From assembly GCF_900112415.1 (NCBI RefSeq), contig NZ_FOLV01000003.1:1-64000 (forward strand): a stretch of DNA of 64,000 nucleotides. Direction: 5' to 3'. Below the pieces are notes generated by a model. That model made no database searches. It worked only from the letters and a program-made list of their open reading frames with translations, and was not told where the DNA came from. Below are positions 1-64,000 of the stretch, in pieces (within the stretch, counting starts at the first letter, position 1; each line of letters starts with the position of its first letter). Source of the stretch: Bacillus sp. 491mf. GTDB lineage: Bacteria > Bacillota > Bacilli > Bacillales > Bacillaceae_G. Position numbers and translations under genes: made by a program.

Positions 1-263
1 TCTCATATGATCAAAATGGAAAAGAAGTATTAACTCATAAAACTTGGGATGGAAACGGTAGAGACAGAACTGCTCATTTCAATACAGTGATCCCACTTCC
101 AGCGAATGCGAAAAATGTAAAAGTTATGGCGAAAGAATGTACAGGTCTTGCATGGGAATGGTGGAGAACAATTATTAATGAACAAAATGTTCCATTAACA
201 AATGAAATGAAAGTTTCAATTGGAGGAACAACATTATACCCAAATGCTAATATTAGTCACTAA
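1..263 (+). CDS. Cholesterol-dependent cytolysin (cereolysin/anthrolysin O type), C-terminal part
   Basis: The left edge cuts this gene; reading from base 3 gives 86 residues to a TAA at 261-263. The fragment contains the undecapeptide ECTGLAWEWWR, hallmark of thiol-activated, cholesterol-dependent pore-forming toxins, and continues through domain 4 to the end (...TTLYPNANISH). The family is secreted, binds membrane cholesterol through domain 4 and forms large beta-barrel pores. In the B. cereus group this toxin (alo/clo) belongs to the PlcR virulence regulon, but its promoter lies outside the window. A strong terminator follows the stop by about 10 bases. Family is certain; the name alo or clo depends on the species. 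Confidence 0.95.
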   Translation, partial: SYDQNGKEVLTHKTWDGNGRDRTAHFNTVIPLPANAKNVKVMAKECTGLAWEWWRTIINEQNVPLTNEMKVSIGGTTLYPNANISH

Positions 264-273
264 TTAAAAGTGA

Positions 274-301
274 AGCGCCCTGTTTACAGGGCGCTTTTTT
301 A
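274..301 (+). terminator. Rho-independent terminator of the cytolysin gene
   Basis: A perfect 10-bp stem (AGCGCCCTGT / ACAGGGCGCT) with a very tight loop is followed by a run of T. It lies directly after the cytolysin stop codon. Confidence 0.9.
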
Positions 302-451
302 CTTAGTCGTAAGTATATCGGCGCTTTTACATTATTCATTTTTAATGCTATAAACAACATAACGTTGTAAATCCACATTTTCGGGACGCTACCCCTATTA
401 AATTAGTATTAGACTAAAGTAGTGAACCACTCTTGTAGGAGGTGAATTATA

Positions 452-703
452 TTGAAGAATTTTATATTAGACTCTCTAGGCCCTTTTTTGTATCAATTAG
501 TCTTCGAACCAATTATTTGTATTTCATTTGGATTAATAGGTTTTTATATTTTTAAAAAGGTATGGATCGCACCTGTAATAACAATGCTTTTTCAAATATC
601 TATGTCATTTTATTTTATGGAAATGGGAATTTCTTCGTGGTCCCTTATTTTCCCTTTCATTTCTTTTTTTATCGCTCTCTCTATCCACAAAACAAAGATA
701 TAG
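452..703 (+). CDS. Small three-helix membrane protein, DUF2651-like
   Basis: An 83-residue hydrophobic protein with a TTG start 7 bases after a perfect AGGAGGTG ribosome binding site. Three membrane segments are visible (about residues 8-33, 37-55 and 60-77) with the short basic link FKK between the first two. Length and pattern resemble the DUF2651 family of small Bacillus membrane proteins, recalled from its general shape rather than from a diagnostic motif. No function is known. It stands alone, with about 330 bases and no convincing gene after it. Confidence 0.7.
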   Translation: MKNFILDSLGPFLYQLVFEPIICISFGLIGFYIFKKVWIAPVITMLFQISMSFYFMEMGISSWSLIFPFISFFIALSIHKTKI

Positions 704-1035
704 TTTATTTGGATTTGAGTCAATATTTTGGACACAAAAAGGTAAATCTAAACTATTTTTTATCAAAATAAGGTACTAAGAAGCTATATAGAAAAATAGA
801 AACCAAGCAAAATGATAATACTACCTACTAAAAAAAGAAAGATATGAAACTAACTTTAATTAATTCCATAAAAAATATTAAAGTAACGTAGAGTAATGTC
901 TATTAAACTTCAAAGCATAATATTTTAAAGTTAGTATAGCCATAAAAAACAGTAAATTTGAGCTTTTGCAGAAAGTAAATAAGTTGACGAGCCTTTCCTT
1001 TTTTACCATAATATTGGTAGAAAGGAGGTGGGAGC
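704..1035. other. Intergenic gap, no supported gene
   Basis: This AT-rich stretch holds no ORF with a ribosome binding site. On the minus strand a short hydrophobic reading (about 880-740) would become continuous only if one T were added in a poly-T run, so it may be the relic of a tiny membrane protein, but this is weak. The last 20 bases carry the AAAGGAGGTGGGAGC ribosome binding site of the next gene. Confidence 0.4.
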
Positions 1036-1773
1036 ATGGAAGCATATTTTCGAGCAGCTCCATTAGAACCGTTTGTCCCATACTCGAAGCAACACGTTAT
1101 TGTACTTCTTCTTATTGGTTTAGGAATTTATTTTCTATATCAATATCAGGATTTACTTCGCCAAGAGCAATGGAATATAATGGTTCGCTACACAATTGCT
1201 TTTTTATTTATAGGCAGTGAAATTGGATTGGACATATGGCAGGTGAAGGCAGGGCTTTTTAAACTTAGTACATCATTGCCATTTGAGTTATGTACGATTA
1301 GCTTATTTTTGGCATCCATTATGATTATAACGAAAAGTTATAGGCTATATGAAATTGTCTTTTTTACAGGAATTCTTGGGGCATCACAAGCCATTTTAAC
1401 TCCAAACTTACAGTATGCCTTTCCGCATTTTCGCTTCTTAGAATATTTCATCGCACATGCATTACTCGTTCTGTCACCGCTCTTTATGACATGGGTGGAA
1501 GGGTATAGACCAACTTTTCAATCGATTAAACGTACGATGTTATTTTTAAATGCATTGCTACCAATTATTTTATTTGTAAACGGTAAAACAGGCGGGAACT
1601 ATATGTTTTTAGCGCATAAGCCAGAAACAGCTTCCTTACTTGATATGCTAGGTCCTTATCCTTACTATATTATTTCATTAGAAATTGTTGCGTTTATTGC
1701 ATGTCTACTCTTGTATATACCGTTTAATAGAAATAGAAGAAGTATGAACAAAAAAATATTAAGAAACATTTGA
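1036..1773 (+). CDS. YwaF/TIGR02206-family integral membrane protein
   Basis: A 245-residue protein with about six or seven membrane helices and a very strong ribosome binding site (AAAGGAGGTGGGAGC before ATG). The N-terminus (residues 1-20, ending in PYSKQH) and the central region with PFELCTISLFLASI and HFRFLEYFIAH fit the TIGR02206/YwaF family, which keeps acidic and histidine residues at membrane faces. Its biochemical role is unknown. It is a single-gene unit ended by a hairpin at 1781-1815. Confidence 0.85.
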   Translation: MEAYFRAAPLEPFVPYSKQHVIVLLLIGLGIYFLYQYQDLLRQEQWNIMVRYTIAFLFIGSEIGLDIWQVKAGLFKLSTSLPFELCTISLFLASIMIITKSYRLYEIVFFTGILGASQAILTPNLQYAFPHFRFLEYFIAHALLVLSPLFMTWVEGYRPTFQSIKRTMLFLNALLPIILFVNGKTGGNYMFLAHKPETASLLDMLGPYPYYIISLEIVAFIACLLLYIPFNRNRRSMNKKILRNI

Positions 1774-1780
1774 GTGAGAG

Positions 1781-1821
1781 ACCACACCCCGCTATAAATT
1801 TAGCAGTGGTGTGGTTTTGTT
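1781..1821 (+). terminator. Terminator after the YwaF-like gene
   Basis: The arms ACCACACC and GGTGTGGT, helped by GCT/AGC inside, form a stem followed by TTTTGTT. Confidence 0.75.
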
Positions 1822-2023
1822 ATTCTATTTACTCTAAAGATTTTTGAATAGTTTTCTCTTGAAATACCATTCTATGGTCAATATACAATTTCTCTCCTCT
1901 AGACGGAAAATAAAATCAATTGTAAGATAATTGTGTATTTTATAAATGGTAATTTGATAAAGTATTCTGCTAGGTATGGGGGGAATAGACATGCAATTGG
2001 TTTTTTAAATTACATATCATCGT

Positions 2024-2491
2024 ATGTACGACCACTATCGTCCGAAACTACTTCAAGCAATTCATTGTTTACATACTGAAGAATTGTGGAAGCAGGAGAT
2101 GAATTCAATTGGTGGAATTGTTCTACACATTTGTGAGCATATAAAAAGAAATACAGTTCGGTACTCGAATTCAAATATTAAGTTTGAAGAAGGGATTGAA
2201 GAGTACCTTCCTCATTTAGACATATCATCAACTGCGTTATGTTCCATTATTGAAGAGACCTTTACGAATTGGAAAAGAGAGTTTGCGAAAGCTGTAAATA
2301 GTAAACAAAATGTAGAAATAGATATACATAGTCTCTTTCATCTTGTTGAACATACTGGCTATCATTTAGGACAAATTGTGGACCGCGTGAAACGAATAAA
2401 GAACACAAAATTTGATTTTTGTCAAAATGGACTAAATGAAAGAAATTTGAAAGCGATGATTGAAAATAATAGCGATTTGCTAGATTCATAA
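2024..2491 (+). CDS. DinB-superfamily protein, probably with a damaged start
   Basis: 155 residues from ATG 2024. The spacing of histidines in a four-helix layout (IGGIVLHICEH near residue 31, LVEHTGYHLGQI near 108) is typical of the DinB/YfiT superfamily, whose members use a His triad to bind a divalent metal. No ribosome binding site precedes this ATG. A good site (GGGGGGAATAGAC) instead precedes an in-frame ATG at 1991, but that reading meets TAA at codon 6 (2006-2008). The ancestral protein probably began at 1991 and has lost its first helix turns through a nonsense change, so expression may be weak. Function unknown. Confidence 0.7.
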   Translation: MYDHYRPKLLQAIHCLHTEELWKQEMNSIGGIVLHICEHIKRNTVRYSNSNIKFEEGIEEYLPHLDISSTALCSIIEETFTNWKREFAKAVNSKQNVEIDIHSLFHLVEHTGYHLGQIVDRVKRIKNTKFDFCQNGLNERNLKAMIENNSDLLDS

Positions 2492-2582
2492 GTATTTCTT
2501 ATTTATATGCTAAAGTTTTGACTAATTTTACCGAAATGAAAGATATTGTAAGATTGATTTAAGTATGAAATGAAAGGAAGCG

Positions 2583-3047
2583 ATGCCAATGCTTACATTT
2601 CGTTGTGTCGATATCGAAAAAGATAAACAAACAATCATTCGATTTTTCACAGATACAGATGAAGAACTTGAGTTTCATGAGGGTGAATATATAAAGTATG
2701 CAAAGCAAAAACAATTGAATTTTCCAGAAGGGTTTGTTCTCTTAGAACGTGATCAACAGGCAGTCGGAGAATTAGTACTTCGGTATGATACGTATGAAGG
2801 AAGAGAGATTGGGTATGTCAGTTTTGTATATGTAATTCCTGAGGGACGCGGGAAGGGATATAGTAACGAGCTGTTTCAATATGCTGAGGAGCAGTTTAAA
2901 AAACGGAATGTGATGGAATATCATCTTCGCGTTGCACAGTCCAATTTGCGCGCGATTAAATTCTATGAAAAGCAAGGGTTTGAAAGATTGGGAGAAGAGC
3001 GAAATTCTTACAATCATCGCTGCTGGAGAATGGGGAAGAAGATGTAG
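2583..3047 (+). CDS. GNAT-family N-acetyltransferase
   Basis: 154 residues. The acetyl-CoA loop is clear: VYVIPEGRGKGYSNELFQYAEEQ (about 87-110, the R/Q-x-x-G-x-G/A pattern being RGKGYS), followed by the C-terminal NLRAIKFYEKQGFERLGE typical of GNAT beta-6/beta-7. The acceptor cannot be told from sequence. The AAGGAAG ribosome binding site lies close to ATG 2583; a second ATG at 2589 has more usual spacing. The next gene starts 15 bases downstream, so the two are probably cotranscribed. Confidence 0.85.
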   Translation: MPMLTFRCVDIEKDKQTIIRFFTDTDEELEFHEGEYIKYAKQKQLNFPEGFVLLERDQQAVGELVLRYDTYEGREIGYVSFVYVIPEGRGKGYSNELFQYAEEQFKKRNVMEYHLRVAQSNLRAIKFYEKQGFERLGEERNSYNHRCWRMGKKM

Positions 3048-3062
3048 ATAGAAAATGGGGCG

Positions 3063-3578
3063 ATGATTGTGCTGAAATATAAACATCCTAATAAAATTCA
3101 TATCATAGGTTCTGTCGGAAGCGGGAAAACAACTTTAGCAAGAACATTATCCTTGGAGTTAAACATTCCATATTATGAGCTCGACAATGTCGTTTGGAAA
3201 AGGTCTGAAAATGGAGACATAAGAAATACGCCTGAAGAAAGAGATAGGCAGCTGAATGATATTGTCAGTTCTAATACATGGATTGTTGAAGGGGCTCATC
3301 ATACATGGGTATCTCAAAGTTTTCAACATGCAGATATCATCATTTTTTTAGATGTAGCTCTTTCAAAAAGGGTATATAGAATAACGAAGAGATACATTTT
3401 ACAACTGCTTCGGCTAGAAAAGGTAAACTATAAGCCGAGTTTTAACATGTATTTGAATATGTTTAAATGGACGAGAGATTTTGAAAGAAAGAATAAAGCG
3501 GAGATTTTGTATATGTTAGGGGAGCGTGGTGATAAGGTTGTTGTTGTGAGGGATAATAGGGAAGTTGATATAAGTTAA
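3063..3578 (+). CDS. P-loop nucleoside-kinase-like protein (FlaR/topology-modulation type)
   Basis: 171 residues with a Walker A motif GSVGSGKTTLA near residues 17-27, then the PYYELDNVVWKR segment shared by AAA_18/FlaR-like proteins often annotated as DNA topology modulation protein. WIVEGAHHTW (about 74-83) and IIFLDV (about 93-98, Walker B-like) are also present. The fold is that of adenylate kinase-like phosphotransferases; the true substrate is unknown and the topology name is historical. It is probably coupled to the GNAT gene just upstream. Confidence 0.75.
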   Translation: MIVLKYKHPNKIHIIGSVGSGKTTLARTLSLELNIPYYELDNVVWKRSENGDIRNTPEERDRQLNDIVSSNTWIVEGAHHTWVSQSFQHADIIIFLDVALSKRVYRITKRYILQLLRLEKVNYKPSFNMYLNMFKWTRDFERKNKAEILYMLGERGDKVVVVRDNREVDIS

Positions 3579-3649
3579 AAAAAGAGGTTTAAAACATAGA
3601 GAGTGAGCAAGTACAGGTCATGTATTTAAGTTAACATTCTAAAATGATA

Positions 3650-3712
3650 ATAAGGATAAAACAAAGAAGTAAAAAAGAGCTAGCGTCATGGTAACCCTTT
3701 TTTACTTCTTTT
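3650..3712 (+). repeat. Dispersed hairpin repeat, copy A
   Basis: Starting at AAGGATAAAACAAAGAAGTA and ending in TTTTTTACTTCTTTT, this hairpin (AGAAGTAAAAAAG paired with CTTTTTTACTTCT) recurs inverted at 7667-7727 with most bases conserved, including the flanking GATAAAACAAAG and inner GAGCTAGCGTCATG. It can act as terminator of the GNAT/FlaR-like pair. Confidence 0.75.
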
Positions 3713-3792
3713 GGTTACGCCGCTATACCTTCGTTCTCATTATTTTAACATATTTCCAAAAGAATTCCCCTTCCTCAAGGAACGAGAAGGAT

Positions 3793-3843
3793 AGAAGTGC
3801 ACCCCAATTGTTAGACACAGTCTAACAATTGGGGTGCACTTCT
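3793..3843. repeat. Perfect 24-bp palindrome resembling IS3-family ends
   Basis: The arms 3793-3816 and 3820-3843 are perfect inverted repeats around the loop ACA. Each arm carries a motif read as GTCTAACAATTGGGGTGCAC, much like the terminal repeats of IS3/IS150-type elements. No transposase reading frame lies nearby, so this is either a fossil of two abutting ends or a strong bidirectional stop signal. Confidence 0.7.
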
Positions 3844-3865
3844 AAGGTAGATAAGGAGGGGTTAT

Positions 3866-4306
3866 TCACAGTGAAATTGCTTTTTTAAAAAGCTCCCTAA
3901 ATTTCTCCCTATCTTCTGATGTAAATGGTTTTGGCCCCTTTGTACGCTTGCCACTTTTTCGAGCCATTGCACTTAAATAACGTGTTTGTAATAATTGGTC
4001 AATGTTTTCATTTGTATAGCTATACCCATTGTGGTGAAGAACCGTACACCCTTTTGCTAAACCTAGCGAAGCAAGACCATAATCTTGCGTAACGATTATA
4101 TCTCCTTTTTCTGCTAACTTCATAATCCGATAATCCGCAGCATCTGCTCCAGAATCAACATAAATCTTTTCTACCCCTGATGGTTGTTCCGCATTAGAAA
4201 AATGAGAAAAGCTAGTAACAAGGATAACAGGAATTTTAGCATTCGTACCTTCAGAGATAATAATATCTTTTACCGGACAAGCATCTGCATCAACATAAAT
4301 TTTCAT
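3866..4306 (-). CDS. UPF0178 / DUF188 family protein (YaiI/YqxD-like)
   Basis: 146 residues starting [14 protein letters not shown], the signature N-terminus of the YaiI/YqxD/DUF188 family; further conserved blocks are [25 protein letters not shown] and the basic C-terminal [13 protein letters not shown]. The fold is PIN-like with several acidic residues, but activity is unproven. ATG 4306 is chosen because GGAGTGATAAAG precedes it and homologues begin here; an in-frame extension to 4366 would add 20 residues unlike the family. Confidence 0.9.
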
Positions 4307-4678
4307 CTTTATCACTCCCATAAATAAGTTCGAGTTGATAATAAAGGCAGATTTAGCTTTTGTCAAACGAAGATGCTTTACTTAAAATCATTAAAAAAAC
4401 AGTTATTCTATTAAAGGGCGCTTTAAGTGAGAAAGGATAACAAAAATTATCAAACTTTATTCCAAGGCTACAACTTCCTAATCGAGGGACAATTCCGTAA
4501 GCTATCTCTTAATTCAGATGGGCTGTTCCTTTAAAGATGAAAGGAAAATAAAATATTTTAAATAGGCGTCTTGACCTGTGGGAACACCATAGTATATATT
4601 CCAATTATGTGGGATAAAATGTAAAATTGTTCTATTGGCTTTATTTATTTTCTAATAAACTCAGTGGGGGGATATTGG
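4307..4678. other. Intergenic gap between divergent genes
   Basis: No ORF with a ribosome binding site was found. The stretch must hold the promoters of the DUF188 gene (left) and the CPBP protease gene (right). The sequence ATCAAACTTTATTCCAA near 4460 recurs at about 47070 downstream of the broken MFS gene, suggesting a small shared relic. Confidence 0.4.
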
Positions 4679-5461
4679 TTGGAAAAAATAGTAAAGCGAT
4701 ATATTGTTTGGACATACGTAATATTTTATTGTTTTCTTCTACTAATTGGGATAACAATGAACGTTTTAAAAGCCCAAATACTAACTAACATATTGATAAT
4801 TATATCAGCGTGGACTTCTACATTTGTTTTCATAGTTATGTTTCGTAAAATCAATCCAAAAGGTAATCTAAGGGAATATATAAAAAGTCAATTCAGGGAA
4901 AAAATAAAAATTTCAACGATATTATGGATTTTTCTACTTCAATTTTCTATTTTCCTAGGAAGTCTTTTATTTACAAGTATTGACCAGAACATACCAATAA
5001 AAGCTCAATTAGCTACTTCTTGGAGTACACTACTAGTGGCATTTGGTAATCATTTCATTCGAGGACCATTAGGAGAAGAACTGGGCTGGAGAGGGTATGT
5101 ATTAAATGAATTGCAAAAAAAATTCAGCCCATTAAAATCAGCAATTATAGTTGGCGTGGTGTGGGGATTTTGGCATGCGCCGCTATGGTTTATATCTTCA
5201 GGATATACAGGAATACAATTGGTTCAATATATTATTTGTTTTTTAGTTTCTATTGTTTCTGTATCTATAATTATGACGGTATTTTATAACCTGAATCATA
5301 ATCTAGTTATAACAATGATGATTCATCAATTTTTTAATTATTTTATGGCGATCCAAATTGGAGATAAACTACATACTTTTGTCATTACTACTATATTATA
5401 TTTTATAGTTGCGGTAGCTCTAGTTTTGGTGAAATATAGAAAAACCTTTAATAAGTCGTAG
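4679..5461 (+). CDS. CPBP-family intramembrane metalloprotease (CAAX-protease-like)
   Basis: 260 residues with about eight membrane helices. The CPBP motifs are present: EELGWRGYVLNEL (glutamate pair and arginine), WGFWHAPLW, and MMIHQFFNYF near the C-terminus. The family comprises membrane-embedded glutamic/metal proteases related to Rce1; in Firmicutes some members confer immunity to bacteriocins, but no peptide gene is visible here. TTG 4679 is chosen because a G-rich ribosome binding site (GGGGGG, 4666-4671) precedes it by 7 bases; the in-frame GTG at 4664 has no such site. Confidence 0.85.
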   Translation: MEKIVKRYIVWTYVIFYCFLLLIGITMNVLKAQILTNILIIISAWTSTFVFIVMFRKINPKGNLREYIKSQFREKIKISTILWIFLLQFSIFLGSLLFTSIDQNIPIKAQLATSWSTLLVAFGNHFIRGPLGEELGWRGYVLNELQKKFSPLKSAIIVGVVWGFWHAPLWFISSGYTGIQLVQYIICFLVSIVSVSIIMTVFYNLNHNLVITMMIHQFFNYFMAIQIGDKLHTFVITTILYFIVAVALVLVKYRKTFNKS

Positions 5462-5526
5462 CGGAGAACCATTATTTTTTCCGATATATGAAAGTAGATT
5501 TATAATGACTTAATCAAAGGAATTGA

Positions 5527-5640
5527 ATATGGAGCAAAATAAAAGGTCAATTTCAAAAATTTATAGAGAAGCATTATAACAACAGAGAAGAGGAACAAAT
5601 TCACGAATTTTTCCAGAGAAGAAATATGCAAGTAAAGTAG
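5527..5640 (+). pseudogene. Orphan C-terminal coding fragment
   Basis: An uninterrupted reading between a TGA at 5524 and TAG at 5638 gives IWSKIKGQFQKFIEKHYN and a charged, helical tail ending RRNMQVK. It has no start codon or ribosome binding site, yet its composition (charged amphipathic helix, no frame breaks) looks like true protein sequence. I do not recognise the parent. It may be the 3' remnant of a deleted gene. Confidence 0.4.
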
Positions 5641-5679
5641 TTCGATGAAAGCAAATATTCGCTTTCAATCAGATTGTAC

Positions 5680-5722
5680 AAATAATAAAAAAGAACCCTA
5701 AGATTTTAATCTTAGAGTTCTA
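5680..5722 (-). terminator. Terminator of the MFS pump gene
   Basis: AGAACTCTAAGATT pairs with AATCTTAGGGTTCT on the minus strand, followed by a run of T. It lies about 20 bases after the MFS stop codon. Confidence 0.8.
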
Positions 5723-5742
5723 ACTTTAAAGGGTCTATAAAT

Positions 5743-7131
5743 CTATTTTGTCGCTTTTCTTCCTACTAATACCCAGTACAGAGATAAACTGAATAGAGTA
5801 ACTAGTACAAGAATGAATAGAATATTACTAAACATAGAAGCGTCCACATTGTTTATAATTCCAAGGAAATTTTTCTTTATTGCGGAATTGTCCATCATTG
5901 CTGCTGTGTAAGCAATTCCGATTGACATCGCAACATTTAGTGTTAAATTATAAAATCCGATTGCTGTTCCTGTTTTTTCTTTATCGATTGTACAAATGCA
6001 AGAGTCAAGTAATGGTGCATACATGAATGCAAATGAACTAGAGAAAAGAACCATTGATATTACGAATACAACAACAGAAGTTTTAATAAAGAATCCGCCT
6101 AATAGTAAGCTGAGCATAATGCTGCACATAGCAAGTGTAATACATTGTTTGCTTCCCATAACCTTCGCAACTTTTCCAGAAAGAGCTCCGACGATAGTCG
6201 CTGCTATATAGCCTGGAATCAATAATAGTGAAATTGTATCTAGCTGTAAACCATAGATCTTTTCAAGTAAGAATGGGAATAGGAAAATATATGCTAACTG
6301 CACAGAGTAAATGATAAACGCAACGCCAAGCAATGAGATAAACTGCTTATTTTGGAAGAATGAGATTCCGATAAAAGCTTTTGAGTTCTTACTAATATAA
6401 GTAAGGAACAAGGCAATTGCAACAATAAACAAGATTAGGTAAAGCCAATTGAAATCTGTAATATATAGTAGTAGGGACGCTGAAATGGCTCCAACTAGAA
6501 ATAATCCTAATATATCTACATGACTGTTTTCCGTTTCTTCCTTAGGAAGATATTTCAAAATAAAAGGAAGAGTGAAAAGTGTTACTAAAGAAATTAAAAA
6601 TAAAGTTGTCCAATGGAAATATGTTGAAACATAACCTCCAGTTAATGCACCGATAAGCTGTGAAAGAGCAAAACTACTTGTACTTAATCCTAAAAATTTC
6701 TTTTGTTCATCTGCAGGTAAATGCTTTGTGACAAAGATTACATATAACGTTTCAGCTGATGCTAAACCGGCAGTTTGAATAATTCGTGAGATAACAACTA
6801 GTAAAAACGAATGCTGAAAAATATATCCCATGACTGAACCAACGCAGATTAAAAGAATACCAGCGGTAAAAAGTTTTCTAAAACTAATAGAATCCGCTAA
6901 AGCTGCGTAAACGACTGCTCCAATTCCGATTACAAGACCAGCTAATGTTGCTTGCCAGCTAACTGTTGTCGCTGAAATGTTAAAATCCTTTGCCATATCA
7001 ACAGAAATAATCTTAAACGAGTTGTCAATTATTAAACATAGTAGAAATAACAGTAAAGTAACAGGTACTGCTTTCTTAGCACTATATTCTTGAGTTTTCT
7101 TCATGCTTGAATTTGCACTTATTGTAGACAT
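5743..7131 (-). CDS. MFS multidrug/tetracycline-type efflux pump (DHA2, Tet(L)/(K)-like)
   Basis: 462 residues with about 14 membrane helices, the size and topology of DHA2 drug:proton antiporters such as Tet(L) and Tet(K). The N-terminal half shows the order SWQATLAGLVIGIGAVVYAALAD, SFRKLF, then SRIIQTAGLASAETLYVI, which parallels Tet(L) WVNTAFML...YGKLSD and RFIQGAGAAAFP, but several signature residues differ (for example the usual GxLaDrxGrrk is ALADSISFRK). Substrate is therefore open. The ribosome binding site AAGGAGAG precedes ATG 7131. A 600-base leader with two copies of a 53-bp block lies upstream. Confidence 0.8.
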   Translation of the reverse strand: MSTISANSSMKKTQEYSAKKAVPVTLLLFLLCLIIDNSFKIISVDMAKDFNISATTVSWQATLAGLVIGIGAVVYAALADSISFRKLFTAGILLICVGSVMGYIFQHSFLLVVISRIIQTAGLASAETLYVIFVTKHLPADEQKKFLGLSTSSFALSQLIGALTGGYVSTYFHWTTLFLISLVTLFTLPFILKYLPKEETENSHVDILGLFLVGAISASLLLYITDFNWLYLILFIVAIALFLTYISKNSKAFIGISFFQNKQFISLLGVAFIIYSVQLAYIFLFPFLLEKIYGLQLDTISLLLIPGYIAATIVGALSGKVAKVMGSKQCITLAMCSIMLSLLLGGFFIKTSVVVFVISMVLFSSSFAFMYAPLLDSCICTIDKEKTGTAIGFYNLTLNVAMSIGIAYTAAMMDNSAIKKNFLGIINNVDASMFSNILFILVLVTLFSLSLYWVLVGRKATK

Positions 7132-7359
7132 AGTGATATTTCTCTCCTTTTGTAATTCAGGAAATGGTCTTCCTGAGTCATGATTGTTTAACTATCAATT
7201 GATCAGATGGCTTTCGTAATTTTTACGCCATTTGTTTCCTATGAGGGATTTCCTTGTGCACAGTTGTATCCACTTTTGTGTCTTCCTTTTTATGATGTTT
7301 AAAGGAAGCGTTTGCATGTATGACTGAAATAATCATGCGTGATAACTATTTAAACTATC

Positions 7360-7412
7360 GTATAGTTGTCTAAAGACTTGTATACATATAAAGAGTGGAA
7401 AGGATACCATAC
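7360..7412. repeat. Leader repeat, copy 1 (offset 160 bp from copy 2)
   Basis: This block begins GTATAGTTGTCTAAAGACTT, then GTATACAT, and ends AAAGGATACCATAC. It matches 7520-7572 almost base for base. It sits in the leader of the MFS pump and contains the spaced motifs TTGTCTA and TTGTATA, which look like a regulator site. Confidence 0.85.
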
Positions 7413-7519
7413 TTCTTGTGATGTTTACAAAAAAGTATAGGCATGAATAGCGAAAAACATCTTATAGTTGATTCCGCTTTCATGATTATGCAAAATAACT
7501 CTTTGTGATATACGTTATT

Positions 7520-7572
7520 GTATAGTTGTCTAAAAACTTGTATACATCTTAACAATGAAAAGGATACCATAC
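7520..7572. repeat. Leader repeat, copy 2
   Basis: The second copy of the block at 7360-7412, begins GTATAGTTGTCTAAAAACTT and ends AAAGGATACCATAC. Two near-identical copies exactly 160 bp apart upstream of an efflux gene suggest duplicated regulatory DNA. Confidence 0.85.
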
Positions 7573-7666
7573 CTTTTTGTTGCTCACAAGTCATCTTTTC
7601 TTTTGGAATTTGTCTGTTTTGTTACAAAAAGAGAAAGGTTGTATATTTGAAGAGTTTGTAATAATT

Positions 7667-7727
7667 GAAGTAAAAAAGAGTTAGCATGACGCTAGCTCTT
7701 TTTGTACTTCTTTGTTTTATCCTTTAG
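7667..7727 (-). repeat. Dispersed hairpin repeat, copy B; terminator of bla1
   Basis: This is the inverted copy of the element at 3650-3712, keeping GATAAAACAAAGAAGTA and GAGCTAGCGTCATG on the minus strand. The hairpin (AAGTACAAAAAGAGCTAGC / GCTAACTCTTTTTTACTT) ends in T residues and lies about 40 bases beyond the bla1 stop codon, so it can terminate bla1. Confidence 0.8.
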
Positions 7728-7765
7728 ATAACATTGGATTAATAAATGGGGAAACTGGGATATTA

Positions 7766-8695
7766 TTACTTGAGAGCGTTAATTGTAATCGTGGCAGTCT
7801 GCGCGATCAGTTCATTATCATAGGTAGCATCCTTTGTATCACGACTGGACAGAATTGCAATGATAATGGGTTTTCTATTCGGTGGCCAAACGATTGCAAT
7901 ATCATTTCGTGTTCCGTAGCTTCCGGCTCCTGATTTATCAGCGACTTCCCAGTCTTTTGGTAATCCAGCGCGGATAAGTTTGTCTCCTGTAGCGTTTCCA
8001 CGCATCCAATCTGTAAGAATTTTACGTTTGTCAGCTGGGAGTACATTTCCAACTGTGAAAGCCTTAAGATCGGTAGCAAGTGCTTTAGCTGTACTTGTAT
8101 CACGGATGTCACCAGGAATAGCTTCGTTTAAATCTGTCTCAAAGCGATCTGCCTGGGTAACTCCATCACCAATCTGTTTGAGCGCTTTTTCAAATCCTTT
8201 AGGCCCGTCTAGTTCCTTAAATAAAAAGTTCCCTGCGGTATTATCACTGTAACGAACGGCAGCTTCTGCAATCTCTCCAAGTGTCATACCGGTATCTACA
8301 TATTTCTCTGTAATGGGTGAATATTCAACTAAATCATCTTTTGTATAAGTGATAACTTCGTTTAATTTGTCAATTGGATTTTGCAGTAGCACTGCTCCTG
8401 CAGCTAAAGCCTTATATGTTGATGCGAAAGCAAACCGTTCATTTTGTTTATAAGAAACTGTTCGATTTGTACCGGTATCAATAGCATAGACACCTAGTCG
8501 AGCGTCGAACTTTTTCTCAAGTTGAGCGAACTCCTGATGAGTCGCATGATTTGTATGTTTGGTTTGCTTTGTTTTTTCTTTTGCTTCCACTTGCAATGGT
8601 TCACCTGTAAAGAGTTTTACACTTGCAAGACTTAAACTTAGTATGCCAACACACATCCCTATTTTTAGCATCCTTGTACTTTTCAAAATGATCAT
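7766..8695 (-). CDS. bla1: Class A beta-lactamase of the B. cereus Bla1 type
   Basis: 309 residues. All class A motifs are present: S-T-Y-K at about 92-95 (catalytic serine), S-D-N at 150-152, the omega-loop ETDLN with Glu186, and K-S-G at 254-256. An N-terminal hydrophobic segment (about 11-30) makes it an exported enzyme that hydrolyses penicillins in the wall space. The sequence closely follows B. cereus beta-lactamase I (FDARLGVYAIDTGTNRTVSY, NDIAIVWPPN). The start is uncertain: ATG 8695 matches the known protein, whereas TTG 8686 has better spacing from GAAAGGA. The gene is divergent from blaR1-blaI across three BlaI-type operators, which implies induction by beta-lactams. Confidence 0.95.
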   Translation of the reverse strand: MIILKSTRMLKIGMCVGILSLSLASVKLFTGEPLQVEAKEKTKQTKHTNHATHQEFAQLEKKFDARLGVYAIDTGTNRTVSYKQNERFAFASTYKALAAGAVLLQNPIDKLNEVITYTKDDLVEYSPITEKYVDTGMTLGEIAEAAVRYSDNTAGNFLFKELDGPKGFEKALKQIGDGVTQADRFETDLNEAIPGDIRDTSTAKALATDLKAFTVGNVLPADKRKILTDWMRGNATGDKLIRAGLPKDWEVADKSGAGSYGTRNDIAIVWPPNRKPIIIAILSSRDTKDATYDNELIAQTATITINALK

Positions 8696-8856
8696 TCCTT
8701 TCACACTTTTAATACTTAAAACAAATGTTAAATTAGATACAATGTATACAATTTGAACACCGGTTTTTACTATTACATGTAAAACCTCCTAATTATTTGA
8801 TTAGACTCTTATGTACGAATTGAAAGAACAACCTTATTCAAGGAGTTTCAAAAGAT

Positions 8857-8902
8857 TACATTTGTAGTCTGATTACATCTGTAGTACAATATTACAGATG
8901 TA
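8857..8902. promoter_or_regulatory. Three BlaI/MecI-type operators
   Basis: Three dyads of the form TACA-N2-TGTA occur at 8857-8866, 8874-8883 and 8893-8902 (inner bases TT, TC and GA). This TACA/TGTA spacing is the core of the bla/mec operators bound by BlaI and MecI. They lie between bla1 and blaR1, so a BlaI dimer array could repress both directions until BlaR1 senses drug. Confidence 0.85.
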
Positions 8903-8992
8903 ATCAAGTGAAGTCAACTCTTTATTTTTCATCATCAAGCTACTATAAATATGCTATATACCTGTTTTTAAAAATTAAAAAATCCAAGAGAG

Positions 8993-10780
8993 TTGGTGTT
9001 GAGAGACATGTTTTTAACTCATTTTATAATTGGCCTATTGGTGTCTTCATTTTCCGTTGTTGTTATTCTACTTACACGAAAATGGTTTGGAAGACAACTA
9101 ACAGCAAAATGGCACTATCATTTGTGGATGTTTCTTTTTATCGCTTTAGCACTTCCATTCATACCTACTCATTTATATAATTTTAGTTCTCTCTTTAGCG
9201 GTGGGAATACATATCAGACTAATGCGCTCAGCCCTAATACAGAAATAACTGGAACTAATATGATGCAGGGTCTACACCTGATACAAGACTTTTCTGTATC
9301 TGTCAATCGGCCGGATCTGTCCTTACTTAATATGGGAGTGATGGGATTATGGATGTCAGGGGTGCTATTGTATACTTTTACTATAGTTCGTGGATGGATT
9401 ACACTTAGAAGGATAAAGAATTATTCTTCTACGTTTTCCAATCAAGAAGTTCTCGTGCTTTTCGAAGAATGCAAGAAAAGACTACAGATTAAAAAATCAA
9501 TAAAGATTGTTATTTCGAAAAAAGTCCAATCTCCAATGATATTCGGACTTTTTCAAACATATATCGTCTTACCTTCTCAGCATGAAAACTGGCTCAACTT
9601 GAAACATTACGAGTATATCTTTCTTCATGAACTGAATCACTATAAAAATAAGGATCTGCTGACAAATTACGTGATATTGTTCTATCAAATCGTTTATTGG
9701 TTTAATCCCCTTGTCTGGCTTGCTTTTAGAGAAATGAGATTAGATCGGGAAATCGCATGTGATACATCTGTTTTACATTTACTAGATGATAATTCATTTA
9801 GTGAATATGGAAATACAATCATTAATTTTTTAGATCTTTCGAAACGGTCAAGTAAGCTACAGTTAGTAACACAAATAAACGGTTCGAAGAGTCAAATCAA
9901 AAAACGAATTGAACAAATTGCTGCCTATAAGCCTGGAGCAAAGAAATCAATAAGAAAAAGCGTCTTTATTTATGTGTTGGCCAGTATCATTTTGACAGTC
10001 CAATTACCTGTCATTTCTGCATTTGCGACGGAGAACGACCGATACTATTTTAATAATGACGGAACAGTTTATGAGGATTTACATCAATTCTTTAAAGGGT
10101 ATGAAGGAAGTTTTGTTTTATATGATCAGAGTGCAAAACAATATCGCATTTATAATGAAGAGAAAAGTGCGTTGCGGGTATCACCTGATTCCACATACAA
10201 AATCTATAGTGCCTTATTTGCACTAGAATCAAATGTGATATCACCCGAAGAATCCACCCTTTCATGGGATGGGACGGAGCAACCCTATGACGCTTGGAAT
10301 ATGGATCAGGATGTCTCATCTGCTTTACAAAAATCTGTAAACTGGTATTTCCAAGAACTAGATCGTAGAACAGGAATTGAAACAATACAATCTAATCTAC
10401 AAGATATAAACTATGGAAACTCCAATGTATCTGGGGGGGTAGGTGAATTCTGGCACGAATCCTCATTAAAAATTTCTCCAGTCGAGCAAGTGCAACTGCT
10501 GCAAGCCTTTTATTATAATCAATTGGGATATAAGGAAGTGAATATCCAAGCTGTGAAAGAAGCACTATTCTTAGAAAAGAATGAAGAAGCTCGCCTATCA
10601 GGAAAAACGGGTACAGGAACAGTGAATGGAAAAAACATCAATGGTTGGTTTATCGGGTATGTAGAGACGAAGAACAATACTTATTTCTTTGCTACCAATA
10701 TACAAAATGAAGATGATGTATCTGGAAGCAAGGCTATAGAAATTACTTTATCAATTTTAAAGGATTTAGGAATCTATTAA
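8993..10780 (+). CDS. blaR1: BlaR1-type beta-lactam sensor and metalloprotease
   Basis: About 595 residues. The N-terminal part has membrane helices and a cytosolic zinc protease domain with HELNH near residues 212-216 and downstream EIACD; the C-terminal extracellular domain is a class D-like penicillin sensor with S-T-Y-K at 400-403 and a KTGTG motif near 537. Acylation of the sensor serine activates the protease, which leads to loss of BlaI and expression of bla genes. The start is unclear: TTG 8993, GTG 8996, TTG 8999 and ATG 9008 are all in frame; TTG 8999 has the best distance from AAGAGAG. blaI follows at once. Confidence 0.92.
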   Translation: MVLRDMFLTHFIIGLLVSSFSVVVILLTRKWFGRQLTAKWHYHLWMFLFIALALPFIPTHLYNFSSLFSGGNTYQTNALSPNTEITGTNMMQGLHLIQDFSVSVNRPDLSLLNMGVMGLWMSGVLLYTFTIVRGWITLRRIKNYSSTFSNQEVLVLFEECKKRLQIKKSIKIVISKKVQSPMIFGLFQTYIVLPSQHENWLNLKHYEYIFLHELNHYKNKDLLTNYVILFYQIVYWFNPLVWLAFREMRLDREIACDTSVLHLLDDNSFSEYGNTIINFLDLSKRSSKLQLVTQINGSKSQIKKRIEQIAAYKPGAKKSIRKSVFIYVLASIILTVQLPVISAFATENDRYYFNNDGTVYEDLHQFFKGYEGSFVLYDQSAKQYRIYNEEKSALRVSPDSTYKIYSALFALESNVISPEESTLSWDGTEQPYDAWNMDQDVSSALQKSVNWYFQELDRRTGIETIQSNLQDINYGNSNVSGGVGEFWHESSLKISPVEQVQLLQAFYYNQLGYKEVNIQAVKEALFLEKNEEARLSGKTGTGTVNGKNINGWFIGYVETKNNTYFFATNIQNEDDVSGSKAIEITLSILKDLGIY

Positions 10781-10800
10781 AGAAAATGGAGGGGATAAAT

Positions 10801-11181
10801 ATGGAGAAAAACATCCCTAGTATATCAGAATCAGAATGGGAAATCATGAACGTGCTTTGGGATAAAGCTCCTCAAACAGCGAATGACATCATACTTTCCT
10901 TACAGGAGAGTACTGATTGGAAACCGAAAACCATACGTACTCTTCTCGATCGGTTAGTTCAAAAAGATGTAGTAGGTGTCAATAAAAATCTAAGAGTTTA
11001 CACCTTTTACCCGCTCTATACACAGGAAGAGTTCCAGCGTGCCGAGACCAAATCATTTATTAAGCGTATCTATGGAGGTACCCTGAAATCCATGCTTGCC
11101 CAATTCATTCAGGAAGATACCCTATCTGATGATGAAATCAATGAACTACGCTTTATTTTAGATAGGAAACCTAAAAAGTAA
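10801..11181 (+). CDS. blaI: BlaI/MecI-family repressor
   Basis: 126 residues with the winged-helix pattern of BlaI/MecI: ISESEWEIMNVLWDKAPQTANDI at the N-terminus, KTIRTLLDRLVQK as the recognition region and a C-terminal dimerisation helix pair. It binds TACA/TGTA dyads as a dimer, and three such dyads lie between bla1 and blaR1. ATG 10801 is preferred because GGAGGGG lies 7 bases upstream; the in-frame ATG at 10786 overlaps that ribosome binding site. It is separated from blaR1 by about 20 bases and ends before a hairpin. Confidence 0.93.
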   Translation: MEKNIPSISESEWEIMNVLWDKAPQTANDIILSLQESTDWKPKTIRTLLDRLVQKDVVGVNKNLRVYTFYPLYTQEEFQRAETKSFIKRIYGGTLKSMLAQFIQEDTLSDDEINELRFILDRKPKK

Positions 11182-11188
11182 TAATATT

Positions 11189-11228
11189 AAAAAAGGCGAT
11201 TTGGAATTTTTTTAAATCGCTTTTTTCG
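11189..11228 (+). terminator. Terminator of blaR1-blaI
   Basis: AAAAAAGGCGATTT pairs with AAATCGCTTTTTT and ends in T residues, just beyond the blaI stop. Confidence 0.8.
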
Positions 11229-11432
11229 GTCGAAATCGAAATAGTGGGGGACATATTACTCATGTAATTATCATTTCTACTCAGATTAAAAAGAATCACT
11301 TTCTTCCCGTCCGTTAGTCATAATGAACGAAACGACCCCATGCTCATTCCACCCCCATACGATAAAATGAGCTTTTTGGTTACAAGTTAGCACAAAATTT
11401 CGTTCTGGGGGCATTATGAGATCTTAACTTGA

Positions 11433-11591
11433 TGGGCATGGACTGTTACTGCTTCTTTATTTGCAGGGTTTACTACATGGTCGGATAAAAAATCTTTAGG
11501 AAAGGTAGCAGTTACTATAGAGCGGATTTATTCATACTCATTGATAGGAATAGAAACGTCTTATATATTTTCTTATTGTTATTATATTTAA
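11433..11591 (+). pseudogene. Start-less coding-like fragment
   Basis: Between an in-frame TGA at 11430 and TAA at 11589 there are 52 open codons reading WAWTVTASLFAGFTTWSDKK and onward. There is no start codon with a ribosome binding site. The hydrophobic opening followed by a charged turn resembles the end of a membrane protein. Parent not recognised; it could be chance. Confidence 0.3.
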
Positions 11592-11624
11592 ATAATACAT
11601 AAAGATGAAAAAAGGGGTAAAGCC

Positions 11625-12326
11625 ATGGATTATAACGCATTTCTTAAGCAAGTAATTAATGGAGATTGGAAGTCAACTCAAAAGGGTTTTATTGTTTATA
11701 CTCCTGAAAAAACCATTGAATATTTTGAAGATATATCAAATGAAAAGGATATATTTTTAGCGGATTTTAAGTATGTTGAAGATTTATTTTTTGAAGCATG
11801 TTCTAATGTCATAGAAAAATTTTCTCGTTCCGAAAATAATAAAGATGTATTTGTACTCGCATTGTACGTTGATACTGAGGGCGGCTATTTTGGTATATCA
11901 ATAAATACAGAACCGGAATACCGAAAGATAATTGATAAGTGGTATCCTGATGAATCAGAAGAAGAGCTTAATAGCTTATATGGAGTTCGGTACCATGATT
12001 CAGCATTTCCGTTTACCTTTTTCAGTGAATTAATCACTCCGCAATTAGAAGAAATCACAAACGCATACTATTGTATAAATACGGAGCATCCAATACTTGA
12101 TGTTCAAAGAAAGATAGCATTTCGTAAATCCTTTTTTGAAGAACATCTAATATTAATAGGAATCAACGTGATGAATAGACTTAAAAATATATTTTCATTG
12201 TTGGATACAACAGAAGATTTTTTTGCTTATGTAACCTTGCATGATGTCAATGCTGAACTTTCCGAATTGTTGATCAAAAAAACAGTTCCAAATTTATTGT
12301 TCGAGCAGCTATTTTCCAAAAAATAA
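11625..12326 (+). CDS. DUF4303-like protein
   Basis: 233 residues, soluble and acidic, with a good ribosome binding site (AAAAAGGGG) before ATG. The block VLALYVDTEGGYFGISINTEPEYRKI (about 85-110) resembles the DUF4303 core. DUF4303 proteins are found among immunity-like genes of polymorphic toxin systems, but no toxin gene is adjacent here, so an immunity role is only inference. No catalytic motif was identified. It forms a single-gene unit. Confidence 0.6.
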   Translation: MDYNAFLKQVINGDWKSTQKGFIVYTPEKTIEYFEDISNEKDIFLADFKYVEDLFFEACSNVIEKFSRSENNKDVFVLALYVDTEGGYFGISINTEPEYRKIIDKWYPDESEEELNSLYGVRYHDSAFPFTFFSELITPQLEEITNAYYCINTEHPILDVQRKIAFRKSFFEEHLILIGINVMNRLKNIFSLLDTTEDFFAYVTLHDVNAELSELLIKKTVPNLLFEQLFSKK

Positions 12327-12457
12327 ATGAAATGAATACAAAAGTCATTGAGGGATGTTCATCCTACGAAGGAATAAATCAAATCCTTTTTATAATTATT
12401 TTTTGAGGTGAAGAGAAAAGGAATAGTTCTAACTAGTTTGTATGATACATGAGACTC

Positions 12458-12560
12458 TTAGGCACCTATATAAAGTGTCTTTCCTTGTTCACATTCAGCA
12501 GAATACGTATAACCTAATCGTTTCATAAAATTAAAGAATAATATATTTCTTAAGGAACTA
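12458..12560 (-). pseudogene. Possible C-terminal fragment of an acetyltransferase-like gene
   Basis: On the minus strand an open reading ends FNFMKRLGYTYSAECEQGKT plus LYIGA and TAA at 12458-12460. The phrase NFMKRLGYT followed by a short strand resembles the C-terminal beta-6/beta-7 of GNAT enzymes. There is no start or ribosome binding site and the upstream part is lost. Weak evidence. Confidence 0.3.
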
Positions 12561-12566
12561 TAAAAC

Positions 12567-12605
12567 AAAAAGCGCACCATTTATTGCATTGGCGCGCTTT
12601 TTGTT
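12567..12605 (-). terminator. Terminator of the erythromycin-esterase-like gene
   Basis: AAAAAGCGCGCCAATGC pairs with the facing ATGGTGCGCTTTTT on the minus strand and ends in T residues, directly after the stop. Confidence 0.8.
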
Positions 12606-13955
12606 TTACTTAATTCGTGAAGGGCTAATATGCTCTAGCCATAGAATCCCATCATATTGTTGGTTAGGAATCATGACTTCATCTAGACATCCCCAATACT
12701 GTCCGATAATAGGCATATACATCCAAGAGGTTTCAGGACGATTTTCCTCACCTTTTAAATTTACAAATACTTGCGGATGCTGTGCAGCCTTCAAAATTTC
12801 TTCGACACTATTTGTTTGATGTTTTTCTATTACAGAATAAGGCGTCTTATTATCCGTATCTAAACTACTACCACTATATGCATATAAACCGACTGTGTAC
12901 ATTTGATTTTTCAAATACTGTGGTATCATATCCATCATATTTGGGAATGGGCGTTCGGTTGCGGCTTGAATCATTTTAGAATTTTGTTTTCTAATATGAT
13001 AATTGTGTCCCCACACAATTATTTTTTTATTCTTAAATTGCATCTCGCTTAACCATGCTAAATTCTGTGCCATCCGTTGATCTCGAGTGTAAAATGAGTA
13101 ATCATCTGGATATTTTTCACGTGGAATTTTCTTCTGCTCTTTCACATCGCTTGGCATATATGTTTTAAGCGCATCGATTCGAATCTTGATTGATTTTTCT
13201 AGAAGATTTACATCATAGGATGTTTTAGGTGCTACTTGTTGCAATTCATTTTTATGTTGTTGGATAAACTCTTTTATGTTTTCATATTTGTCTAAAAGGG
13301 GTGCCTGCATTGCTTGAAATTCCTTATAAGAAGAGACAGAACGGTATTTTACGATTTCTTTTTCTGCTTCTACAAGTAATTTACCTACTTCAGGATCCAA
13401 TTTCCCAATCCATTCATTTGCATATGTTGCAAATGTAGCAGTATTGACATTCCAAGGTATTTGTATATCAAATCCTGTTAAAATAAGAGGTGTTCCTTTT
13501 TCTTTTTGTTCTTTTATGTATTGAAATAATTCTTCCACATCTTCTGTAAACCACGGGTTATAAATAGCTTTCTTCATGGCTTGTTCAGCTGTTAAATCAT
13601 CTATATTTTGATACACAGCATTCGCTTCCGCAAAGTTTGATTCAAATGCAATCACATCATAACCCATTTCTTCATGCAAATACTTAATGATACGAACCTT
13701 TGATTGATTCATTTCTGTTGAACCATGAGTAGACTCACCTAGTGAAACAATCCGTTTGCCCTGTAAGATTTGTTTCAAAAATGATAAATCTTCATTCGAG
13801 CTAGCAGTTGGTTCTTGTAATTTAACTGCATGTTCGCGAACCCAACTCTGCCATTTTTGTTGATCTGCAGGCATTTCTTCAGCAGATGCTACTGTCGAAA
13901 ATGTTGTTAGCGCAAATAAAGTAGTTATGAATCCTTTTTTCCATTTTGAAAACAC
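12606..13955 (-). CDS. Secreted erythromycin-esterase-family protein
   Basis: 449 residues with an N-terminal signal peptide (KWKKGF, then hydrophobic FITTLFALTTFSTVASA, cleavage after about 25). The mature part has the erythromycin esterase family blocks: VSLGESTHGSTEM near 70 with the key Glu and His, DVIAFESNFAEAN near 100, ILTGFDIQ near 157, and IIVWGHNYHIRK near 315. Relatives hydrolyse macrolide lactones or act on unknown esters; most Bacillus homologues are not proven resistance enzymes. GTG 13955 is supported by AGGAGGGG five bases upstream. Its export sets it apart from cytosolic EreA/EreB. Confidence 0.85.
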   Translation of the reverse strand: MFSKWKKGFITTLFALTTFSTVASAEEMPADQQKWQSWVREHAVKLQEPTASSNEDLSFLKQILQGKRIVSLGESTHGSTEMNQSKVRIIKYLHEEMGYDVIAFESNFAEANAVYQNIDDLTAEQAMKKAIYNPWFTEDVEELFQYIKEQKEKGTPLILTGFDIQIPWNVNTATFATYANEWIGKLDPEVGKLLVEAEKEIVKYRSVSSYKEFQAMQAPLLDKYENIKEFIQQHKNELQQVAPKTSYDVNLLEKSIKIRIDALKTYMPSDVKEQKKIPREKYPDDYSFYTRDQRMAQNLAWLSEMQFKNKKIIVWGHNYHIRKQNSKMIQAATERPFPNMMDMIPQYLKNQMYTVGLYAYSGSSLDTDNKTPYSVIEKHQTNSVEEILKAAQHPQVFVNLKGEENRPETSWMYMPIIGQYWGCLDEVMIPNQQYDGILWLEHISPSRIK

Positions 13956-14315
13956 ACATACCCCTCCTGATTTTTTATAACCTTTATTACATAAATCTAA
14001 TTATCTATCATTCATTTGAAAAAATGGGAATAATTAGATTTATATATTTATACTAGAGGATAGGGTTTATAAAAATCAAGAAAAAGGTGATAATTGAGTT
14101 AAGTCATAAAATTCTGTAAATTTAAAAAGAACCGTTAGAGTAGAGTTCTAGGAAATATTCTGCATGGTTACTACAAGTATATGGCGTTATTAAGATTTGA
14201 GTTAGATAGGATTTAAAGAAAGACGGCTGCTATTTAATTTGTTGAAGTAATCAATATGTTTACGAAACACACAAAGCCTCAAGTGTGTTCATACATTCAC
14301 ACCTGAGGCTATTAG
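13956..14315. other. Intergenic region with the dhaQ terminator
   Basis: Apart from the terminator hairpin of dhaQ at its right end (about 14276-14309) and the ribosome binding site of the secreted esterase-like gene at its left end, nothing coding was seen. Confidence 0.5.
14276..14309 (-). terminator. Terminator of dhaS-dhaQ
   Basis: GCCTCA and TGAGGC together with GTGTG and CACAC form a long stem just after the dhaQ stop codon. Confidence 0.7.
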
Positions 14316-15314
14316 CTACCAGTTAGCCACTTCAACATTTGTCTTTAGCCACTTTTCCCAAAGGGGGTCCTCTATTTTCAGTAAACTTAATGACGTGCCT
14401 TGCATGTCTAAAGATGTTAGATGGGTTCCGACTTTGACAAATCGAATATCTAATCTTTCAAGTTCACATAAACGACGAATGTCATTGGCGAAGATATACT
14501 GTTCCATTAATGGGGTAGCACCTAAGCCATTAATTAGAATGGCAAACCTGTCTCCTTGTTTCCAGCGGTAAATGCTTTTGAGTTTGTTCATAAGCTCGAT
14601 TGCCAATTTTTCAGAAGAAAATAATGCCTCTTTACGGTATCCTTTTTCTCCGTGGATGCCGACTCCATAAAAAACTTCATTGTCTTGCAAGGTAAAAGAA
14701 ACTTTGCCTTGGATAGGATTGGTTGCTGGAGAGAGGGCGACTCCTAATGTATGCAGATTATGAATAACAGAGTGACCAACGTCTGTTAATTGTTGTAATG
14801 AATAGTTTTCAAGAGCTGCTGCTCCGAGTATTTTATGAACAAAAATCGTTCCAGCTACTCCTCGCCTTCTTTTATTAAAAGAAGCATCATCTTCAATGGA
14901 AACATCGTCATTTACAATTACATGATCAACAAGTCTTCCTTCCTCTTTTGCCAAAGCTTCAGCAGTTAAGAAGTTTTCTACGTCAGCTTTAAAGTTTTTA
15001 ATGATTAAGAGGACACTCTTATCCTTAGGAACAGAGCGGATTGCTGCTAATATTTGTTCTGGTGTAGGAGGAGTGAAGATTTCTCCATTGACTGCTACTG
15101 AAAGCATTCCTTCACCTACATAACCAATATCAGCTGGTTCATGCCCGCTGCCGCCGCCGCTTATGATTACAACGTTTTGTCCAATTTCGGAAAGATCTTT
15201 CTGATAAATAATGTTATGTTTTGCGTTGTAACATATTTTATCGTTATGTTCAAAATAAAAACCATGTAACATATCCTGAACAATATTTTGAACATCATTC
15301 ATGATTTTTTTCAT
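14316..15314 (-). CDS. dhaQ: DhaQ: DhaK-like coactivator of DhaS
   Basis: 332 residues homologous over the full length to the DhaK subunit of dihydroxyacetone kinase. The substrate-binding histidine that forms a hemiaminal with dihydroxyacetone is kept (GVGIHGEKG, His221), as is the GGGSGHEP loop. The second histidine of the DhaK motif GHEPxH, a catalytic residue (His56 of E. coli DhaK), is Asp62 here (GHEPAD), which argues against kinase activity. This and the dhaS neighbour fit DhaQ, known from Lactococcus as a ligand-sensing coactivator of the TetR-type regulator DhaS. It starts 15 bases after dhaS with AAGGTGG before ATG 15314. Confidence 0.85.
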   Translation of the reverse strand: MKKIMNDVQNIVQDMLHGFYFEHNDKICYNAKHNIIYQKDLSEIGQNVVIISGGGSGHEPADIGYVGEGMLSVAVNGEIFTPPTPEQILAAIRSVPKDKSVLLIIKNFKADVENFLTAEALAKEEGRLVDHVIVNDDVSIEDDASFNKRRRGVAGTIFVHKILGAAALENYSLQQLTDVGHSVIHNLHTLGVALSPATNPIQGKVSFTLQDNEVFYGVGIHGEKGYRKEALFSSEKLAIELMNKLKSIYRWKQGDRFAILINGLGATPLMEQYIFANDIRRLCELERLDIRFVKVGTHLTSLDMQGTSLSLLKIEDPLWEKWLKTNVEVANW

Positions 15315-15329
15315 TGTTTTTCCACCTTA

Positions 15330-15899
15330 TCATTTGTTTGCTGATTGCTGGAGTAAAAGTACTAATTGATTGTTTATCATATTTTTCATCATAGAAGACA
15401 TGATAGATGGATCTACAGCGCAGTGGTTTTCAATCCAGTCTTTTATCGTCCCAACAAATCCATGACTATAAAAAGAGGCCAGTGTATCTTTTTTCACTTC
15501 AGAAATAGCTAAATTACAGCCAACTAATAGCTCATCGATAATTTTGATGTATAAGTTTTTCGTATGTTCAAATAGATAGTAATTAAATGAGTTTTGCTCG
15601 ATTACTTTAAATGCATTTTGGTAGAAGTGTTGATTTTGGTGAAAGTAATCAAATAATAAGTCGAAAATATTTTCCCATTTTTCATAATCAAGAAAGTCTA
15701 TAATATTTTCCTTCGTTTCTTCTTTATAAATCCAACCTAACAGTTCAAATTTATCTTTAAAGTGATAATAAAAAGTTTGCCTGCGCATCTGACAAATTAC
15801 CATAATATCACTCACAGATATTTTATGAAAAGGTTCTGTTTCCATTAATTGTTTTAGCGAGTTGGCTATAATTTTTTTGGAAATAATAGAAGAGGTCAT
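15330..15899 (-). CDS. dhaS: DhaS: TetR-family activator of dihydroxyacetone kinase genes
   Basis: 189 residues with a TetR-type N-terminal helix-turn-helix (FHKISVSDIMVICQMRRQTF through YYHFKDKFELLGWI). The C-terminal domain and the following dhaQ gene identify it as DhaS, which in Lactococcus works unusually as an activator when bound by DhaQ plus dihydroxyacetone. AGAAAGGA precedes ATG 15899. A near-perfect match to the reported DhaS inverted repeat lies at 15972-15993, between this gene and the divergent kinase gene. Confidence 0.85.
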   Translation of the reverse strand: MTSSIISKKIIANSLKQLMETEPFHKISVSDIMVICQMRRQTFYYHFKDKFELLGWIYKEETKENIIDFLDYEKWENIFDLLFDYFHQNQHFYQNAFKVIEQNSFNYYLFEHTKNLYIKIIDELLVGCNLAISEVKKDTLASFYSHGFVGTIKDWIENHCAVDPSIMSSMMKNMINNQLVLLLQQSANK

Positions 15900-15971
15900 T
15901 TGAATCCTTTCTACAACTTTATTCTTTTCTAATAATTAACATCCTATCTATAAATAAATAGGGATGTCTTT

Positions 15972-15993
15972 AGACAAATCGTAAATTTTGTCC
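15972..15993. promoter_or_regulatory. DhaS operator
   Basis: On the minus strand the site reads GGACAAAA-N6-ATTTGTCT. The DhaS binding site reported for Lactococcus, as I remember it, is GGACACAT-N6-ATTTGTCC; the spacing is identical and 13 of 16 specified bases agree. Its place upstream of the kinase promoter suits an activator. Confidence 0.75.
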
Positions 15994-15998
15994 GTTTA

Positions 15999-16045
15999 TT
16001 GTAAAACGCTTTCATTTTAATATAGTTAGTAATAATACGCTTTCA
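15999..16045 (+). promoter_or_regulatory. Kinase-gene promoter with two CcpA cre-like boxes
   Basis: TTGTAA (15999-16004) and TATAGT (16021-16026), 16 bases apart, make a plausible sigma-A promoter. TGAAAGCG half-sites occur on the minus strand at 16000-16014 and 16032-16045, overlapping the -35 region and the likely transcription start, as expected for catabolite repression by CcpA. Neither is a perfect cre. Confidence 0.5.
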
Positions 16046-16177
16046 AATATATCATAATTCAGAAGGGAATGTACCGTGGCAGCAATACTCTATGAATAAA
16101 GAAATCTATGAAAGTGTGTATACGAATAAGATAAACAATTTAAGAAAATAGCAAAATGTATAGAGGAGGAGTAATAA

Positions 16178-17935
16178 GTGAAAAAAATTATAAATAAACC
16201 TGAAACTCTCGTTATGGAGATGTGCAATGGAATGGTTATGGCTCATCCGGAGCTGGAATTGTTGAAAAAGTATAAGGTAATGAAGAAAAAAGAAATGGAC
16301 GAAAATAAAGTAACGTTAATTAGCGGTGGCGGTAGTGGACATGAACCGGCACATGCGGGTTTAGTTGGGAAAGGGATGCTGGATGCTGCAGTCTGCGGGG
16401 ATGTGTTTGCTTCACCTTCACAAATACAGGTATATCAAGCGATTAAAGCAACAGCTAGCAAAAAAGGTACGCTGCTCATTATTAAGAATTACAGTGGAGA
16501 TATCATGAACTTTAAAAATGGAGCTCACTTAGCTACTGAGGATGGCATTCAAGTAGAATATGTCCGCGTAGATGATGATATTGCCGTAGAAGATAGTCTG
16601 TATACAGTAGGACGCCGCGGTGTTGCAGGGGTTGTATTCGTACATAAAATAGCCGGTGCAGCCGCAGAAGAAGGTATGGACTTGCTGCAGGTTAAAGCTG
16701 TAGCGGAAAAAGCAGCGGCAAATGTTCGCACAATTGGCCTAGCGCTAACATCCTGTACAGTTCCTGCTAGTGGATCACCTACTTTCAAATTGGGTGAAGA
16801 TGAGATGGAATATGGCGTTGGTATTCATGGAGAGCCGGGCAGAAAACGGGAAAAAATGGCGACTGCAGACGAGTTGGCTTTACGCATGACAAATGACCTT
16901 GTGAAGGATTTACAGTTAGATGGTAATGAGGGTGCTGAAATTGCTGTTTTAGTAAACGGATTTGGTGGTACACCGCTTCAAGAACTTTATTTATTTAACA
17001 ATGCGATTACTAGGGAGTTAAGCGGCAGAAATATACGGATAAATAGAACGTTTGTCGGTAATTACATGACTAGTATTGATATGGCCGGAATTTCTCTAAC
17101 AGTAATGAAGCTGGATGATGAGCTGAAAACGTTGCTATCGAAAGAATGTAATACACCTGCATTTAAGGTAGACGGGCCAGTTGAGAGTGTAGAATACGTT
17201 GCTGTTGAGGAGAAAGAGGAAGAGAAACCAGTTTTCTTTGAGACGGAAACAGCGGAAGAACATGCGATCATCAAGAATGAGGTCATCACATTAGATAACA
17301 TGGTTTATCTTGTAGATAAAATGAGCGAAGTCATTATCAAGAATGAAGTGCCTTTCTGTGAATTGGATACCCATGCAGGTGATGGCGATTTCGGAATGAG
17401 CGTCGCGAAAGGATTCAAGCAATTAAAACGAGAATGGAGTTCGATTTTGAATCAAGAACGTTTACATATAGGGAAATTCCTAGATGCATGTTCTATGGTT
17501 ATTATGGAACATTGCGGCGGAGCATCTGGTCCAATTTGGGGCGGAGCTTTCCGAGCTGCAGCTAAGGCTGTAGAAAACAAAGAGGAATTAACAGTTAAAG
17601 ATTTTGCTGACATGTTGCAAGCTTCACTTATCGGTATTCAGTCTATTGGAGAGCGATCTTTCGGAAGAGGGGCAGAAATAGGTGATAAAACGCTTGTGGA
17701 TGCACTTGCGCCTTGTGTAAATTCTTGGTCAGAAAGTGCGATAACTGGCGTGGACGTTAAGACTGCTTTTGAAAAAGGGGCAGCGGCTGCCGTTAAAGGA
17801 GCGGAATATACGAAAGAAATCGTTGCTCGAATGGGCCGCGCTGGAACAGTTGGTGAAAGAAGCTTAGGTTATCCAGATGCAGGAGCCTACGCTCTAGGGG
17901 TTATATTTACAGAGCTCTCTCGTAGTTTAAAATAA
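16178..17935 (+). CDS. Dihydroxyacetone kinase, fused DhaK and DhaL domains
   Basis: 585 residues. The DhaK domain (about 1-330) has GHEPAH with His59, Asp108 in YSGDIMNF and the substrate-binding His217 in GVGIHGEPG. An acidic linker (about 335-365) leads to a DhaL domain whose nucleotide motif is DTHAGDGDFG (Asp397, 402, 404; the usual His after it is Phe405), with HCGGASGPIWGGAF further on. A K-L fusion is the layout of ATP-dependent kinases, unlike PTS-dependent DhaK/DhaL/DhaM; no dhaM was seen. Product would be dihydroxyacetone phosphate for glycolysis. It is divergent from dhaS-dhaQ with the DhaS site between. RBS GAGGAGGAG before GTG 16178. Confidence 0.88.
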   Translation: MKKIINKPETLVMEMCNGMVMAHPELELLKKYKVMKKKEMDENKVTLISGGGSGHEPAHAGLVGKGMLDAAVCGDVFASPSQIQVYQAIKATASKKGTLLIIKNYSGDIMNFKNGAHLATEDGIQVEYVRVDDDIAVEDSLYTVGRRGVAGVVFVHKIAGAAAEEGMDLLQVKAVAEKAAANVRTIGLALTSCTVPASGSPTFKLGEDEMEYGVGIHGEPGRKREKMATADELALRMTNDLVKDLQLDGNEGAEIAVLVNGFGGTPLQELYLFNNAITRELSGRNIRINRTFVGNYMTSIDMAGISLTVMKLDDELKTLLSKECNTPAFKVDGPVESVEYVAVEEKEEEKPVFFETETAEEHAIIKNEVITLDNMVYLVDKMSEVIIKNEVPFCELDTHAGDGDFGMSVAKGFKQLKREWSSILNQERLHIGKFLDACSMVIMEHCGGASGPIWGGAFRAAAKAVENKEELTVKDFADMLQASLIGIQSIGERSFGRGAEIGDKTLVDALAPCVNSWSESAITGVDVKTAFEKGAAAAVKGAEYTKEIVARMGRAGTVGERSLGYPDAGAYALGVIFTELSRSLK

Positions 17936-17945
17936 TAGCACTACT

Positions 17946-17995
17946 TTAGAAACGTTATCTTTTCTAGATATGACTAGGAAAGATAACGTTTTTTA
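17946..17995 (+). terminator. Terminator of the kinase gene
   Basis: AAACGTTATCTTTTCTAG pairs with CTAGGAAAGATAACGTTT and runs into T residues. Confidence 0.85.
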
Positions 17996-18121
17996 TGTTA
18001 GGGGGTCCCCATATAGTAAAAAATATATGAATAGGTGCCTATATCACTTCACGATAATCCTTTATAAAATGAACTCCCGCTCCATGATTAACAACCAACA
18101 AAGGGAGCTATCTCCAAATTT

Positions 18122-18360
18122 ATTAACATAAAAAAACATATATGTTTGTTAATTTAGAATTTATTGTTAATTATTTATCAATTTCAAAAATACATATTCT
18201 TACATAATATACAAATATATACCTTTACTTTAATTTCCAAGGGAAATATAATTTTCTATGTAATTACATTTTTATGGGATTTTATCGTAAAAATTGGAAA
18301 AAGGGTAGGGGAAACAGAGTTAAACAGTCGGTGTTTGTTAATTTATTAACTTTGTTAAGT
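18122..18360. promoter_or_regulatory. Long AT-rich leader with repeated GTTAAT boxes
   Basis: The 500 bases before the decarboxylase gene hold no convincing gene. Boxes of the form TTGTTAAT or its complement recur at about 18122, 18145, 18164 and 18334, the last being the dyad GTTAATTTATTAAC. They may bind a regulator or simply reflect AT richness. Confidence 0.35.
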
Positions 18361-18439
18361 TTTTTATTCTCCTGTAAGTAATTTAAGTATTTTCATATAA
18401 AGAAATTGAAAATAGATATCTATAAGGAGATGAACACAT

Positions 18440-20092
18440 ATGAAAGATATTTTAGAATTATTCCCAAGTGCTGATGGTAATCCAAAAACACAAGAGCTAT
18501 TTTTGGAATCGATAAAAAGAATAGTTAGCAATCTTGGTCATTTAAAAAATGAAAATCGAGCAACCTTAGGAAATATTGAGGAAAAATCAGTAGAATATTA
18601 CAATGAATTAATTTGTAGCAGTCATATACCAGAAACGGGTATTGGTATCCCTAATGTTATTGAAGAGCTAAACCAATTTATGAACGGACACCCTTATCCG
18701 AATAAATATTATTTATCTAATGCTGTACCTCTTCCGAGCATTCCATCATTACTAGGTACATTGACCATGACACTATTAAATGGTAATGGCGTTTGGGATG
18801 TATATGGTCCTGCAGCAGCAGAAGCAGAAGTAAAAGTTGTGTCTATGCTCTCGAAATTGATTGGTTATGATCCAAATAATAGTGGTGGTTATACAACATG
18901 GGGGGGACAAGGCTGCGTATTTTCAAGTTTACGCTTAGCTATTTCAAAAAGCTTTCCACAAGCAAAAGAACAAGGTGTTCCTCGAAATGTATATTGCTTT
19001 GCTTCTGAGAATGCACATTATAGTTTATTGAAATCGGCGGAGGCAACAGGAATTGGTACAAATAATTTAATTAAAGTAAAAGCTGATCCTTATACAAATT
19101 CTATAGACATAGAAGATTTAGAGAAAAAGATCATAGAAGTTATCGACAAAGGAGGCATCCCTCTTTATATTCTAGCAACTATGGGTACAACAGATACATT
19201 TGCGATTGATAATATAAAGAAAATTAAAGAGGTTGCTGAATTAATAGAAGATCAATACAAATTAAACCCTATTTACATTCACGCTGATTCTGCAATGGGC
19301 GGTTTCTATAGTTTCTTTAATCATTATGACTTTGAACAGAATCCACTATTGTTTGAACCTTTCGTAAGAGATGCCTTGCAACAAATACAAGAACAAATGC
19401 AATACATGTATCTTGCTGATAGTGTATGTTTTGATTTTCATAAATTGGGTCAAACCCCTTATGCTACAAGTATTTGGATTGTTAAAAATCATAATGATTT
19501 GCGCATTATGGATATAGAACAAAATGACACCCCTTATCTTGGTAACAGATCATATGGTAGTTATCATACAGGCTATACATTAGAATGCTCACGGTCTGGA
19601 AATGCTATTCCAATGTACGTGAATTTACTAGCATTTGGCGTGGAAGGATATCAAAAATTATTAGCAAATTATGTTCGAGTAAATCTTTTATTTAGAAAAA
19701 AATTAAGAACAGCTTTACCTCAAGTAGCCGTAACGAATGATTACACGTATGGTCCAATTACGACATTTCGTTTCTATATGCATGGCGATGGTGAAGAGAA
19801 TTGGAATGAAGAAAGAACAGGAAAATCAACGCAAGAAACTATAGAGGAAACAAACAAATTAAATATTGAAATATTTAATCACCTAGGAAAAAATCGAGAT
19901 CAGATCTTTTTAGGCGATACAACTCGTTCTTGTGTAGTTAACGTTATAAATGGAAGTGAACGCTATCCAATTTCAACTATTAAGTTTTTCTCTATATCCC
20001 CATATACAACAGTTGAATGTTTAGATGAGATTGTGGCATTTATTAAAAAACATGTTCTTATTGTAACGAATAATATCTATGCTTGTGTTTAA
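18440..20092 (+). CDS. PLP-dependent group II amino acid decarboxylase
   Basis: 550 residues of the fold-type I group II decarboxylase family (glutamate, tyrosine, aromatic amino acids). Visible landmarks are WGGQGCVFSSLRLA (about 154-167, phosphate-binding region), His193 in ENAHYS that would stack on the cofactor, Asp283 in HADSAMGG that pairs with the pyridine nitrogen, and the Schiff-base Lys335 in FDFHKLG. It converts an amino acid to its amine and CO2; the substrate cannot be read reliably. RBS AAGGAGATGAACAC before ATG. An N-acyltransferase gene of arylalkylamine type follows 117 bases downstream, which hints at an aromatic amine product. Codon use is AT-rich like its neighbours. Confidence 0.85.
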   Translation: MKDILELFPSADGNPKTQELFLESIKRIVSNLGHLKNENRATLGNIEEKSVEYYNELICSSHIPETGIGIPNVIEELNQFMNGHPYPNKYYLSNAVPLPSIPSLLGTLTMTLLNGNGVWDVYGPAAAEAEVKVVSMLSKLIGYDPNNSGGYTTWGGQGCVFSSLRLAISKSFPQAKEQGVPRNVYCFASENAHYSLLKSAEATGIGTNNLIKVKADPYTNSIDIEDLEKKIIEVIDKGGIPLYILATMGTTDTFAIDNIKKIKEVAELIEDQYKLNPIYIHADSAMGGFYSFFNHYDFEQNPLLFEPFVRDALQQIQEQMQYMYLADSVCFDFHKLGQTPYATSIWIVKNHNDLRIMDIEQNDTPYLGNRSYGSYHTGYTLECSRSGNAIPMYVNLLAFGVEGYQKLLANYVRVNLLFRKKLRTALPQVAVTNDYTYGPITTFRFYMHGDGEENWNEERTGKSTQETIEETNKLNIEIFNHLGKNRDQIFLGDTTRSCVVNVINGSERYPISTIKFFSISPYTTVECLDEIVAFIKKHVLIVTNNIYACV

Positions 20093-20209
20093 TAAATTCA
20101 TATATTATTGATTTAATATTCAAGGTTTAGTTCATTTTTCATTAAGAAATATCACTAATATCTTTATAAACATACCTAATTTAATTGTCTATGAAAAGAG
20201 GAATAATAG

Positions 20210-20857
20210 ATGAACATAGAAATACTAGGAACTCAACATATTAAAGATGCAGCTACCTTAATTGCACAATCTTTCGTAAATGGTGAACCCCTTGTGAGTG
20301 GTTTGCAAATTCCTTTCGCTTCTTTTAATAAAATGTGTGAAGAAATGGTAAGTCAAGCCGTTTCTCAATCTATGTCATTTGTAGCAATGGAAAATTTCCA
20401 AATGATAGGCGTTCTCTTAGTAAGAAAAGCCAATCAACCACTTATAGATAAAGAAAAAGCAAACGAAATATGTCCTCAAATGGGCTCGATTTTTCAACTA
20501 TTAGATACATTAGAAGTAAACTCAATAGAATTCTCCCATCTACATAAAGAAAATTTAGTTTACCTAGATATGGGAGCTTGTCACCCAGATTGGATGGGGA
20601 ACGGCGTAGTCACTGATCTTCTTTCACATGCAATGCAAGAAATAGCTCTAAAACGAAATTTTGATATAGTTGCTGCTTGTACAAATAAAATTTCTCAACA
20701 AGTTCTCAAAAAACGATATAAACCTGTTCAGATTAACGAAATTGTATATAGTGACTTTCTTTATCAAGGTATGTATCCATTTTCACACATAACATCTTCT
20801 TTAACAGCTCAGTTGTTATATATACCTCAATCACAATTAGTAATTAAGGCTATTTAA
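20210..20857 (+). CDS. Arylalkylamine N-acyltransferase-like GNAT protein
   Basis: 215 residues. The order of segments SFVNGEPL (about 23-30), MCEEMVSQAV, MSFVAMENFQMIGVLLVRK, YLDMGACHPDWMGNGVVTDLL (CoA loop, degenerate, about 120-140) and AACTNKISQQVLKKR matches insect-type arylalkylamine N-acetyltransferases, where the N-terminal EPL and the beta-4 Asp shape the amine site. The usual R/QxxGxG CoA loop is reduced to DWMGNG. If it acts on the product of the preceding decarboxylase it would cap an amine as an amide. RBS AAGAGGAATAATAG before ATG 20210. Assignment to the superfamily is firm, to the AANAT type probable. Confidence 0.75.
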   Translation: MNIEILGTQHIKDAATLIAQSFVNGEPLVSGLQIPFASFNKMCEEMVSQAVSQSMSFVAMENFQMIGVLLVRKANQPLIDKEKANEICPQMGSIFQLLDTLEVNSIEFSHLHKENLVYLDMGACHPDWMGNGVVTDLLSHAMQEIALKRNFDIVAACTNKISQQVLKKRYKPVQINEIVYSDFLYQGMYPFSHITSSLTAQLLYIPQSQLVIKAI

Positions 20858-20968
20858 AATATATAGAGGCCAACACATATTGAAAGATTTGGGTGTGAAT
20901 GCCACTGTTTAATAAAATGGAACAAAAATACAGTGTAAGTAAAGGTTTATAAAATATTATAGGAATTA

Positions 20969-21008
20969 AAAAAGCCAGACATCCAATTCAGGATATCTGG
21001 CTTGATTT
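20969..21008 (+). terminator. Terminator after the decarboxylase/acyltransferase pair
   Basis: AAGCCAGACATCC pairs with GGATATCTGGCTT and is followed by GATTT. It is 110 bases beyond the acyltransferase stop. Confidence 0.65.
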
Positions 21009-21148
21009 CGTATTAAAAAAGACATGACACTATCTACATGATATAAAAAACTGAATTATAAGTCTATATCTTTTTTTGAAAAAATGAAAAAATAAGAGTG
21101 TGCACAAGAAACGTAACGTTACGACCAATATAGAAAAGAGGGCGTACG

Positions 21149-21910
21149 ATGAGAAGAACAATGACGACTGATGAAGCAATTAAGCGTTGGAACAAACATG
21201 CTGAACATTTTACAGCAAACTATGATGAGCATGGCGGTATTCATAGAGAGGTATTGTTAAATCCTGCACTTTTTTCATTAATAGAAGATGTGAAGGGAAA
21301 AAAACTTTTAGATGCTGGATGCGGAGAGGGTTATTTAAGTAGAATCCTTGCCAAACAAGGAGCCACTGTGACAGCTGTTGATTATGCGGAAAAGATGATT
21401 GAAATTGCTAAACAAAGAACGAAAAGCGATGAAGCAATCGAATATAAACAAGGGAATTGTGAGAAACTCGATTTTCTAGCAGATGCACAGTACGATATGA
21501 TCGTTTCAAATATGGTTATTCAAGACTTAGAAAATTATGAAGCAGCATTAGGTGAGATGTACAGGCTCTTAAAGCAAGGTGGTACATTTATTTTCTCCAT
21601 TCTTCACCCTTGTTTTATCACGCCAAATAGTGGATGGATGGGGCGTGAACAAGTCGATCAACAATATTGGAAGGTTCAGCGTTATTTTTATGAAGGGGTA
21701 TATGATCAAAGGTTTCCGATAGATTCTGATGAAAAGATTGTATTTTATCATCGGACATTGACGAGCTATTTTAAAGCGATTCACCGAGTTGGGTTTACTT
21801 TAGTAGATGTTATCGAACCGATGCCTTCTGTAGAAATGCTAAAAAAGTATCCGCAATTTGAAGAGGATTTACACTGTGCGGACTTCATTATATTTAAATT
21901 AAGAAAATAA
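21149..21910 (+). CDS. Class I SAM-dependent methyltransferase
   Basis: 253 residues. Motif I KLLDAGCGEGYLSRILAKQG (about 51-70) binds S-adenosylmethionine; AVDYAEKMIEIAKQR (motif post I), QYDMIVSNMVIQDLENYE and LKQGGTFIFSILHPCF complete the UbiE/methyltransferase-11 pattern. The acceptor is unknown. RBS AAAGAGGGCGTACG before ATG 21149. A perfect 12-bp palindrome CGTAACGTTACG lies about 30 bases upstream of the start, a possible operator. Confidence 0.88.
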   Translation: MRRTMTTDEAIKRWNKHAEHFTANYDEHGGIHREVLLNPALFSLIEDVKGKKLLDAGCGEGYLSRILAKQGATVTAVDYAEKMIEIAKQRTKSDEAIEYKQGNCEKLDFLADAQYDMIVSNMVIQDLENYEAALGEMYRLLKQGGTFIFSILHPCFITPNSGWMGREQVDQQYWKVQRYFYEGVYDQRFPIDSDEKIVFYHRTLTSYFKAIHRVGFTLVDVIEPMPSVEMLKKYPQFEEDLHCADFIIFKLRK

Positions 21911-21939
21911 GCAGTCATATATGATAAGGAGGGAAATGT

Positions 21940-22467
21940 GTGCGGATATTTCATGTCAGTGAAGAGAGTGATATTCAAGTGTTTCAGCCCCGATTACCGA
22001 ATCGACCGGATTTAGATCCAATGAAAGGGCTCGTATGGGCAATAGAGGAACGGTGCTTACCTAATTTTTTAACACCGAGAAATTGCCCGCGTGTTTGCTA
22101 TTATATCGGTCCAAATACATCTGAAGTTGATATGCAAGCATATTTATCATCAAAGTCATGTTCGCATGTTGTCGTTATTGAAAACAAATGGTTTGAAACG
22201 ATGAAAAATACGAAATTATACTTGTATGAATTTGATAGAAAGCAATTCACACTGCAAGACGAGAATGCTGGCTATTATGTAAGTGAAACAGTGCAAATTC
22301 CAATTGCCAAGTGGGAAGTAGTTGATATATTTCAAGAACAGTTCACACGTAATGTTGAATTGCGCCTAGTAAATAACTTGTGGGATATTTGGGATGAAAT
22401 TCAAAACACAACATTTCATTGGTCAATGTGTAGAATGCAGTTTGCGCAGCCGAGGTTTGAGGGATAA
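21940..22467 (+). CDS. Conserved Bacillus protein of unknown function (DUF6886-like)
   Basis: 175 residues beginning MRIFHVSEESDIQVFQPRLP at a GTG start placed after AAGGAGGGAAATGT. The N-terminal HVSEESDIQ.F.PR pattern recurs in a conserved Bacillus family I believe is DUF6886; it resembles a mono-ADP-ribosyl-type entry motif only superficially. There is no signal peptide or membrane segment. It lies 29 bases after the methyltransferase and may be cotranscribed with it. Confidence 0.65.
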   Translation: MRIFHVSEESDIQVFQPRLPNRPDLDPMKGLVWAIEERCLPNFLTPRNCPRVCYYIGPNTSEVDMQAYLSSKSCSHVVVIENKWFETMKNTKLYLYEFDRKQFTLQDENAGYYVSETVQIPIAKWEVVDIFQEQFTRNVELRLVNNLWDIWDEIQNTTFHWSMCRMQFAQPRFEG

Positions 22468-22483
22468 GTTGTGATCTGATAAG

Positions 22484-22521
22484 GGAACCTCTTTTGAATA
22501 ATCTTTTCAAAAGGGGTTTTC
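22484..22521 (+). terminator. Terminator after the DUF6886-like gene
   Basis: AACCTCTTTTGAA pairs with TTCAAAAGGGGTT and is followed by TTCTTGTTTT. Confidence 0.7.
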
Positions 22522-22559
22522 TTGTTTTGATGTAATAGGAGAGTTTGAGAAGGATTTTT

Positions 22560-22716
22560 ATAAAGTGAAACTTCCGTCAGTGGGGGGGTCTTCATCCCTC
22601 ACTGACGGTTAGTTGAACCAATCGGGCTTTTACGGGCAGTAAGACCCCACCTATCTTCTTTGCTTCTCTCTAAATCTTGAGGTGGGGGTCTTACTGCCCA
22701 CGAATAGCGGGATAAA
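22560..22716. repeat. bcr1-like intergenic repeat, full-length copy
   Basis: About 157 bp starting TAAAGTGAAACTTCCGTCAG and ending ATAGCGGGATAAA. It contains nested inverted repeats (CCGTCAGTG / CACTGACGG; GGGCAGTAAGACCCCACC / GGTGGGGGTCTTACTGCCC). Length, ends and secondary structure fit bcr1, a non-coding repeat of the B. cereus group. Shorter, inverted relatives lie at 48035, 53585 and 54642. Confidence 0.75.
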
Positions 22717-22803
22717 TCTGAAATAGAGTTGTACCGTTTTAAAAAAAGGGATTTGCAAATGTTAACAGAAAAGAATATTGAGAAAGAAAAATGGAGGGTA
22801 TAT

Positions 22804-23007
22804 ATGACGAATTACTTATTGCCGAATTTTATTATTAAAGAACGTAGTAAGGTATCGGAATATTTTATTAAATTAAACATGTATGATTTTCACCGTTCTT
22901 ACATACCGATGTGGCTAGAAAAACATAAATTGAATCAAGAATTTGATTTGGATAGTCTATGGAAAGTTAGAGAAGAATGTATCCAAGAGTTGTCAGCAAC
23001 ATCATAA
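22804..23007 (+). CDS. Small hypothetical protein, 67 residues
   Basis: ATG 22804 is chosen because a strong GGAGGGTATAT site precedes it; an in-frame ATG at 22759 has a weaker GGGATTTGCAA. The protein starts MTNYLLPNFIIKERSKVSEY and is charged and mostly helical, with no membrane segment. I do not recognise a family. It lies between the bcr1-like repeat and the GntR gene on the other strand. Confidence 0.55.
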   Translation: MTNYLLPNFIIKERSKVSEYFIKLNMYDFHRSYIPMWLEKHKLNQEFDLDSLWKVREECIQELSATS

Positions 23008-23154
23008 GAATTTTAGCTTCCTTATGTAATTAACAGGATGTCTTATTTATATAAACATCATGGAAATTAGTTGTTTTTTATAAAAAGTAAATTTGTGATT
23101 ATGTATGTAGAGCAAGTTTTGATCAATCTGCTTTCTCCTTTTGTTTGAAACATT

Positions 23155-23211
23155 ACATGTGGCAGAAAAGAGGCCCTGACCGCTTCTATGTACGGCCAGA
23201 TCCTCTCGCCC
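23155..23211. repeat. Dispersed TGACCGCT hairpin element, copy 1
   Basis: This stretch (GGCAGAAAAGAGG, CTGACCGCTTCTATG, CGGCCAGATCCTCTC) matches the reverse complement of 33941-33999, with partial copies near 54735 and 57313. It sits just beyond the stop of the GntR gene and can serve as its terminator. Confidence 0.65.
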
Positions 23212-23234
23212 TCCTAAAAAAGGGGTTTCTCTCA

Positions 23235-23978
23235 TTACTTCGATGTTTTAATCTTAATCTGACTAAACTCTTTCGGTATATAATATTTGTTATAAACAAC
23301 AGGATACTTATCGCTAATATAGACACTTTCTAAAATTAAATCACATTCCTCACCGTGGAACAGCTGATATTTTAATGACGACGGTGTATTGACAGAAGTA
23401 GACCGCTTAATTTCAATGGTAGAGGAATTAGCGAGTTCATATATTTTCTCCTCCAACATTTCTAATAATTGGTTCTCGTTTTGTAAGTCAAGGTTTAACT
23501 TCGAAACCGCTTCGATTGGCATCATCGTAAAAGCAAAAGCTACGATTTTATCGTTACTTTTATACCAGCGTTCCAATGCAACCACTGCAGTCATTTCTTG
23601 ATTTAATACTTGCATCGCATAGTCTGTGACTAGATCAATTCGAAAAATAAGTTCGATATCATCTATTTTTTCGGTATAGCATTTATATAAAGGGTTCCCT
23701 AACTTTTCCAAGCCATCCATACCTTCATTATGATGAAAGTATGTAATGAAATTTCCTTTTCCATGGATATTTTTCACCAATCCATCTTCTTGCAACAGTG
23801 CTAAAGCATGTCGTAATGTCATTCTGCTTACACCAAATATTTTTGCTAATTCGGGTTCTGTTGGAAGTTTGCTGTTTGGAGGAAATGTTCCATCCATGAT
23901 TAATGTATACAACTGGTCATATACAGTGACAAATAACGGCTTTTTTTGTTTGCTGAGTTCTTTAAGTTTATTGTTCAT
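23235..23978 (-). CDS. GntR-family regulator with UTRA domain (HutC subfamily)
   Basis: 247 residues. The N-terminal winged helix is typical GntR: LYTLIMDGTFPPNSKLPTEPELAKIFGVSRMTLRHALALLQEDGL (about 24-68) with GKGNFI after it. The C-terminal UTRA domain (about 90-240) binds a small effector, often a sugar phosphate or amino acid derivative. No metabolic gene is adjacent, so its target is unknown. The divergent Crp/Fnr gene shares the 144-base promoter region. Confidence 0.88.
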   Translation of the reverse strand: MNNKLKELSKQKKPLFVTVYDQLYTLIMDGTFPPNSKLPTEPELAKIFGVSRMTLRHALALLQEDGLVKNIHGKGNFITYFHHNEGMDGLEKLGNPLYKCYTEKIDDIELIFRIDLVTDYAMQVLNQEMTAVVALERWYKSNDKIVAFAFTMMPIEAVSKLNLDLQNENQLLEMLEEKIYELANSSTIEIKRSTSVNTPSSLKYQLFHGEECDLILESVYISDKYPVVYNKYYIPKEFSQIKIKTSK

Positions 23979-24122
23979 GTTTTTATACCCCTATAGCTTT
24001 TTCAAATTCATAACTATCAATTGCGAATTCTTTGTTCTATTGTAACTTACTTTTTGCTGGAAATTAATGCGCTTTCAAAAATTCATTATTTCGATTGAAT
24101 CAATCGGTGAAAGGGAAGTTAT

Positions 24123-24707
24123 ATGGAAAAAATATTATTGAAGTATTTAAGTAAATTTACAACGTTTAACGAAAAAGAGCAACAGCAAATTGTTAAAGAC
24201 ATACTGATTGAAGAATATAAAAAAGGAACAATGCTCCTTAGACAAGGGGATATTCCTATGAAATGTTACTTCGTATTACAGGGATGCGTTCGGCAGTATT
24301 CAATAGATGAAACTGGGAGGGAAGTCACATCTAATTTTTACACAGAAGAACAGGCGATTGCGAATTTTAATTATCATAAACAAGATAAGGCATCGTCGTA
24401 TTCTTTAGTTTGTATAGAAGACTGCATATTGGTCGTTGGTGATCTTGCTGCCGAACAGGACATGTATAACAAATATACACAATTGGAAACAATGACTCGC
24501 AAGATGATTGAGGAAAAACTAGGTGACATGCAAGATGAATTGGCTTCATTTATCGCCTCTACACCTGAAGGACGCTACAAGTCACTATTACGGAAACGAC
24601 CTCATTTAGTCAATCGTGTCCCTCAACATCAGTTGGCGAGCTATCTTGGGATTACTCCAGAGTCGTTAAGTAGAATTAAGAAGCGCATTTATAAAGAGAA
24701 TTGTTAG
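24123..24707 (+). CDS. Crp/Fnr-family transcriptional regulator
   Basis: 194 residues. A cyclic-nucleotide-binding-like beta barrel (about 20-115, EYKKGTMLLRQGDIPMKCYFVLQGCVRQY) is followed by a dimer helix and a C-terminal helix-turn-helix QHQLASYLGITPESLSRIKKRI (about 170-191). No cysteine cluster for an iron-sulphur centre is seen, so it is not Fnr itself. A cre-like sequence (TGAAAGCGCATTAA on the minus strand) lies about 50 bases upstream. It converges with the DUF4386 gene, with only 4 bases between the stop codons. Confidence 0.85.
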   Translation: MEKILLKYLSKFTTFNEKEQQQIVKDILIEEYKKGTMLLRQGDIPMKCYFVLQGCVRQYSIDETGREVTSNFYTEEQAIANFNYHKQDKASSYSLVCIEDCILVVGDLAAEQDMYNKYTQLETMTRKMIEEKLGDMQDELASFIASTPEGRYKSLLRKRPHLVNRVPQHQLASYLGITPESLSRIKKRIYKENC

Positions 24708-24711
24708 GAAA

Positions 24712-25434
24712 TTATCGTCCATTTTGCGAGGTTTTTCCGCCTTTCAATAAGAGCCATATGCCGAAGCCAAGTTCTCCGGCAATCATCGGTATACTAAACA
24801 AAATTTGAAGTATGGAAATGAACTTGTCATTCTCTGAAGAAAACGTGTTGCAAAAGTGAATGACAATATAGCCTACTGAGGCAAGAAGCAATAAGATGCT
24901 AATGACTTTTGGTATGCTGGCTGATTTAAAAGTTAAGTAACCGACAATCATAAGGTGTCCACCAAAAATGATTAAGCCAATCGACCAAATCGATTCAAAT
25001 GCTTCTAAAAATAGCATAATATGTGCTTGAAGTTGATCAATTTTAAAGAATGATAGATAAGTTGTATTTTTCGTGAGAAGCAGTACAAATAGTAAATTGA
25101 GTATGGCAATTCCTAATACCGTCGCATAAATAAGACGGAGCCATGCCGCGAGTAATGAAAGGTTTTTATGAATGGGCTTTAAGAAGATATAGAAAGCCCA
25201 GGCGACCACAATATCCGTTATTAGGATGATGAACCAGCCAAAGATTTCCGCCTTGAAAAGAAGAAGTGCCGCCATGATATTGTGATAGGTTGCACTATCG
25301 TCCCCTTTTACAACGAGGTTTGCATGGGCAAATCCAGAGGAAAAAAATGCAACAACTGCCATGATGATAAGAGATATGCCAGCAGTCAGAGCAACTTTTC
25401 GCTGATTGGATTGCTCTTCTATTGAAACGGTCAT
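24712..25434 (-). CDS. DUF4386-family membrane protein
   Basis: 240 residues with about six membrane helices, including LTAGISLIIMAVVAFFSSGF at the N-terminus, LLLFKAEIFGWFIILITDIVVAWAFY and MIVGYLTFKSASIPKVISILLLLAS. This layout matches the DUF4386 family, which has no known activity. It starts from ATG 25434 after GGAGGTTACTTT. It is convergent with the Crp/Fnr gene and head-to-head with a hydrolase remnant. Confidence 0.85.
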   Translation of the reverse strand: MTVSIEEQSNQRKVALTAGISLIIMAVVAFFSSGFAHANLVVKGDDSATYHNIMAALLLFKAEIFGWFIILITDIVVAWAFYIFLKPIHKNLSLLAAWLRLIYATVLGIAILNLLFVLLLTKNTTYLSFFKIDQLQAHIMLFLEAFESIWSIGLIIFGGHLMIVGYLTFKSASIPKVISILLLLASVGYIVIHFCNTFSSENDKFISILQILFSIPMIAGELGFGIWLLLKGGKTSQNGR

Positions 25435-25530
25435 AAAGTAACCTCCTAATTATATGTTTGGTTTTATTTTAAGGGGGAAGGTTATGTGCGGGCATTGACT
25501 TAAGTCAAGAGCAGGAATTCTTTTTTCTAA

Positions 25531-25800
25531 AAAAGCGAGTTTCCTACTCATACAAATGAGCTCCATAGAATTACGGCTCCTACCCTTGTTCTTTGCGGTA
25601 ATAAGAAAAAAGTCGGACCGGAGGAAAAAGCGGGGACTATTATATTTAACCATATTCCAAAAGCTACTCTCGGTGTATTTAAAAATGCTTTTGATCCCTT
25701 AACGACGATGAGACGGGATATCTTTAACGAAATGGTACTGGATTTTCTTGGAGATCGTCCGTTGCAATCTTATGAAACTGTGACGTATACAAGGAAGTAA
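25531..25800 (+). pseudogene. Remnant of an alpha/beta-hydrolase gene (C-terminal part)
   Basis: The frame ending at TAA 25798-25800 reads TNELHRITAPTLVLCGNKKK, then EEKAGTIIFNHIPKATLGVF, KNAFDPLTTMRRDIFNEMVL and DFLGDRPLQSYETVTYTRK. This is the C-terminal third of an alpha/beta hydrolase (ITAPTLVLCG strand, then a helix, the position of the catalytic His replaced by FDP, then FNEMVLDFL). The frame has stops at 25501 and 25528 and no start, so the nucleophile half is gone. Sequence resembling its 3' end (CAAGGAAGT.ACTT) recurs at 27608, at the end of the downstream duplicate. Confidence 0.75.
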
Positions 25801-25835
25801 CTTAAAAGAGGTAAAGTGAAATCTTTATTTTATTG

Positions 25836-25920
25836 TAACTACTCAGTCCCTCTATGAAAAAAAGGCAGAAAAGCACTTTTTTTCATAGAGGGACTGGCTA
25901 TGTATGGCTGAGTAGTTACA
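25836..25920. repeat. Large nested hairpin (MITE-like) inserted in one duplicate arm
   Basis: Outer arms GTAACTACTCAG / CTGAGTAGTTAC and inner arms CAGTCCCTCTATGAAAAAAA / TTTTTTTCATAGAGGGACTG form a long hairpin. The duplicate region at 27620-27641 lacks it: there the flanks are joined by about a dozen bases, so this is probably an insertion, or a terminator gained after duplication. Confidence 0.65.
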
Positions 25921-25937
25921 TTTTATTTCCGATAGCA

Positions 25938-26071
25938 GCTTCCAAACAAAATATAGTAACAACAGTTTCCTCAAATAAGCATATTTTCGTTTATGAGAGA
26001 TTATGATGTAATAGTGATAGAACAATAGTTAATCCTGTTTTAAGATTTAGAGATTACGAGTGTATGTAACC
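25938..26071 (+). repeat. Left arm of a direct repeat flanking the MraY-like gene
   Basis: From CTTCCAAACAAAATATAGTA to ATTACGAGTGTATGTAACCT this matches 27641-27822, except that about 47 bases containing the ribosome binding site and TTG start of the radical SAM gene are missing. It is thus a dead copy of that gene's promoter and first codons. Confidence 0.85.
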
Positions 26072-26370
26072 TGGTTCCTGAACAGGAAAAACGGCTGGCT
26101 CGTCATCAGTAGGGAGTAAAATAGTAAAAAAGATGGTAAAGGCAAGATAGATTTTATAGTCTCTTATGAAAAATAATTTAATTCCTCTTAAGCCATCCTA
26201 AGTTACCTATAAATACTTTATTGTAAATTACCATGCTTGTATGGTAATTTTTATTATATAAATTTATGTTTGGAGGTAAATATGGAACGTTTCTCAATTT
26301 ATATTTTTTGAAAATTTGTACTTCTGTGAGGTTAAGTAGCATACATAGAACTGTATTAGTGTTATTCGCT

Positions 26371-26508
26371 ATGAAATTTGTGAGATTTCTAAAATATTTA
26401 CTAGATTTAGAAGGTGAATTTGTCCAAGTATACTTAAATAAATGGAATTATATTCGCCTCTCTTTAGCTAAAATGGATGCAAAGAAATCTTTAATGAAAA
26501 ATTCTTAA
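26371..26508 (+). CDS. Doubtful 45-residue ORF upstream of the MraY-like gene
   Basis: MKFVRFLKYLLDLEGEFVQV and a basic helical tail. There is no ribosome binding site at this ATG. About 90 bases upstream, a strong GGAGGTAAAT site precedes ATG 26282 but that reading stops after nine codons. A frameshifted small gene is possible. Its helical, basic character is compatible with protein, but I cannot support a function. Confidence 0.25.
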   Translation: MKFVRFLKYLLDLEGEFVQVYLNKWNYIRLSLAKMDAKKSLMKNS

Positions 26509-26555
26509 CTTAAAAATTTTGAATATACAAAAAACTAGAAACGGGTGAATAAATT

Positions 26556-27509
26556 ATGTTAGTGGATCTTAAACTACTTATACTGTCATTTGTTTTAGTC
26601 GTTATTGCTACACCATTTATTCTTTTTATATTGAAAAAAATCAACTTTACCCAACCTATTCGAAAAGAGTTACCTTCTGACCATCAGAAGAAAAAAGGAA
26701 CTCCTCTAATGCTGGGGATTGTTTTTTACATTGGAGTAATTATTTGTCTATATTATAACCATTCGCCTTTAATGATACTCTTATGTTCTACATTTATACT
26801 ATTTGGATTTATCGGATTTCTTGATGATTTTTGGAAGGCTTATAATCAAGATCCTGGTGGGGTATCTAGCAAAACTAAATTAATTTTACAGTTCACGTTT
26901 ACTAGTTACATTCTTTATACTTTAATAATGAACTTTGACTTTGAGTTCAAGATTTCTCTTACTCAAGATAATACTTTATATTTACCTAGCTTTGTATACA
27001 TCATTCTAATTACTTTATTTATTGTAGGTACGGCCAATGCAATAAACTTTACTGATGGAATGGATGGACTCCTAGCTAATGTTTCCATACCTTCTTTTTT
27101 ATTTTTTTTCTTAATAAGTGAGCATCAAGAAATAAGGATTTTTTCATTAGTGATGATTGGATGTCTAATAGGATTCTTAATTTATAACTTGTACCCTGCA
27201 AAAGGGTTTATGGGTGATACAGGTTCTCTTGCAATTGGTGGAATTTTAACCTTCTTTTCTGTTATTGAACACGTAGAGATTCTAGTACCATTATTATTTA
27301 TTATTTATTTTGCAGAGCAATTCTCAGTAATTATACAAGTGTATTATTTCAAAACAACCGGGTCTAGAATATTTAAAATGACTCCTATACACTTTCATTT
27401 CGCATTAAAATATGGTTGGCGCGAAAATCAAATTGTAAGTATATTTGGTTTAGTTTCTTGGATAACTATGCTAATTTGTTTTGTTTATTATAAACTATTT
27501 TTGATTTGA
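26556..27509 (+). CDS. MraY-like phospho-sugar transferase (glycosyltransferase family 4), extra copy
   Basis: 317 residues, about ten membrane helices. MraY/WecA motifs in order: DD at 90-91 (FGFIGFLDDFWKAY), NAINFTDGMDGLL (161-173; Asn161, Asn164, Asp167, Asp170), FMGDTGSLAIGG (Asp221) and MTPIHFHFALKYGW (275-288), where MraY normally has HHHFE. It would transfer a phospho-N-acetyl sugar or phospho-MurNAc-pentapeptide to undecaprenyl phosphate. It lies outside a cell-wall (dcw) cluster, so it is a paralogue. Low GC content and a flanking duplication suggest insertion. TTA-rich codon use; RBS AAACGGGTG is modest. Confidence 0.85.
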   Translation: MLVDLKLLILSFVLVVIATPFILFILKKINFTQPIRKELPSDHQKKKGTPLMLGIVFYIGVIICLYYNHSPLMILLCSTFILFGFIGFLDDFWKAYNQDPGGVSSKTKLILQFTFTSYILYTLIMNFDFEFKISLTQDNTLYLPSFVYIILITLFIVGTANAINFTDGMDGLLANVSIPSFLFFFLISEHQEIRIFSLVMIGCLIGFLIYNLYPAKGFMGDTGSLAIGGILTFFSVIEHVEILVPLLFIIYFAEQFSVIIQVYYFKTTGSRIFKMTPIHFHFALKYGWRENQIVSIFGLVSWITMLICFVYYKLFLI

Positions 27510-27640
27510 TTAATAAATCAATTTCATAATTTCTCCCCCCTTACTACAATTGAATTTCGGGAGCACGACAGAGGAGGTGTCAAAGATACCTTCTCTGTTT
27601 CATATGCGACAAGGAAGTTACTTTAAGATATCCTTCCATT

Positions 27641-27822
27641 CTTCCAAACAAAAAAATAGTAACAATAGTTTCCTCAAATAAGCATGTTCCCATTTATGAA
27701 AAATTATGCTGTAATAGTGATAGAACAATAGTTAACCCAGTTCTAAGTAGTCAAAGAAGTGAGGAATCGAGATTGGGAAAGTTTAAGAAGTTTTATTTAG
27801 AGATTACGAGTGTATGTAACCT
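27641..27822 (+). repeat. Right arm of the direct repeat, live promoter and start of the radical SAM gene
   Basis: This arm matches 25938-26071 and keeps the 47 bases missing there, including GTGAGGAATCGAGA and the TTG start. The two arms bracket the MraY-like gene. Confidence 0.85.
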
Positions 27823-28651
27823 CGCATGCAGCTTTTGTCCGCCAACAGAACGGCAGAAGCAATTTCTTTCTGTGGAGGATTTTACAAAGCGATTAGATCA
27901 AATTAAGCCTCACACAGACTATATTTATTTACATGTAAAAGGTGAGCCGCTGCTCCACCCTAAAATAGGTCAATTGTTAGATATTAGTCATGAAAAAGGA
28001 TTTAAAGTTAACATTACAACGAACGGAACATTAATTAATAAAAAGAGAGACAAATTATTAAATAAACCTGCGCTCAGACAGATGAATTTTTCACTTCATA
28101 GCTTTGATGGCCATGAAGGTTCTACAGATAAGGAAGGATACGTACGCAGTATACTTTCTTTCATTAAAGAAGCAACGAGTCAATCAGATTTAATTGTTTC
28201 GCTCAGACTATGGAATTTAACGCAAGACAATAAGACGAATCTTGAAATAAAGCGAAACAGAGAGTTGCTAGAAATTATTGAGAAAGAATTTAATTTACCG
28301 TACAAGATTGAGGAGAAGCTTACGCCAGGAAAAGGTATAAAAATTGCGGACCGCATCTTCATCAATCAAGATTACGAGTTTCAGTGGCCTGCACTGCATG
28401 AAGAAGAGGATGATGGAAAGGGCTTCTGTTATGGCCTTCGAAATCAAGCGGGTATTTTAGCGAACGGAACGGTTATTCCTTGTTGTTTAGATGGTGAGGG
28501 CATTATCAATCTTGGAAATATTAACGATGCTCCGTTTTCTGATATTATCGAAGGGGGACGAGCAACAAACCTAGTAGATGGTTTTTCACGAAGAGAGGCC
28601 GTAGAGGAACTATGTAGAAAATGCGGATATCGCAAACGATTTGGGAAATAG
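27773..28651 (+). CDS. Radical SAM/SPASM-domain protein
   Basis: 292 residues. The radical SAM cluster motif C-x3-C-x2-C is at Cys15, Cys19 and Cys22 (SVCNLACSFCPP), preceded by YLEITS, and the KGEPLLHP and ITTNGTLI segments follow. C-terminal cysteines (GFCYG, VIPCCLDG, ELCRKCGYR) form a SPASM/Twitch-like auxiliary cluster site. SPASM enzymes often modify ribosomal peptides or sugars, but no small peptide gene is recognisable here; the adjacent MraY-like gene may be coincidental. TTG 27773 follows GTGAGGAATCGAGA. Convergent with rluF across a shared terminator. Confidence 0.88.
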   Translation: MGKFKKFYLEITSVCNLACSFCPPTERQKQFLSVEDFTKRLDQIKPHTDYIYLHVKGEPLLHPKIGQLLDISHEKGFKVNITTNGTLINKKRDKLLNKPALRQMNFSLHSFDGHEGSTDKEGYVRSILSFIKEATSQSDLIVSLRLWNLTQDNKTNLEIKRNRELLEIIEKEFNLPYKIEEKLTPGKGIKIADRIFINQDYEFQWPALHEEEDDGKGFCYGLRNQAGILANGTVIPCCLDGEGIINLGNINDAPFSDIIEGGRATNLVDGFSRREAVEELCRKCGYRKRFGK

Positions 28652-28678
28652 ATAGGAAAACGTAAAATAGTACAGTAA

Positions 28679-28722
28679 AAAATGGACCAAAACAGTTTCT
28701 TCCTGTTTTGGTCCATTTTTTT
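28679..28722. terminator. Bidirectional terminator between radical SAM and rluF
   Basis: AATGGACCAAAACAG (28681-28695) pairs perfectly with CTGTTTTGGTCCATT (28703-28717), flanked by A and T runs on both sides. Confidence 0.9.
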
Positions 28723-29438
28723 TACCATTCCTTTGGCTCATAGTTCAAGTCTTGGAATAATCGATTGCGCTCTTTTTTAGATAAGTCTCTCCATTGTCCA
28801 ACGGGTAGATTACCTAAATGAATATTCATAATTCGAGTTCGCTGTAGTCTATAAACATCGTAGCCAAGTGCTTCACACATGCGACGAATTTGACGATTTA
28901 GTCCTTGAGTTAAAGTGATTTGAAAAACGTATTTGGAAAGTTGTTCCACCTGACAAGGCAGCGTTTTCGTACCTAAAATTTTTACACCTTCAGCCATTCG
29001 TTTTAAAAATTCAGGAGTAATCGGCTTGTCTACTGTAACAATGTATTCTTTCTCATGCTTATTTTCAGCACGTAAAATTTCATTGACTATATCTCCATCG
29101 TTCGTAAGGAGTATTAAGCCATCTGAATCTTTATCTAGTCGCCCAATATTAAAAATTCTTAATGGGTGATTGACTAAATCAACAATATTACCCTTAACAT
29201 TTTTTTCTGTTGTACTCGTAATACCAACGGGTTTATTTAAGGCAATATAAACATAATTACTTGCCATGCGTATTTGGTTACCGTTTACACGAACATCATC
29301 CCCGGGCTCGACTTGGCTGCCTATTTTCGCAACCTTTCCATTTATCGTGACTCTTCCTTCATTGACTAATTTATCTGCACCGCGTCTAGATGCTTTTCCA
29401 GATTCACTAATGAACTTATTAATACGTATGTTAAACAC
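28722..29438 (-). CDS. rluF: 23S rRNA pseudouridine synthase RluF-type
   Basis: 238 residues. An S4 RNA-binding domain ([33 protein letters not shown], about 4-36) leads to the RsuA/RluF catalytic domain with [22 protein letters not shown]; the catalytic Asp is in [25 protein letters not shown] is the conserved C-terminal block. RluF of E. coli makes pseudouridine 2604 in 23S rRNA. Divergent from dbpA, another 23S rRNA factor, 320 bases away. Confidence 0.88.
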
Positions 29439-29759
29439 AACCTTTAATAGAGAGTTAATAGTATTAGAATATTGGATTTACATTTGATTTTCAAGGGGAC
29501 AAGCATAATGAATTACAGAATAGCGGAAAAAACAATAAAAAATATATGGAATGTGTTTTGATTGAGAGATAACTTTGTTCAGAAAAAGATGTGTTAGATT
29601 TTGTAGGCATATGTGTTGGAAATGACGTATACTTATTAATACTCTACATTGATGCATTTTCTGAAGGCTTGAAAACAGGTTTAGCAGGAATTATGCATAT
29701 GGTATTCATACAATGGTGAAAAATAAATAAAAGAATATATAACAAAATGAGGTTAGTAT
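29439..29759. other. Intergenic region between rluF and dbpA
   Basis: Promoters for both genes must lie here. A start-less open stretch at about 29586-29720 reads DVLDFVGICVGNDVYLLILY then IDAFSEGLKTGLAGIMHMVF before TGA; it may be a gene relic. Nothing else was supported. Confidence 0.4.
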
Positions 29760-31205
29760 ATGAGTCCACAAAGTTTTAACAATTACGCATTGAGTAAGGA
29801 AATTATAAGAGCACTTGCTAGCTTACAATATGAAAAGCCAACAGAAGTGCAAGAGAAAGTCATCCCAATTGCATTAGAAAAGAAAGATCTTGTTGTAAAA
29901 TCACAAACAGGAAGCGGTAAGACAGCTTCTTTTGGGATTCCGCTTTGTGAAATGGTTGAGTGGGAAGAAAATAAGCCGCAGGCGTTAATCCTTACACCAA
30001 CAAGGGAACTTGCTGCGCAGGTAAAAGAAGATATTACGAATATAGGCAGATTTAAGCGTATTAAAGCAACTGCGGTTTACGGGAAATCTCCATTTGCGCG
30101 TCAAAAATTAGAACTAAAGCAAAAGACACATATTGTTGTCGGCACTCCTGGACGTGTATTAGATCATATTGAAAAAGGGACTTTCTCGTTAGAGTGTTTG
30201 AAGTATTTGGTGATTGATGAGGCAGATGAAATGTTAAATATGGGCTTTATCGATCAAGTAGAAGCGATTATTGACGAACTACCTACGAACCGAATGACGA
30301 TGCTATTTTCTGCGACATTACCAGCAGATGTTGAAAATTTGTCTCGTACATATATGGAATCACCAATCAACATCGAGATTAAAGCATCTGGTATTACGAC
30401 AGATAAAATTGAACATAGCCTTTTAGAAGTGAGGGAAGAAGAGAAGTTCTCTCTTCTGAAAGATATAACAACTATTGAAAATCCAGATAGTTGCATTATT
30501 TTCTGCCGTACGCAAGAAAATGTAGATGATGTATTTAGACAGCTAAAACGTTCTGGCTATCCTTGTGATAAAATTCATGGTGGTATGGTGCAAGAAGATC
30601 GGTTTGCAGTAATGAATGACTTTAAAAAAGGGAAATTCCGTTATTTAGTAGCGACAGATGTAGCAGCACGAGGAATTGATATTGAGAATATTACGCACGT
30701 CATCAACTACGATATTCCATTAGAAAAAGAAAGTTACGTACACCGTACAGGAAGAACAGGACGTGCTGGTAATAGCGGAAAAGCAATTACATTTGTAACT
30801 CCGTATGAAGAGAGATTTCTAGCAGAAATCGAAGAGTATATCGGTTTTGAAATTTTAAAAATAGATGCACCTTTAAAAGAAGAAGTTACAAAAAGAAAGG
30901 CGGCATTTGAAGAAAAAATAAATGCTAAGCCAATTATTAAAAAAGATAAAAGTGCTAGTCTAAATAAGGGAATCATGAAGCTTTACTTTAATGGTGGGAA
31001 GAAAAAGAAAATCCGAGTAGTGGATTTTGTTGGTACAATTGCCAAAATTCCAGGTGTTACAGCGGATGATATAGGAATTATTACGATACAGGATAATGTT
31101 TCTTATGTTGATATATTAAACGGAAAAGGACCACTTGTTTTAAAAGTAATGAAAAACACAACGATAAAGGGGAAGCAGTTAAAGGTTCATGAGGCAATTA
31201 AATAA
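29760..31205 (+). CDS. dbpA: DEAD-box RNA helicase DbpA (YxiN type)
   Basis: 481 residues. Helicase motifs are all visible: SQTGSGKT (I), PTRELA (Ia), TPGR (Ib), DEAD (II), SAT (III), the RGxD block ARGIDI (V) and HRTGRTGR (VI). The C-terminal 75 residues ([20 protein letters not shown] onward) are the RNA-recognition domain that docks DbpA/YxiN to hairpin 92 of 23S rRNA during large-subunit assembly. It is a single-gene unit with a weak GAGGTTAGTAT site before ATG 29760 and a strong terminator after it. Confidence 0.93.
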
Positions 31206-31218
31206 AAGGTAAACTATA

Positions 31219-31266
31219 CCCCGAATCATGGACACTTAAAAAAAGCTCCATGATTCGGGGTTTTTG
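31219..31266 (+). terminator. Terminator of dbpA
   Basis: CCCCGAATCATGGA pairs perfectly with TCCATGATTCGGGG and is followed by TTTTTG. Confidence 0.9.
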
Positions 31267-31280
31267 TGTATTTTTATACT

Positions 31281-31396
31281 TTTCGGTATGACTCAGCTCA
31301 GCGAATCGACTACTTGTATGTTGAACATCGTCGAAGGATCTTTATATCGTGTCGAATCGCCGATATATTGCAAAGAACGGTCGATAACGGAAAACG
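31281..31396. repeat. Iterated CGCCGATATATT repeat family, copy 1
   Basis: Begins TTTCGGTATGACTCAGCTCA, continues with ATCGTCGAAGGATCTTTATA and ends TCGCCGATATATTG, then GGTCGATAACGGAAAA. The same order occurs at 38626-38757 and 54461-54575, with different numbers of the 20-23 bp unit. The first 35 bases also occur at 44686-44716. Probably non-coding. Confidence 0.75.
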
Positions 31397-31551
31397 TACT
31401 AATCTTAGTATGTTTTTTCAACACACAATTGAAGGCAATGCACTTCATTTTCGATTGGTAAATATATACTTGTGACGTATTTTTGAAGAAGTAGAAGCGG
31501 AGATAGAAAATTGTTAAAATAGCAATAAACTAATATAGAAGGATTTTAGAT

Positions 31552-33177
31552 ATGATGCGAAATAAATGGTTATCTAAATTATCATTAAAAACAATGACGA
31601 CATTATTGGTGTTACTATCAGTCATCGTTTCGTTAATAGCAAGTGCGACTCTGTTACATTTTTATGTATTGGATCGAGAAAAAGATGTTGTAAATGAAAA
31701 ATTGAAAAATACTGCTAGAGTGGTTGCAAAAGATCCTCGTGTCATAAATGGAGTCGCGAATGATTCGTCTAGTGCGGCTATAGAGCAGTATACGCTGGAA
31801 GTGATGGAATCAACCGGTGTTAGCTTCGTTGTCGTGCTTAATAATGAGCTCATTCGAAAATCACATCCAGATAAAAGCGTCATAGGAAAACCTTTTTCGG
31901 ATATTGAGGATGCCAAACAGTCATTAAATGGTTCTGAGCACTTTTCTAAGCAAGTTGGTGTATTAGGAGAGGGAACACGTTTCTTTACGCCGATTTGGAA
32001 TGAAAAAGGTCAGCAAGTTGGAATTGTTTGTGTAGGTTTTGTACAGAAAACAATAAATAAAGAGTTATGGAATGCACAGAAAAATCTATACTTTGGCTTA
32101 GGGGTTGGGCTTTTTGTAGGAATATTGGGTGCGTTATATTTAGCGAAGCAATTAAAGAAAATATTATTAGGATTCGAACCTACGCAGATCGTAGCGAATA
32201 TAAAGGAACGCGATACGATTATAGATTCTGTAGGTGAAGGAATCATTGCGGTGACTCCAGATCGAAAAATCCTTTTACAAAATTTAAATTTTACAGAACT
32301 CATAAAGAAGGCTAAGTTTATCGGGAACAATATGAAAGAAGGATACCTTGATAAAGATATCTTTTCAACATTTTTTGGAGAAGTATTTACAACAGGAGAG
32401 TCAATTTCCGATCATGTAATTGTCGTGAATCAGTTTGAGTTCATCGTTAATATTCAGATTATTCATATAGATAAAAAGGTTTATGGAGCGGTTGCAACGT
32501 TACGTGATCAATCAGAAATGCAGCAACTTATTCGAGAGCTTAGTGGAACAGAACAATATATTGACGCCTTGCGTGCGCAAAATCATAAATTTATGAACCA
32601 ATTGCATACGATTTTAGGATTGATTGAATTAGAAAAATATCAAGACGTCAATCACTTTATTCGTGTGTTAAATGCTGATTATCACCGAGAGATCGGGTTT
32701 GTAGCTGATAAAATTAAAAGTCCAGCAGTTGCAGGGTTTTTAATTGGAAAAACGAGTGAGTTAAAGGAACAAGGTGTAACGTTAATAATAGATGCAGACT
32801 CTTATTTTCCAAGTATGAAAATGGGTGAGATGCTTCATGATTTGTTATTGTCAATGGGGATTTTACTAGATAATGCTAAGGAGGCTATGTCGTTAACGTT
32901 GATAAAACAAGCGACGATCTTTCTGCACTATGATGATGAGGAGGAAGTGATTCTAATTGAAGTGAAGGATACAGGAGTAGGCATAGATGAAGCGCTAATG
33001 GAACGAATATTTGAGAGAGGATTTTCAACAAAAGGCGGGGCCAGAGGCTACGGATTGGATGCTGTTCAATCAATTGTCAAACAATATGATGGGCTTGTTG
33101 AAGTACAATCAGAAGTAGGGAACGGAAGTGTTTTTCGAATGGAAGTACCTTATAAACGGAGGAACATAGATGATTAA
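31552..33177 (+). CDS. DcuS/CitA-type carboxylate sensor histidine kinase
   Basis: 541 residues. Two membrane helices (about 17-40 and 174-197) bracket an extracytoplasmic PAS/CitA-like sensor (DREKDVVNEKLKNTARVVAKD start); a cytosolic PAS domain (about 220-325) follows, then the DHp region RAQNHKFMNQLHTILGLIEL with the phospho-His, and an ATPase domain (DNAKEAM, VKDTGVGI, GARGYGLDAV). This is the DcuS/CitA/MalK family that senses citrate, malate or other C4-acids. It overlaps its response regulator by 8 bases. Permease genes for organic acids nearby fit this. Confidence 0.9.
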   Translation: MMRNKWLSKLSLKTMTTLLVLLSVIVSLIASATLLHFYVLDREKDVVNEKLKNTARVVAKDPRVINGVANDSSSAAIEQYTLEVMESTGVSFVVVLNNELIRKSHPDKSVIGKPFSDIEDAKQSLNGSEHFSKQVGVLGEGTRFFTPIWNEKGQQVGIVCVGFVQKTINKELWNAQKNLYFGLGVGLFVGILGALYLAKQLKKILLGFEPTQIVANIKERDTIIDSVGEGIIAVTPDRKILLQNLNFTELIKKAKFIGNNMKEGYLDKDIFSTFFGEVFTTGESISDHVIVVNQFEFIVNIQIIHIDKKVYGAVATLRDQSEMQQLIRELSGTEQYIDALRAQNHKFMNQLHTILGLIELEKYQDVNHFIRVLNADYHREIGFVADKIKSPAVAGFLIGKTSELKEQGVTLIIDADSYFPSMKMGEMLHDLLLSMGILLDNAKEAMSLTLIKQATIFLHYDDEEEVILIEVKDTGVGIDEALMERIFERGFSTKGGARGYGLDAVQSIVKQYDGLVEVQSEVGNGSVFRMEVPYKRRNIDD

Positions 33178-33898
33178 AGTTATCATAGTTGAGGATGACC
33201 CTATGGTTGCAATGATCAATCGGCAATTTATTGAGCGGTTTGAAGGTTTTCGAATTATCGCTTCTGTCGGCAATATTGGAGAGCTATGGGATGTAATTAA
33301 TAAGAATGTACCTGATTTAATCTTACTTGATGTTTATTTACCAGGAGAAACGGGAATTGATTTTTTACAAACGGTACGTCAAAAACAGTTTTCCATACCA
33401 ATTATTATGATTACAGCAGCTCATGATATACCTACCATTAAGAAATCACTAGAGTATGGGGTAATTGATTTCTTAATTAAACCCTTTTCATATGAAAGGT
33501 TTGAACTGGCAATAGAAAACTTTCTTCAATATCATTCACTAACTACTAAGTTAGAAGAAACCGATCAAGATACGTTAGATCAGTTATTAATAAAAGAGAG
33601 AGTCCCTTCTCTTGTAAATCCTGCTTGTAAGGAATTGCGTTCAAAAATTCCTAAAGGATTATCTAAGCTAACGTTAAAAAAGATTCTTCATGTGCTAGTG
33701 AAACAAGAGGGGCATTTTTCAACAGAGGATATTGCGAAAGAAGTTAATTTATCACGTATTTCAACAAAGAAGTATTTGCTGTTTTTAAATGAGATAGGTT
33801 ATTTAAGTGAAGAATTAAAGTATTTAGCAGTTGGACGACCAATTATGGTATTTCATGTTGTTCCTGAGAAAGAGCATTTGATCATGGCTTTTAAATAA
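33170..33898 (+). CDS. CitB/DctR-type response regulator
   Basis: 242 residues. Receiver domain with the acidic pair EDD near the start, phospho-Asp in LILLDVYLPGETG (about Asp54), and Lys in LIKPF. The C-terminal part carries the helix-turn-helix FSTEDIAKEVNLSRISTKKYLLFL typical of the CitB/DcuR/MalR family. ATG 33170 lies inside the end of the kinase gene, so the two are translationally coupled. Likely targets are the transport and dehydrogenase genes at 34-38 kb. Confidence 0.9.
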   Translation: MIKVIIVEDDPMVAMINRQFIERFEGFRIIASVGNIGELWDVINKNVPDLILLDVYLPGETGIDFLQTVRQKQFSIPIIMITAAHDIPTIKKSLEYGVIDFLIKPFSYERFELAIENFLQYHSLTTKLEETDQDTLDQLLIKERVPSLVNPACKELRSKIPKGLSKLTLKKILHVLVKQEGHFSTEDIAKEVNLSRISTKKYLLFLNEIGYLSEELKYLAVGRPIMVFHVVPEKEHLIMAFK

Positions 33899-33940
33899 GT
33901 AGCATTGTTGACAGATATAAAACCCCTTTCTTTTTATGGG

Positions 33941-33999
33941 AGGAATGAGAGGATCTGACCGTGCATAGGAGCGGTCAGATCCTTTTTTCTGCCACATGC
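33941..33999. repeat. Dispersed TGACCGCT hairpin element, copy 2, terminator-like
   Basis: GGATCTGACCG (33951-33961) pairs perfectly with CGGTCAGATCC (33972-33982) around a 10-base loop and is followed by TTTTTT, an effective terminator for the two-component operon. Its reverse complement matches 23155-23211. Confidence 0.8.
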
Positions 34000-34097
34000 G
34001 AAGTAAAACAGATAGAGCGAACGAGTGTAGTATGCATAGCAGGGATTGAGAGGTTGAAAAATTTACATCTTATACGTCGAGGCGTTGAAGCCTTATA

Positions 34098-34136
34098 AAA
34101 AAAGAGTCAAACTCGATACAGTTTGACTCTTTTTTA
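34098..34136. terminator. Terminator of the permease-dehydrogenase operon
   Basis: AAAGAGTCAAACT pairs with AGTTTGACTCTTT with A and T tracts on both sides, so it can stop transcription from either direction. Confidence 0.85.
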
Positions 34137-34149
34137 TGGAATATAGTAA

Positions 34150-35184
34150 TCAATTCATAGAAACAAGTTCTCGTTTGTTCGGTAAAGGAACAGCGTTGGC
34201 TGTGTGCCCTTTTGTAATGATATCATGAAGGTTTTCGTAGCTTGTTTCAATCATATTCGTAAGTGCTTCATCTGTATTCGATCCCATATGAGGTGTCACG
34301 AGGACACGAGGGTATAGGTCTAGTAGCGCTTGAACGGTTGGATCTAATTTTTTAGTTGTTCTGTCAAACTTTTGAAAGAATATGTTTTCTTCATTCTCAA
34401 ATACATCTGTCGCAAATCCTTCTAGTTTATGAGATTGCAGCGCATGAAGAATGGCTTCGTTATCTTGCAGTTCACCACGAGCAGTGTTAATGAGAATGGC
34501 GCCATCTTTCATTTTTGAAATGAATTTGGCATCGATCATTTTATCATTTGCTCCTGGAATATAAGGGACGTGTATACTTACGATATCACTTTCTTTTAAT
34601 AAATCGTCCAATTCCATAAAGGTAACCGTCTGCTGTGCTGCATCACTTTGGAATACATCATATCCAAGCACTTCAGCGCCAAGCCCTTTAAAAAGTTTCG
34701 CTTCCGTTAATCCAATTTTACCAGTACCAATAATACCGACTTTACAGTTTCTAATTTCTTTGCTGAACATAGTTCGATCTACAGTAAAGTCTTGATTCGC
34801 AGTTTTTGTTGTTGTGTAGGTTGTATGTCTTAATAATGACATAGCAAGTGTTAAAGATAGTTCTGCAATGGCATTTGGAGAGTAGGAAGGAACTCTTGCC
34901 ACGTGCATATCGTAATCTGCTGCGGCTTGCAAATCAATATGATTATAGCCAACTGTACGTGTGAACAAATATTTTACACCGTATTCTTTTAGTTTTTTAA
35001 TATTTTGCAAATCTGCTATGCAATTTCCTCTTAATAAAACAGCATCCATTCCTCTAGCAGTTTTAATATTGTCGTGTCTAAGTAAATCTTCAATCAAGCA
35101 TAGCTCGAAATGATGCTTATTTAATTGATTAAAAAATGGTACTTCATTGTCTCTAACTCCGTAACAAACTACTTTTAATGTCAT
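34150..35184 (-). CDS. D-lactate dehydrogenase / D-2-hydroxyacid dehydrogenase
   Basis: 344 residues of the D-isomer-specific 2-hydroxyacid dehydrogenase family. The NAD-binding loop GIIGTGKIG is at 150-158; the catalytic triad is Arg236 (NTARGE), Glu265 (VFENEE) and His299 (TPHMG), the same spacing as in D-lactate dehydrogenase. VGYNHIDLQAAADYDMHVARVPSYSPNAIAE matches D-LDH and VanH relatives. It follows the AEC permease by 31 bases. The operon has a Rex/Fnr-like palindrome, so a fermentative role, pyruvate to D-lactate, is likely. Confidence 0.88.
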   Translation of the reverse strand: MTLKVVCYGVRDNEVPFFNQLNKHHFELCLIEDLLRHDNIKTARGMDAVLLRGNCIADLQNIKKLKEYGVKYLFTRTVGYNHIDLQAAADYDMHVARVPSYSPNAIAELSLTLAMSLLRHTTYTTTKTANQDFTVDRTMFSKEIRNCKVGIIGTGKIGLTEAKLFKGLGAEVLGYDVFQSDAAQQTVTFMELDDLLKESDIVSIHVPYIPGANDKMIDAKFISKMKDGAILINTARGELQDNEAILHALQSHKLEGFATDVFENEENIFFQKFDRTTKKLDPTVQALLDLYPRVLVTPHMGSNTDEALTNMIETSYENLHDIITKGHTANAVPLPNKRELVSMN

Positions 35185-35215
35185 TTTTCATCTCTCCATT
35201 ATCATAATAATTTTT

Positions 35216-36274
35216 TTATCCAAATATCCCTGTAACGCTAATTAAATTAATGACGATAATCCAAAGCGGAATCATGACAACTGCACAAATTGTAGAAAGT
35301 AAAGATGCATTAGAAGCAAGCAGCGCATCTTTATCAAAACTAATTGCATAGGCGGCTGCTACAGTAGCGGTTGGTGTCGCCATCATAATGACAACAACCC
35401 CTACGGAAATCGCGCTCATTGAAAGAATTCCTGTTAGTGAAAGAATCGCTAGAAATACAATATTGATAATAGGAACTAACACAATTTTGTTTATGCTGTA
35501 GATGAAAGATGTTCGATCTGTAATCGCTGTTTTGAAGTTTACAGCGCCGAGTGTTGCCCCAATAGAAAGCCAAGCAAGTGGTGAAGCTAGTCCTGATAAA
35601 TAAGTCATCGGTTTATAGAGCCAAAGGGCAGTCCGATCAATTCGTAAAAATGCAACATTTGATAGTTTTCCATTAGCAGCTGCAACGGTCACTTGAGGTA
35701 AATATTCCTGGAACATCCAGATAAATAATCCGAGAAAAGTTGCAATGACAATCGGATTTACAAACATTTCTTTTATATTTTTTGCTTCCATTTTCAGTCC
35801 GCTCATCTTGATATAACCATACGAGTATAGAAAAATGCGGTAGCCAATATTAAAAATGGAGGCGTATAGGACACCTTTAGGTCCATATATAGCACCTACA
35901 ATAGGAATACCAAAGAAAGTTGTTGAACCGAAAATTGTTAAAACACGCAACGTATCTTGCTTGTCACCTTTAAATTTCAGGTACATCGGCTTAGAGGCAA
36001 CAATTAAAATAATGTAAATAAGTAATCCCCAAATTAAAATGTTCATTCCTTCAGCCAAAGATTCCTGATTAATATCCATCATAAAAGATGTAAAGGCTAA
36101 AGCAGGTAAAGCAACGGATAATACGACTTTTGATAGCATCTTTCCAACTTGATCATTAAAAATCCCTTTTTTACGACAAAAGAAACCTAGTAAAATAATG
36201 AAGATTGTTGAAGTAATGGCACTGACAATATTCATATCAGTAACGGTCTTCTGAATAATTTGAAATACATTCAT
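35216..36274 (-). CDS. AEC-family organic acid permease
   Basis: 352 residues with about ten membrane helices in two inverted halves, as in the auxin efflux carrier family (malate or other carboxylate permeases in bacteria such as MleP). Conserved signs are the N-terminal FIILLGFFCRKKGIF and the buried ALPALAF. ATG 36274 follows GGAGGAAAAATCC, so the reading from 36289 is not used. With the dehydrogenase next to it, it could export D-lactate, in the way ldh-lctP is arranged in B. subtilis. Confidence 0.85.
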   Translation of the reverse strand: MNVFQIIQKTVTDMNIVSAITSTIFIILLGFFCRKKGIFNDQVGKMLSKVVLSVALPALAFTSFMMDINQESLAEGMNILIWGLLIYIILIVASKPMYLKFKGDKQDTLRVLTIFGSTTFFGIPIVGAIYGPKGVLYASIFNIGYRIFLYSYGYIKMSGLKMEAKNIKEMFVNPIVIATFLGLFIWMFQEYLPQVTVAAANGKLSNVAFLRIDRTALWLYKPMTYLSGLASPLAWLSIGATLGAVNFKTAITDRTSFIYSINKIVLVPIINIVFLAILSLTGILSMSAISVGVVVIMMATPTATVAAAYAISFDKDALLASNASLLSTICAVVMIPLWIIVINLISVTGIFG

Positions 36275-36300
36275 GGATTTTTCCTCCAAACCAATTTTTA

Positions 36301-36316
36301 TGTGAATAAATTCACA
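36301..36316. promoter_or_regulatory. Rex/Fnr-like palindrome before the permease-dehydrogenase operon
   Basis: TGTGAATAAATTCACA is a perfect TGTGA-N6-TCACA dyad. Extended on the minus strand it reads TTGTGAATTTATTCACAT, 17 of 18 bases of the Rex consensus TTGTGAA-N4-TTCACAA. It starts 27 bases upstream of the permease ATG, fitting redox or anaerobic control of lactate fermentation. Confidence 0.75.
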
Positions 36317-36569
36317 AATGTTGATAAAATTTTAGCCGGCTATTTCTTATAAGGTCATCATAAAGTTATTTGACTTATTAAAAAATAATTTGAAATTAAC
36401 ATAAATTATGTAATTAAAGTAAGTGAAACATTGAGCAAGGTTTATGCAGCTTTACAATAATAGGAAATGATAGGATATCTTTCGATAGTTTCAAATCACT
36501 TTCGTTAATTACGTAATATAGAATTGAGGGAATATTTCGTATAAAATTAAGTCAAAAAAGGAAAGATAA

Positions 36570-36679
36570 TGAAGTTGTAGGTGGAACAAATTATTATGAT
36601 CGCTGAGATTTCATTAGTGATTGAAGCGGGATTAACAGCAGAAGAAGATGTAGCTTTAACGATTCATGTTGTTAAATGA
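36570..36679 (+). pseudogene. Remnant of a dihydrolipoamide dehydrogenase gene
   Basis: From ATG 36596 the frame reads MIAEISLVIEAGLTAEEDVA then LTIHVVK and TGA. This is the Lpd C-terminal interface domain (compare the family's MIxExxLAIEmGAtaeDiaLTIH), ending where the catalytic His motif HPHPT should follow. Before it, in another frame, EVVGGTN resembles the preceding family segment, implying a frameshift. No lpd gene or 2-oxoacid dehydrogenase complex is near. Confidence 0.7.
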
Positions 36680-36726
36680 TAAATTGCTAGTTACAACTTC
36701 TGTAATGAACGAAAGTGATATGCAAT

Positions 36727-36742
36727 TTGTAAAGCGCTTTTA
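36727..36742 (+). promoter_or_regulatory. cre-like box before the DASS symporter
   Basis: TTGTAAAGCGCTTTTA contains the AAAGCGCTTT core common in CcpA sites and lies about 45 bases upstream of the symporter start. It is not a perfect cre match. Confidence 0.45.
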
Positions 36743-36785
36743 TTAATTTCACGATAGATTGTAATAACAAAAGGTGGAGAATAAA

Positions 36786-38243
36786 TTGGAAAAGAAAAAA
36801 TTGATATTCATTTGCCTCGCATTTGCAGTATTTTTTATAATCGTTTTGCTTCCAACACCTGATAGTCTCCCGGTTGCAGGACAAAGGGCACTGGCAATAT
36901 TAGCTTTAGCAGTTATTCTTTGGGTGACTGAAGCGGTAACGTATCCAGTAAGTGCTGCGATCATTGCCTCATTAATTACGATTTTTATAGGACTTGCACC
37001 AACGATTGAAAATCCATCCGTAACTTATACGAGTCAAGGTGCTTTAAAATTAGCGCTTAGCGGATTTAGTTCTTCGGCTGTTGGACTTGTGGCTGGAGCA
37101 CTATTTATCGCTGCCGCTATGGAAATAACAGGTTTGCATAAACGTCTTGCTCTATTCATTATGTCAAAAGTAGGAACAAAAACGAGTAGTTTAGTATTTG
37201 GAACGATTGTAGTCAGTATCATTCTTGCTTTATTCGTACCGAGTGCAACGGCACGTGCAGGTACAATTATTCCGATTCTAATGGGAATTGTAGCAGCTTT
37301 CGGCTTGCCGAAAACAAGTAGATTATCGGCTTTACTTATGGTAACGGCTGTTCAATCGATTTCTATTTGGAACATTGGGATTAAAACGGCGGCTGCACAA
37401 AATATGGTTGCTTTAGGATTTATAGAACAATCATTTGGTTCTAATATTACGTGGGGACAATGGTTGTTGTACGCTGGGCCTTGGGCTGTTATCATGTCAG
37501 TTTTATTATTCTTTGTTATGAATAAGCTCATCAAACCTGAAATCGGAGAATTACAAGGTGGAAGTGAGATTATTGGTGCTCAATTAAAAGAATTAGGTAA
37601 AATTTCATCAAAAGAGTGGCGATTAATTATTATCTCACTTGTATTGTTGGTCTTATGGGCAACAGAAGGAACTGTTCATCCATTTGATTCTACTACGGTT
37701 ACTATTGCTGCTGTTGCAGTTATGTTGTCCCCTGGCATTGGAATCTTTTCATGGAAAGAAGTTGAAAGTAAAATTCCGTGGGGAACAATTCTTGTATTCG
37801 CAATTGGAATTTCGTTAGGAACACTGCTATTGCAAACGAAAGGTGCATCATGGTTGTCCGAAAAAACATTAGAATCTTTTGGATTAACTAGTATGCCGCT
37901 GATTTTTATTATTATGGTGCTAACTTTATTTAACATATTGATCCATTTAGGTTTTGCAAGTGCAACAAGCTTATCTTCAGCTTTCATTCCAATTGTTATT
38001 GCACTTGTGATATCAATGGAACCAACGTCCTTTCATGGACCAGGGCTTGTATTAATTCAACAATTTGCTGTTAGCTTTGGATTTTTATTACCAGTAAGTG
38101 CACCGCAAAATATGCTTGCGTATGGAACGGGTGCATTTACAACAAAAGACCTTTTGAAATCTGGTATTCCAATTACTCTCGGAGGTTATATCTTAATTGT
38201 CATTTTCAGCTTAACATACTGGCAATGGGTAGGTTTACTTTAA
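36786..38243 (+). CDS. DASS-family sodium:dicarboxylate symporter
   Basis: 485 residues, 11-13 membrane helices in two repeats. RALAILALAVILWVTEAVTYPVSAAI at the N-terminus, VPSATARAGTIIPI near residue 145 (the SNT/NTA sodium and substrate loop is here PSATAR) and a second-half LPVSAPQNMLAYGTG match the CitT/SdcS (DASS) family. TTG 36786 is preferred because GGTGGAG precedes it by 6 bases; GTG 36774 would overlap that site. Substrate is probably a C4 or C6 acid. The nearby CitA/DcuS-type system may control it. Confidence 0.88.
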   Translation: MEKKKLIFICLAFAVFFIIVLLPTPDSLPVAGQRALAILALAVILWVTEAVTYPVSAAIIASLITIFIGLAPTIENPSVTYTSQGALKLALSGFSSSAVGLVAGALFIAAAMEITGLHKRLALFIMSKVGTKTSSLVFGTIVVSIILALFVPSATARAGTIIPILMGIVAAFGLPKTSRLSALLMVTAVQSISIWNIGIKTAAAQNMVALGFIEQSFGSNITWGQWLLYAGPWAVIMSVLLFFVMNKLIKPEIGELQGGSEIIGAQLKELGKISSKEWRLIIISLVLLVLWATEGTVHPFDSTTVTIAAVAVMLSPGIGIFSWKEVESKIPWGTILVFAIGISLGTLLLQTKGASWLSEKTLESFGLTSMPLIFIIMVLTLFNILIHLGFASATSLSSAFIPIVIALVISMEPTSFHGPGLVLIQQFAVSFGFLLPVSAPQNMLAYGTGAFTTKDLLKSGIPITLGGYILIVIFSLTYWQWVGLL

Positions 38244-38257
38244 AAAGAGGGAGAATT

Positions 38258-38344
38258 AAAAACATCATCATGGAATCGGACTATGCCAAAAACTTTGCAA
38301 AGCAGCATGGCGGGGCAAAAGTTATTTTGGAAATAGCGGTGTAG
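38258..38344 (+). pseudogene. Remnant of the 3' end of a histidine kinase gene
   Basis: This stretch is a deleted copy of the end of the SpaK-like kinase at 43.1 kb: AAACATCATCATGGAATCGG (HHHGIGL), then GCAAAGCAGCATGGCGG (QHGG) and GCAAAAGTTATTTTGGAAAT plus AGCGGTGTAG (AKVILEIAV stop). About 5 and 36 bases are missing. Even the following terminator region is similar. It lies directly after the DASS gene. Confidence 0.85.
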
Positions 38345-38361
38345 TGGAGAAAATGAAAAAA

Positions 38362-38393
38362 AACATCAGACGTTAATCTGATGTTTTTTTTTT
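38362..38393 (+). terminator. Terminator kept with the kinase remnant
   Basis: ACATCAGA pairs with TCTGATGT followed by ten T residues; it corresponds to the terminator of the intact kinase at 43207-43238 and now serves the DASS gene. Confidence 0.8.
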
Positions 38394-38496
38394 GATTCTG
38401 TAAATCAGCATCTCAAAAAGAAGGAAACCCATAAAATTATTATGAGACCAAAAGGCGCGCCAGATTAGGAATGTATAAAAAGATATATAGAATCAT

Positions 38497-38551
38497 AGAA
38501 AAGGAAAAAGCGAAACCTATTGATAGAGCTGGGGTTTCGCTTTTTCCTTGC
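38497..38551. terminator. Stand-alone hairpin in the 38.4-38.9 kb gap
   Basis: GGAAAAAGCGAAACC pairs with GGTTTCGCTTTTTCC. No gene ends beside it; it may be a relic of deleted genes between the kinase remnant and the LanFEG operon. Confidence 0.6.
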
Positions 38552-38625
38552 TACTGATAATGATGTCTTATATATGTATACAACATTCATTGTAATTCGT
38601 TGTTTGTTCGGTAAGGTTTTTGTGT

Positions 38626-38757
38626 CGAATATCGTCGGAGGGTCTTTAAATCTTGTCGAATCGCCGATATATTGTGAAAATCGCTGATATATTCTAAAAA
38701 GAGGTCGATATATCGTGAAAATCGCCGATATATTGCGAGGAACGGTCGATAACGGAA
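38626..38757. repeat. Iterated CGCCGATATATT repeat family, copy 2 (longest)
   Basis: After GTGTCGAATATCGTCGGAGG and TCTTTAAATC, units such as TCGCCGATATATTGTGAAAA, TCGCTGATATATTCTAAAAA, GTCGATATATCGTGAAAA and TCGCCGATATATTGCGAGG follow at steps of 19-23 bases, ending in GGTCGATAACGGAAAA. Related copies are at 31281 and 54461. Confidence 0.8.
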
Positions 38758-38901
38758 AATGGGTTAGCTTCTTATTTACGTATATAACGCGGTGAACCAG
38801 TAATTAATAAATTTTCAATCGCCATGTTTTTTCATTTCCTTATAAAATCCTTATAATTGTCATTTATTCTAGACTCACCAAATACAAGGAGGAAGTTTAG
38901 A

Positions 38902-39606
38902 ATGAGTGAGATGATTTTAGAAACAAAGAATCTTTGTAAAACATTTCAAAAGCAAAGGGTGGTACAAGATATTTCAATTTCTGTACCGAAACATTCAATT
39001 TATGGACTGTTAGGTGCGAATGGGGCAGGGAAGTCGACTACTTTAAAAATGATAACGGGCATGCTTGCGCCTACTTCTGGTGAGATTTATTTTGATGGTC
39101 ATACATGGACGCGGCAAGATCTACATTCTATTGGTGCCTTAATTGAATCCCCTCCGCTTTATGAAAATTTAACAGCAAGAGAAAATTTGCTAGTTCGTAC
39201 GACTGCTTTAGGATTGCCAAAGTCAAGAATTGATGAAGTATTGCGTGTTGTGGAGCTAGAGAATACAGGTAAGAAAAAAGCAGGGAAGTTTTCGATGGGA
39301 ATGAAGCAGCGATTGGGAATTGCGATTGCGTTGCTTAATCATCCGAAGCTTTTAATATTAGACGAACCAATGAATGGACTTGATCCTTTTGGAATTCAAG
39401 AATTAAGAGAATTGATTCTTTCTTTCCCTGGCAAGGGGATTACTGTCATTTTATCCAGCCATATTTTAAGCGAAGTAAGCCAGGTTGCAGATCATGTTGG
39501 GATTATATCGAACGGTGTATTGGGGTATCAGGGGGAACTGAATAAGAACGATGACTTGGAAAACTTATTTGTACAAGTTTCGAGGAAATATAAAAGGGAG
39601 GCATAA
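38902..39606 (+). CDS. Lantibiotic self-protection ABC transporter, ATP-binding subunit (LanF type)
   Basis: 234 residues. Walker A GANGAGKSTT (about 38-47), ABC signature FSMGMKQRLG (about 130-139), Walker B LLILDEP (about 152-158) and switch SSHILSEV are all present. LSSHILSEVSQVADHVGII and the E-loop IESPPLYENLTARENL, in which Gln of the Q-loop is Glu, are features of the LanF/BcrA class of lantibiotic and bacitracin protection transporters. ATG 38902 follows AAGGAGGAAGTTTAGA. Two permease genes and a two-component system follow at once. Confidence 0.9.
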   Translation: MSEMILETKNLCKTFQKQRVVQDISISVPKHSIYGLLGANGAGKSTTLKMITGMLAPTSGEIYFDGHTWTRQDLHSIGALIESPPLYENLTARENLLVRTTALGLPKSRIDEVLRVVELENTGKKKAGKFSMGMKQRLGIAIALLNHPKLLILDEPMNGLDPFGIQELRELILSFPGKGITVILSSHILSEVSQVADHVGIISNGVLGYQGELNKNDDLENLFVQVSRKYKREA

Positions 39607-39609
39607 GAA

Positions 39610-40362
39610 ATGATTCCATATGTTGCAGCTGAAAAAATAAAAATCAAGCATACTTTTTTGAATAAACTCATATGGCTAGCACCATTCGTCCCCATACTGT
39701 TAGCTTTTTTAGTATCGGGTGATTATGTTCAATTAAATAGTTACAACTGGTGGTACACTATGATTCTTCCCGGAATGCTCTCTTTAAGTTGTGTCCTTAT
39801 TGCGGAGAAGGATAAAAAAATGAATAATCGGGCTGTTTTATCGTTACCTATTTCCTTAAAACGAGTATGGCTTTCTAAAATATTACTAGTTTTAGGGATT
39901 TTGATTTGTTCTTGCGTGATTTTTTTCTGTGGAATTCAGCTATTTGGTTTACTTGTAAATATAAAGGATTTCAAAATGATTCCTGCGGTGAATGCATTAT
40001 TAGGAATTGTTGTTGTAATCGTTACTTTTATGTGGCAAATTCCTATATGTTTGTTTTTAGGTCACAAAATAGGTGTATTTCTGACGATTTTATTAAATAT
40101 GGGTGTAAATGTATTTTTAGGAATTCAATTTGCAACAAAAAGTATGTGGCTGATTAATCCATTTACATATCCAAGCAGACTCATGATTCCGATTGTAAAA
40201 ATACTACCGAATGGTTTGTATGCAGAACCAGGAAGTGTAACGTTCACACCAGAGCTTCTTTCCTATCATGTAATACTGCCAGGAGTAGTTATTTCTGTAA
40301 TGCTGTTCCTTTTGTTCACTTATGTGACAGCAAAATGGTTTGAAAAACAGGAGGCAAAATAA
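39610..40362 (+). CDS. LanE-type immunity permease (MutE/EpiE family)
   Basis: 250 residues, six membrane helices. The N-terminal pattern AAEKIKIKHTFLNKLIWLAPF, then NSYNWWYTMILPGM with the aromatic cluster before helix 2, is characteristic of MutE/EpiE subunits. The C-terminus has GVVISVMLFLLFTYVTAKWF. Gene starts 4 bases after the ATPase stop. It would form with LanF and LanG a transporter that removes a lantibiotic from the membrane. Confidence 0.88.
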   Translation: MIPYVAAEKIKIKHTFLNKLIWLAPFVPILLAFLVSGDYVQLNSYNWWYTMILPGMLSLSCVLIAEKDKKMNNRAVLSLPISLKRVWLSKILLVLGILICSCVIFFCGIQLFGLLVNIKDFKMIPAVNALLGIVVVIVTFMWQIPICLFLGHKIGVFLTILLNMGVNVFLGIQFATKSMWLINPFTYPSRLMIPIVKILPNGLYAEPGSVTFTPELLSYHVILPGVVISVMLFLLFTYVTAKWFEKQEAK

Positions 40363-40363
40363 A

Positions 40364-41122
40364 ATGGGAGTTTTGTCAAGGGTATTAAGAGCTGATTTTC
40401 TAAAAATGAAACACACAGTTTTTTTCTGGATACATATAGTGATGCCAATTATCGGAATTGCTTTATTTTTAGGTTACTATTCCTTTTCAAATTTTGCTTC
40501 TATTAATAAGGCTTCAGGCTATATACAAGTACTATCGATAACTTTTCCGCTCTTAATTAGTATTGTAAGTTCTTTCGTTGTGGAACAGGAAGCGTTGGCA
40601 GGGAACTTTACAGAACTTTTATCAACGGAATACGGAAGAAGAAAAGCATTTATTAGTAAAGTATGTTTGCTTTTAATATGCGGGTTTTGTTCTACTATAT
40701 TGGCAGTCTTTGGGTTTGCAGCAGGGTTTCATTTTCTGCTAGGGCAGAATGAACTTCCACTGTCTTTCTATGTTGAGATTTCTTTCGTCCTTTTTGGATG
40801 CCAGATTTTTATGTATCTATTCCATCTGTTTTTGAACTTTCGCTTTAGTAAAGGTGCTTCCATTGGGGTGGGCATTATGGAAAGCTTGCTGGCAGCTTTA
40901 ATGTATACTGGACTGGGGGATGTGATTTGGAAATACATGCCGTGTGCGTGGGGGATGAGGTTGAGTAATAGTTTTTTTACATACAGATTAAATCCAGATT
41001 CGTTTCATGCTTTACTAGTAGATATTCAAATGGGAGTAGTTATATGTATTTGCTCGACGATCATTGCGTTTGTTATATCACTTATATGGTTTTCCTACTA
41101 TGAAGGGCGAAAAGAAATGTAA
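40364..41122 (+). CDS. LanG-type immunity permease (MutG family)
   Basis: 252 residues, six membrane helices, starting MGVLSRVLRADFLKMKHTVF, the typical MutG/SpaG opening. Start 40364 is chosen for the GGAGGCAAAATAAA site; it lies one base after the LanE stop codon, so the genes are coupled. It completes LanFEG. In nisin, subtilin and related systems this ABC transporter gives the producer immunity; alone, it can act as an acquired resistance system. Confidence 0.88.
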   Translation: MGVLSRVLRADFLKMKHTVFFWIHIVMPIIGIALFLGYYSFSNFASINKASGYIQVLSITFPLLISIVSSFVVEQEALAGNFTELLSTEYGRRKAFISKVCLLLICGFCSTILAVFGFAAGFHFLLGQNELPLSFYVEISFVLFGCQIFMYLFHLFLNFRFSKGASIGVGIMESLLAALMYTGLGDVIWKYMPCAWGMRLSNSFFTYRLNPDSFHALLVDIQMGVVICICSTIIAFVISLIWFSYYEGRKEM

Positions 41123-41174
41123 ACACATTTTGTAAACACAGCATTATAATGGAAGTTGAAGGAGGGGGAACTAT

Positions 41175-41837
41175 ATGGCAAAAATATTAGCAATTGATGA
41201 TGAAGAAGGCATTCTTTATATTATAAAAAGCGCTTTAGAAAAAGAAGGACATGAGGTAACTGCCGTTCGTAATCCTCTAACAATTTCCAAAAATAAATTT
41301 TGTCATTATGACTTAATTTTATTAGATGTCATGATGCCGGAAATAGATGGATTTACACTCTGTCAGGAGATCCGAGACTTGGTTGATAGTCCGATTGTGT
41401 TTCTAACTGCGAAAACATTGGAAAAGGATTTGATCACAGGGCTTAGTCTTGGCGGAGATGATTATATTACAAAACCTTTTGGGATCGGTGAACTGCGTGC
41501 AAGAGTGTCAGCGCATGTAAGGCGTGAACATAGAGAAAAGCAAAATGCATTTTCTCTATCAGGTCTTACATTTCATCTATCGAGTAAAGAAATATCGTAT
41601 GACGATACGGTTATTCCATTTACGAAAAGCGAGTACGGAATTTGTAAATATTTGGCTCTGAATCACGGCCAAGTATTTTCAAGAGAAAAGATTTACGAAA
41701 GTGTTTTTGGGTTTGATGGCGAAAGTGATAATCAAGTCATTGTGGAGCATATTAAAAACATTCGCTCTAAATTATGTAAGTATGGTATGAATCCAATAGA
41801 AACAGTATGGGGAATCGGGTATAAATGGAAAAGGTAA
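41175..41837 (+). CDS. OmpR-family response regulator (SpaR/NisR/CprR-like)
   Basis: 220 residues. Receiver domain with DDEEG near the start, phospho-Asp in LILLDVMMPEIDG (about Asp53) and Lys in YITKPFG. The DNA-binding winged helix ends NQVIVEHIKNIRSKLCKYGM then ETVWGIGYKWKR. It overlaps the kinase gene by 13 bases. RBS GGAGGGGGAACTAT before ATG 41175. Adjacent LanFEG genes make it the likely activator of that operon in response to a peptide. Confidence 0.9.
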   Translation: MAKILAIDDEEGILYIIKSALEKEGHEVTAVRNPLTISKNKFCHYDLILLDVMMPEIDGFTLCQEIRDLVDSPIVFLTAKTLEKDLITGLSLGGDDYITKPFGIGELRARVSAHVRREHREKQNAFSLSGLTFHLSSKEISYDDTVIPFTKSEYGICKYLALNHGQVFSREKIYESVFGFDGESDNQVIVEHIKNIRSKLCKYGMNPIETVWGIGYKWKR

Positions 41838-43186
41838 AAAAACAAATTAATCTTCGCAAAATTTTTATACGGTATATTTTCGCATTTTCAATAGGGACGA
41901 TTGCTTTAGTCACTTTTCATATTAGCTTGTTCAGTTTTGGAGTTAACACAGGGGTCATTCTTCCGGCAAATTATTATGAGAAACAGATTGAATCGCAAAG
42001 AGACGCCATAGTAAAAGCAAAACAGGGCGATGATCGGATTTTAAAACAATATAAATATGTTGTGTATGACCTTTCTGGAAACATCATTCAAGGAAATATT
42101 CATAAAAATGATGCGAGAAAAATATGGGATAACGTAAAGAACAACGAAATAGGTGGCGGGGGATACTACTATGCAGTTATGAAGCGAGATAAAGATATTT
42201 GTGTCGTTTTATATACGTTGCATACAAATTATAAAAATCCTGTTTTACAGAAGTATTTACCAATCCCGGACATTTCTTTGATTCTCTCTTTTATCCTATT
42301 ATTTGCTGCAGAAGTGCTATTTCTATCTCGTTCTTTTGGAAAATCATTGTCAAAGGAAATGCTGATTTTAAAAAAGGTAACTGATAAAATTCAAAAGGAA
42401 GATTTAGATTTTCAAATAGGGAAATCTAGAATAATAGAAGTAAATGAAATATTAGATTCCTTAGTAAAAATGAAAGATGAACTGAACGATTCACTGCGTA
42501 AGCAGTGGGAGATGGAATCGAATAGAAGAGACCAGATTGCTGCTTTAGCACATGATGTCAAAACGCCATTAACGATACTAAGAGGGAATGCCGAGTTGTT
42601 AAACGAGATCATGCTGGATTCGAATCAAAAGAAATGTAATGAGCATATTTTGAAAAGCGTTGCTGAAATGGAAATGTATATGCAATCTTTGCTCGACATT
42701 ACGAAAAGTGAAGAAGTTACTTCACTTCAATTTAAGCAAATAGACCTTCAAAACTTTATTGATCATATTATAGAAGAAAGTGCAATTTGTGCTTTGGACA
42801 AACAGTTAAATCTAATAAAAGAAGTTAAGGACATACCGAAATGTATTCATGGTGATGAGGCTGCTTTGAAAAGAGCGATTATGAATGTAATGATGAATGC
42901 GATGGAATATTCCCCAGTAAATGGTGACTTGATGTTTTCAGTTGAAACGAGTAATAATAAGATCCGGTTCATTATCGAGGACTCGGGAAGAGGGTTTACA
43001 AAAGAAGAAATGACTTCAGCTACAGAACAGTTTTATCAAGGAGATAAAAGTAGAAATTCAAAACATCATCATGGCATCGGACTATATATTGCCAAAAATT
43101 TTGCAATGCAGCATGGCGGAAATATGTACTTAAGTCATTCAGAAAAGCTAGGCGGAGCAAAAGTTATTTTGGAAATAGCAGTGTAG
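41825..43186 (+). CDS. Sensor histidine kinase (SpaK/NisK/CprK-like)
   Basis: 453 residues. Two membrane helices (about 15-38 and 154-174) enclose an extracytoplasmic loop of about 115 residues. The H box is ALAHDVKTPLTILRGNAELL, then N box MMNAMEYSP, G1 IEDSGRGF and a G2 region with KHHHGIGLYIAKNF. Overall layout matches kinases that control lantibiotic production or immunity (SpaK, NisK, CprK). Translationally coupled to the regulator. Its 3' end is duplicated as a remnant at 38258. Confidence 0.9.
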   Translation: MEKVKKQINLRKIFIRYIFAFSIGTIALVTFHISLFSFGVNTGVILPANYYEKQIESQRDAIVKAKQGDDRILKQYKYVVYDLSGNIIQGNIHKNDARKIWDNVKNNEIGGGGYYYAVMKRDKDICVVLYTLHTNYKNPVLQKYLPIPDISLILSFILLFAAEVLFLSRSFGKSLSKEMLILKKVTDKIQKEDLDFQIGKSRIIEVNEILDSLVKMKDELNDSLRKQWEMESNRRDQIAALAHDVKTPLTILRGNAELLNEIMLDSNQKKCNEHILKSVAEMEMYMQSLLDITKSEEVTSLQFKQIDLQNFIDHIIEESAICALDKQLNLIKEVKDIPKCIHGDEAALKRAIMNVMMNAMEYSPVNGDLMFSVETSNNKIRFIIEDSGRGFTKEEMTSATEQFYQGDKSRNSKHHHGIGLYIAKNFAMQHGGNMYLSHSEKLGGAKVILEIAV

Positions 43187-43206
43187 TAGAAAAAATGAAC
43201 AAAAAA

Positions 43207-43238
43207 CGCATCAGACGTGGATCTGATGCGTTTTTTTA
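43207..43238 (+). terminator. Terminator of the LanFEG-RK operon
   Basis: ACGCATCAGA pairs with TCTGATGCGT followed by seven T residues. Confidence 0.88.
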
Positions 43239-43355
43239 TGATTCTATGAGATGTTACAAATACATTTTCATATCTTTTGTAGGAAATCAAAGTATTGTAG
43301 AGAATATTTTCATGTTGGGGAGCAAGATGACATTTCAATTAGAGGAGAATTGTAC

Positions 43356-44189
43356 ATGATAAGGGAATGTAAGTTTGAAGATTTAGAGCAGCTTATGAAA
43401 ATGAGTAGTATGGAAGTAATAGATTATGATTTGAATCATATGATGAATATTTTTAAGGACGCTAAAAGTTTTTTAGTATGGGATGAATTAGGAGTAAAAG
43501 GCTTCGCTTATGTAATTGTAAGAAATGAAGAGAAAAGAGAGTGGGATGTCCAAGTTTATGTAGATCTAAAGGAAAGAAGAAAAGGAATCGGTACGTTACT
43601 TCATCGAGAAATTTATAATATTGTAGAAAGAGAAAATCCGAGTGTTTTAGTTACAGAAGTGAGAGTGGATAAGGAAAATCCAGCTGTTTTTTACGAAAGA
43701 ATGGGGTATAAAAAGTGGTTTGGATCACCAAGTATGTGTTATACGGGAGGAGTTCAACCAGATGTCGATATTGAATTTATTCCGTATGAAGATAAGTTTT
43801 ACGGACAATATGCTGAATGCAGGGCAGAATGTTTTTATGATATAGCTGTGAAAAATGATTTTAAGCCCTATGTAATCCCGCTAAGTGAAAAAGATAAAAA
43901 TGCGTTATCTAAAAGGCCGATATATGTAACGTTACATAATGAGCAACTTGTTGGAGCAGTTACTGTTGAGGATGGACATTTAGATCATATTATGGTTTCC
44001 CCGGCATATCAGGGGAAGGGATATGGTAAGAAAATTACGCAGTTTGCGATGAATAAAGCATTAAGTAAAGGGGCTACTTCTGTTCAACTTTGTTATATAG
44101 AAGGGAATAGTAAGGCGGAGAATTTGTATCAATTGTTAGGGTTTGAAACGGTTCAGATTATGCATGTGTATAGGAAATTTATGGAGTAA
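43356..44189 (+). CDS. Two-domain GNAT acetyltransferase
   Basis: 277 residues holding two GNAT units. In the first (about 1-130) the CoA loop is VYVDLKERRKGIGTLLHREI; in the second (about 145-277) it is IMVSPAYQGKGYGKKITQFA, with NSKAENLYQLLGFETVQ at the end. Such tandem proteins (MshD-like layout) usually keep one active domain. ATG 43356 follows TTAGAGGAGAATTGTAC; an extension to 43251 would lack a site. Acceptor unknown. Confidence 0.85.
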   Translation: MIRECKFEDLEQLMKMSSMEVIDYDLNHMMNIFKDAKSFLVWDELGVKGFAYVIVRNEEKREWDVQVYVDLKERRKGIGTLLHREIYNIVERENPSVLVTEVRVDKENPAVFYERMGYKKWFGSPSMCYTGGVQPDVDIEFIPYEDKFYGQYAECRAECFYDIAVKNDFKPYVIPLSEKDKNALSKRPIYVTLHNEQLVGAVTVEDGHLDHIMVSPAYQGKGYGKKITQFAMNKALSKGATSVQLCYIEGNSKAENLYQLLGFETVQIMHVYRKFME

Positions 44190-44232
44190 TGATGCTTGGA
44201 TAGCAAATAGAAAATCCGAGGGGAGATTTTGA

Positions 44233-44673
44233 ATGAAATGGATAAACTTCATTAAGAGTATCTCAGTAGACTGCAAGTTTTATCCGCCAGCACGAGAAGA
44301 AGAAATCATCCGTATAGAAGAGAAGCTTCAAGTGCAATTTCCAGATGAATTGAAAGATTTTCTTCGTGAAACGGATGGAGTGACATACACTGCGTATGAC
44401 CTATCTTTAGTTTGGAGCGCTAAGCTAATTCAAAGAGAAAATTCTTATATGTGCGGACAGGAATGTTTTGAAGCGTTTCATATGCCTTTTGATTCGATGC
44501 TATTTATTGCTGATGCTGGGAATGGAGATCTCTTTGGCTACCGCGTAAACAATGGAGTGATTGGAAAGCGTGATATTTATGTTTGGAATCATGAAGATAA
44601 CAGTACAACTTGGGTTGTGCATTCTCTACAGTCATTCATAGATGGTTGGTATAATGGAAGGATTTCTATTTAG
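44233..44673 (+). CDS. SMI1/KNR4 (SUKH) family protein
   Basis: 146 residues. The N-terminal helix PPAREEEIIRIEEKLQVQFPDELKDFLRETDGV is the SUKH/SMI1 signature, followed by FIADAGNGDLFGYRV and the DIYVWNHEDNST strand region. SUKH proteins are commonly immunity proteins against nuclease-type toxins, though many are stand-alone. No toxin gene is adjacent. RBS CGAGGGGAGATTTTGA before ATG. Confidence 0.9.
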   Translation: MKWINFIKSISVDCKFYPPAREEEIIRIEEKLQVQFPDELKDFLRETDGVTYTAYDLSLVWSAKLIQRENSYMCGQECFEAFHMPFDSMLFIADAGNGDLFGYRVNNGVIGKRDIYVWNHEDNSTTWVVHSLQSFIDGWYNGRISI

Positions 44674-45005
44674 GGAAATAAGCAGTTTTCGGTATGATTC
44701 AGTTCAGTGAAGCGACTGCTTTTGGGGCAGCTTTTTCACCCTGCCATAAATAAGAAAAAGAACACCTCGTTATGACATCCCGTACAGCTATCTCCCGAGA
44801 AACACCAAATCGTTCTTTTAGTTCAAACTAATATAGATAGCTTTAAATCTCCTAATAGATGTAAGTGTAGGTAGTCATTACGTTCAACTAAAAATGAAGA
44901 ATAACTTCTATTTAACAAAGTTATTTATAAGTAATTGGGCATCTATAAAAAAGATAATAAATTTAAAATTAAAAAAGAGCCTTATTAAGGCTCTTTTTTA
45001 ATCTA
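44674..45005. other. Intergenic region with repeat piece and a possible HTH fragment
   Basis: The segment 44686-44716 repeats the opening of the iterated repeat at 31281-31315. On the minus strand an open stretch from about 44825 down to 44699 reads FELKERFGVSREIAVRDVIT, which looks like a helix-turn-helix or ImmA-like fragment, but it has no start codon. The right end holds the terminator of the DUF3955 gene. Confidence 0.4.
44971..45000 (-). terminator. Terminator of the DUF3955 gene
   Basis: AAAAAAGAGCCTTA pairs with TAAGGCTCTTTTTT; T residues follow on the minus strand. Confidence 0.85.
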
Positions 45006-45200
45006 TTACTTAACTTTTTTCATTTTACTTACAAAAAGACTAACGATACCGATAGCAATTAATGAATAACCAATTGGTAGTAAATAAAATGGTTCGACTA
45101 GAGTACCATCCGAAGCGACTGTAGATCCGGCAGTATTAAAGCCAACGATACATCCGATTCCGAAAATAAATGGTAGTGAAGCTAAAATATATTTTTTCAT
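45006..45200 (-). CDS. DUF3955-like small membrane protein
   Basis: 64 residues with two membrane helices (about 4-23 and 40-57) and a basic C-terminus MKKVK. The pattern (ASLPFIFGIGCIVGFNTAGS, then a polar loop ending VEPFYLLPIG) matches the DUF3955 family of unknown role. A strong TTGGAGGTTTCAT site precedes ATG 45200. Confidence 0.8.
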   Translation of the reverse strand: MKKYILASLPFIFGIGCIVGFNTAGSTVASDGTLVEPFYLLPIGYSLIAIGIVSLFVSKMKKVK

Positions 45201-45320
45201 ATGAAACCTCCAAGTGTAGGCCTTTTTTTATAAAATAACTGCTTTATAGTTGTAATTATAGTACTGTCATATAGTTAGTACTATTTATATAGGTGACAAA
45301 AAGCTTACAGTATTGTCATG

Positions 45321-45986
45321 TTAATAAGATCGGGCAAGACGAAATCCGAGGTCGTCGATGCTAAACGTTGGATGGCTACGCCGACGACAGGAAGCCCCGC
45401 AGCCTCTGGCCTCTTCAGCCCAGCTGCCTCCTCGGAAAATGCGGTAGGAGCCGTAAACTTGTTCATCATATAAATCCCAGCACCACTCCCAAACATTCCC
45501 TAACATATCATATAGGCCCCATTCATTCGGTTCCTTTCTTCCTACTTCATGGACCCTGCCTCCTGAATTTTCATTATACCAGGCAATTTGATCAAGCTCT
45601 CCGTATCTATAACCAGTAGTCCCTGCTTTACATGCATATTGCCACTCTGCCTCTGTAGGAAGGCGGTAGCCATCTGCTTCCCAATCACAAATTATGTTGT
45701 TACCATCTTTATTTATAGAATAACACTCTTTCAATCCAGTTTTTTGTGAAAGGAGATTACAAAAGGAAATAGCATCGTGCCAAGAAATATTTACAACTGG
45801 TTTTAAATCTTCATTAAAAGAATGAGGTGCACAGTATAGACCCATAGTTACAGGATACTGGGCAAGAAGAAAAGGTTTTATGTCAGCTTTCCATTTACTT
45901 TTTATTCTGTCGTCTCTTAATTCTACTTTGCCCCCTGGAATTTTTATCATTGGATAGTCAATGTAACTTTTTATTTTATTTGACAC
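45321..45986 (-). CDS. Formylglycine-generating-enzyme-family (SUMF1) protein
   Basis: 221 residues with the FGE-sulfatase pattern: MIKIPGGKVEL, QYPVTMGLY, PVVNISWHDAISFCNLLS, YRLPTEAEWQYACKAG, GLYDMLGNVWEWCWD and FRGGSWAEEARGC, ending LGFRLARSY. FGE proper oxidises a sulfatase cysteine using two cysteines near the C-terminus; here Cys196 and Cys200 occur but are three residues apart rather than four, so enzyme activity is uncertain. No sulfatase gene is in the window. GTG 45986 follows AGGAGGTCGACATA. Confidence 0.85.
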   Translation of the reverse strand: MSNKIKSYIDYPMIKIPGGKVELRDDRIKSKWKADIKPFLLAQYPVTMGLYCAPHSFNEDLKPVVNISWHDAISFCNLLSQKTGLKECYSINKDGNNIICDWEADGYRLPTEAEWQYACKAGTTGYRYGELDQIAWYNENSGGRVHEVGRKEPNEWGLYDMLGNVWEWCWDLYDEQVYGSYRIFRGGSWAEEARGCGASCRRRSHPTFSIDDLGFRLARSY

Positions 45987-46105
45987 TATGTCGACCTCCT
46001 AATGAACTTTGTTTTACAAATTTTACCTCATTTAGAAGTGTTAAAGCAATCTAAAAATTACGCTGTTTTTTGCAGATAACGGCTTGTTAGTGTTGCTTTA
46101 AATGA

Positions 46106-46990
46106 AAGCTTGTATTTACAATTAGCTACTGGTTGGGGAATTTATCAACTGCTATTGGAGGAATTATTGGAGCATTTCTTTTTAAAAACTACATGTTTGA
46201 GTTGTTTATTGGGATTTCACTTATCTCTTTGTTATCTGTATTCACGACCGTACTCTTCATCACAGAAACCTACACACCGAAACCTTCATCTAAGTCTTCT
46301 AATAATAAGAAAAAATTTTCATCAATAGAGATGTTTCAAACTTATTCAACCGTTTTAAAAGATAAGCTATTTATGTTTTATATTCTCGGAGCGATCTTGA
46401 TCTTTTCATTGGAACAGTCTTTAACAAACTATATTGGGATTCGTCTTGAAAAAGATATACCCCATCATTCAGCTTCATTGTTTGGAATAGACGTCATGAT
46501 TGATGGCACAAAGATGCTCGGTTTTCTCCGCACGGAAAATACAATTCTTGTCGTTCTCCTATCAAGTGTTGTATTGTTCTTATTTGAAAAGTGGAGTGAT
46601 CGCTGGACGCTAGTTACAGGAATGTTGATCTTTTCTATATGCTTTAGTGTTTTTGCTGTTACAAATAGCGTAATGTTTCTTTTTATTGCCATGTTTATTG
46701 GAACAATTGGTGAGCTGATGTATGTTCCGATTAAACAGGCGATGATTGGGGAACTTGTACCAGCTAACGCTCGTAGCACTTATATGGCTTTTAATAGCTT
46801 GACTTTCTACGGAGCAATGATTGTATCTTCGTTGTTGATCATCGTTGGAAAGTGGATTCACCCTATATATATGGGGGGATTGCTTCTTATTTTAGGATTA
46901 ACTGGTACATTTTTGTACTACATCATAACAAAAACGCTAGACTCTAAAGTTAGTGATAAGAATGAAGGAAAAGTACCTGTTTCTTATTAA
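46106..46990 (+). pseudogene. MFS transporter gene lacking its 5' part
   Basis: The frame opens after TGA at 46103 as KLVFTISYWLGNLSTAIGGI and continues for about 285 residues to KVPVSY, with roughly seven or eight membrane helices. VFTISYWLGNLSTAIGG is a mid-N-terminal helix of DHA1-type transporters of about 400 residues, so about 100-130 residues including the first helices are missing. A TTG at 46133 lacks a ribosome binding site. It lies next to the divergent FGE-like gene, near a deletion junction. Confidence 0.75.
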
Positions 46991-47123
46991 AGGGCTAACG
47001 GATGAAAAGAAACGAACTAGAAAACGATTTTCCGCAATCGAGCGCGATACTTTGCTTATTTCAGATTTTTAATCAAACTTTATTCCAAACGAACAGTTAG
47101 CCTTATATTCAATATTAAAACAA

Positions 47124-47150
47124 AAAAGCCCGGCAATTGCCGAGCTTTTC
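47124..47150 (-). terminator. Terminator of prsA
   Basis: AAAGCTCGGCAATTGCCGGG with CTTTTTTG on the minus strand forms a hairpin and T tract right after the stop codon. Confidence 0.8.
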
Positions 47151-47151
47151 A

Positions 47152-48000
47152 TTATTTCTTAGCTTCTTTGTCTGCTTTTGGAGCTTCGAAAATATCTTTT
47201 AAGTCTTTATCTTCGATTTTCACATCTGATTTTTTCATTTCTTTTGTAACAAGATCGTTCATAAATTGAGCATCTTGCATTTTCTTGTCAACAAGATCGT
47301 TTTTAATGCGGTCTTTTTCTTGATCAAGTGGTTTTAATTCTTTAATATCAGTTACTTTAATGATGTGGTAACCGTATTGTGTTTTTACAGGCTCACTGAT
47401 CTCGTCTTTTTTCAATTTATATGCAGCATCTTCAAATTCTTTAACCATGCTACCTGATTTGAAGTATCCTAAGTCGCCGCCTTTATCTTTTGAACCTGGA
47501 TCTTGAGAGTTTTGTTTTGCTAACTCTTCAAAAGATTTGCCTTGTGCAAGTTCACCTTTAATTTTTTTCGCAGTTTCTTCATCTTTTACAAGAATGTGGC
47601 TTGCTTTAATTTCAGGCTTGTAATTGTCTTTTATTTCTTTATCTGTGATGCTTTTCTTCACAGCTTCTTTCATTGCAAGTTCACCGCGAACAGTTTCTTT
47701 TAAATCTTTTTCAGTCATGCCGCTTTGTTTTAATAAAGTAGCAAATTGATCGCCGTATTGCTTCTTATATTCGTCAAATTGTTTATTAACGGCATCATCT
47801 TTAACTGGGTAGTTTTTAATAAATACTTTTTGCATTACTAGGCTACGTAAGACGTTTTTACCGCCTTGTTTTTTCATTGCATTGTATAGCTCGTCTTTTG
47901 TTACGTCCCCAGCTTTTGATGTTACAACTTTGTCAGAAGTGCCGCATGCTGATAATGTGAATACACTTGTTACAGCTAGGGCAAGTATTGCTTTCTTCAT
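47152..48000 (-). CDS. prsA: PrsA-type foldase lipoprotein (parvulin peptidyl-prolyl isomerase)
   Basis: 282 residues. The signal peptide [20 protein letters not shown] has a lipobox LSAC with lipid-anchored Cys19. The central parvulin domain (about 130-225) has the conserved ASHILV at its start, GGDLGYF and [12 protein letters not shown]. PrsA sits on the outer face of the membrane and folds exported proteins such as proteases and toxins. ATG 48000 has TAGGAGTGTTTATTTC before it. B. cereus carries several prsA paralogues, so the paralogue number is not assigned. A short bcr1-like repeat follows the upstream promoter. Confidence 0.93.
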
Positions 48001-48034
48001 GAAATAAACACTCCTACTATTATGTATTTTTGAA

Positions 48035-48084
48035 TCCCGCATAAACGGGCAGTAATCCCCCATTAATGGAAGTTTCACTTTATA
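48035..48084. repeat. bcr1-like repeat, short inverted copy
   Basis: TCCCGCATAAACGGGCAGTA, then CCCCCATTAATGG and GAAGTTTCACTTTAT match the two ends of the full repeat at 22560-22716 in the opposite orientation; the centre is deleted. It lies in the promoter region of prsA. Confidence 0.75.
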
Positions 48085-48245
48085 GTATAAGCAATATGTA
48101 CAAAAATTAATATAACATATTTCGATGCATTTTCCTATTGATAAAGAAAAAATACCCATTTGCCTGCGGCGATTGTCAGATTCGATCATGGCACCATTCT
48201 GGGCTTACATGCATACAAAGAGAAATGAGGAGGTTGAATTTATAT

Positions 48246-48317
48246 ATGAATCAACAATTAATTTTGTGGCTTGTGTTATTTATTTTATTAGTAATAGTAG
48301 GTATAATTTGTTTATAG
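48246..48317 (+). CDS. 23-residue single-helix membrane peptide
   Basis: MNQQLILWLVLFILLVIVGI plus ICL, preceded by the strong GAGGAGGTTGAATTTATAT. The entire peptide is one membrane helix after three polar residues. The core VLFILLVIVG recalls the YjcZ-type sporulation mini-proteins, although the glycine-rich N-terminus of that family is missing. A hairpin terminator follows at 48330. Short, but RBS, start and terminator agree. Confidence 0.6.
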   Translation: MNQQLILWLVLFILLVIVGIICL

Positions 48318-48327
48318 AGGAAAAAAT

Positions 48328-48358
48328 GTGAGGAAGGGGTTTCCTTCCTCACTTTGCA
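48328..48358. terminator. Hairpin between the mini-peptide and the 64-residue membrane gene
   Basis: GTGAGGAAGG pairs perfectly with CCTTCCTCAC across GGTTT; it can serve both converging genes. Confidence 0.7.
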
Positions 48359-48543
48359 TGAAATATAATTTCTATATAACTAGAAATTAATAGAATGGTA
48401 ATACATACGTTAATGAACCGAAAGACACTCGTTTGACGTCGGTCAGATAATTGTTTCTGTTGACACAGTGAATGTGTCATAAGGTTTGTATAAGTTAGAA
48501 CGATAAGTGCAAAAGCGATAAATATAATTGTTATAATTGTCAC
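48349..48543 (-). CDS. Small two-helix membrane protein
   Basis: 64 residues, GTG start with AAAGGAGG nine bases upstream. Two membrane helices (about 2-20 and 43-60) flank a basic, glutamine-rich loop (SLCQQKQLSDRRQTSVFR). It sits between prsA and yhaI, where B. subtilis has the small genes yhaK/yhaJ, but I cannot confirm orthology. Function unknown. The end overlaps the terminator hairpin. Confidence 0.7.
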   Translation of the reverse strand: MTIITIIFIAFALIVLTYTNLMTHSLCQQKQLSDRRQTSVFRFINVCITILLISSYIEIIFHAK

Positions 48544-48749
48544 GAGGAGAGTCCTCCTTTAGAAAAAATACATATAATCCTATTGTATCATACGATAATT
48601 TATTCGTGTTATAAAATTCTGAAATGGGAAAATCTAGATTATATACATATCAAAATGAAAAAACATGTCCTCTTTTTAATGTGGGCGAGAACGGGTTTGT
48701 TTTTATATGCTGCATAGGAAACGATTTATATAGAAAGAGAGGGAAGAAA

Positions 48750-49085
48750 GTGAACGTTGTGAAACGGTTAGAACAAGCAGAATATTATGTATCACTTCTT
48801 TTTAATATGATAGATGAACAAAAGTGTCCATTTTATTCTTTAATTATAAAGAATAAAGTGATGAAACGTGATGTGGAACGTTTGTTAGCTCTTTGTGAAC
48901 AAATGAATGAGCAATACATAATGGAAAAGCAAGAAGGTTTGCTTTTATTTGATGAGCTGCTGGATAAATTTGAAGAAGCGCTTCCAGAAAGTCTCGAAGG
49001 AAAAGAGACGGCGGAAGCGCTCGATCATCAAGGGTTGTTTCAACCATTGATGCAAGAGTTTTTACGTATGATGGCGAAAAAATAA
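48750..49085 (+). CDS. yhaI: YhaI-like DUF1878 protein
   Basis: 111 residues, helical and acidic (RLEQAEYYVSLLFNMIDEQK start, LLLFDELLDKFEEAL centre). Composition and position next to hpr, convergent with it as in B. subtilis, identify YhaI/DUF1878. GTG 48750 follows AGAGAGGGAAGAAA; the longer frame from 48624 has no site. Function unknown. Confidence 0.8.
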   Translation: MNVVKRLEQAEYYVSLLFNMIDEQKCPFYSLIIKNKVMKRDVERLLALCEQMNEQYIMEKQEGLLLFDELLDKFEEALPESLEGKETAEALDHQGLFQPLMQEFLRMMAKK

Positions 49086-49092
49086 TAAATTA

Positions 49093-49650
49093 TCACTTTT
49101 TAACAAGTTTTTCATCGTGCTCGATAAAATTATCCTCGATATTATCCAGTGATTTCTCGAAAATGTCGATAAAGTCTTGCCCGTAAATATTTCGCAAAAT
49201 GGCGATTAATTCGATGTTTTCTGGAAATTTACCGTAGAAATTGCGAAGAGCTAAAGCTCCATTAAAGACAGAATTACTTTCAGGCTCGTATTCCTCCATT
49301 AATTGTAACAGTAATTCTTCACCTTTTTCTGTAATTTCAATATACGTGTTTCGTTTGTCATCTTCTTTCTTTGAAAAGATAAGAAGACCGCGTTCTTCTA
49401 GTTTTTTAGAGAAGTTAAAAGCGGTGGATACGTGCATGACACCGAACTTCGCAATTTCTGAAATAGAAGCCCCTTTTAAATGATACGCAATCCATAAAAT
49501 ATGATGTTCATTAATATTTAAATCATATGGTTTAATCCACTGTTGCCAATCTTTTTCCACACACTTCCATAATGCTTTTGATAATTGAGCCATGCGTTGG
49601 CTGAAAATCATCGCTTCTTTTATTGAATAATTTTTGTCACCGTTTTTCAT
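49093..49650 (-). CDS. hpr: Hpr (ScoC), MarR-type transition-state regulator
   Basis: 185 residues, the standard Hpr length when started at ATG 49650 (GTGGGTGAATCG upstream). The MarR winged helix is visible in [45 protein letters not shown] (about 70-115). Hpr represses extracellular protease and sporulation genes in B. subtilis. Its neighbours yhaI and yhaH are also as in that species. In this window a protease gene and PrsA could be functionally linked to it. Confidence 0.93.
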
Positions 49651-49876
49651 CGATTCACCCACTTTATACAATTCTTATTCATTACTATCTATTATGCCAG
49701 TAAAATAAAAATTAATAAAGTGTTTTTGTTAGAATTGTGAAAATTTTTCGTTAAAATGACAAAACTATACAAATTTCGAGTAATTATAAAAGTGTTATCT
49801 TGTTAGACAGGACAAAGATTGACGGAATTTTATTCTGATTTGGGCGTAGCAAGGAGAAGAGGATCATTGTATAAAA

Positions 49877-49910
49877 AATACGGCACATGTATGTCATGTG
49901 CCGTAAAAGA
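49877..49910. terminator. Hairpin downstream of yhaH
   Basis: TACGGCACATG pairs with CATGTGCCGTA; A-rich and U-weak flanks make it a moderate terminator about 40 bases after yhaH. Confidence 0.65.
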
Positions 49911-49948
49911 GACGGTAAGAATCAAAACGATTTGTTATATACGAAAAA

Positions 49949-50311
49949 TTACGCTTTATCAGGAACCGCTTGTTGTAATTTTTCAATTGATTTTTGAATG
50001 TTTTCAATTTCTTGTTCAATGTGGCGCTTATTTTGAGAAATATCTTGTCTCCATGTTGATAATGTTTCGTGCATATCATCTTTTAATTCTTGAATGACTT
50101 CTTTTCCTTCAGAAGCTGTTTCAACAATTTGTCGACTTAGTAATTTTGTATCTGCTGTAATATCAGCTAATGTTTTTTTTATATCATTTCCTTTTTCTTT
50201 TAACTTATTGCGCATATCTCTTCCAGATGAAGGAGTAGAAAAGAGTACAGCAAGTCCAGCGACAGCTCCGCCGCAAATGATGCCAGTTAGAAAGGATTTT
50301 GATTTTGACAT
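49949..50311 (-). CDS. yhaH: YhaH-like YtxH-domain protein
   Basis: 120 residues: a single membrane helix (SFLTGIICGGAVAGLAVLFS, about 6-25) and a typical YtxH motif STPSSGRDMRNKLKEKG, followed by a long coiled-coil rich in K, E and Q. YtxH-domain proteins are stress-associated membrane-anchored coiled coils. Ribosome binding site AAGGAGGCACTTTTT lies before ATG 50311. Order hpr-yhaH as in B. subtilis. Confidence 0.88.
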   Translation of the reverse strand: MSKSKSFLTGIICGGAVAGLAVLFSTPSSGRDMRNKLKEKGNDIKKTLADITADTKLLSRQIVETASEGKEVIQELKDDMHETLSTWRQDISQNKRHIEQEIENIQKSIEKLQQAVPDKA

Positions 50312-50424
50312 AAAAAGTGCCTCCTTAATTTGTAAAACTTTCCGTCATAGATGGAAGCTTTATAACATTGTTATACTCATGATGTGTGAAACTGTGCATA
50401 TGCATAAGACAAGGGGGGAGAAAA

Positions 50425-50616
50425 GTGAAATGGATTACAAGCATTTGTTTTATTGTCAGTCTTTTCTTTCTTGTACGAGCAATGCAATTATTATTTATTT
50501 TAAAACAGAAAAGATCGTACCCGCCAATCCTTTTAGTAAAGCAGCAAATTGTTAGGTTTGCGTTTATTGGCGGGGTGTGCACGGCATGTACAATCTTATT
50601 GTACATACTACAATAG
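50425..50616 (+). CDS. Small two-helix membrane protein, 63 residues
   Basis: GTG 50425 follows AGGGGGGAGAAAA. The protein (KWITSICFIVSLFFLVRAMQ, then a basic loop KQKRSYPP, then FAFIGGVCTACTILLYIL) has two membrane helices. It lies where B. subtilis has trpP, but it does not look like TrpP. Unknown function. Confidence 0.65.
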   Translation: MKWITSICFIVSLFFLVRAMQLLFILKQKRSYPPILLVKQQIVRFAFIGGVCTACTILLYILQ

Positions 50617-50653
50617 ATCTAATCTTTTCAATTCATCGTTTTAGGTGCAAGTG

Positions 50654-51088
50654 TTATTTTACGCTAGTTGCAATTGTGTTTGCGATGTTGTGTAATTCTT
50701 CCATTGTGTAATCACTTTGGTGAGATTTCCACACAGCACCGAAACCATCTTTTTCGCCGTAGCGTGGGATTAAATGAAGATGGAAGTGAAAGACAGTTTG
50801 TCCTGCTTTTTCTCCGTTATTATTTAATAAATTGAAACCAACTGGATTATATTCAGTTTTTATCGCATTCGAAATTTTTGGAACGACAGAGAAAATGTGT
50901 GAAGCAATTTCTGGTGTTAATGCAAATACATCTTGTTTATGTACTTTTGGAATTACGAGTGTATGTCCTTTTGTCACTTGGCTAATATCAAGAAAAGCGA
51001 GTACATGTTCATCCTCATATACTTTTGCGCAAGGAATTTGCCCCTCAATAATTTTACAAAAAATACAATTATCCGCTGTATGATTCAT
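50654..51088 (-). CDS. hit: HIT-family nucleotide-binding protein
   Basis: 144 residues. Zinc-type N-terminus NCIFCKIIEGQIP, KVYEDEHVLAFLDI, GHTLVIPKVH, and the catalytic HxHxH motif in VFHFHLHLIPR (about 97-107). HIT proteins hydrolyse nucleoside phosphoramidates and dinucleoside polyphosphates. ATG 51088 has GAAAGG nine bases before it; the reading from 51097 is too close to that site. Directly divergent from the ecs operon, as in B. subtilis. Confidence 0.92.
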   Translation of the reverse strand: MNHTADNCIFCKIIEGQIPCAKVYEDEHVLAFLDISQVTKGHTLVIPKVHKQDVFALTPEIASHIFSVVPKISNAIKTEYNPVGFNLLNNNGEKAGQTVFHFHLHLIPRYGEKDGFGAVWKSHQSDYTMEELHNIANTIATSVK

Positions 51089-51149
51089 ATTCCTCATCCT
51101 TTCAGTAGTCTTAGCCGTATTTTATCATAATTACATAATAGAAAAAACA

Positions 51150-51186
51150 CGAAAAGCAGGAAGCTGGTGAGCTTCCTGCCTTCGGA
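51150..51186. terminator. Strong hairpin between hit and ecsA
   Basis: GCAGGAAGCT pairs with AGCTTCCTGC around GGTG. There are few T residues after it, so it may be a leader structure rather than a stop signal. Confidence 0.5.
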
Positions 51187-51225
51187 AGAAGGTTTGAAAA
51201 AGCATTTTCGTTTAATCTACCTTTA

Positions 51226-51443
51226 GGAGACACCTCATTTGTTAGGAAATGCGCGGTAACTCGACATATATTCTGCCGTGGACACCCCATTTTCAATGAA
51301 ATGATGTTGCAATCCTTCAGAAATGAATTGTTTATTTTATAAAACAGTATCTACTCTCCTCGAGACACCCCGTTTCTAAAATGAAACAACTTATATGACT
51401 CCGTGTAAATTACCTTTGTCCATTATAGACACCCCGTTTCATG
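51226..51443. repeat. Four GACACCCC-type units in the hit-ecsA spacer
   Basis: The motif GACACCYCRTTT occurs at about 51229, 51281, 51364 and 51428, each followed by a short snap-back (ATTTGTTAGGAAAT, ATTTTCAATGAAAT, GTTTCTAAAATGAAAC, GTTTCATGATGAG). Spacing is 52-83 bases. The 540-base spacer has no gene. Confidence 0.6.
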
Positions 51444-51639
51444 ATGAGTTCGCTAGGCTGTGTTCATCACTTTTGTGGTTGCTTTTTCAATGTGTTCCTT
51501 CCTCACTAATTATGATGTCCGCTTTTGCTTAATATATGCAGAGGAAATTTTTTCTTTTAATCGTAGGTCAGTACTATGAAGGAGCTTTACTTTTTTGGTA
51601 AGATGATTACATATAGATAAATGAAGAAAGTGGTGTCAT

Positions 51640-52386
51640 ATGGAACAATTATTACGTGTGGAAAATGTTACAGGCGGATATACGAAGCGACCTGTATTAC
51701 AAAATATTTCATTCTCTGTTAAGAAAGGAGAGCTTGTCGGTTTAATCGGTTTAAACGGTGCAGGAAAAAGTACAACGATCAAACATATTATCGGATTAAT
51801 GGAGCCGAAACAAGGCCACATTACGATTAATGGTAAGACGTTAAAAGATGATATGACCGCATATCGCTCTAGTTTCTCGTTTATTCCAGAAACCCCAGTG
51901 CTCTATGAGGAGCTAACGTTAGAAGAGCATTTAAAGCTAACCGCAATGGCGTATGGCATTGATGAGAAAGAGTATGATAAGCGCGTAGACAAGCTGTTAA
52001 AAGAATTTCGCATGAAAAATCGTATGAAGTGGTTTCCATCTCATTTTTCAAAAGGGATGAAACAAAAAGTAATGATTATGAGTGCGTTTTTAGTTGAGCC
52101 TTCATTATATATTGTAGATGAACCGTTTGTTGGATTAGATCCGCTAGCGATTCAATCATTGCTGCAAATGATGGATCAAATGAAAAAAAGCGGTGCGGGC
52201 ATTTTAATGAGTACACATATTTTAGCAACAGCAGAGCGTTATTGTGATTCCTTCATTATTCTGCATCAAGGTGAAATCCGGGCACAGGGTACTCTCAAGC
52301 AGCTGCAAAGCGAGTTTAACATGCCGGGAGCAACGCTTGATGATATTTACATAGCACTAACGAAGGAAGAAGATGCTGATGAATAG
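51640..52386 (+). CDS. ecsA: EcsA, ABC transporter ATP-binding protein
   Basis: 248 residues. Walker A GLNGAGKSTT (about 38-47), signature HFSKGMKQK (about 136-144), Walker B LYIVDEP (about 156-162) and the switch STHIL are seen. Sequence and the ecsB and ecsC neighbours identify EcsA. The Ecs transporter of Bacillus supports exoprotein secretion, competence and regulated proteolysis by RasP. The stop overlaps the start of ecsB. Confidence 0.93.
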   Translation: MEQLLRVENVTGGYTKRPVLQNISFSVKKGELVGLIGLNGAGKSTTIKHIIGLMEPKQGHITINGKTLKDDMTAYRSSFSFIPETPVLYEELTLEEHLKLTAMAYGIDEKEYDKRVDKLLKEFRMKNRMKWFPSHFSKGMKQKVMIMSAFLVEPSLYIVDEPFVGLDPLAIQSLLQMMDQMKKSGAGILMSTHILATAERYCDSFIILHQGEIRAQGTLKQLQSEFNMPGATLDDIYIALTKEEDADE

Positions 52387-53605
52387 TAAAGGGTTATGGA
52401 AAGAAAGGTTTCGTTATTTTTTAAAGGAAACGCGCACATACGGTAAGTATGTATTTAATGATCATTTGAAATTTATTTTTGTGTTTATTATCGGTGCCGG
52501 TGCATTTTATTATCAAAAATGGCTACAAACATTAACACCTTCATTTCCAACCGCAGTTGTGATGGCGGTGCTGCTTGGACTTGTCTTAACCGCAGGATCA
52601 GTGCAAACGTTATTAAAAGAAGCGGATCTTGTATATTTACTTCCAGTAGAAGAAAAATTAAAAGCATATTTCGTAAAAGCATTTCAATTTACGTTTACGA
52701 TCCAGTTATATATTGTAGCGATGGTAAGTGCAGCGCTTGCGCCGCTCTATTTCCAGCAGATGAAACAATCAGGACAAACATACATAATCATTGTACTTGC
52801 GATTGTGCTAAGTAAAGTTTGGAATTTATTTGTGACGTGGGAGAAGTCTTATATGACAGATGGCCGTATTCATCCTACAGACTGGCTTATCCGTTTTGTA
52901 CTTAACTTTTTCCTTGTTTATTTCCTTGTTGAGCGCGCTTCAGCTTTGTATACGGGAGCAATCGCCTTTGCGATGGTCATCTATCTCGTATTTTTACAGC
53001 AAAAAGTAAAAGGAAAACCGCTGAACTGGGAATATTTAATTGCTGAAGAAGGAAAGAAAATGATGCTGCTATACCGCATCGCCAATATGTTTGTTGATGT
53101 ACCGGCATTAAAAGAACGGGTCGCTCGCCGCAAATGGATGGATTTTGTACTGCAAATCGTACCCAATAAAAGTACCTATTTATTCTTATTCTTGCGCACG
53201 TTTTTACGCTCAGGAAATTACTTTGGACTGTATGTCCGCTTACTAGCAATTGGCGGTATCATTTTATCCTTCGCGCCGTTTCTTTATGTCCGTCTTCTTG
53301 TCGGTGCTGTGTTTTTATATTTAATCGGTTATCAGCTGTTAAGCTTATGGAAGCATCATCGTTTGAAATTATGGCTTGATCTATACCCTGTCCCAGAAGA
53401 AGCAAAAATGAAAGACTTTCTGACGTTATTATGTACGTTGCTGTGCGTAGGCGGCGCTATTTTCACTGTACTCTTTGCGTTTGCAACGAAAGATATGATG
53501 ATGACAGGACTTGTTTTTCTTGTAAATATGTTATTTAGTGTGGGATTTGTTTATCAATACGGGGCAAAGCGCTTGAAAAAATTATCCCGCATAAACGGGC
53601 AGTAA
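52373..53605 (+). CDS. ecsB: EcsB, ABC transporter membrane subunit, with repeat-derived C-terminus
   Basis: 410 residues with about ten membrane helices (for example FIFVFIIGAGAFYYQKWL near 32-50), typical of the EcsB family. It overlaps ecsA by 14 bases. The last codons, reading LSRINGQ and stop, come from TCCCGCATAAACGGGCAGTAA, which is the end of a bcr1-like repeat; thus the repeat supplies the stop codon and the last few residues. EcsB works with EcsA in export-related functions. Confidence 0.92.
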   Translation: MLMNSKGLWKERFRYFLKETRTYGKYVFNDHLKFIFVFIIGAGAFYYQKWLQTLTPSFPTAVVMAVLLGLVLTAGSVQTLLKEADLVYLLPVEEKLKAYFVKAFQFTFTIQLYIVAMVSAALAPLYFQQMKQSGQTYIIIVLAIVLSKVWNLFVTWEKSYMTDGRIHPTDWLIRFVLNFFLVYFLVERASALYTGAIAFAMVIYLVFLQQKVKGKPLNWEYLIAEEGKKMMLLYRIANMFVDVPALKERVARRKWMDFVLQIVPNKSTYLFLFLRTFLRSGNYFGLYVRLLAIGGIILSFAPFLYVRLLVGAVFLYLIGYQLLSLWKHHRLKLWLDLYPVPEEAKMKDFLTLLCTLLCVGGAIFTVLFAFATKDMMMTGLVFLVNMLFSVGFVYQYGAKRLKKLSRINGQ

Positions 53606-53665
53606 GCTGGAGAAGACGGGGAAGCGAACTGCCCGTAAAAGCCCGATTGGGAAGTTTCACTTTAT
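53585..53665. repeat. bcr1-like repeat at the 3' end of ecsB
   Basis: From TCCCGCATAAACGGGCAGTA through GAACTGCCCGTAAAAGCCCG to GAAGTTTCACTTTAT. It is inverted relative to the copy at 22560 and about half its length. It overlaps the last 21 bases of ecsB. Confidence 0.75.
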
Positions 53666-53692
53666 TCCGCATATAGGGAAAGGAAGAAGAGC

Positions 53693-54409
53693 ATGACTGA
53701 ATATGAACAAAAGGTCATCTTAGAGTTACAGCAGTGGAAAAGAAAAATTATTAAAAGCTCATCTGTAATGACACGTTTCTCTAAAACAGTTCAAACGAAA
53801 ATGCAGCAGCTCATTCCAGAAAAAGTGCAAAATATCCTTACAGAAACGATAAAAAAGATGGTGCAAGGCATTAGTATTGGTTCGAATTTCATCAAACCGA
53901 GGCTAAAAGAAACAGATTGGTCACTGCAAAGAAGAGATGAAGAAGTGCTAAAGAAGATCGATGAGTACAAAAAGGTTGCAGCGGCAGAAGGAGCCGGAAC
54001 AGGAGCAGGTGGTTTTTTACTCGGGCTTGCTGACTTCCCGCTCTTGCTTAGCATTAAAATTAAATTTTTATTTGATGCGGCAACATTGTACGGCTATGAT
54101 ACAAGTAAACAAGAAGAGCGCTTATTCATTCTTCACGTATTTCAGCTTGCGTTCTCAAGCGATAATCACCGAAAAGAAATATGGAAGGCGATTGAGACGT
54201 GGGATACAAATAAGGAAAATCATGTAGACTGGGAGAAGTTCCAGCAAGAATACCGCGATTATATTGACCTAGCCAAAATGCTGCAACTCGTACCTGTCAT
54301 CGGTGCACCGGTAGGAGCGTATGCGAACTATCAACTTCTGCAGCGGCTTGGTGAAGTGACGATGAATTGCTATCGGCTGCGGTTATTGCAGCGGGAAGGT
54401 AAGATGTAA
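53693..54409 (+). CDS. ecsC: EcsC-family protein
   Basis: 238 residues with an EcsC domain, including GAGTGAGGFLLGLADFPLLLSIKIKFLFD (about 100-128) and the C-terminal LQLVPVIGAPVGAYANYQLL. EcsC is the third gene of the ecs cluster; its exact role is unknown and it is dispensable in B. subtilis. RBS GGAAAGGAAGAAGAGC. The bcr1-like repeat separates it from ecsB by 87 bases, possibly weakening coupling. A hairpin terminator follows. Confidence 0.9.
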   Translation: MTEYEQKVILELQQWKRKIIKSSSVMTRFSKTVQTKMQQLIPEKVQNILTETIKKMVQGISIGSNFIKPRLKETDWSLQRRDEEVLKKIDEYKKVAAAEGAGTGAGGFLLGLADFPLLLSIKIKFLFDAATLYGYDTSKQEERLFILHVFQLAFSSDNHRKEIWKAIETWDTNKENHVDWEKFQQEYRDYIDLAKMLQLVPVIGAPVGAYANYQLLQRLGEVTMNCYRLRLLQREGKM

Positions 54410-54416
54410 TTTATAT

Positions 54417-54450
54417 AAAGGACCTGACTCTCATGTCAGGTCCTTTTCGT
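54417..54450 (+). terminator. Terminator of the ecs operon
   Basis: AAGGACCTGAC pairs with GTCAGGTCCTT, followed by TTCGT. Confidence 0.8.
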
Positions 54451-54460
54451 GTACTGAACG

Positions 54461-54575
54461 TGTCGGACATTGCCGAGAAATCTTTAAATCGTGTCGAAGC
54501 GCCGATATATTTTAAAAAGTGGTCGATACATTGTGAAAAGCGCTGATATATTTTAAAAAGCGCCGATATATCAGT
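54461..54575. repeat. Iterated CGCCGATATATT repeat family, copy 3
   Basis: TGTCGGACATTGCCGAGAAA, TCTTTAAATCGTGTCGAAG, then CGCCGATATATT, GTCGATACATT, CGCTGATATATT and CGCCGATATATC units. It follows the ecs operon. Same order of parts as at 31281 and 38626. Confidence 0.75.
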
Positions 54576-54641
54576 GAACATATAAGAAGGAGCCGATTCA
54601 AATGATGAGTCGGCTCCGTTTTTCTTAAGAAGTTAGGTGGG

Positions 54642-54730
54642 AGATAAACTGCTGGCATGCGCCCGATTGGTGAGGGCAAATAATCAGTGGGGGATGAAGA
54701 AAACCCCCACTGATTAAAGTTTCACTTTAT
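54642..54730. repeat. bcr1-like repeat, inverted copy
   Basis: GCGCCCGATTGGTGAGGGC, TCAGTGGGGGATGAAGAAAA, CCCCCACTGATTAAAGTTTC and ACTTTAT match the 22560 copy in reverse orientation (TCAGTGGGGG hairpin and TTTCACTTTAT end). The AACGGGCAGTA end is missing. Confidence 0.7.
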
Positions 54731-54734
54731 AAGT

Positions 54735-54764
54735 CGCTCCTATGCATGGCCAGATGCTCTCGTC
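54735..54764. repeat. Dispersed TGACCGCT hairpin element, partial copy 3
   Basis: CGCTCCTATGCATGGCCAGA and TGCTCTCGTC match the centre of the element at 23155 and 33941. It abuts the bcr1-like copy and lies at the 3' end of the sensor kinase gene. Confidence 0.6.
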
Positions 54765-54786
54765 TTATACAACAACTTTCGTTCTA

Positions 54787-57195
54787 TCATCTACTAATAG
54801 GGAGAATAACTTCAATCGTTGTTCCCTCATTCACTTCACTTTCAATCCATATCTTGCCTTGATGCATTTCAACAATTTTGTAACAAATCATTAATCCTAA
54901 ACCAACCCCATCTTCTTTAATGCTATAAAAAGGTTCGCCAAGGTATGGGATACGTTCTTGCGGGATCCCGCATCCTTGATCAATAAATCGAATATTGATT
55001 TGATTATGATCAGCCAGGTCGATTTGAATGGAAATTTCTCCTCCCGTTGGCATCGATTCAATGGCATTTTTTAAAATATTAATGAATACTTGTTTTAATT
55101 GATTCCCTTCACAATGTATCATTGGAATAGTAGACATAACTTCAGTCTTCATTTGTACATTATTCATGAGTGCTTGGGGTTCAAGTAGCATGACAACTTG
55201 ATTCATTAACACACTTATATCATTAGGTTGAATTTTCACTGCTTGGGGTTTGGCGATTGCCATAAATTCATTCGTAATGCTTTCAATTCGATTAATTTCG
55301 GATGATACTATATCTATATAGTGATGATTCGTTTCATTTTCCACCGTTTTTAATAATTGCATAAATCCTTTCATCGCAGTTAAAGGATTTTTAATTTCAT
55401 GAGCGATTGCTGTAGATAATTGACCTACAACAGCAAGTTTTTCAGATTTTCTTAATAATTCTTCCGTCTTGATTCGTTCGGTAATATCGCGAGAAATACT
55501 TAAGAAAACCTCTTTTCCATTCAATTTGAATACACGAATACTAAACTCTGTCACGATTTTCTTTCCTGTCTGAAAAACATATTCATCTTGCAAAGTAAAG
55601 GAATCTTCCCCGTTTTTCATTTTTTCTATTAAATTTTTTAAAAGGGGAGAATCCGTAGAAACAAGATCAGAAAATGGGGTACTAACAATTTCATCTCTAC
55701 TTAAATTAAACCTTTCACACCCAATCGCATTTACTTCAATCACTCGAGTGGGAGTTCGATTTTGATCCAATTCTACTACGTAGACCGCATCCGCCGCCTG
55801 TTCAAATAGGGCACGATATTTCAATTCACTTTCTTGCAGTTGTTGATATAATTGATGTCGTTCTTTTTCTGCTTGTTTTCTTTCAGAAATGTCCCTGCAT
55901 ATCGCAGAGAGAGCCATTATATTCCCTCTTGCATCTAGAACAGGTGAAATTGTCATGCTTATATCAATTAAATCCCCGTTTCTTCGTTGTCTAACGGTCT
56001 CTAATCGAGTAATGGCAGATTTTCCAGACAAAATATTTTGAATAATTTCTATCGATTCATTCATTAAGAAATCGGGCACACAAGGAATTTTTTTACCGAT
56101 TACTTCGTGTACAGACCAATCAAATATCGTTTCATAAGCTTTATTTGCTTGTAAAATATGCCCTTCGCGATCAATGATCACAATCGCATCTATGTTGTTA
56201 TCTACAAATGACTCCAGTAATTCTTTAGTCGTTTTTAATTCATCTTCTACTTTTTTTCTTTCTGTAATATCAATTGCAGAGCCAACAACTTCAATTACTT
56301 TTCCATTTCGTTTAATTGGCCGAAGTGCGATTAGCGCAATCGTTTCGTCATCTGGCCAAGGAATTTCAAATATCACTTCATCCCCCTCCCATGCTTGTAC
56401 ATAATACTTCAGTAATTGAGGAACAAGATGGGGAGGGATAATGGAAGGATCGATCGTACGTAAACTTTTTCCTACCACTTGTTCAGAATAAAATCCCTTT
56501 TGATAATAAAATTGTCCATCACACATCGTATGTATAAAGTGCGTATCTACTTTAATAAATTTAAAAATTCCACCTTGTAGTTCACGGACAGTATCTTTAA
56601 GTTCTTGCTTCGATCCTTTTAATTTTTGATTTGTTCTAAATAATTCTTGTGTTAAGAAATATAACTTTTGATAAGCTTCCATCAGAAAAATGCCGCTTAA
56701 AAGGCCTAAACTTATAAAAAATAAGTTTTGCATGTAAAGAATGTTAGATATTACAGCTGGAATGAAAAATTCGCCTACCAATCGAATCATAGCTATATAA
56801 CAAATCAAATAAAGAAAGCTAGCTTTAAACGGATGTAAGTTTTTGAAATATGTTTTAAAGATAGTAAATAGAATGCCTATCCCTAATAAAGCAACGAGAT
56901 ATGGTACACAATACCCATCCATATAAGTAATACGCATGATAAAAATACTAAGTACCGTAATCCAACCGGCAGTACGACCAAAGTAAACAAACGAAAAAAT
57001 GAGAGGAACAGCTCGAAGATCGTAGTAAAACCCCATGTATTTAAAAGAAAAGGTCATCAAAATAGCTGCAATAATTGCCCCATATATTTTTTCAATGAAC
57101 TGGTTGGGTTTCAATATAAACACTTGGATGAATATAGTTGAACTCACTAGGAAAACAAAAATAAAAAGGTTAATGAAAAAGTCTTTGATAAACAT
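54787..57195 (-). CDS. Multi-PAS membrane sensor histidine kinase
   Basis: 802 residues. The N-terminus has about six membrane helices resembling the 5TMR-LYT receptor domain (VFLVSSTIFIQVFIL, then YYDLRAVPLIFSFVYFG). Three PAS domains follow (about 210-320, 325-450 and 455-575), each ending in ITERKKVEDELK, ISERKQAEKERH or ITERIKTEELLR. The His box is VGQLSTAIAHEIKNPLTAMKGFM and the ATPase box DQGCGIPQERI and GVGLGLMICYKIVEMHQG. This layout is that of sporulation-type phosphorelay kinases in Bacillus, with no adjacent regulator. Signal unknown. Confidence 0.88.
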   Translation of the reverse strand: MFIKDFFINLFIFVFLVSSTIFIQVFILKPNQFIEKIYGAIIAAILMTFSFKYMGFYYDLRAVPLIFSFVYFGRTAGWITVLSIFIMRITYMDGYCVPYLVALLGIGILFTIFKTYFKNLHPFKASFLYLICYIAMIRLVGEFFIPAVISNILYMQNLFFISLGLLSGIFLMEAYQKLYFLTQELFRTNQKLKGSKQELKDTVRELQGGIFKFIKVDTHFIHTMCDGQFYYQKGFYSEQVVGKSLRTIDPSIIPPHLVPQLLKYYVQAWEGDEVIFEIPWPDDETIALIALRPIKRNGKVIEVVGSAIDITERKKVEDELKTTKELLESFVDNNIDAIVIIDREGHILQANKAYETIFDWSVHEVIGKKIPCVPDFLMNESIEIIQNILSGKSAITRLETVRQRRNGDLIDISMTISPVLDARGNIMALSAICRDISERKQAEKERHQLYQQLQESELKYRALFEQAADAVYVVELDQNRTPTRVIEVNAIGCERFNLSRDEIVSTPFSDLVSTDSPLLKNLIEKMKNGEDSFTLQDEYVFQTGKKIVTEFSIRVFKLNGKEVFLSISRDITERIKTEELLRKSEKLAVVGQLSTAIAHEIKNPLTAMKGFMQLLKTVENETNHHYIDIVSSEINRIESITNEFMAIAKPQAVKIQPNDISVLMNQVVMLLEPQALMNNVQMKTEVMSTIPMIHCEGNQLKQVFINILKNAIESMPTGGEISIQIDLADHNQINIRFIDQGCGIPQERIPYLGEPFYSIKEDGVGLGLMICYKIVEMHQGKIWIESEVNEGTTIEVILPISR

Positions 57196-57312
57196 ATTGT
57201 GAACCCCCCTATATCAAACAAATTCGACAAAAAAGGGTAAAATCCTACAAATATTTTATAGAAATAGAGAGACTGTTTTTTTTAACTAAGCTGCTGCTAT
57301 GCAGAATACAAC

Positions 57313-57350
57313 ATGACTGCTTCTATGCATGACCATTTGCTTGCAGTTGC
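57313..57350. repeat. Dispersed TGACCGCT hairpin element, diverged copy 4
   Basis: ATGACTGCTTCTATGCATGA and CCATTTGC show the same core as the element at 23155. It lies in the spacer between the PAS kinase and the PH-domain operon; the rest of that 309-base gap has no gene. Confidence 0.5.
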
Positions 57351-57504
57351 CTAAAAAGAAAGAGGGTTTTTATGTTGATTATTTAATTTGTAGCTGTAAT
57401 AAAGGAAAACATTCCCTTTATATATCTTGTTTTCCAATTATGTTTTTAATATGATTATAGAGTCATAGAAAAGCCGCACTAGACTAAAAATTAGAGGTGA
57501 AAGA

Positions 57505-57981
57505 ATGCAACCATTAGAAAATGAAATTAATCCAAAGATGGTAAGAGTATGGCAAATTAGCTCGCTCATTACATCTGGAATCGGTCTTATGATTACAATT
57601 GCTTATTCTATATTTATGATTAAATTTGATTGGACAGGCTGGATATTTGGTGCACTTGTAATTGGACTTCTTACATACGCACCGCTCGGTTATCTTGTTT
57701 TTCCAAGTTTACGTCAGCGCTATTATAGTTACGAGTTAAACGAAGAAGAAATGGAAATTCAAAAAGGAATGTTTACTGTAGAGCGAGTACTTGTCCCAAT
57801 GATTCGGATTCAGCATATTACAATTGAACAAGGCCCTATTATGCGTAAGTTTGATTTAGCTGAGTTGAAAATTTCAACAGCTGCAACAGCACATAGTCTT
57901 CCTGGGTTGACGATGCGCGAAGCCGAAAGGTTAAAGCGTCAAATTGCAGAACTGGCAAAGGTGAGTGATGAGGATGTATAA
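57505..57981 (+). CDS. YdbS-like membrane PH-domain protein
   Basis: 158 residues: two membrane helices (about 15-35 and 40-63) and one bacterial PH (DUF304/bPH2) domain with YELNEEEMEIQKGMFTVERVLVPMIRIQHITIEQGPI. ISTAATAHSLPGL is a typical bPH2 segment. The pair with the next gene matches ydbS-ydbT of B. subtilis, linked there to resistance against antimicrobial peptides of sibling cells. RBS AGAGGTGAAAGA before ATG. Its stop overlaps the next gene. Confidence 0.85.
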   Translation: MQPLENEINPKMVRVWQISSLITSGIGLMITIAYSIFMIKFDWTGWIFGALVIGLLTYAPLGYLVFPSLRQRYYSYELNEEEMEIQKGMFTVERVLVPMIRIQHITIEQGPIMRKFDLAELKISTAATAHSLPGLTMREAERLKRQIAELAKVSDEDV

Positions 57982-59416
57982 GCGGCAGCATCCGATTACG
58001 ATTTTATTTGAGGTAAAACTAAGTAGTATTTTACCCATATTTTTTGTTTTCGTTGTGAAAGACGGTTCATTTCCGTTTTGGTATTTAATCCCGATTCTTA
58101 TTATTGGTGTAGGGGGGATTTTTAACTTCATTTCATGGTACTACAAAATGTATTGGGTTGAAAATAATGTATTGCATATTAAGGAAGGCCTCTTTACAAA
58201 GAAAGAAAGCTACTTAAATAAAGATCGTGTGCAAACCATTAATACGAGCTCGAATATTTTATATCAAATATTAGGTCTCACAAAGTTAAAGATTGAAACT
58301 GCTGGTGGAGCTGACAAAGCAGAAGTACAGTTAGTAGGGATTACCCAAGAAGAAGCAAAAAGTTTAATTACCATGTTAAATAAAAATAGCGATGTGAACG
58401 ATGAACCTGCATTAGAGGTTACTTCGATTGAAACAAAAGAACATAATACAGTCGCCTTTACAGTAACATGGAAAGAAATTTTACTAGCAAGTATTACGTC
58501 CGGGAAATTTGGCCTTTTATTTTCAATTCTTTTCATTTTAGCAGATAAACTTCGGGATCTTTTGCCGAATAATATCGTGAAGAAGGTTGAGAATTATGTG
58601 GAAACGTATGTATTTGAAAGCGACATAGCTGGCTGGGTATATATGTTCGTTGCTTTATTTCTATTATCGTGGATTGTTTCAACGATTCAATATGCGTTGC
58701 AGCATGCGAATTTCACTATTTCACGTAAAGGAGATGAAATTCGCATTTCACAAGGTTTGCTGGAGAAAAAAGAGCTTGTCTTAAAAACGCATCGTATTCA
58801 CGGTATTAAAATAAAAGAAGGTATTCTTCGCAAGCCTTTTGGATATTGCTCTGTTCATGTAGAAGCTATTCAAAAATTTGAAGAAGGACAAACAGGCGTA
58901 ACGCTCCATCCACTTATAAAAAAGAAAAAAGTACGAGAGATGCTGCACTACTTACAATTGCCATATGATATAAACAGTGAGATGACAAAATTACCAAAAA
59001 CGGCAATGAGACGTCACATGTTAGATAATTTTATTTTCGCTTGTATTGTAGCAGTACCAATTATTGGTTCGAGTATTTATTTTCACAAACACTTTCTACT
59101 TGCGTTATTATTACCACTTTTCTTAGTGTCCATCTGGCTTGGCTATGCGCAGTACAAAGCAGGCGGATATCGAATTGATGACGATCAGTTAACAATGTCC
59201 TATCGCAAAATCGCAAAATATACAGTTTTTGTGAAAAGAAGACACATTCAATCTTTAAAGAAAAGTCAATCATACTTCCAGAAAAAAGATGCACTTTGTA
59301 CATATGACTTCCATAATGCCTCGGCTAGTCATGAACTACAACATGTGCGGATGGAAGACGCGGAGAAGATGCAAAGTTGGTATAAGAAGAGTAATGAAAA
59401 AAACACCCTCATGTAA
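57974..59416 (+). CDS. YdbT-like membrane protein with repeated PH domains
   Basis: About 480 residues with alternating membrane helix pairs and PH (bPH2) domains: NNVLHIKEGLFTKKESYLNKDRVQTI, DEIRISQGLLEKKELVLKTHRIHGIKIKEG and a third at the end with DDQLTMSYRKIAKYTVFVKRRHIQSL. The three repeats match YdbT. The start is ambiguous: GTG 57965, ATG 57968 or ATG 57974; the last has AAAGGTGA nine bases upstream. It overlaps the preceding gene by 8 bases, so the two are one operon. Confidence 0.85.
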   Translation: MYKRQHPITILFEVKLSSILPIFFVFVVKDGSFPFWYLIPILIIGVGGIFNFISWYYKMYWVENNVLHIKEGLFTKKESYLNKDRVQTINTSSNILYQILGLTKLKIETAGGADKAEVQLVGITQEEAKSLITMLNKNSDVNDEPALEVTSIETKEHNTVAFTVTWKEILLASITSGKFGLLFSILFILADKLRDLLPNNIVKKVENYVETYVFESDIAGWVYMFVALFLLSWIVSTIQYALQHANFTISRKGDEIRISQGLLEKKELVLKTHRIHGIKIKEGILRKPFGYCSVHVEAIQKFEEGQTGVTLHPLIKKKKVREMLHYLQLPYDINSEMTKLPKTAMRRHMLDNFIFACIVAVPIIGSSIYFHKHFLLALLLPLFLVSIWLGYAQYKAGGYRIDDDQLTMSYRKIAKYTVFVKRRHIQSLKKSQSYFQKKDALCTYDFHNASASHELQHVRMEDAEKMQSWYKKSNEKNTLM

Positions 59417-59432
59417 GGGTGTTTTTTTATGT
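59399..59432 (+). terminator. Terminator of the PH-domain operon
   Basis: AAAAACACCCT pairs with AGGGTGTTTTT; the stem includes the stop codon region of the YdbT-like gene. Confidence 0.8.
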
Positions 59433-59483
59433 GTATAAATTTGGTAAAATTATGGTATGAATTCCTAAAAAAGGAGCATGCCT

Positions 59484-60395
59484 ATGGAATATGTATTAGA
59501 AACATCTCATCTTACAAAAATATATGATTCAAAAACAGTAGTTGATCATGTTTCCTTGCATTTAAAAAAAGGTGAAATTTATGGCCTGTTAGGAGAAAAT
59601 GGTGCAGGCAAAACGACAACGATTCGAATGATAATGGGTCTATTAAAACCGACAAAAGGTGAAATCTACCTTTTGGGAAACAAATTCGATTTCAATAATT
59701 GTGAGGTTCTGAGAAAAATTGGCGTCATTATCGAATACCCTGGTTTTTATGGGAATTTACATGCAATAGATAATTTGCGTATTAGTAGCAATTATATGGG
59801 GGTACATGATCCGAAAGCTATTGAACGTGTGTTACATATTGTTAATTTGCAACACGCTAAGGATAAGAAAGTGAAAAATTATTCTTTAGGGATGAAACAA
59901 CGTTTAGGTATAGCTCGTTCTTTACTACATAATCCGGACTTATTATTACTAGACGAACCAACAAATGGATTAGATCCTGCTGGAATTAGAGAAATACGTA
60001 ATTTATTAATACAATTAGCCACAGAACATAAAAAAACAATATTAATATCTAGTCATATACTTAGTGAAGTACAGCTATTAGCGAATAGAATTGGAATCAT
60101 TCACGAAGGAAAGTTGCTAAAGGAAAGTAGTATGCGAGAGTTAGAAGCAAACTTCAAAACACATGTAAGTATAAAAGTTGATAAGATTGATGAAAGTATT
60201 CATCTTTTAAAAGGCATTATAAATAATTTCGATTATCAATTAACTTCTGAACGCATTTTAGTATATAACACTGTGGAAAATACAGCTTATTTAAATAAGT
60301 GTTTAGTTAATTGTGGAATTGATGTTTTTGAAATGGTAACAATCAAACAATCGTTGGAAGACTACTATATGAGTATAACAGGTGGTGAACGATGA
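59484..60395 (+). CDS. BcrA-type ABC transporter ATP-binding protein
   Basis: 303 residues. Walker A GENGAGKTTT (about 39-48), signature YSLGMKQRLG (about 131-140), Walker B LLLLDEP (about 153-159) and ISSHILSEVQLLANRIGII fit BcrA-type (bacitracin-like) exporters. The E-loop IEYPGFYGNL again shows Glu instead of Gln, as in LanF. A C-terminal extension of about 85 residues follows. ATG 59484 is used because AAAGGAG lies eight bases before it. Overlaps the permease gene by four bases. Confidence 0.85.
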   Translation: MEYVLETSHLTKIYDSKTVVDHVSLHLKKGEIYGLLGENGAGKTTTIRMIMGLLKPTKGEIYLLGNKFDFNNCEVLRKIGVIIEYPGFYGNLHAIDNLRISSNYMGVHDPKAIERVLHIVNLQHAKDKKVKNYSLGMKQRLGIARSLLHNPDLLLLDEPTNGLDPAGIREIRNLLIQLATEHKKTILISSHILSEVQLLANRIGIIHEGKLLKESSMRELEANFKTHVSIKVDKIDESIHLLKGIINNFDYQLTSERILVYNTVENTAYLNKCLVNCGIDVFEMVTIKQSLEDYYMSITGGER

Positions 60396-61126
60396 TGCTT
60401 TCTGTACTTAAATCAGAACTAATTAAACTAAAAGGTTCAAAAATATTATACTTAGCTACCTTGCTACAACTCATTACTGTACTACTTGTATTTTTTATTT
60501 ATGCTTCAAATCCTAAATATTCAATTGCTCAAACTGGATGGGATGAGTATTATCAAACGATTTATATGTTCTTTAATATTATGACTGGCACTGCCACTTT
60601 CTATATGATTACTGGATACATATTTTCTAGAGAATACCAAGAAGGTACGAATCTCATTTTATTTACAAGTCCTATTCCTAAGCTGAATTTTTATTTTGGT
60701 AAGTTGTTAATTATATTAAGTTTCATTTTATTTACAATGCTTATCATATTATTCCTTCCATTCTGCTTGGGTATGTTCATTACAGATTTACCTTTTACAT
60801 TTGAATTATTCGTTAAACAACTTAAAGTAGTAGCATTAATGGCAATCATGCATTTTTGTTTAATACCAATAGCCTCTTTTTTCGCAATCAAGTGGAAAAG
60901 CTTTCTTTATGTTGTAACATTGATGTGCCTTGTTTTATTTTTTAATATTATGTTAGTAAATGCGCCCGGAAACTTTTTATATCCTTGGATTGTACCACTT
61001 ATATTTAGTCCTCACCAAGGTATGGGAAGAACATTTATTAGCTATCCGCTCGGAACATTTAGCCTATGTTTTATTTTTATAGTAGGATTATTTTTGTCAA
61101 TCTATGAATATAGAAAAGTTAGATAA
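60392..61126 (+). CDS. ABC-2-type permease (BcrB-like)
   Basis: 244 residues with six membrane helices, starting [20 protein letters not shown], the usual entry of BcrB/ABC-2 permeases. [37 protein letters not shown] is the signature coupling region. ATG 60392 overlaps the ATPase stop. Together they may export a peptide or drug; no regulator is adjacent. The operon ends where the collagenase remnant begins. Confidence 0.85.
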
Positions 61127-61164
61127 TAGGAAGCTTTTTTTATGGAGAATCATAATAAGAGAAA

Positions 61165-61660
61165 ATTCAGATGAATATAAACGAAATAGCCAACTATATG
61201 GATATAATACGAATAATGGTGGAATTTACATTGAAGGCGTCGGAACGTTCTTTACATTTGAACGTACACCAGAGCAAAGTCGTTATAGTTTGGAAGAATT
61301 GTTCCGCGCAAAAGTATAATTAGTGGACTATCATCTGATCCTGCGAAACGTTACACAGCAGAACGAACATTATTTTCGAAATATGGACAAGGAGAAGGAA
61401 ACGAAAAATGGGACTTTTATAATTATTCTTTTGCACTGCAGTCTTACTTATATACTCATCAATTTGAAACTTTCGATAAGATTCAAGATTTAATTCGTGC
61501 AAATGATGTGAAGGGTTACGATGCATATCGTGAAGCTTTAAGTAAGGATCCAAATTTAAATAAAGAATACCAAGACTATATGAAGCAGTTAATTGATAAT
61601 CAGGGTACATATAATGTCCCACAAGTATCAGATGATTATTTAGCTGAACATGAGCGAAAG
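61165..61660 (+). pseudogene. Decayed collagenase (peptidase M9) gene
   Basis: The first part reads [20 protein letters not shown] and [20 protein letters not shown] then ELFR, matching the ColA activator/peptidase region just before the zinc-binding HEYTH. The next codons of the family, including HEYTH, are gone: AKV and a stop follow at 61317. After a frameshift, GLSSDPAKRYTAERTLFSKY, then WDFYNYSFALQSYLYTHQFE and DLIRANDVKGYDAYREALSK continue the family to DDYLAEH. About 60 residues including the active site are deleted and both ends are missing. Confidence 0.88.
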
Positions 61661-61814
61661 GAACATCAGAAGTTGATAAAAAATGAAATGCCTAACAAAA
61701 TCCATTGCCCACCTAAAATTGGTGTTCATACCTTTGTATTTTTGAGGTGGAAGTCTGTTGTCGGAAAAGGTGAGAGAGTCCTAAATCTATGCGAAATTTC
61801 TTTTATGATAGTGA

Positions 61815-61862
61815 AAAAAGGCCACCCTCGCCAGGTACCTCTAGCAAGTGTGGCCTTTTCTA
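61815..61862 (-). terminator. Terminator of the neutral protease gene
   Basis: AAAAGGCCACAC and GGTGGCCTTTTTT on the minus strand pair across a long loop and end in T residues, about 20 bases after the stop codon. Confidence 0.75.
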
Positions 61863-61882
61863 TTTTTATAGCAATGAAACTA

Positions 61883-63556
61883 TTATTTTATTACTCCTAC
61901 ATCATTCCAAGCTTTTTGCACAGCTCTGTATGTAGCGCTATTAACGCCATCGTAATCAGCTGCTGATTGCAATAAAGCAGCACGGGCTTTGCTGAAATCA
62001 CTTGTTGGTGTGAGATACGTTGTTAAGGCACGGTAGTAGATTTTTTCTGCTTTTTCTTTACCAATAGCAGTAATTGTTAAGTATGCAGCTTTATTTGGAA
62101 TACCGCTATTAGTATGTACGCCGCCATTATCGCCTTCTTCTGTTGCGGGTAAATATTGATAGTCTCTCATATGAGCAGGTTGGTCATGCTTTTCAGGATT
62201 GGATAAGCTGCGAAGTGCATCACCTTTAACTCCAGGTGTGTATACTGCTTCTCCTAAATCCCAATTGGCTGGATCAACGAAATATCCAAATACATCAGAA
62301 AAAGATTCATTTAGTGCACCGGATTGACTTATGTAGCGAAGATCAGCTGAGTATTCAGTCACCGCATGTGTTAGTTCATGGGCAACGACATCAAGAGAAC
62401 CTGAAAGTGGTGCGAATTCAACACCATCGCCATCTCCATAAATCATTTGTTGACCATTCCAGTACGCATTATTATAGTTGTTTCCATAATGGACTGCAGA
62501 ACGAATCGTTTTCCCGTTTCCATCAAAACTGTTGCGATTATGAACATTTTTGTAATAATCATATACTTTGCCAGCATAAACATGAGCATCAACCGCAGGA
62601 GCTTGGTCCTTATCTACCCAAGCATTATCGTTATCGAATAGATAGTAATTCTTTGGATTGTCTTCAGTGCTGTGATTTACTGTAAATGTTTCAATGACGC
62701 CACCATTCATCGGCTTTGTTGTGTCTTTTAAATAATATTTTCCGTATTGGCTGCCATATGTTGTATTCAGGTTTTTTCGATCCCCTAGTACTCCGTTGCC
62801 ATAGCCTTTTTGCGAAGTATCTGCATCTGTAACAGCATTATATGAATCTACAATTGTTCCATCTTCTGCGTTTACATAGATTTTCCAGTTTGCTCCATAA
62901 GGCTTAATGAATTGTAATTGCACTTTATAAGTTAAATAATAATTCCCGTCTTTTTCATAAACAACTAAATCTGCATTTTCATTTGTAGATTTTGCGTTTT
63001 CTTTCATTTGCTCTAATGGAGCTCCATTTGTTTCTACTAATGTATCTTTTTTGGCAAGATTAATATGTTTCCATGCATTTGAAAGAGCTGCTTCTTTTGT
63101 AATCTTTGCTTTTGTATTTTCTTTTAATTGCTCTGTGGCAGCTGGATGTACGTCTCCGTTGACTGTTGTTACTTTTCCATCACGATTTGTATGAACAATG
63201 AATTTTGCACCATCAACTGGTACTTTATTAATAGATTGATTGTACACATAATGTTTCATACCTAAATCATCTGACTTTACTTCTTTCAGTGTTAAGTCAG
63301 TTTGTGGGTTGATTTTAAATAACTCTTTATTTTCTTCAAGGAACGCTTTCACTGCTTTTTCTGATTCTACTTTTTTATCGGATAATTCTCCTGAAAGAAA
63401 GGCTGGGTTTCCTTTCTCATCATTCCACGTTTTTTGAACAACTTCCATTTTATCCAAAGCTTTTTGCTGAGATGCTTGTTCTTCTGCAAAAGCATTTGAA
63501 ATTGGGGCACCTAAAACCATTCCGGTTGCTAGTAATGTAACGACTGATTTCTTCAT
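61883..63556 (-). CDS. Thermolysin-like neutral protease (bacillolysin, M4)
   Basis: 557 residues: signal peptide (MKKSVVTLLATGMVLGAPIS, cleaved after NAFAEE region), FTP and PepSY-type propeptide (about 30-240), then the mature metalloprotease. The zinc motif is HELTH at 393-397 with the third ligand Glu417 in NESFSD; the catalytic His lies in GGVHTNSGIPNKA (about 484). This matches secreted B. cereus neutral proteases (NprB/NprA group). A consensus PlcR box 86-101 bases upstream of the start suggests quorum-linked virulence control. ATG 63556 follows AAAGGAGAAATAGAA. Confidence 0.93.
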   Translation of the reverse strand: MKKSVVTLLATGMVLGAPISNAFAEEQASQQKALDKMEVVQKTWNDEKGNPAFLSGELSDKKVESEKAVKAFLEENKELFKINPQTDLTLKEVKSDDLGMKHYVYNQSINKVPVDGAKFIVHTNRDGKVTTVNGDVHPAATEQLKENTKAKITKEAALSNAWKHINLAKKDTLVETNGAPLEQMKENAKSTNENADLVVYEKDGNYYLTYKVQLQFIKPYGANWKIYVNAEDGTIVDSYNAVTDADTSQKGYGNGVLGDRKNLNTTYGSQYGKYYLKDTTKPMNGGVIETFTVNHSTEDNPKNYYLFDNDNAWVDKDQAPAVDAHVYAGKVYDYYKNVHNRNSFDGNGKTIRSAVHYGNNYNNAYWNGQQMIYGDGDGVEFAPLSGSLDVVAHELTHAVTEYSADLRYISQSGALNESFSDVFGYFVDPANWDLGEAVYTPGVKGDALRSLSNPEKHDQPAHMRDYQYLPATEEGDNGGVHTNSGIPNKAAYLTITAIGKEKAEKIYYRALTTYLTPTSDFSKARAALLQSAADYDGVNSATYRAVQKAWNDVGVIK

Positions 63557-63641
63557 TTCTATTTCTCCTTTTAATATTCCGTATAATAAAGATGCATCTT
63601 AGTAATGAGTATACAAAAAATGTCATGGTTTTGTGGTTGTA

Positions 63642-63657
63642 TATGCAAAATTACATA
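63642..63657. promoter_or_regulatory. PlcR box upstream of the neutral protease
   Basis: TATGCAAAATTACATA agrees exactly with the PlcR consensus TATG-N-A-N4-T-N-CATA. It lies upstream of the protease gene on the minus strand. PlcR with its peptide PapR activates secreted enzymes and toxins in the B. cereus group. Confidence 0.9.
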
Positions 63658-63785
63658 TATTAAAATTCCGCATTGTTCTTATTTTTAGGAATTATCTATC
63701 TATTATTAGTGTAGAGAAATTTTTTAAAAATGATTTATGGGATAGGGGAATTTAAGGTGTAGAAGTTTCTGTTTTCATGCAATAA

Positions 63786-63820
63786 AAAAAGAGCGACATG
63801 CTAATAACATGCGCTCAGCT
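63786..63820 (-). terminator. Terminator of the cytochrome P450-like gene
   Basis: GAGCGCATG and CATGTCGCTC pair with one bulge on the minus strand and are followed by T residues. Confidence 0.65.
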
Positions 63821-63862
63821 CTTCATATTTTGATAATCTATATATTTTGTACGATAGTCTCT

Positions 63863-64000
63863 TCACTTTAAAAGAATCGGCAAATGTTTCAATGTTTGTT
63901 CATTCTCTAGTAGGCAGTTTTCTAGATGAAAAGATGGGGAAAGTGTTATTTCTTTATGTTGTTGAATAAAGGTTGTTAGAGCGATTGTAGCCTCTAATCG
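63863..64000 (-). CDS. Cytochrome P450-like protein, C-terminal 45 residues
   Basis: The right edge cuts this gene. The visible end starts RLEATIALTTFIQQHKEITL and ends LKHLPILLK before TGA. RLEA.IAL just after the (missing) haem-binding cysteine loop is typical of bacterial P450 enzymes, as in the phrase LARLEA, and the length to the C-terminus also fits. The haem cysteine itself lies outside the window, so the call is inference from a short stretch. Confidence 0.6.
   Translation of the reverse strand, partial: RLEATIALTTFIQQHKEITLSPSFHLENCLLENEQTLKHLPILLK

Follow-up and report, generated by a model that had tools for sequence, protein, structure and literature searches.

Two-step conversion of an amino acid into a capped amine, by decarboxylation and subsequent N-acetylation, has been achieved in a bacterium by engineering. 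A tyramine-overproducing Corynebacterium equipped with tdcLb and the silkworm arylalkylamine N-acetyltransferase (AANAT) forms N-acetyltyramine (PMC13281258), and the two-step chemistry therefore works when engineered. Going by the title of a study in the references of PMC6935581 (Bode 2017), natural bacterial phenylethylamides and tryptamides are represented by the simple amides of Xenorhabdus doucetiae. Among the literature matches listed, a natural gene pair consisting of a decarboxylase and an acyltransferase was not recognised from titles or the beginnings of abstracts. The engineered pathway has the same two-step logic as the one proposed below, but it is artificial, and tdcLb, which we take to encode a tyrosine decarboxylase, presumably belongs to a different family from the decarboxylase described here. 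The insect enzymes related to the second step (iAANATs) comprise, among others, dopamine N-acetyltransferase, aaNAT2 and agmatine N-acetyltransferase. In addition, PMC7019647 reports a polyamine acetyltransferase of the chlorovirus PBCV-1.

The locus studied here lies in a 64-kb stretch of DNA from Bacillus sp. 491mf (the window) and consists of a group II PLP decarboxylase gene and a GNAT gene separated by 117 bases on the same strand (Table 1). Our best single reading, which we hold tentatively, is that the two genes constitute a unit for making and acylating an amine. An amino acid would be decarboxylated by the first enzyme; the resulting amine would then receive an acyl group from CoA, most likely an acetyl group, through the action of the GNAT, which would be translated from the same message. 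If the two reactions are sequential, the pair would be a natural bacterial counterpart of the route engineered with an insect enzyme and would offer a compact source of acyl amines that is open to testing. This reading is favoured because the decarboxylase is complete, the GNAT matches the insect profile, the gap shows no terminator-like site, low GC3 is common to both genes and an engineered precedent exists.

Table 1. Features of the decarboxylase-GNAT locus (window positions).
Feature	Position	Strand	Basis
20-pair hairpin with T-rich 3′ side, 3′ of the dihydroxyacetone kinase gene	17948..17993	+	fold, inverted repeat
Six GTTAAT/ATTAAC boxes	18087, 18122, 18148, 18166, 18337, 18345 (18087..18350)		shuffle test
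Promoter-like TTTACT-17-TATAAT	18224..18252	+	10/12 consensus score; kept in L002
Perfect 12-base palindrome ATGTAATTACAT, candidate operator	18258..18269		just 3′ of the -10 hexamer
AAGGAG, ribosome-binding site of the decarboxylase gene	18424..18429	+	sequence reading
PLP decarboxylase gene, group II, 550 aa	18440..20092	+	PF00282 112 bits, trees
AAGAGGA, ribosome-binding site of the GNAT gene	20196..20202	+	sequence reading
GNAT gene, insect arylalkylamine N-acyltransferase kind, 215 aa	20210..20857	+	profile searches
Hairpin 3′ of the GNAT gene, right border of the pair	20962..21009		fold

The layout described by the sequence-only reading, a GNAT gene 117 bases further on, on the same strand and behind a terminator-free gap, was recovered by open reading frames, pattern scan and fold alike. 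The pattern scan, applied to both strands of the gap, gave no terminator-like site, and 173 of 200 shuffles folded at least as well as the gap itself (z +1.0). The flanks behaved differently from shuffled sequences. On the left, the fold of positions 17940-18000 amounted to -24.8 kcal/mol (z -7.3; 0 of 200 shuffles equal), and this hairpin, which is absent from the terminator-like sites given by the pattern scan, is probably a terminator closing off the pair on that side. The right hairpin folded with -20.3 kcal/mol (z -5.3; 0 of 200 shuffles equal) and was rated terminator-like by the pattern scan on the minus strand only. Judged from its sequence, the arrangement would allow a single transcript covering both genes. 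The same strand and the gap without a terminator-like site, together with the matching chemistries of the two families, argue against a competing and somewhat unlikely explanation, namely that the genes are neighbours by chance. In that case the decarboxylase would serve on its own to export an amine or to consume protons, in conjunction with an antiporter encoded elsewhere, and the GNAT would independently detoxify polyamines or foreign amines. The two-gene unit is ranked ahead of this explanation. A search of Rfam (E up to 1) for an RNA element in the unit gave only a sub-threshold match to RAGATH-25 (19.7 bits against a gathering threshold of 49) at 20948-20995, 3′ of the GNAT gene, and the candidate was rejected.

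The decarboxylase scored 112 bits with Pfam family PF00282 (Pyridoxal_deC; cut-off 27), and its His193, Asp283 and Lys335 are matched by the same residue in each of the 23 decarboxylase rows that were aligned, which bears out its initial description as a complete group II PLP enzyme. No NCBIfam equivalog came near its cut-off. The tyrosine decarboxylase models TIGR03811 and TIGR03812 scored 57 bits (cut-off 905) and 68 bits (cut-off 299), while the models for glutamate, diaminobutyrate, aspartate (PanP) and histidine decarboxylases gave 54, 91, 74 and 57 bits against cut-offs of 380, 900, 606 and 305, respectively. Tyrosine decarboxylase (TyrDC, MfnA) was rejected as a family name on these scores and on a 100/99 split that separates the protein from the two tyrosine rows; the histidine, diaminobutyrate, aspartate and glutamate names were rejected on scores far below cut-off and on the trees. 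This rejection concerns naming only and says nothing about activity toward tyrosine or those other amino acids.

Two trees were calculated, the first from 20 rows and the second from 23. Both were midpoint-rooted, so that the decarboxylase group they contain, with 11 rows in the first and 15 in the second, is a split and not a rooted clade. In both trees this group was set apart from the tyrosine, diaminobutyrate and PanP decarboxylases by the 100/99 split, in a comparison made without an animal- or plant-type aromatic decarboxylase and without an E. coli-type glutamate decarboxylase. The long-branched histidine decarboxylase row L020 was part of the 20-row tree and was omitted from the 23-row tree; row L021 is an annotated piece of 420 residues. 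All 15 group rows carry Ser at position 344, where seven of the eight outside rows have Gly and one has Thr. Pro at position 340 is likewise present in 15 of 15 group rows, but it also occurs in six of the eight others. By these alignments and trees, the decarboxylase is placed in a group separate from the named families.

Its nearest relative, with 78.5% identity by tblastn, was found in a record named Klebsiella grimontii pNY3A (L002), followed by a protein of a Niallia taxi megaplasmid (L003) with 54.9%, while the remaining group members share 19-26% identity over aligned columns. The L002 record also encodes a Spo0E-family aspartyl-phosphate phosphatase and has a Bacillus-like composition, so that it is perhaps misassigned to K. 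grimontii. The decarboxylase gene of L002 has a broken frame. When 84,980 species genomes were screened for six exact 8-residue patterns of the decarboxylase, a design that reaches close relatives only, no close decarboxylase was detected, the sole match being a 24% identical actinobacterial decarboxylase of an Acidimicrobiaceae MAG. As L002 contains two of the six patterns (by eye), a relative as close as L002 should have been detected, and the outcome suggests that close relatives are rare.

Repeated GTTAAT boxes had been noticed in the leader of the decarboxylase gene, and counting substantiated them. The 504-base leader contains six GTTAAT/ATTAAC boxes compared to a shuffle mean of 0.98, and this number turned up in 2 of 2000 dinucleotide shuffles; no segment of about 500 bases taken across the 64 kb in 10-base steps exceeds it. 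The boxes at 18337 and 18345 form GTTAAT-TT-ATTAAC. One box was found in the 504 bases 5′ of the L002 gene and none in 656 bases of L003. Promoter-like sites scoring 10/12 are as frequent in the region as expected (19 versus 19.3), and L002 keeps both hexamers and the spacing of the site listed in Table 1. The palindrome ATGTAATTACAT that follows is identical in L002, where it lies within a 29-base stretch at 93%. It is the only match in the window at one mismatch or fewer, and at least one match occurred in 45 of 100 window shuffles, so that its weight comes from conservation at the same place in L002 and not from rarity. It may function as an operator. Since L002 has promoter and palindrome without a GNAT, the conserved control region goes with the decarboxylase, which would fit the GNAT having joined it later. 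On this view, suggested by a single relative, L002, that has promoter and decarboxylase and lacks the GNAT, the decarboxylase gene and its promoter would be of older date, and the acyltransferase would have been recruited in this lineage. A promoter-like site and palindrome shared with a GNAT-less record also speak for chance adjacency.

Base composition sets the pair apart from its surroundings. GC3 is 0.207 for the decarboxylase gene and 0.204 for the GNAT gene, the third and second lowest values among all 63 window ORFs of at least 100 aa, and the second and first lowest in a hand-picked set of 50 ORFs; the ranking was also run on 56 ORFs. The sole ORF with a lower value (49949-50311) is doubtful and overlaps another ORF, and the genes adjoining the pair have values of 0.336 and 0.291. 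At the level of composition, this suggests that decarboxylase and GNAT may have been acquired together, and low GC3 in both genes speaks against chance neighbours. On the other hand, synonymous codon likelihood ranks the pair 46 and 40 of 50 (1 being the worst) and marks neither gene as foreign to the window, which counts against the unit. In L002, nine other genes have GC3 values of 0.13-0.28. In the Niallia megaplasmid (L003, 9995-13319), GC3 is 0.26 for the decarboxylase and 0.25 for a chemotaxis receptor compared to 0.32-0.41 in seven other genes.

At a threshold of 1e-5, the window decarboxylase matched 257 plasmid records, and the decarboxylases of L003 and L006 matched 283 and 183, respectively. 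The 22 decarboxylase-bearing records whose loci were examined all come from the plasmid collection, and plasmid location is therefore uninformative about the group; the Aeromonas and Proteus records of the collection measure 4.9 and 4.1 Mb, which is chromosome size. Neighbourhoods of 14 group members from other records were inspected, eleven by annotation table (L002, L006, L007, L008, L009, L012, L021, L022, L023, L024 and L025) and three by eye from ORF lists (L003, ORFs from 80 aa; L010 and L011, ORFs from 150 aa). In this plasmid-collection sample, a GNAT beside the decarboxylase was found in 0 of 14 members, and the co-occurrence that the sequence-only reading had proposed to search for was not seen; since genes are missing from the plasmid annotation tables, a neighbour that is short or unlisted may have escaped notice beside these decarboxylases. 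GadC/amino-acid permeases adjoin the decarboxylase in four members (L006, L007, L009 and L021, from E. albertii, Plesiomonas, Polymorphobacter and Sphingomonas records), and a PLP-dependent aminotransferase gene follows it directly in three (L012, L022 and L023, from Melissococcus, Brevibacillus and Enterobacter plasmid records). The adjacent gene codes for a long-chain acyl-CoA ligase in the case of L002, and L003 has a gene for a methyl-accepting chemotaxis protein in this place, while no obvious partner gene was seen in the remaining five of the 14. The members linked to permeases or aminotransferases belong to the same 15-row group (100/99) and share Ser344 with the window decarboxylase, but they differ in sequence (19-26% identity) and in their partner genes. 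Orthologues of both genes were not encountered together in any other genome, and the DNA of the pair had no match in E. coli genomes.

In this sample, the linkage of decarboxylase and GNAT is not conserved, and the decarboxylase changes partners. Such partner swapping is a more interesting pattern than the pair itself, which points to an unassigned decarboxylase group whose neighbours vary by host. These neighbourhoods, with no GNAT and four permeases next to the decarboxylase, favour chance adjacency, as does the annotation of a Melissococcus member (H28) as glutamate decarboxylase, which is an annotation only. The lack of a GNAT in the two nearest relatives (78% and 55%) likewise weighs against the unit. 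GNATs are common in bacteria and another one is encoded at 43251-44189 of the window, so that the probability of chance adjacency is not negligible. A broader and rather doubtful idea is that a mobile decarboxylase lineage provides an interchangeable amine-making module whose partner differs among bacteria: an antiporter in some, an aminotransferase in others and, in this window, an insect-type N-acyltransferase. If so, the same first step would supply amines for export, for further conversion or for capping, the capped product acting on other cells.

The window GNAT remained below the Pfam cut-off (13.7 bits versus 20.7) and had no match in NCBIfam. Used alone, it reached one solved structure with E below 1, PBCV-1 A654L (3qb8; E 0.0058), which we take to be the polyamine acetyltransferase of that virus. 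No plasmid protein matched at 1e-5, and at E up to 10 a single GNAT was obtained, that of the Sarcina plasmid p3 (L005; E 0.02), which is 23% identical over 163 residues (single-comparison E 8e-10). No match was found in phages, and viral contigs turned up no relative, whether one of the two proteins of the pair or an alignment served as query. The Sarcina protein alone retrieved insect aaNAT2 (4fd5) with E 4.2e-12, and a two-row profile of both bacterial proteins retrieved 4fd5 (3.4e-15), A654L (1e-13) and 6v3t (1.3e-4). As the two-row profile leans on the Sarcina protein, a separate profile was built from two insect segments alone and used to score 689 stop-to-stop ORFs of at least 80 aa from the window and the loci then examined. 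It ranked the Sarcina GNAT first (5.4e-13) and the window GNAT second (1.7e-4), ahead of the next ORF at 0.96, whereas the second window GNAT ORF gave no match at E 10 or better. By tblastn, the window and Sarcina GNATs found only themselves and each other in 26 records, apart from a match in L022 (6907-7167, E 0.02) that lies inside an annotated DMT transporter and was dismissed as chance. The Sarcina gene (L005, 3989-4600) is flanked by a replication gene and a pilin-like gene; no decarboxylase is annotated within 4 kb of it, which also counts against the unit.

The profile match to the insect enzymes covers most of the window GNAT. Of the DEPLN motif, the protein has GEPLV at positions 25-29, in which Glu26, Pro27 and Leu28 align and the outer Asp and Asn are lost, Gly replacing Asp46. 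The positions of Ser182 and Ser186 are occupied by Thr158 and Ser162, both of which provide a hydroxyl; Thr at the former position also occurs in the Sarcina protein, 4fd5 and A654L. Catalytic roles of these residues in the fly enzyme are described in PMC7427786 and PMC6070697. A long stretch is present at the site of the helical β3-β4 insert, and its length fits in the alignment, from which the strand limits were deduced; the AlphaFold model of the GNAT has a pLDDT of 31. The window protein is bacterial and distant from the insect enzymes, and its CoA segment reads Asp-Trp-Met-Gly-Asn-Gly, where the usual motif starts with Arg or Gln. On the strength of the insect-only profile (second of 689 ORFs) and the retained Glu-Pro-Leu, the window GNAT belongs, as far as profiles and alignments can place it, with the insect arylalkylamine N-acyltransferases, in agreement with its first description. 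The window and Sarcina genes would thus be two bacterial relatives of a family whose enzymes have been investigated chiefly in insects.

The insect-type label leaves the substrate unfixed, since the insect members include an enzyme for agmatine and polyamines, as described in PMC5647378. A specifically aromatic substrate, as first proposed, is therefore unsupported, the more so as the decarboxylase falls outside the tyrosine rows, and a diamine or another non-aromatic amine is as likely as an aromatic one. In a narrower and, taken singly, improbable version of the unit, a basic or acidic amino acid would be the substrate of the decarboxylase, and the GNAT would resemble A654L or insect agmatine N-acetyltransferase, so that an acetylated polyamine or diamine would be formed instead of an aromatic N-acyl amine. 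We consider this version no less likely than the aromatic one. It agrees with the insect agmatine and polyamine enzyme, with the position of the decarboxylase in the trees and with A654L being the only structure reached by the window GNAT alone; A654L shares EP, CTN..S and GxG segments with the window GNAT, but it is an algal-virus protein with a borderline score. The profile search, however, places insect aaNAT2 first, and the catalytic motif is common to both uses. For the amine-acylating unit in general, the initial interpretation thus stands with respect to both enzyme classes, the insect-type GNAT and the one-transcript layout, and falls with respect to a conserved neighbourhood and a specifically aromatic substrate.

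Upstream of the pair, a DhaK-like gene (14316-15314; resemblance by eye) and a gene for a TetR_C_8 regulator face away from a DAK1-DAK2 kinase gene. This region (14316-17935) resembles a dha operon accompanied by an activator pair of its own, for which DhaQ/DhaS presumably offers a parallel. The window also contains ecsAB-like genes and a PPIC-type PrsA-like gene, and its gene content together with the few DNA matches suggests that it is a piece of chromosome from a relative of Bacillus. At 7766-11181, a class A β-lactamase gene is divergent from blaR1 (PF05569, PF00905) and the following ORF (10786-11181), and positions 8777-11193 share 93% identity with the blaR1-blaI genes on a Peribacillus plasmid. 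An erythromycin esterase family gene (PF05139) is located near this locus at 12606-13955.
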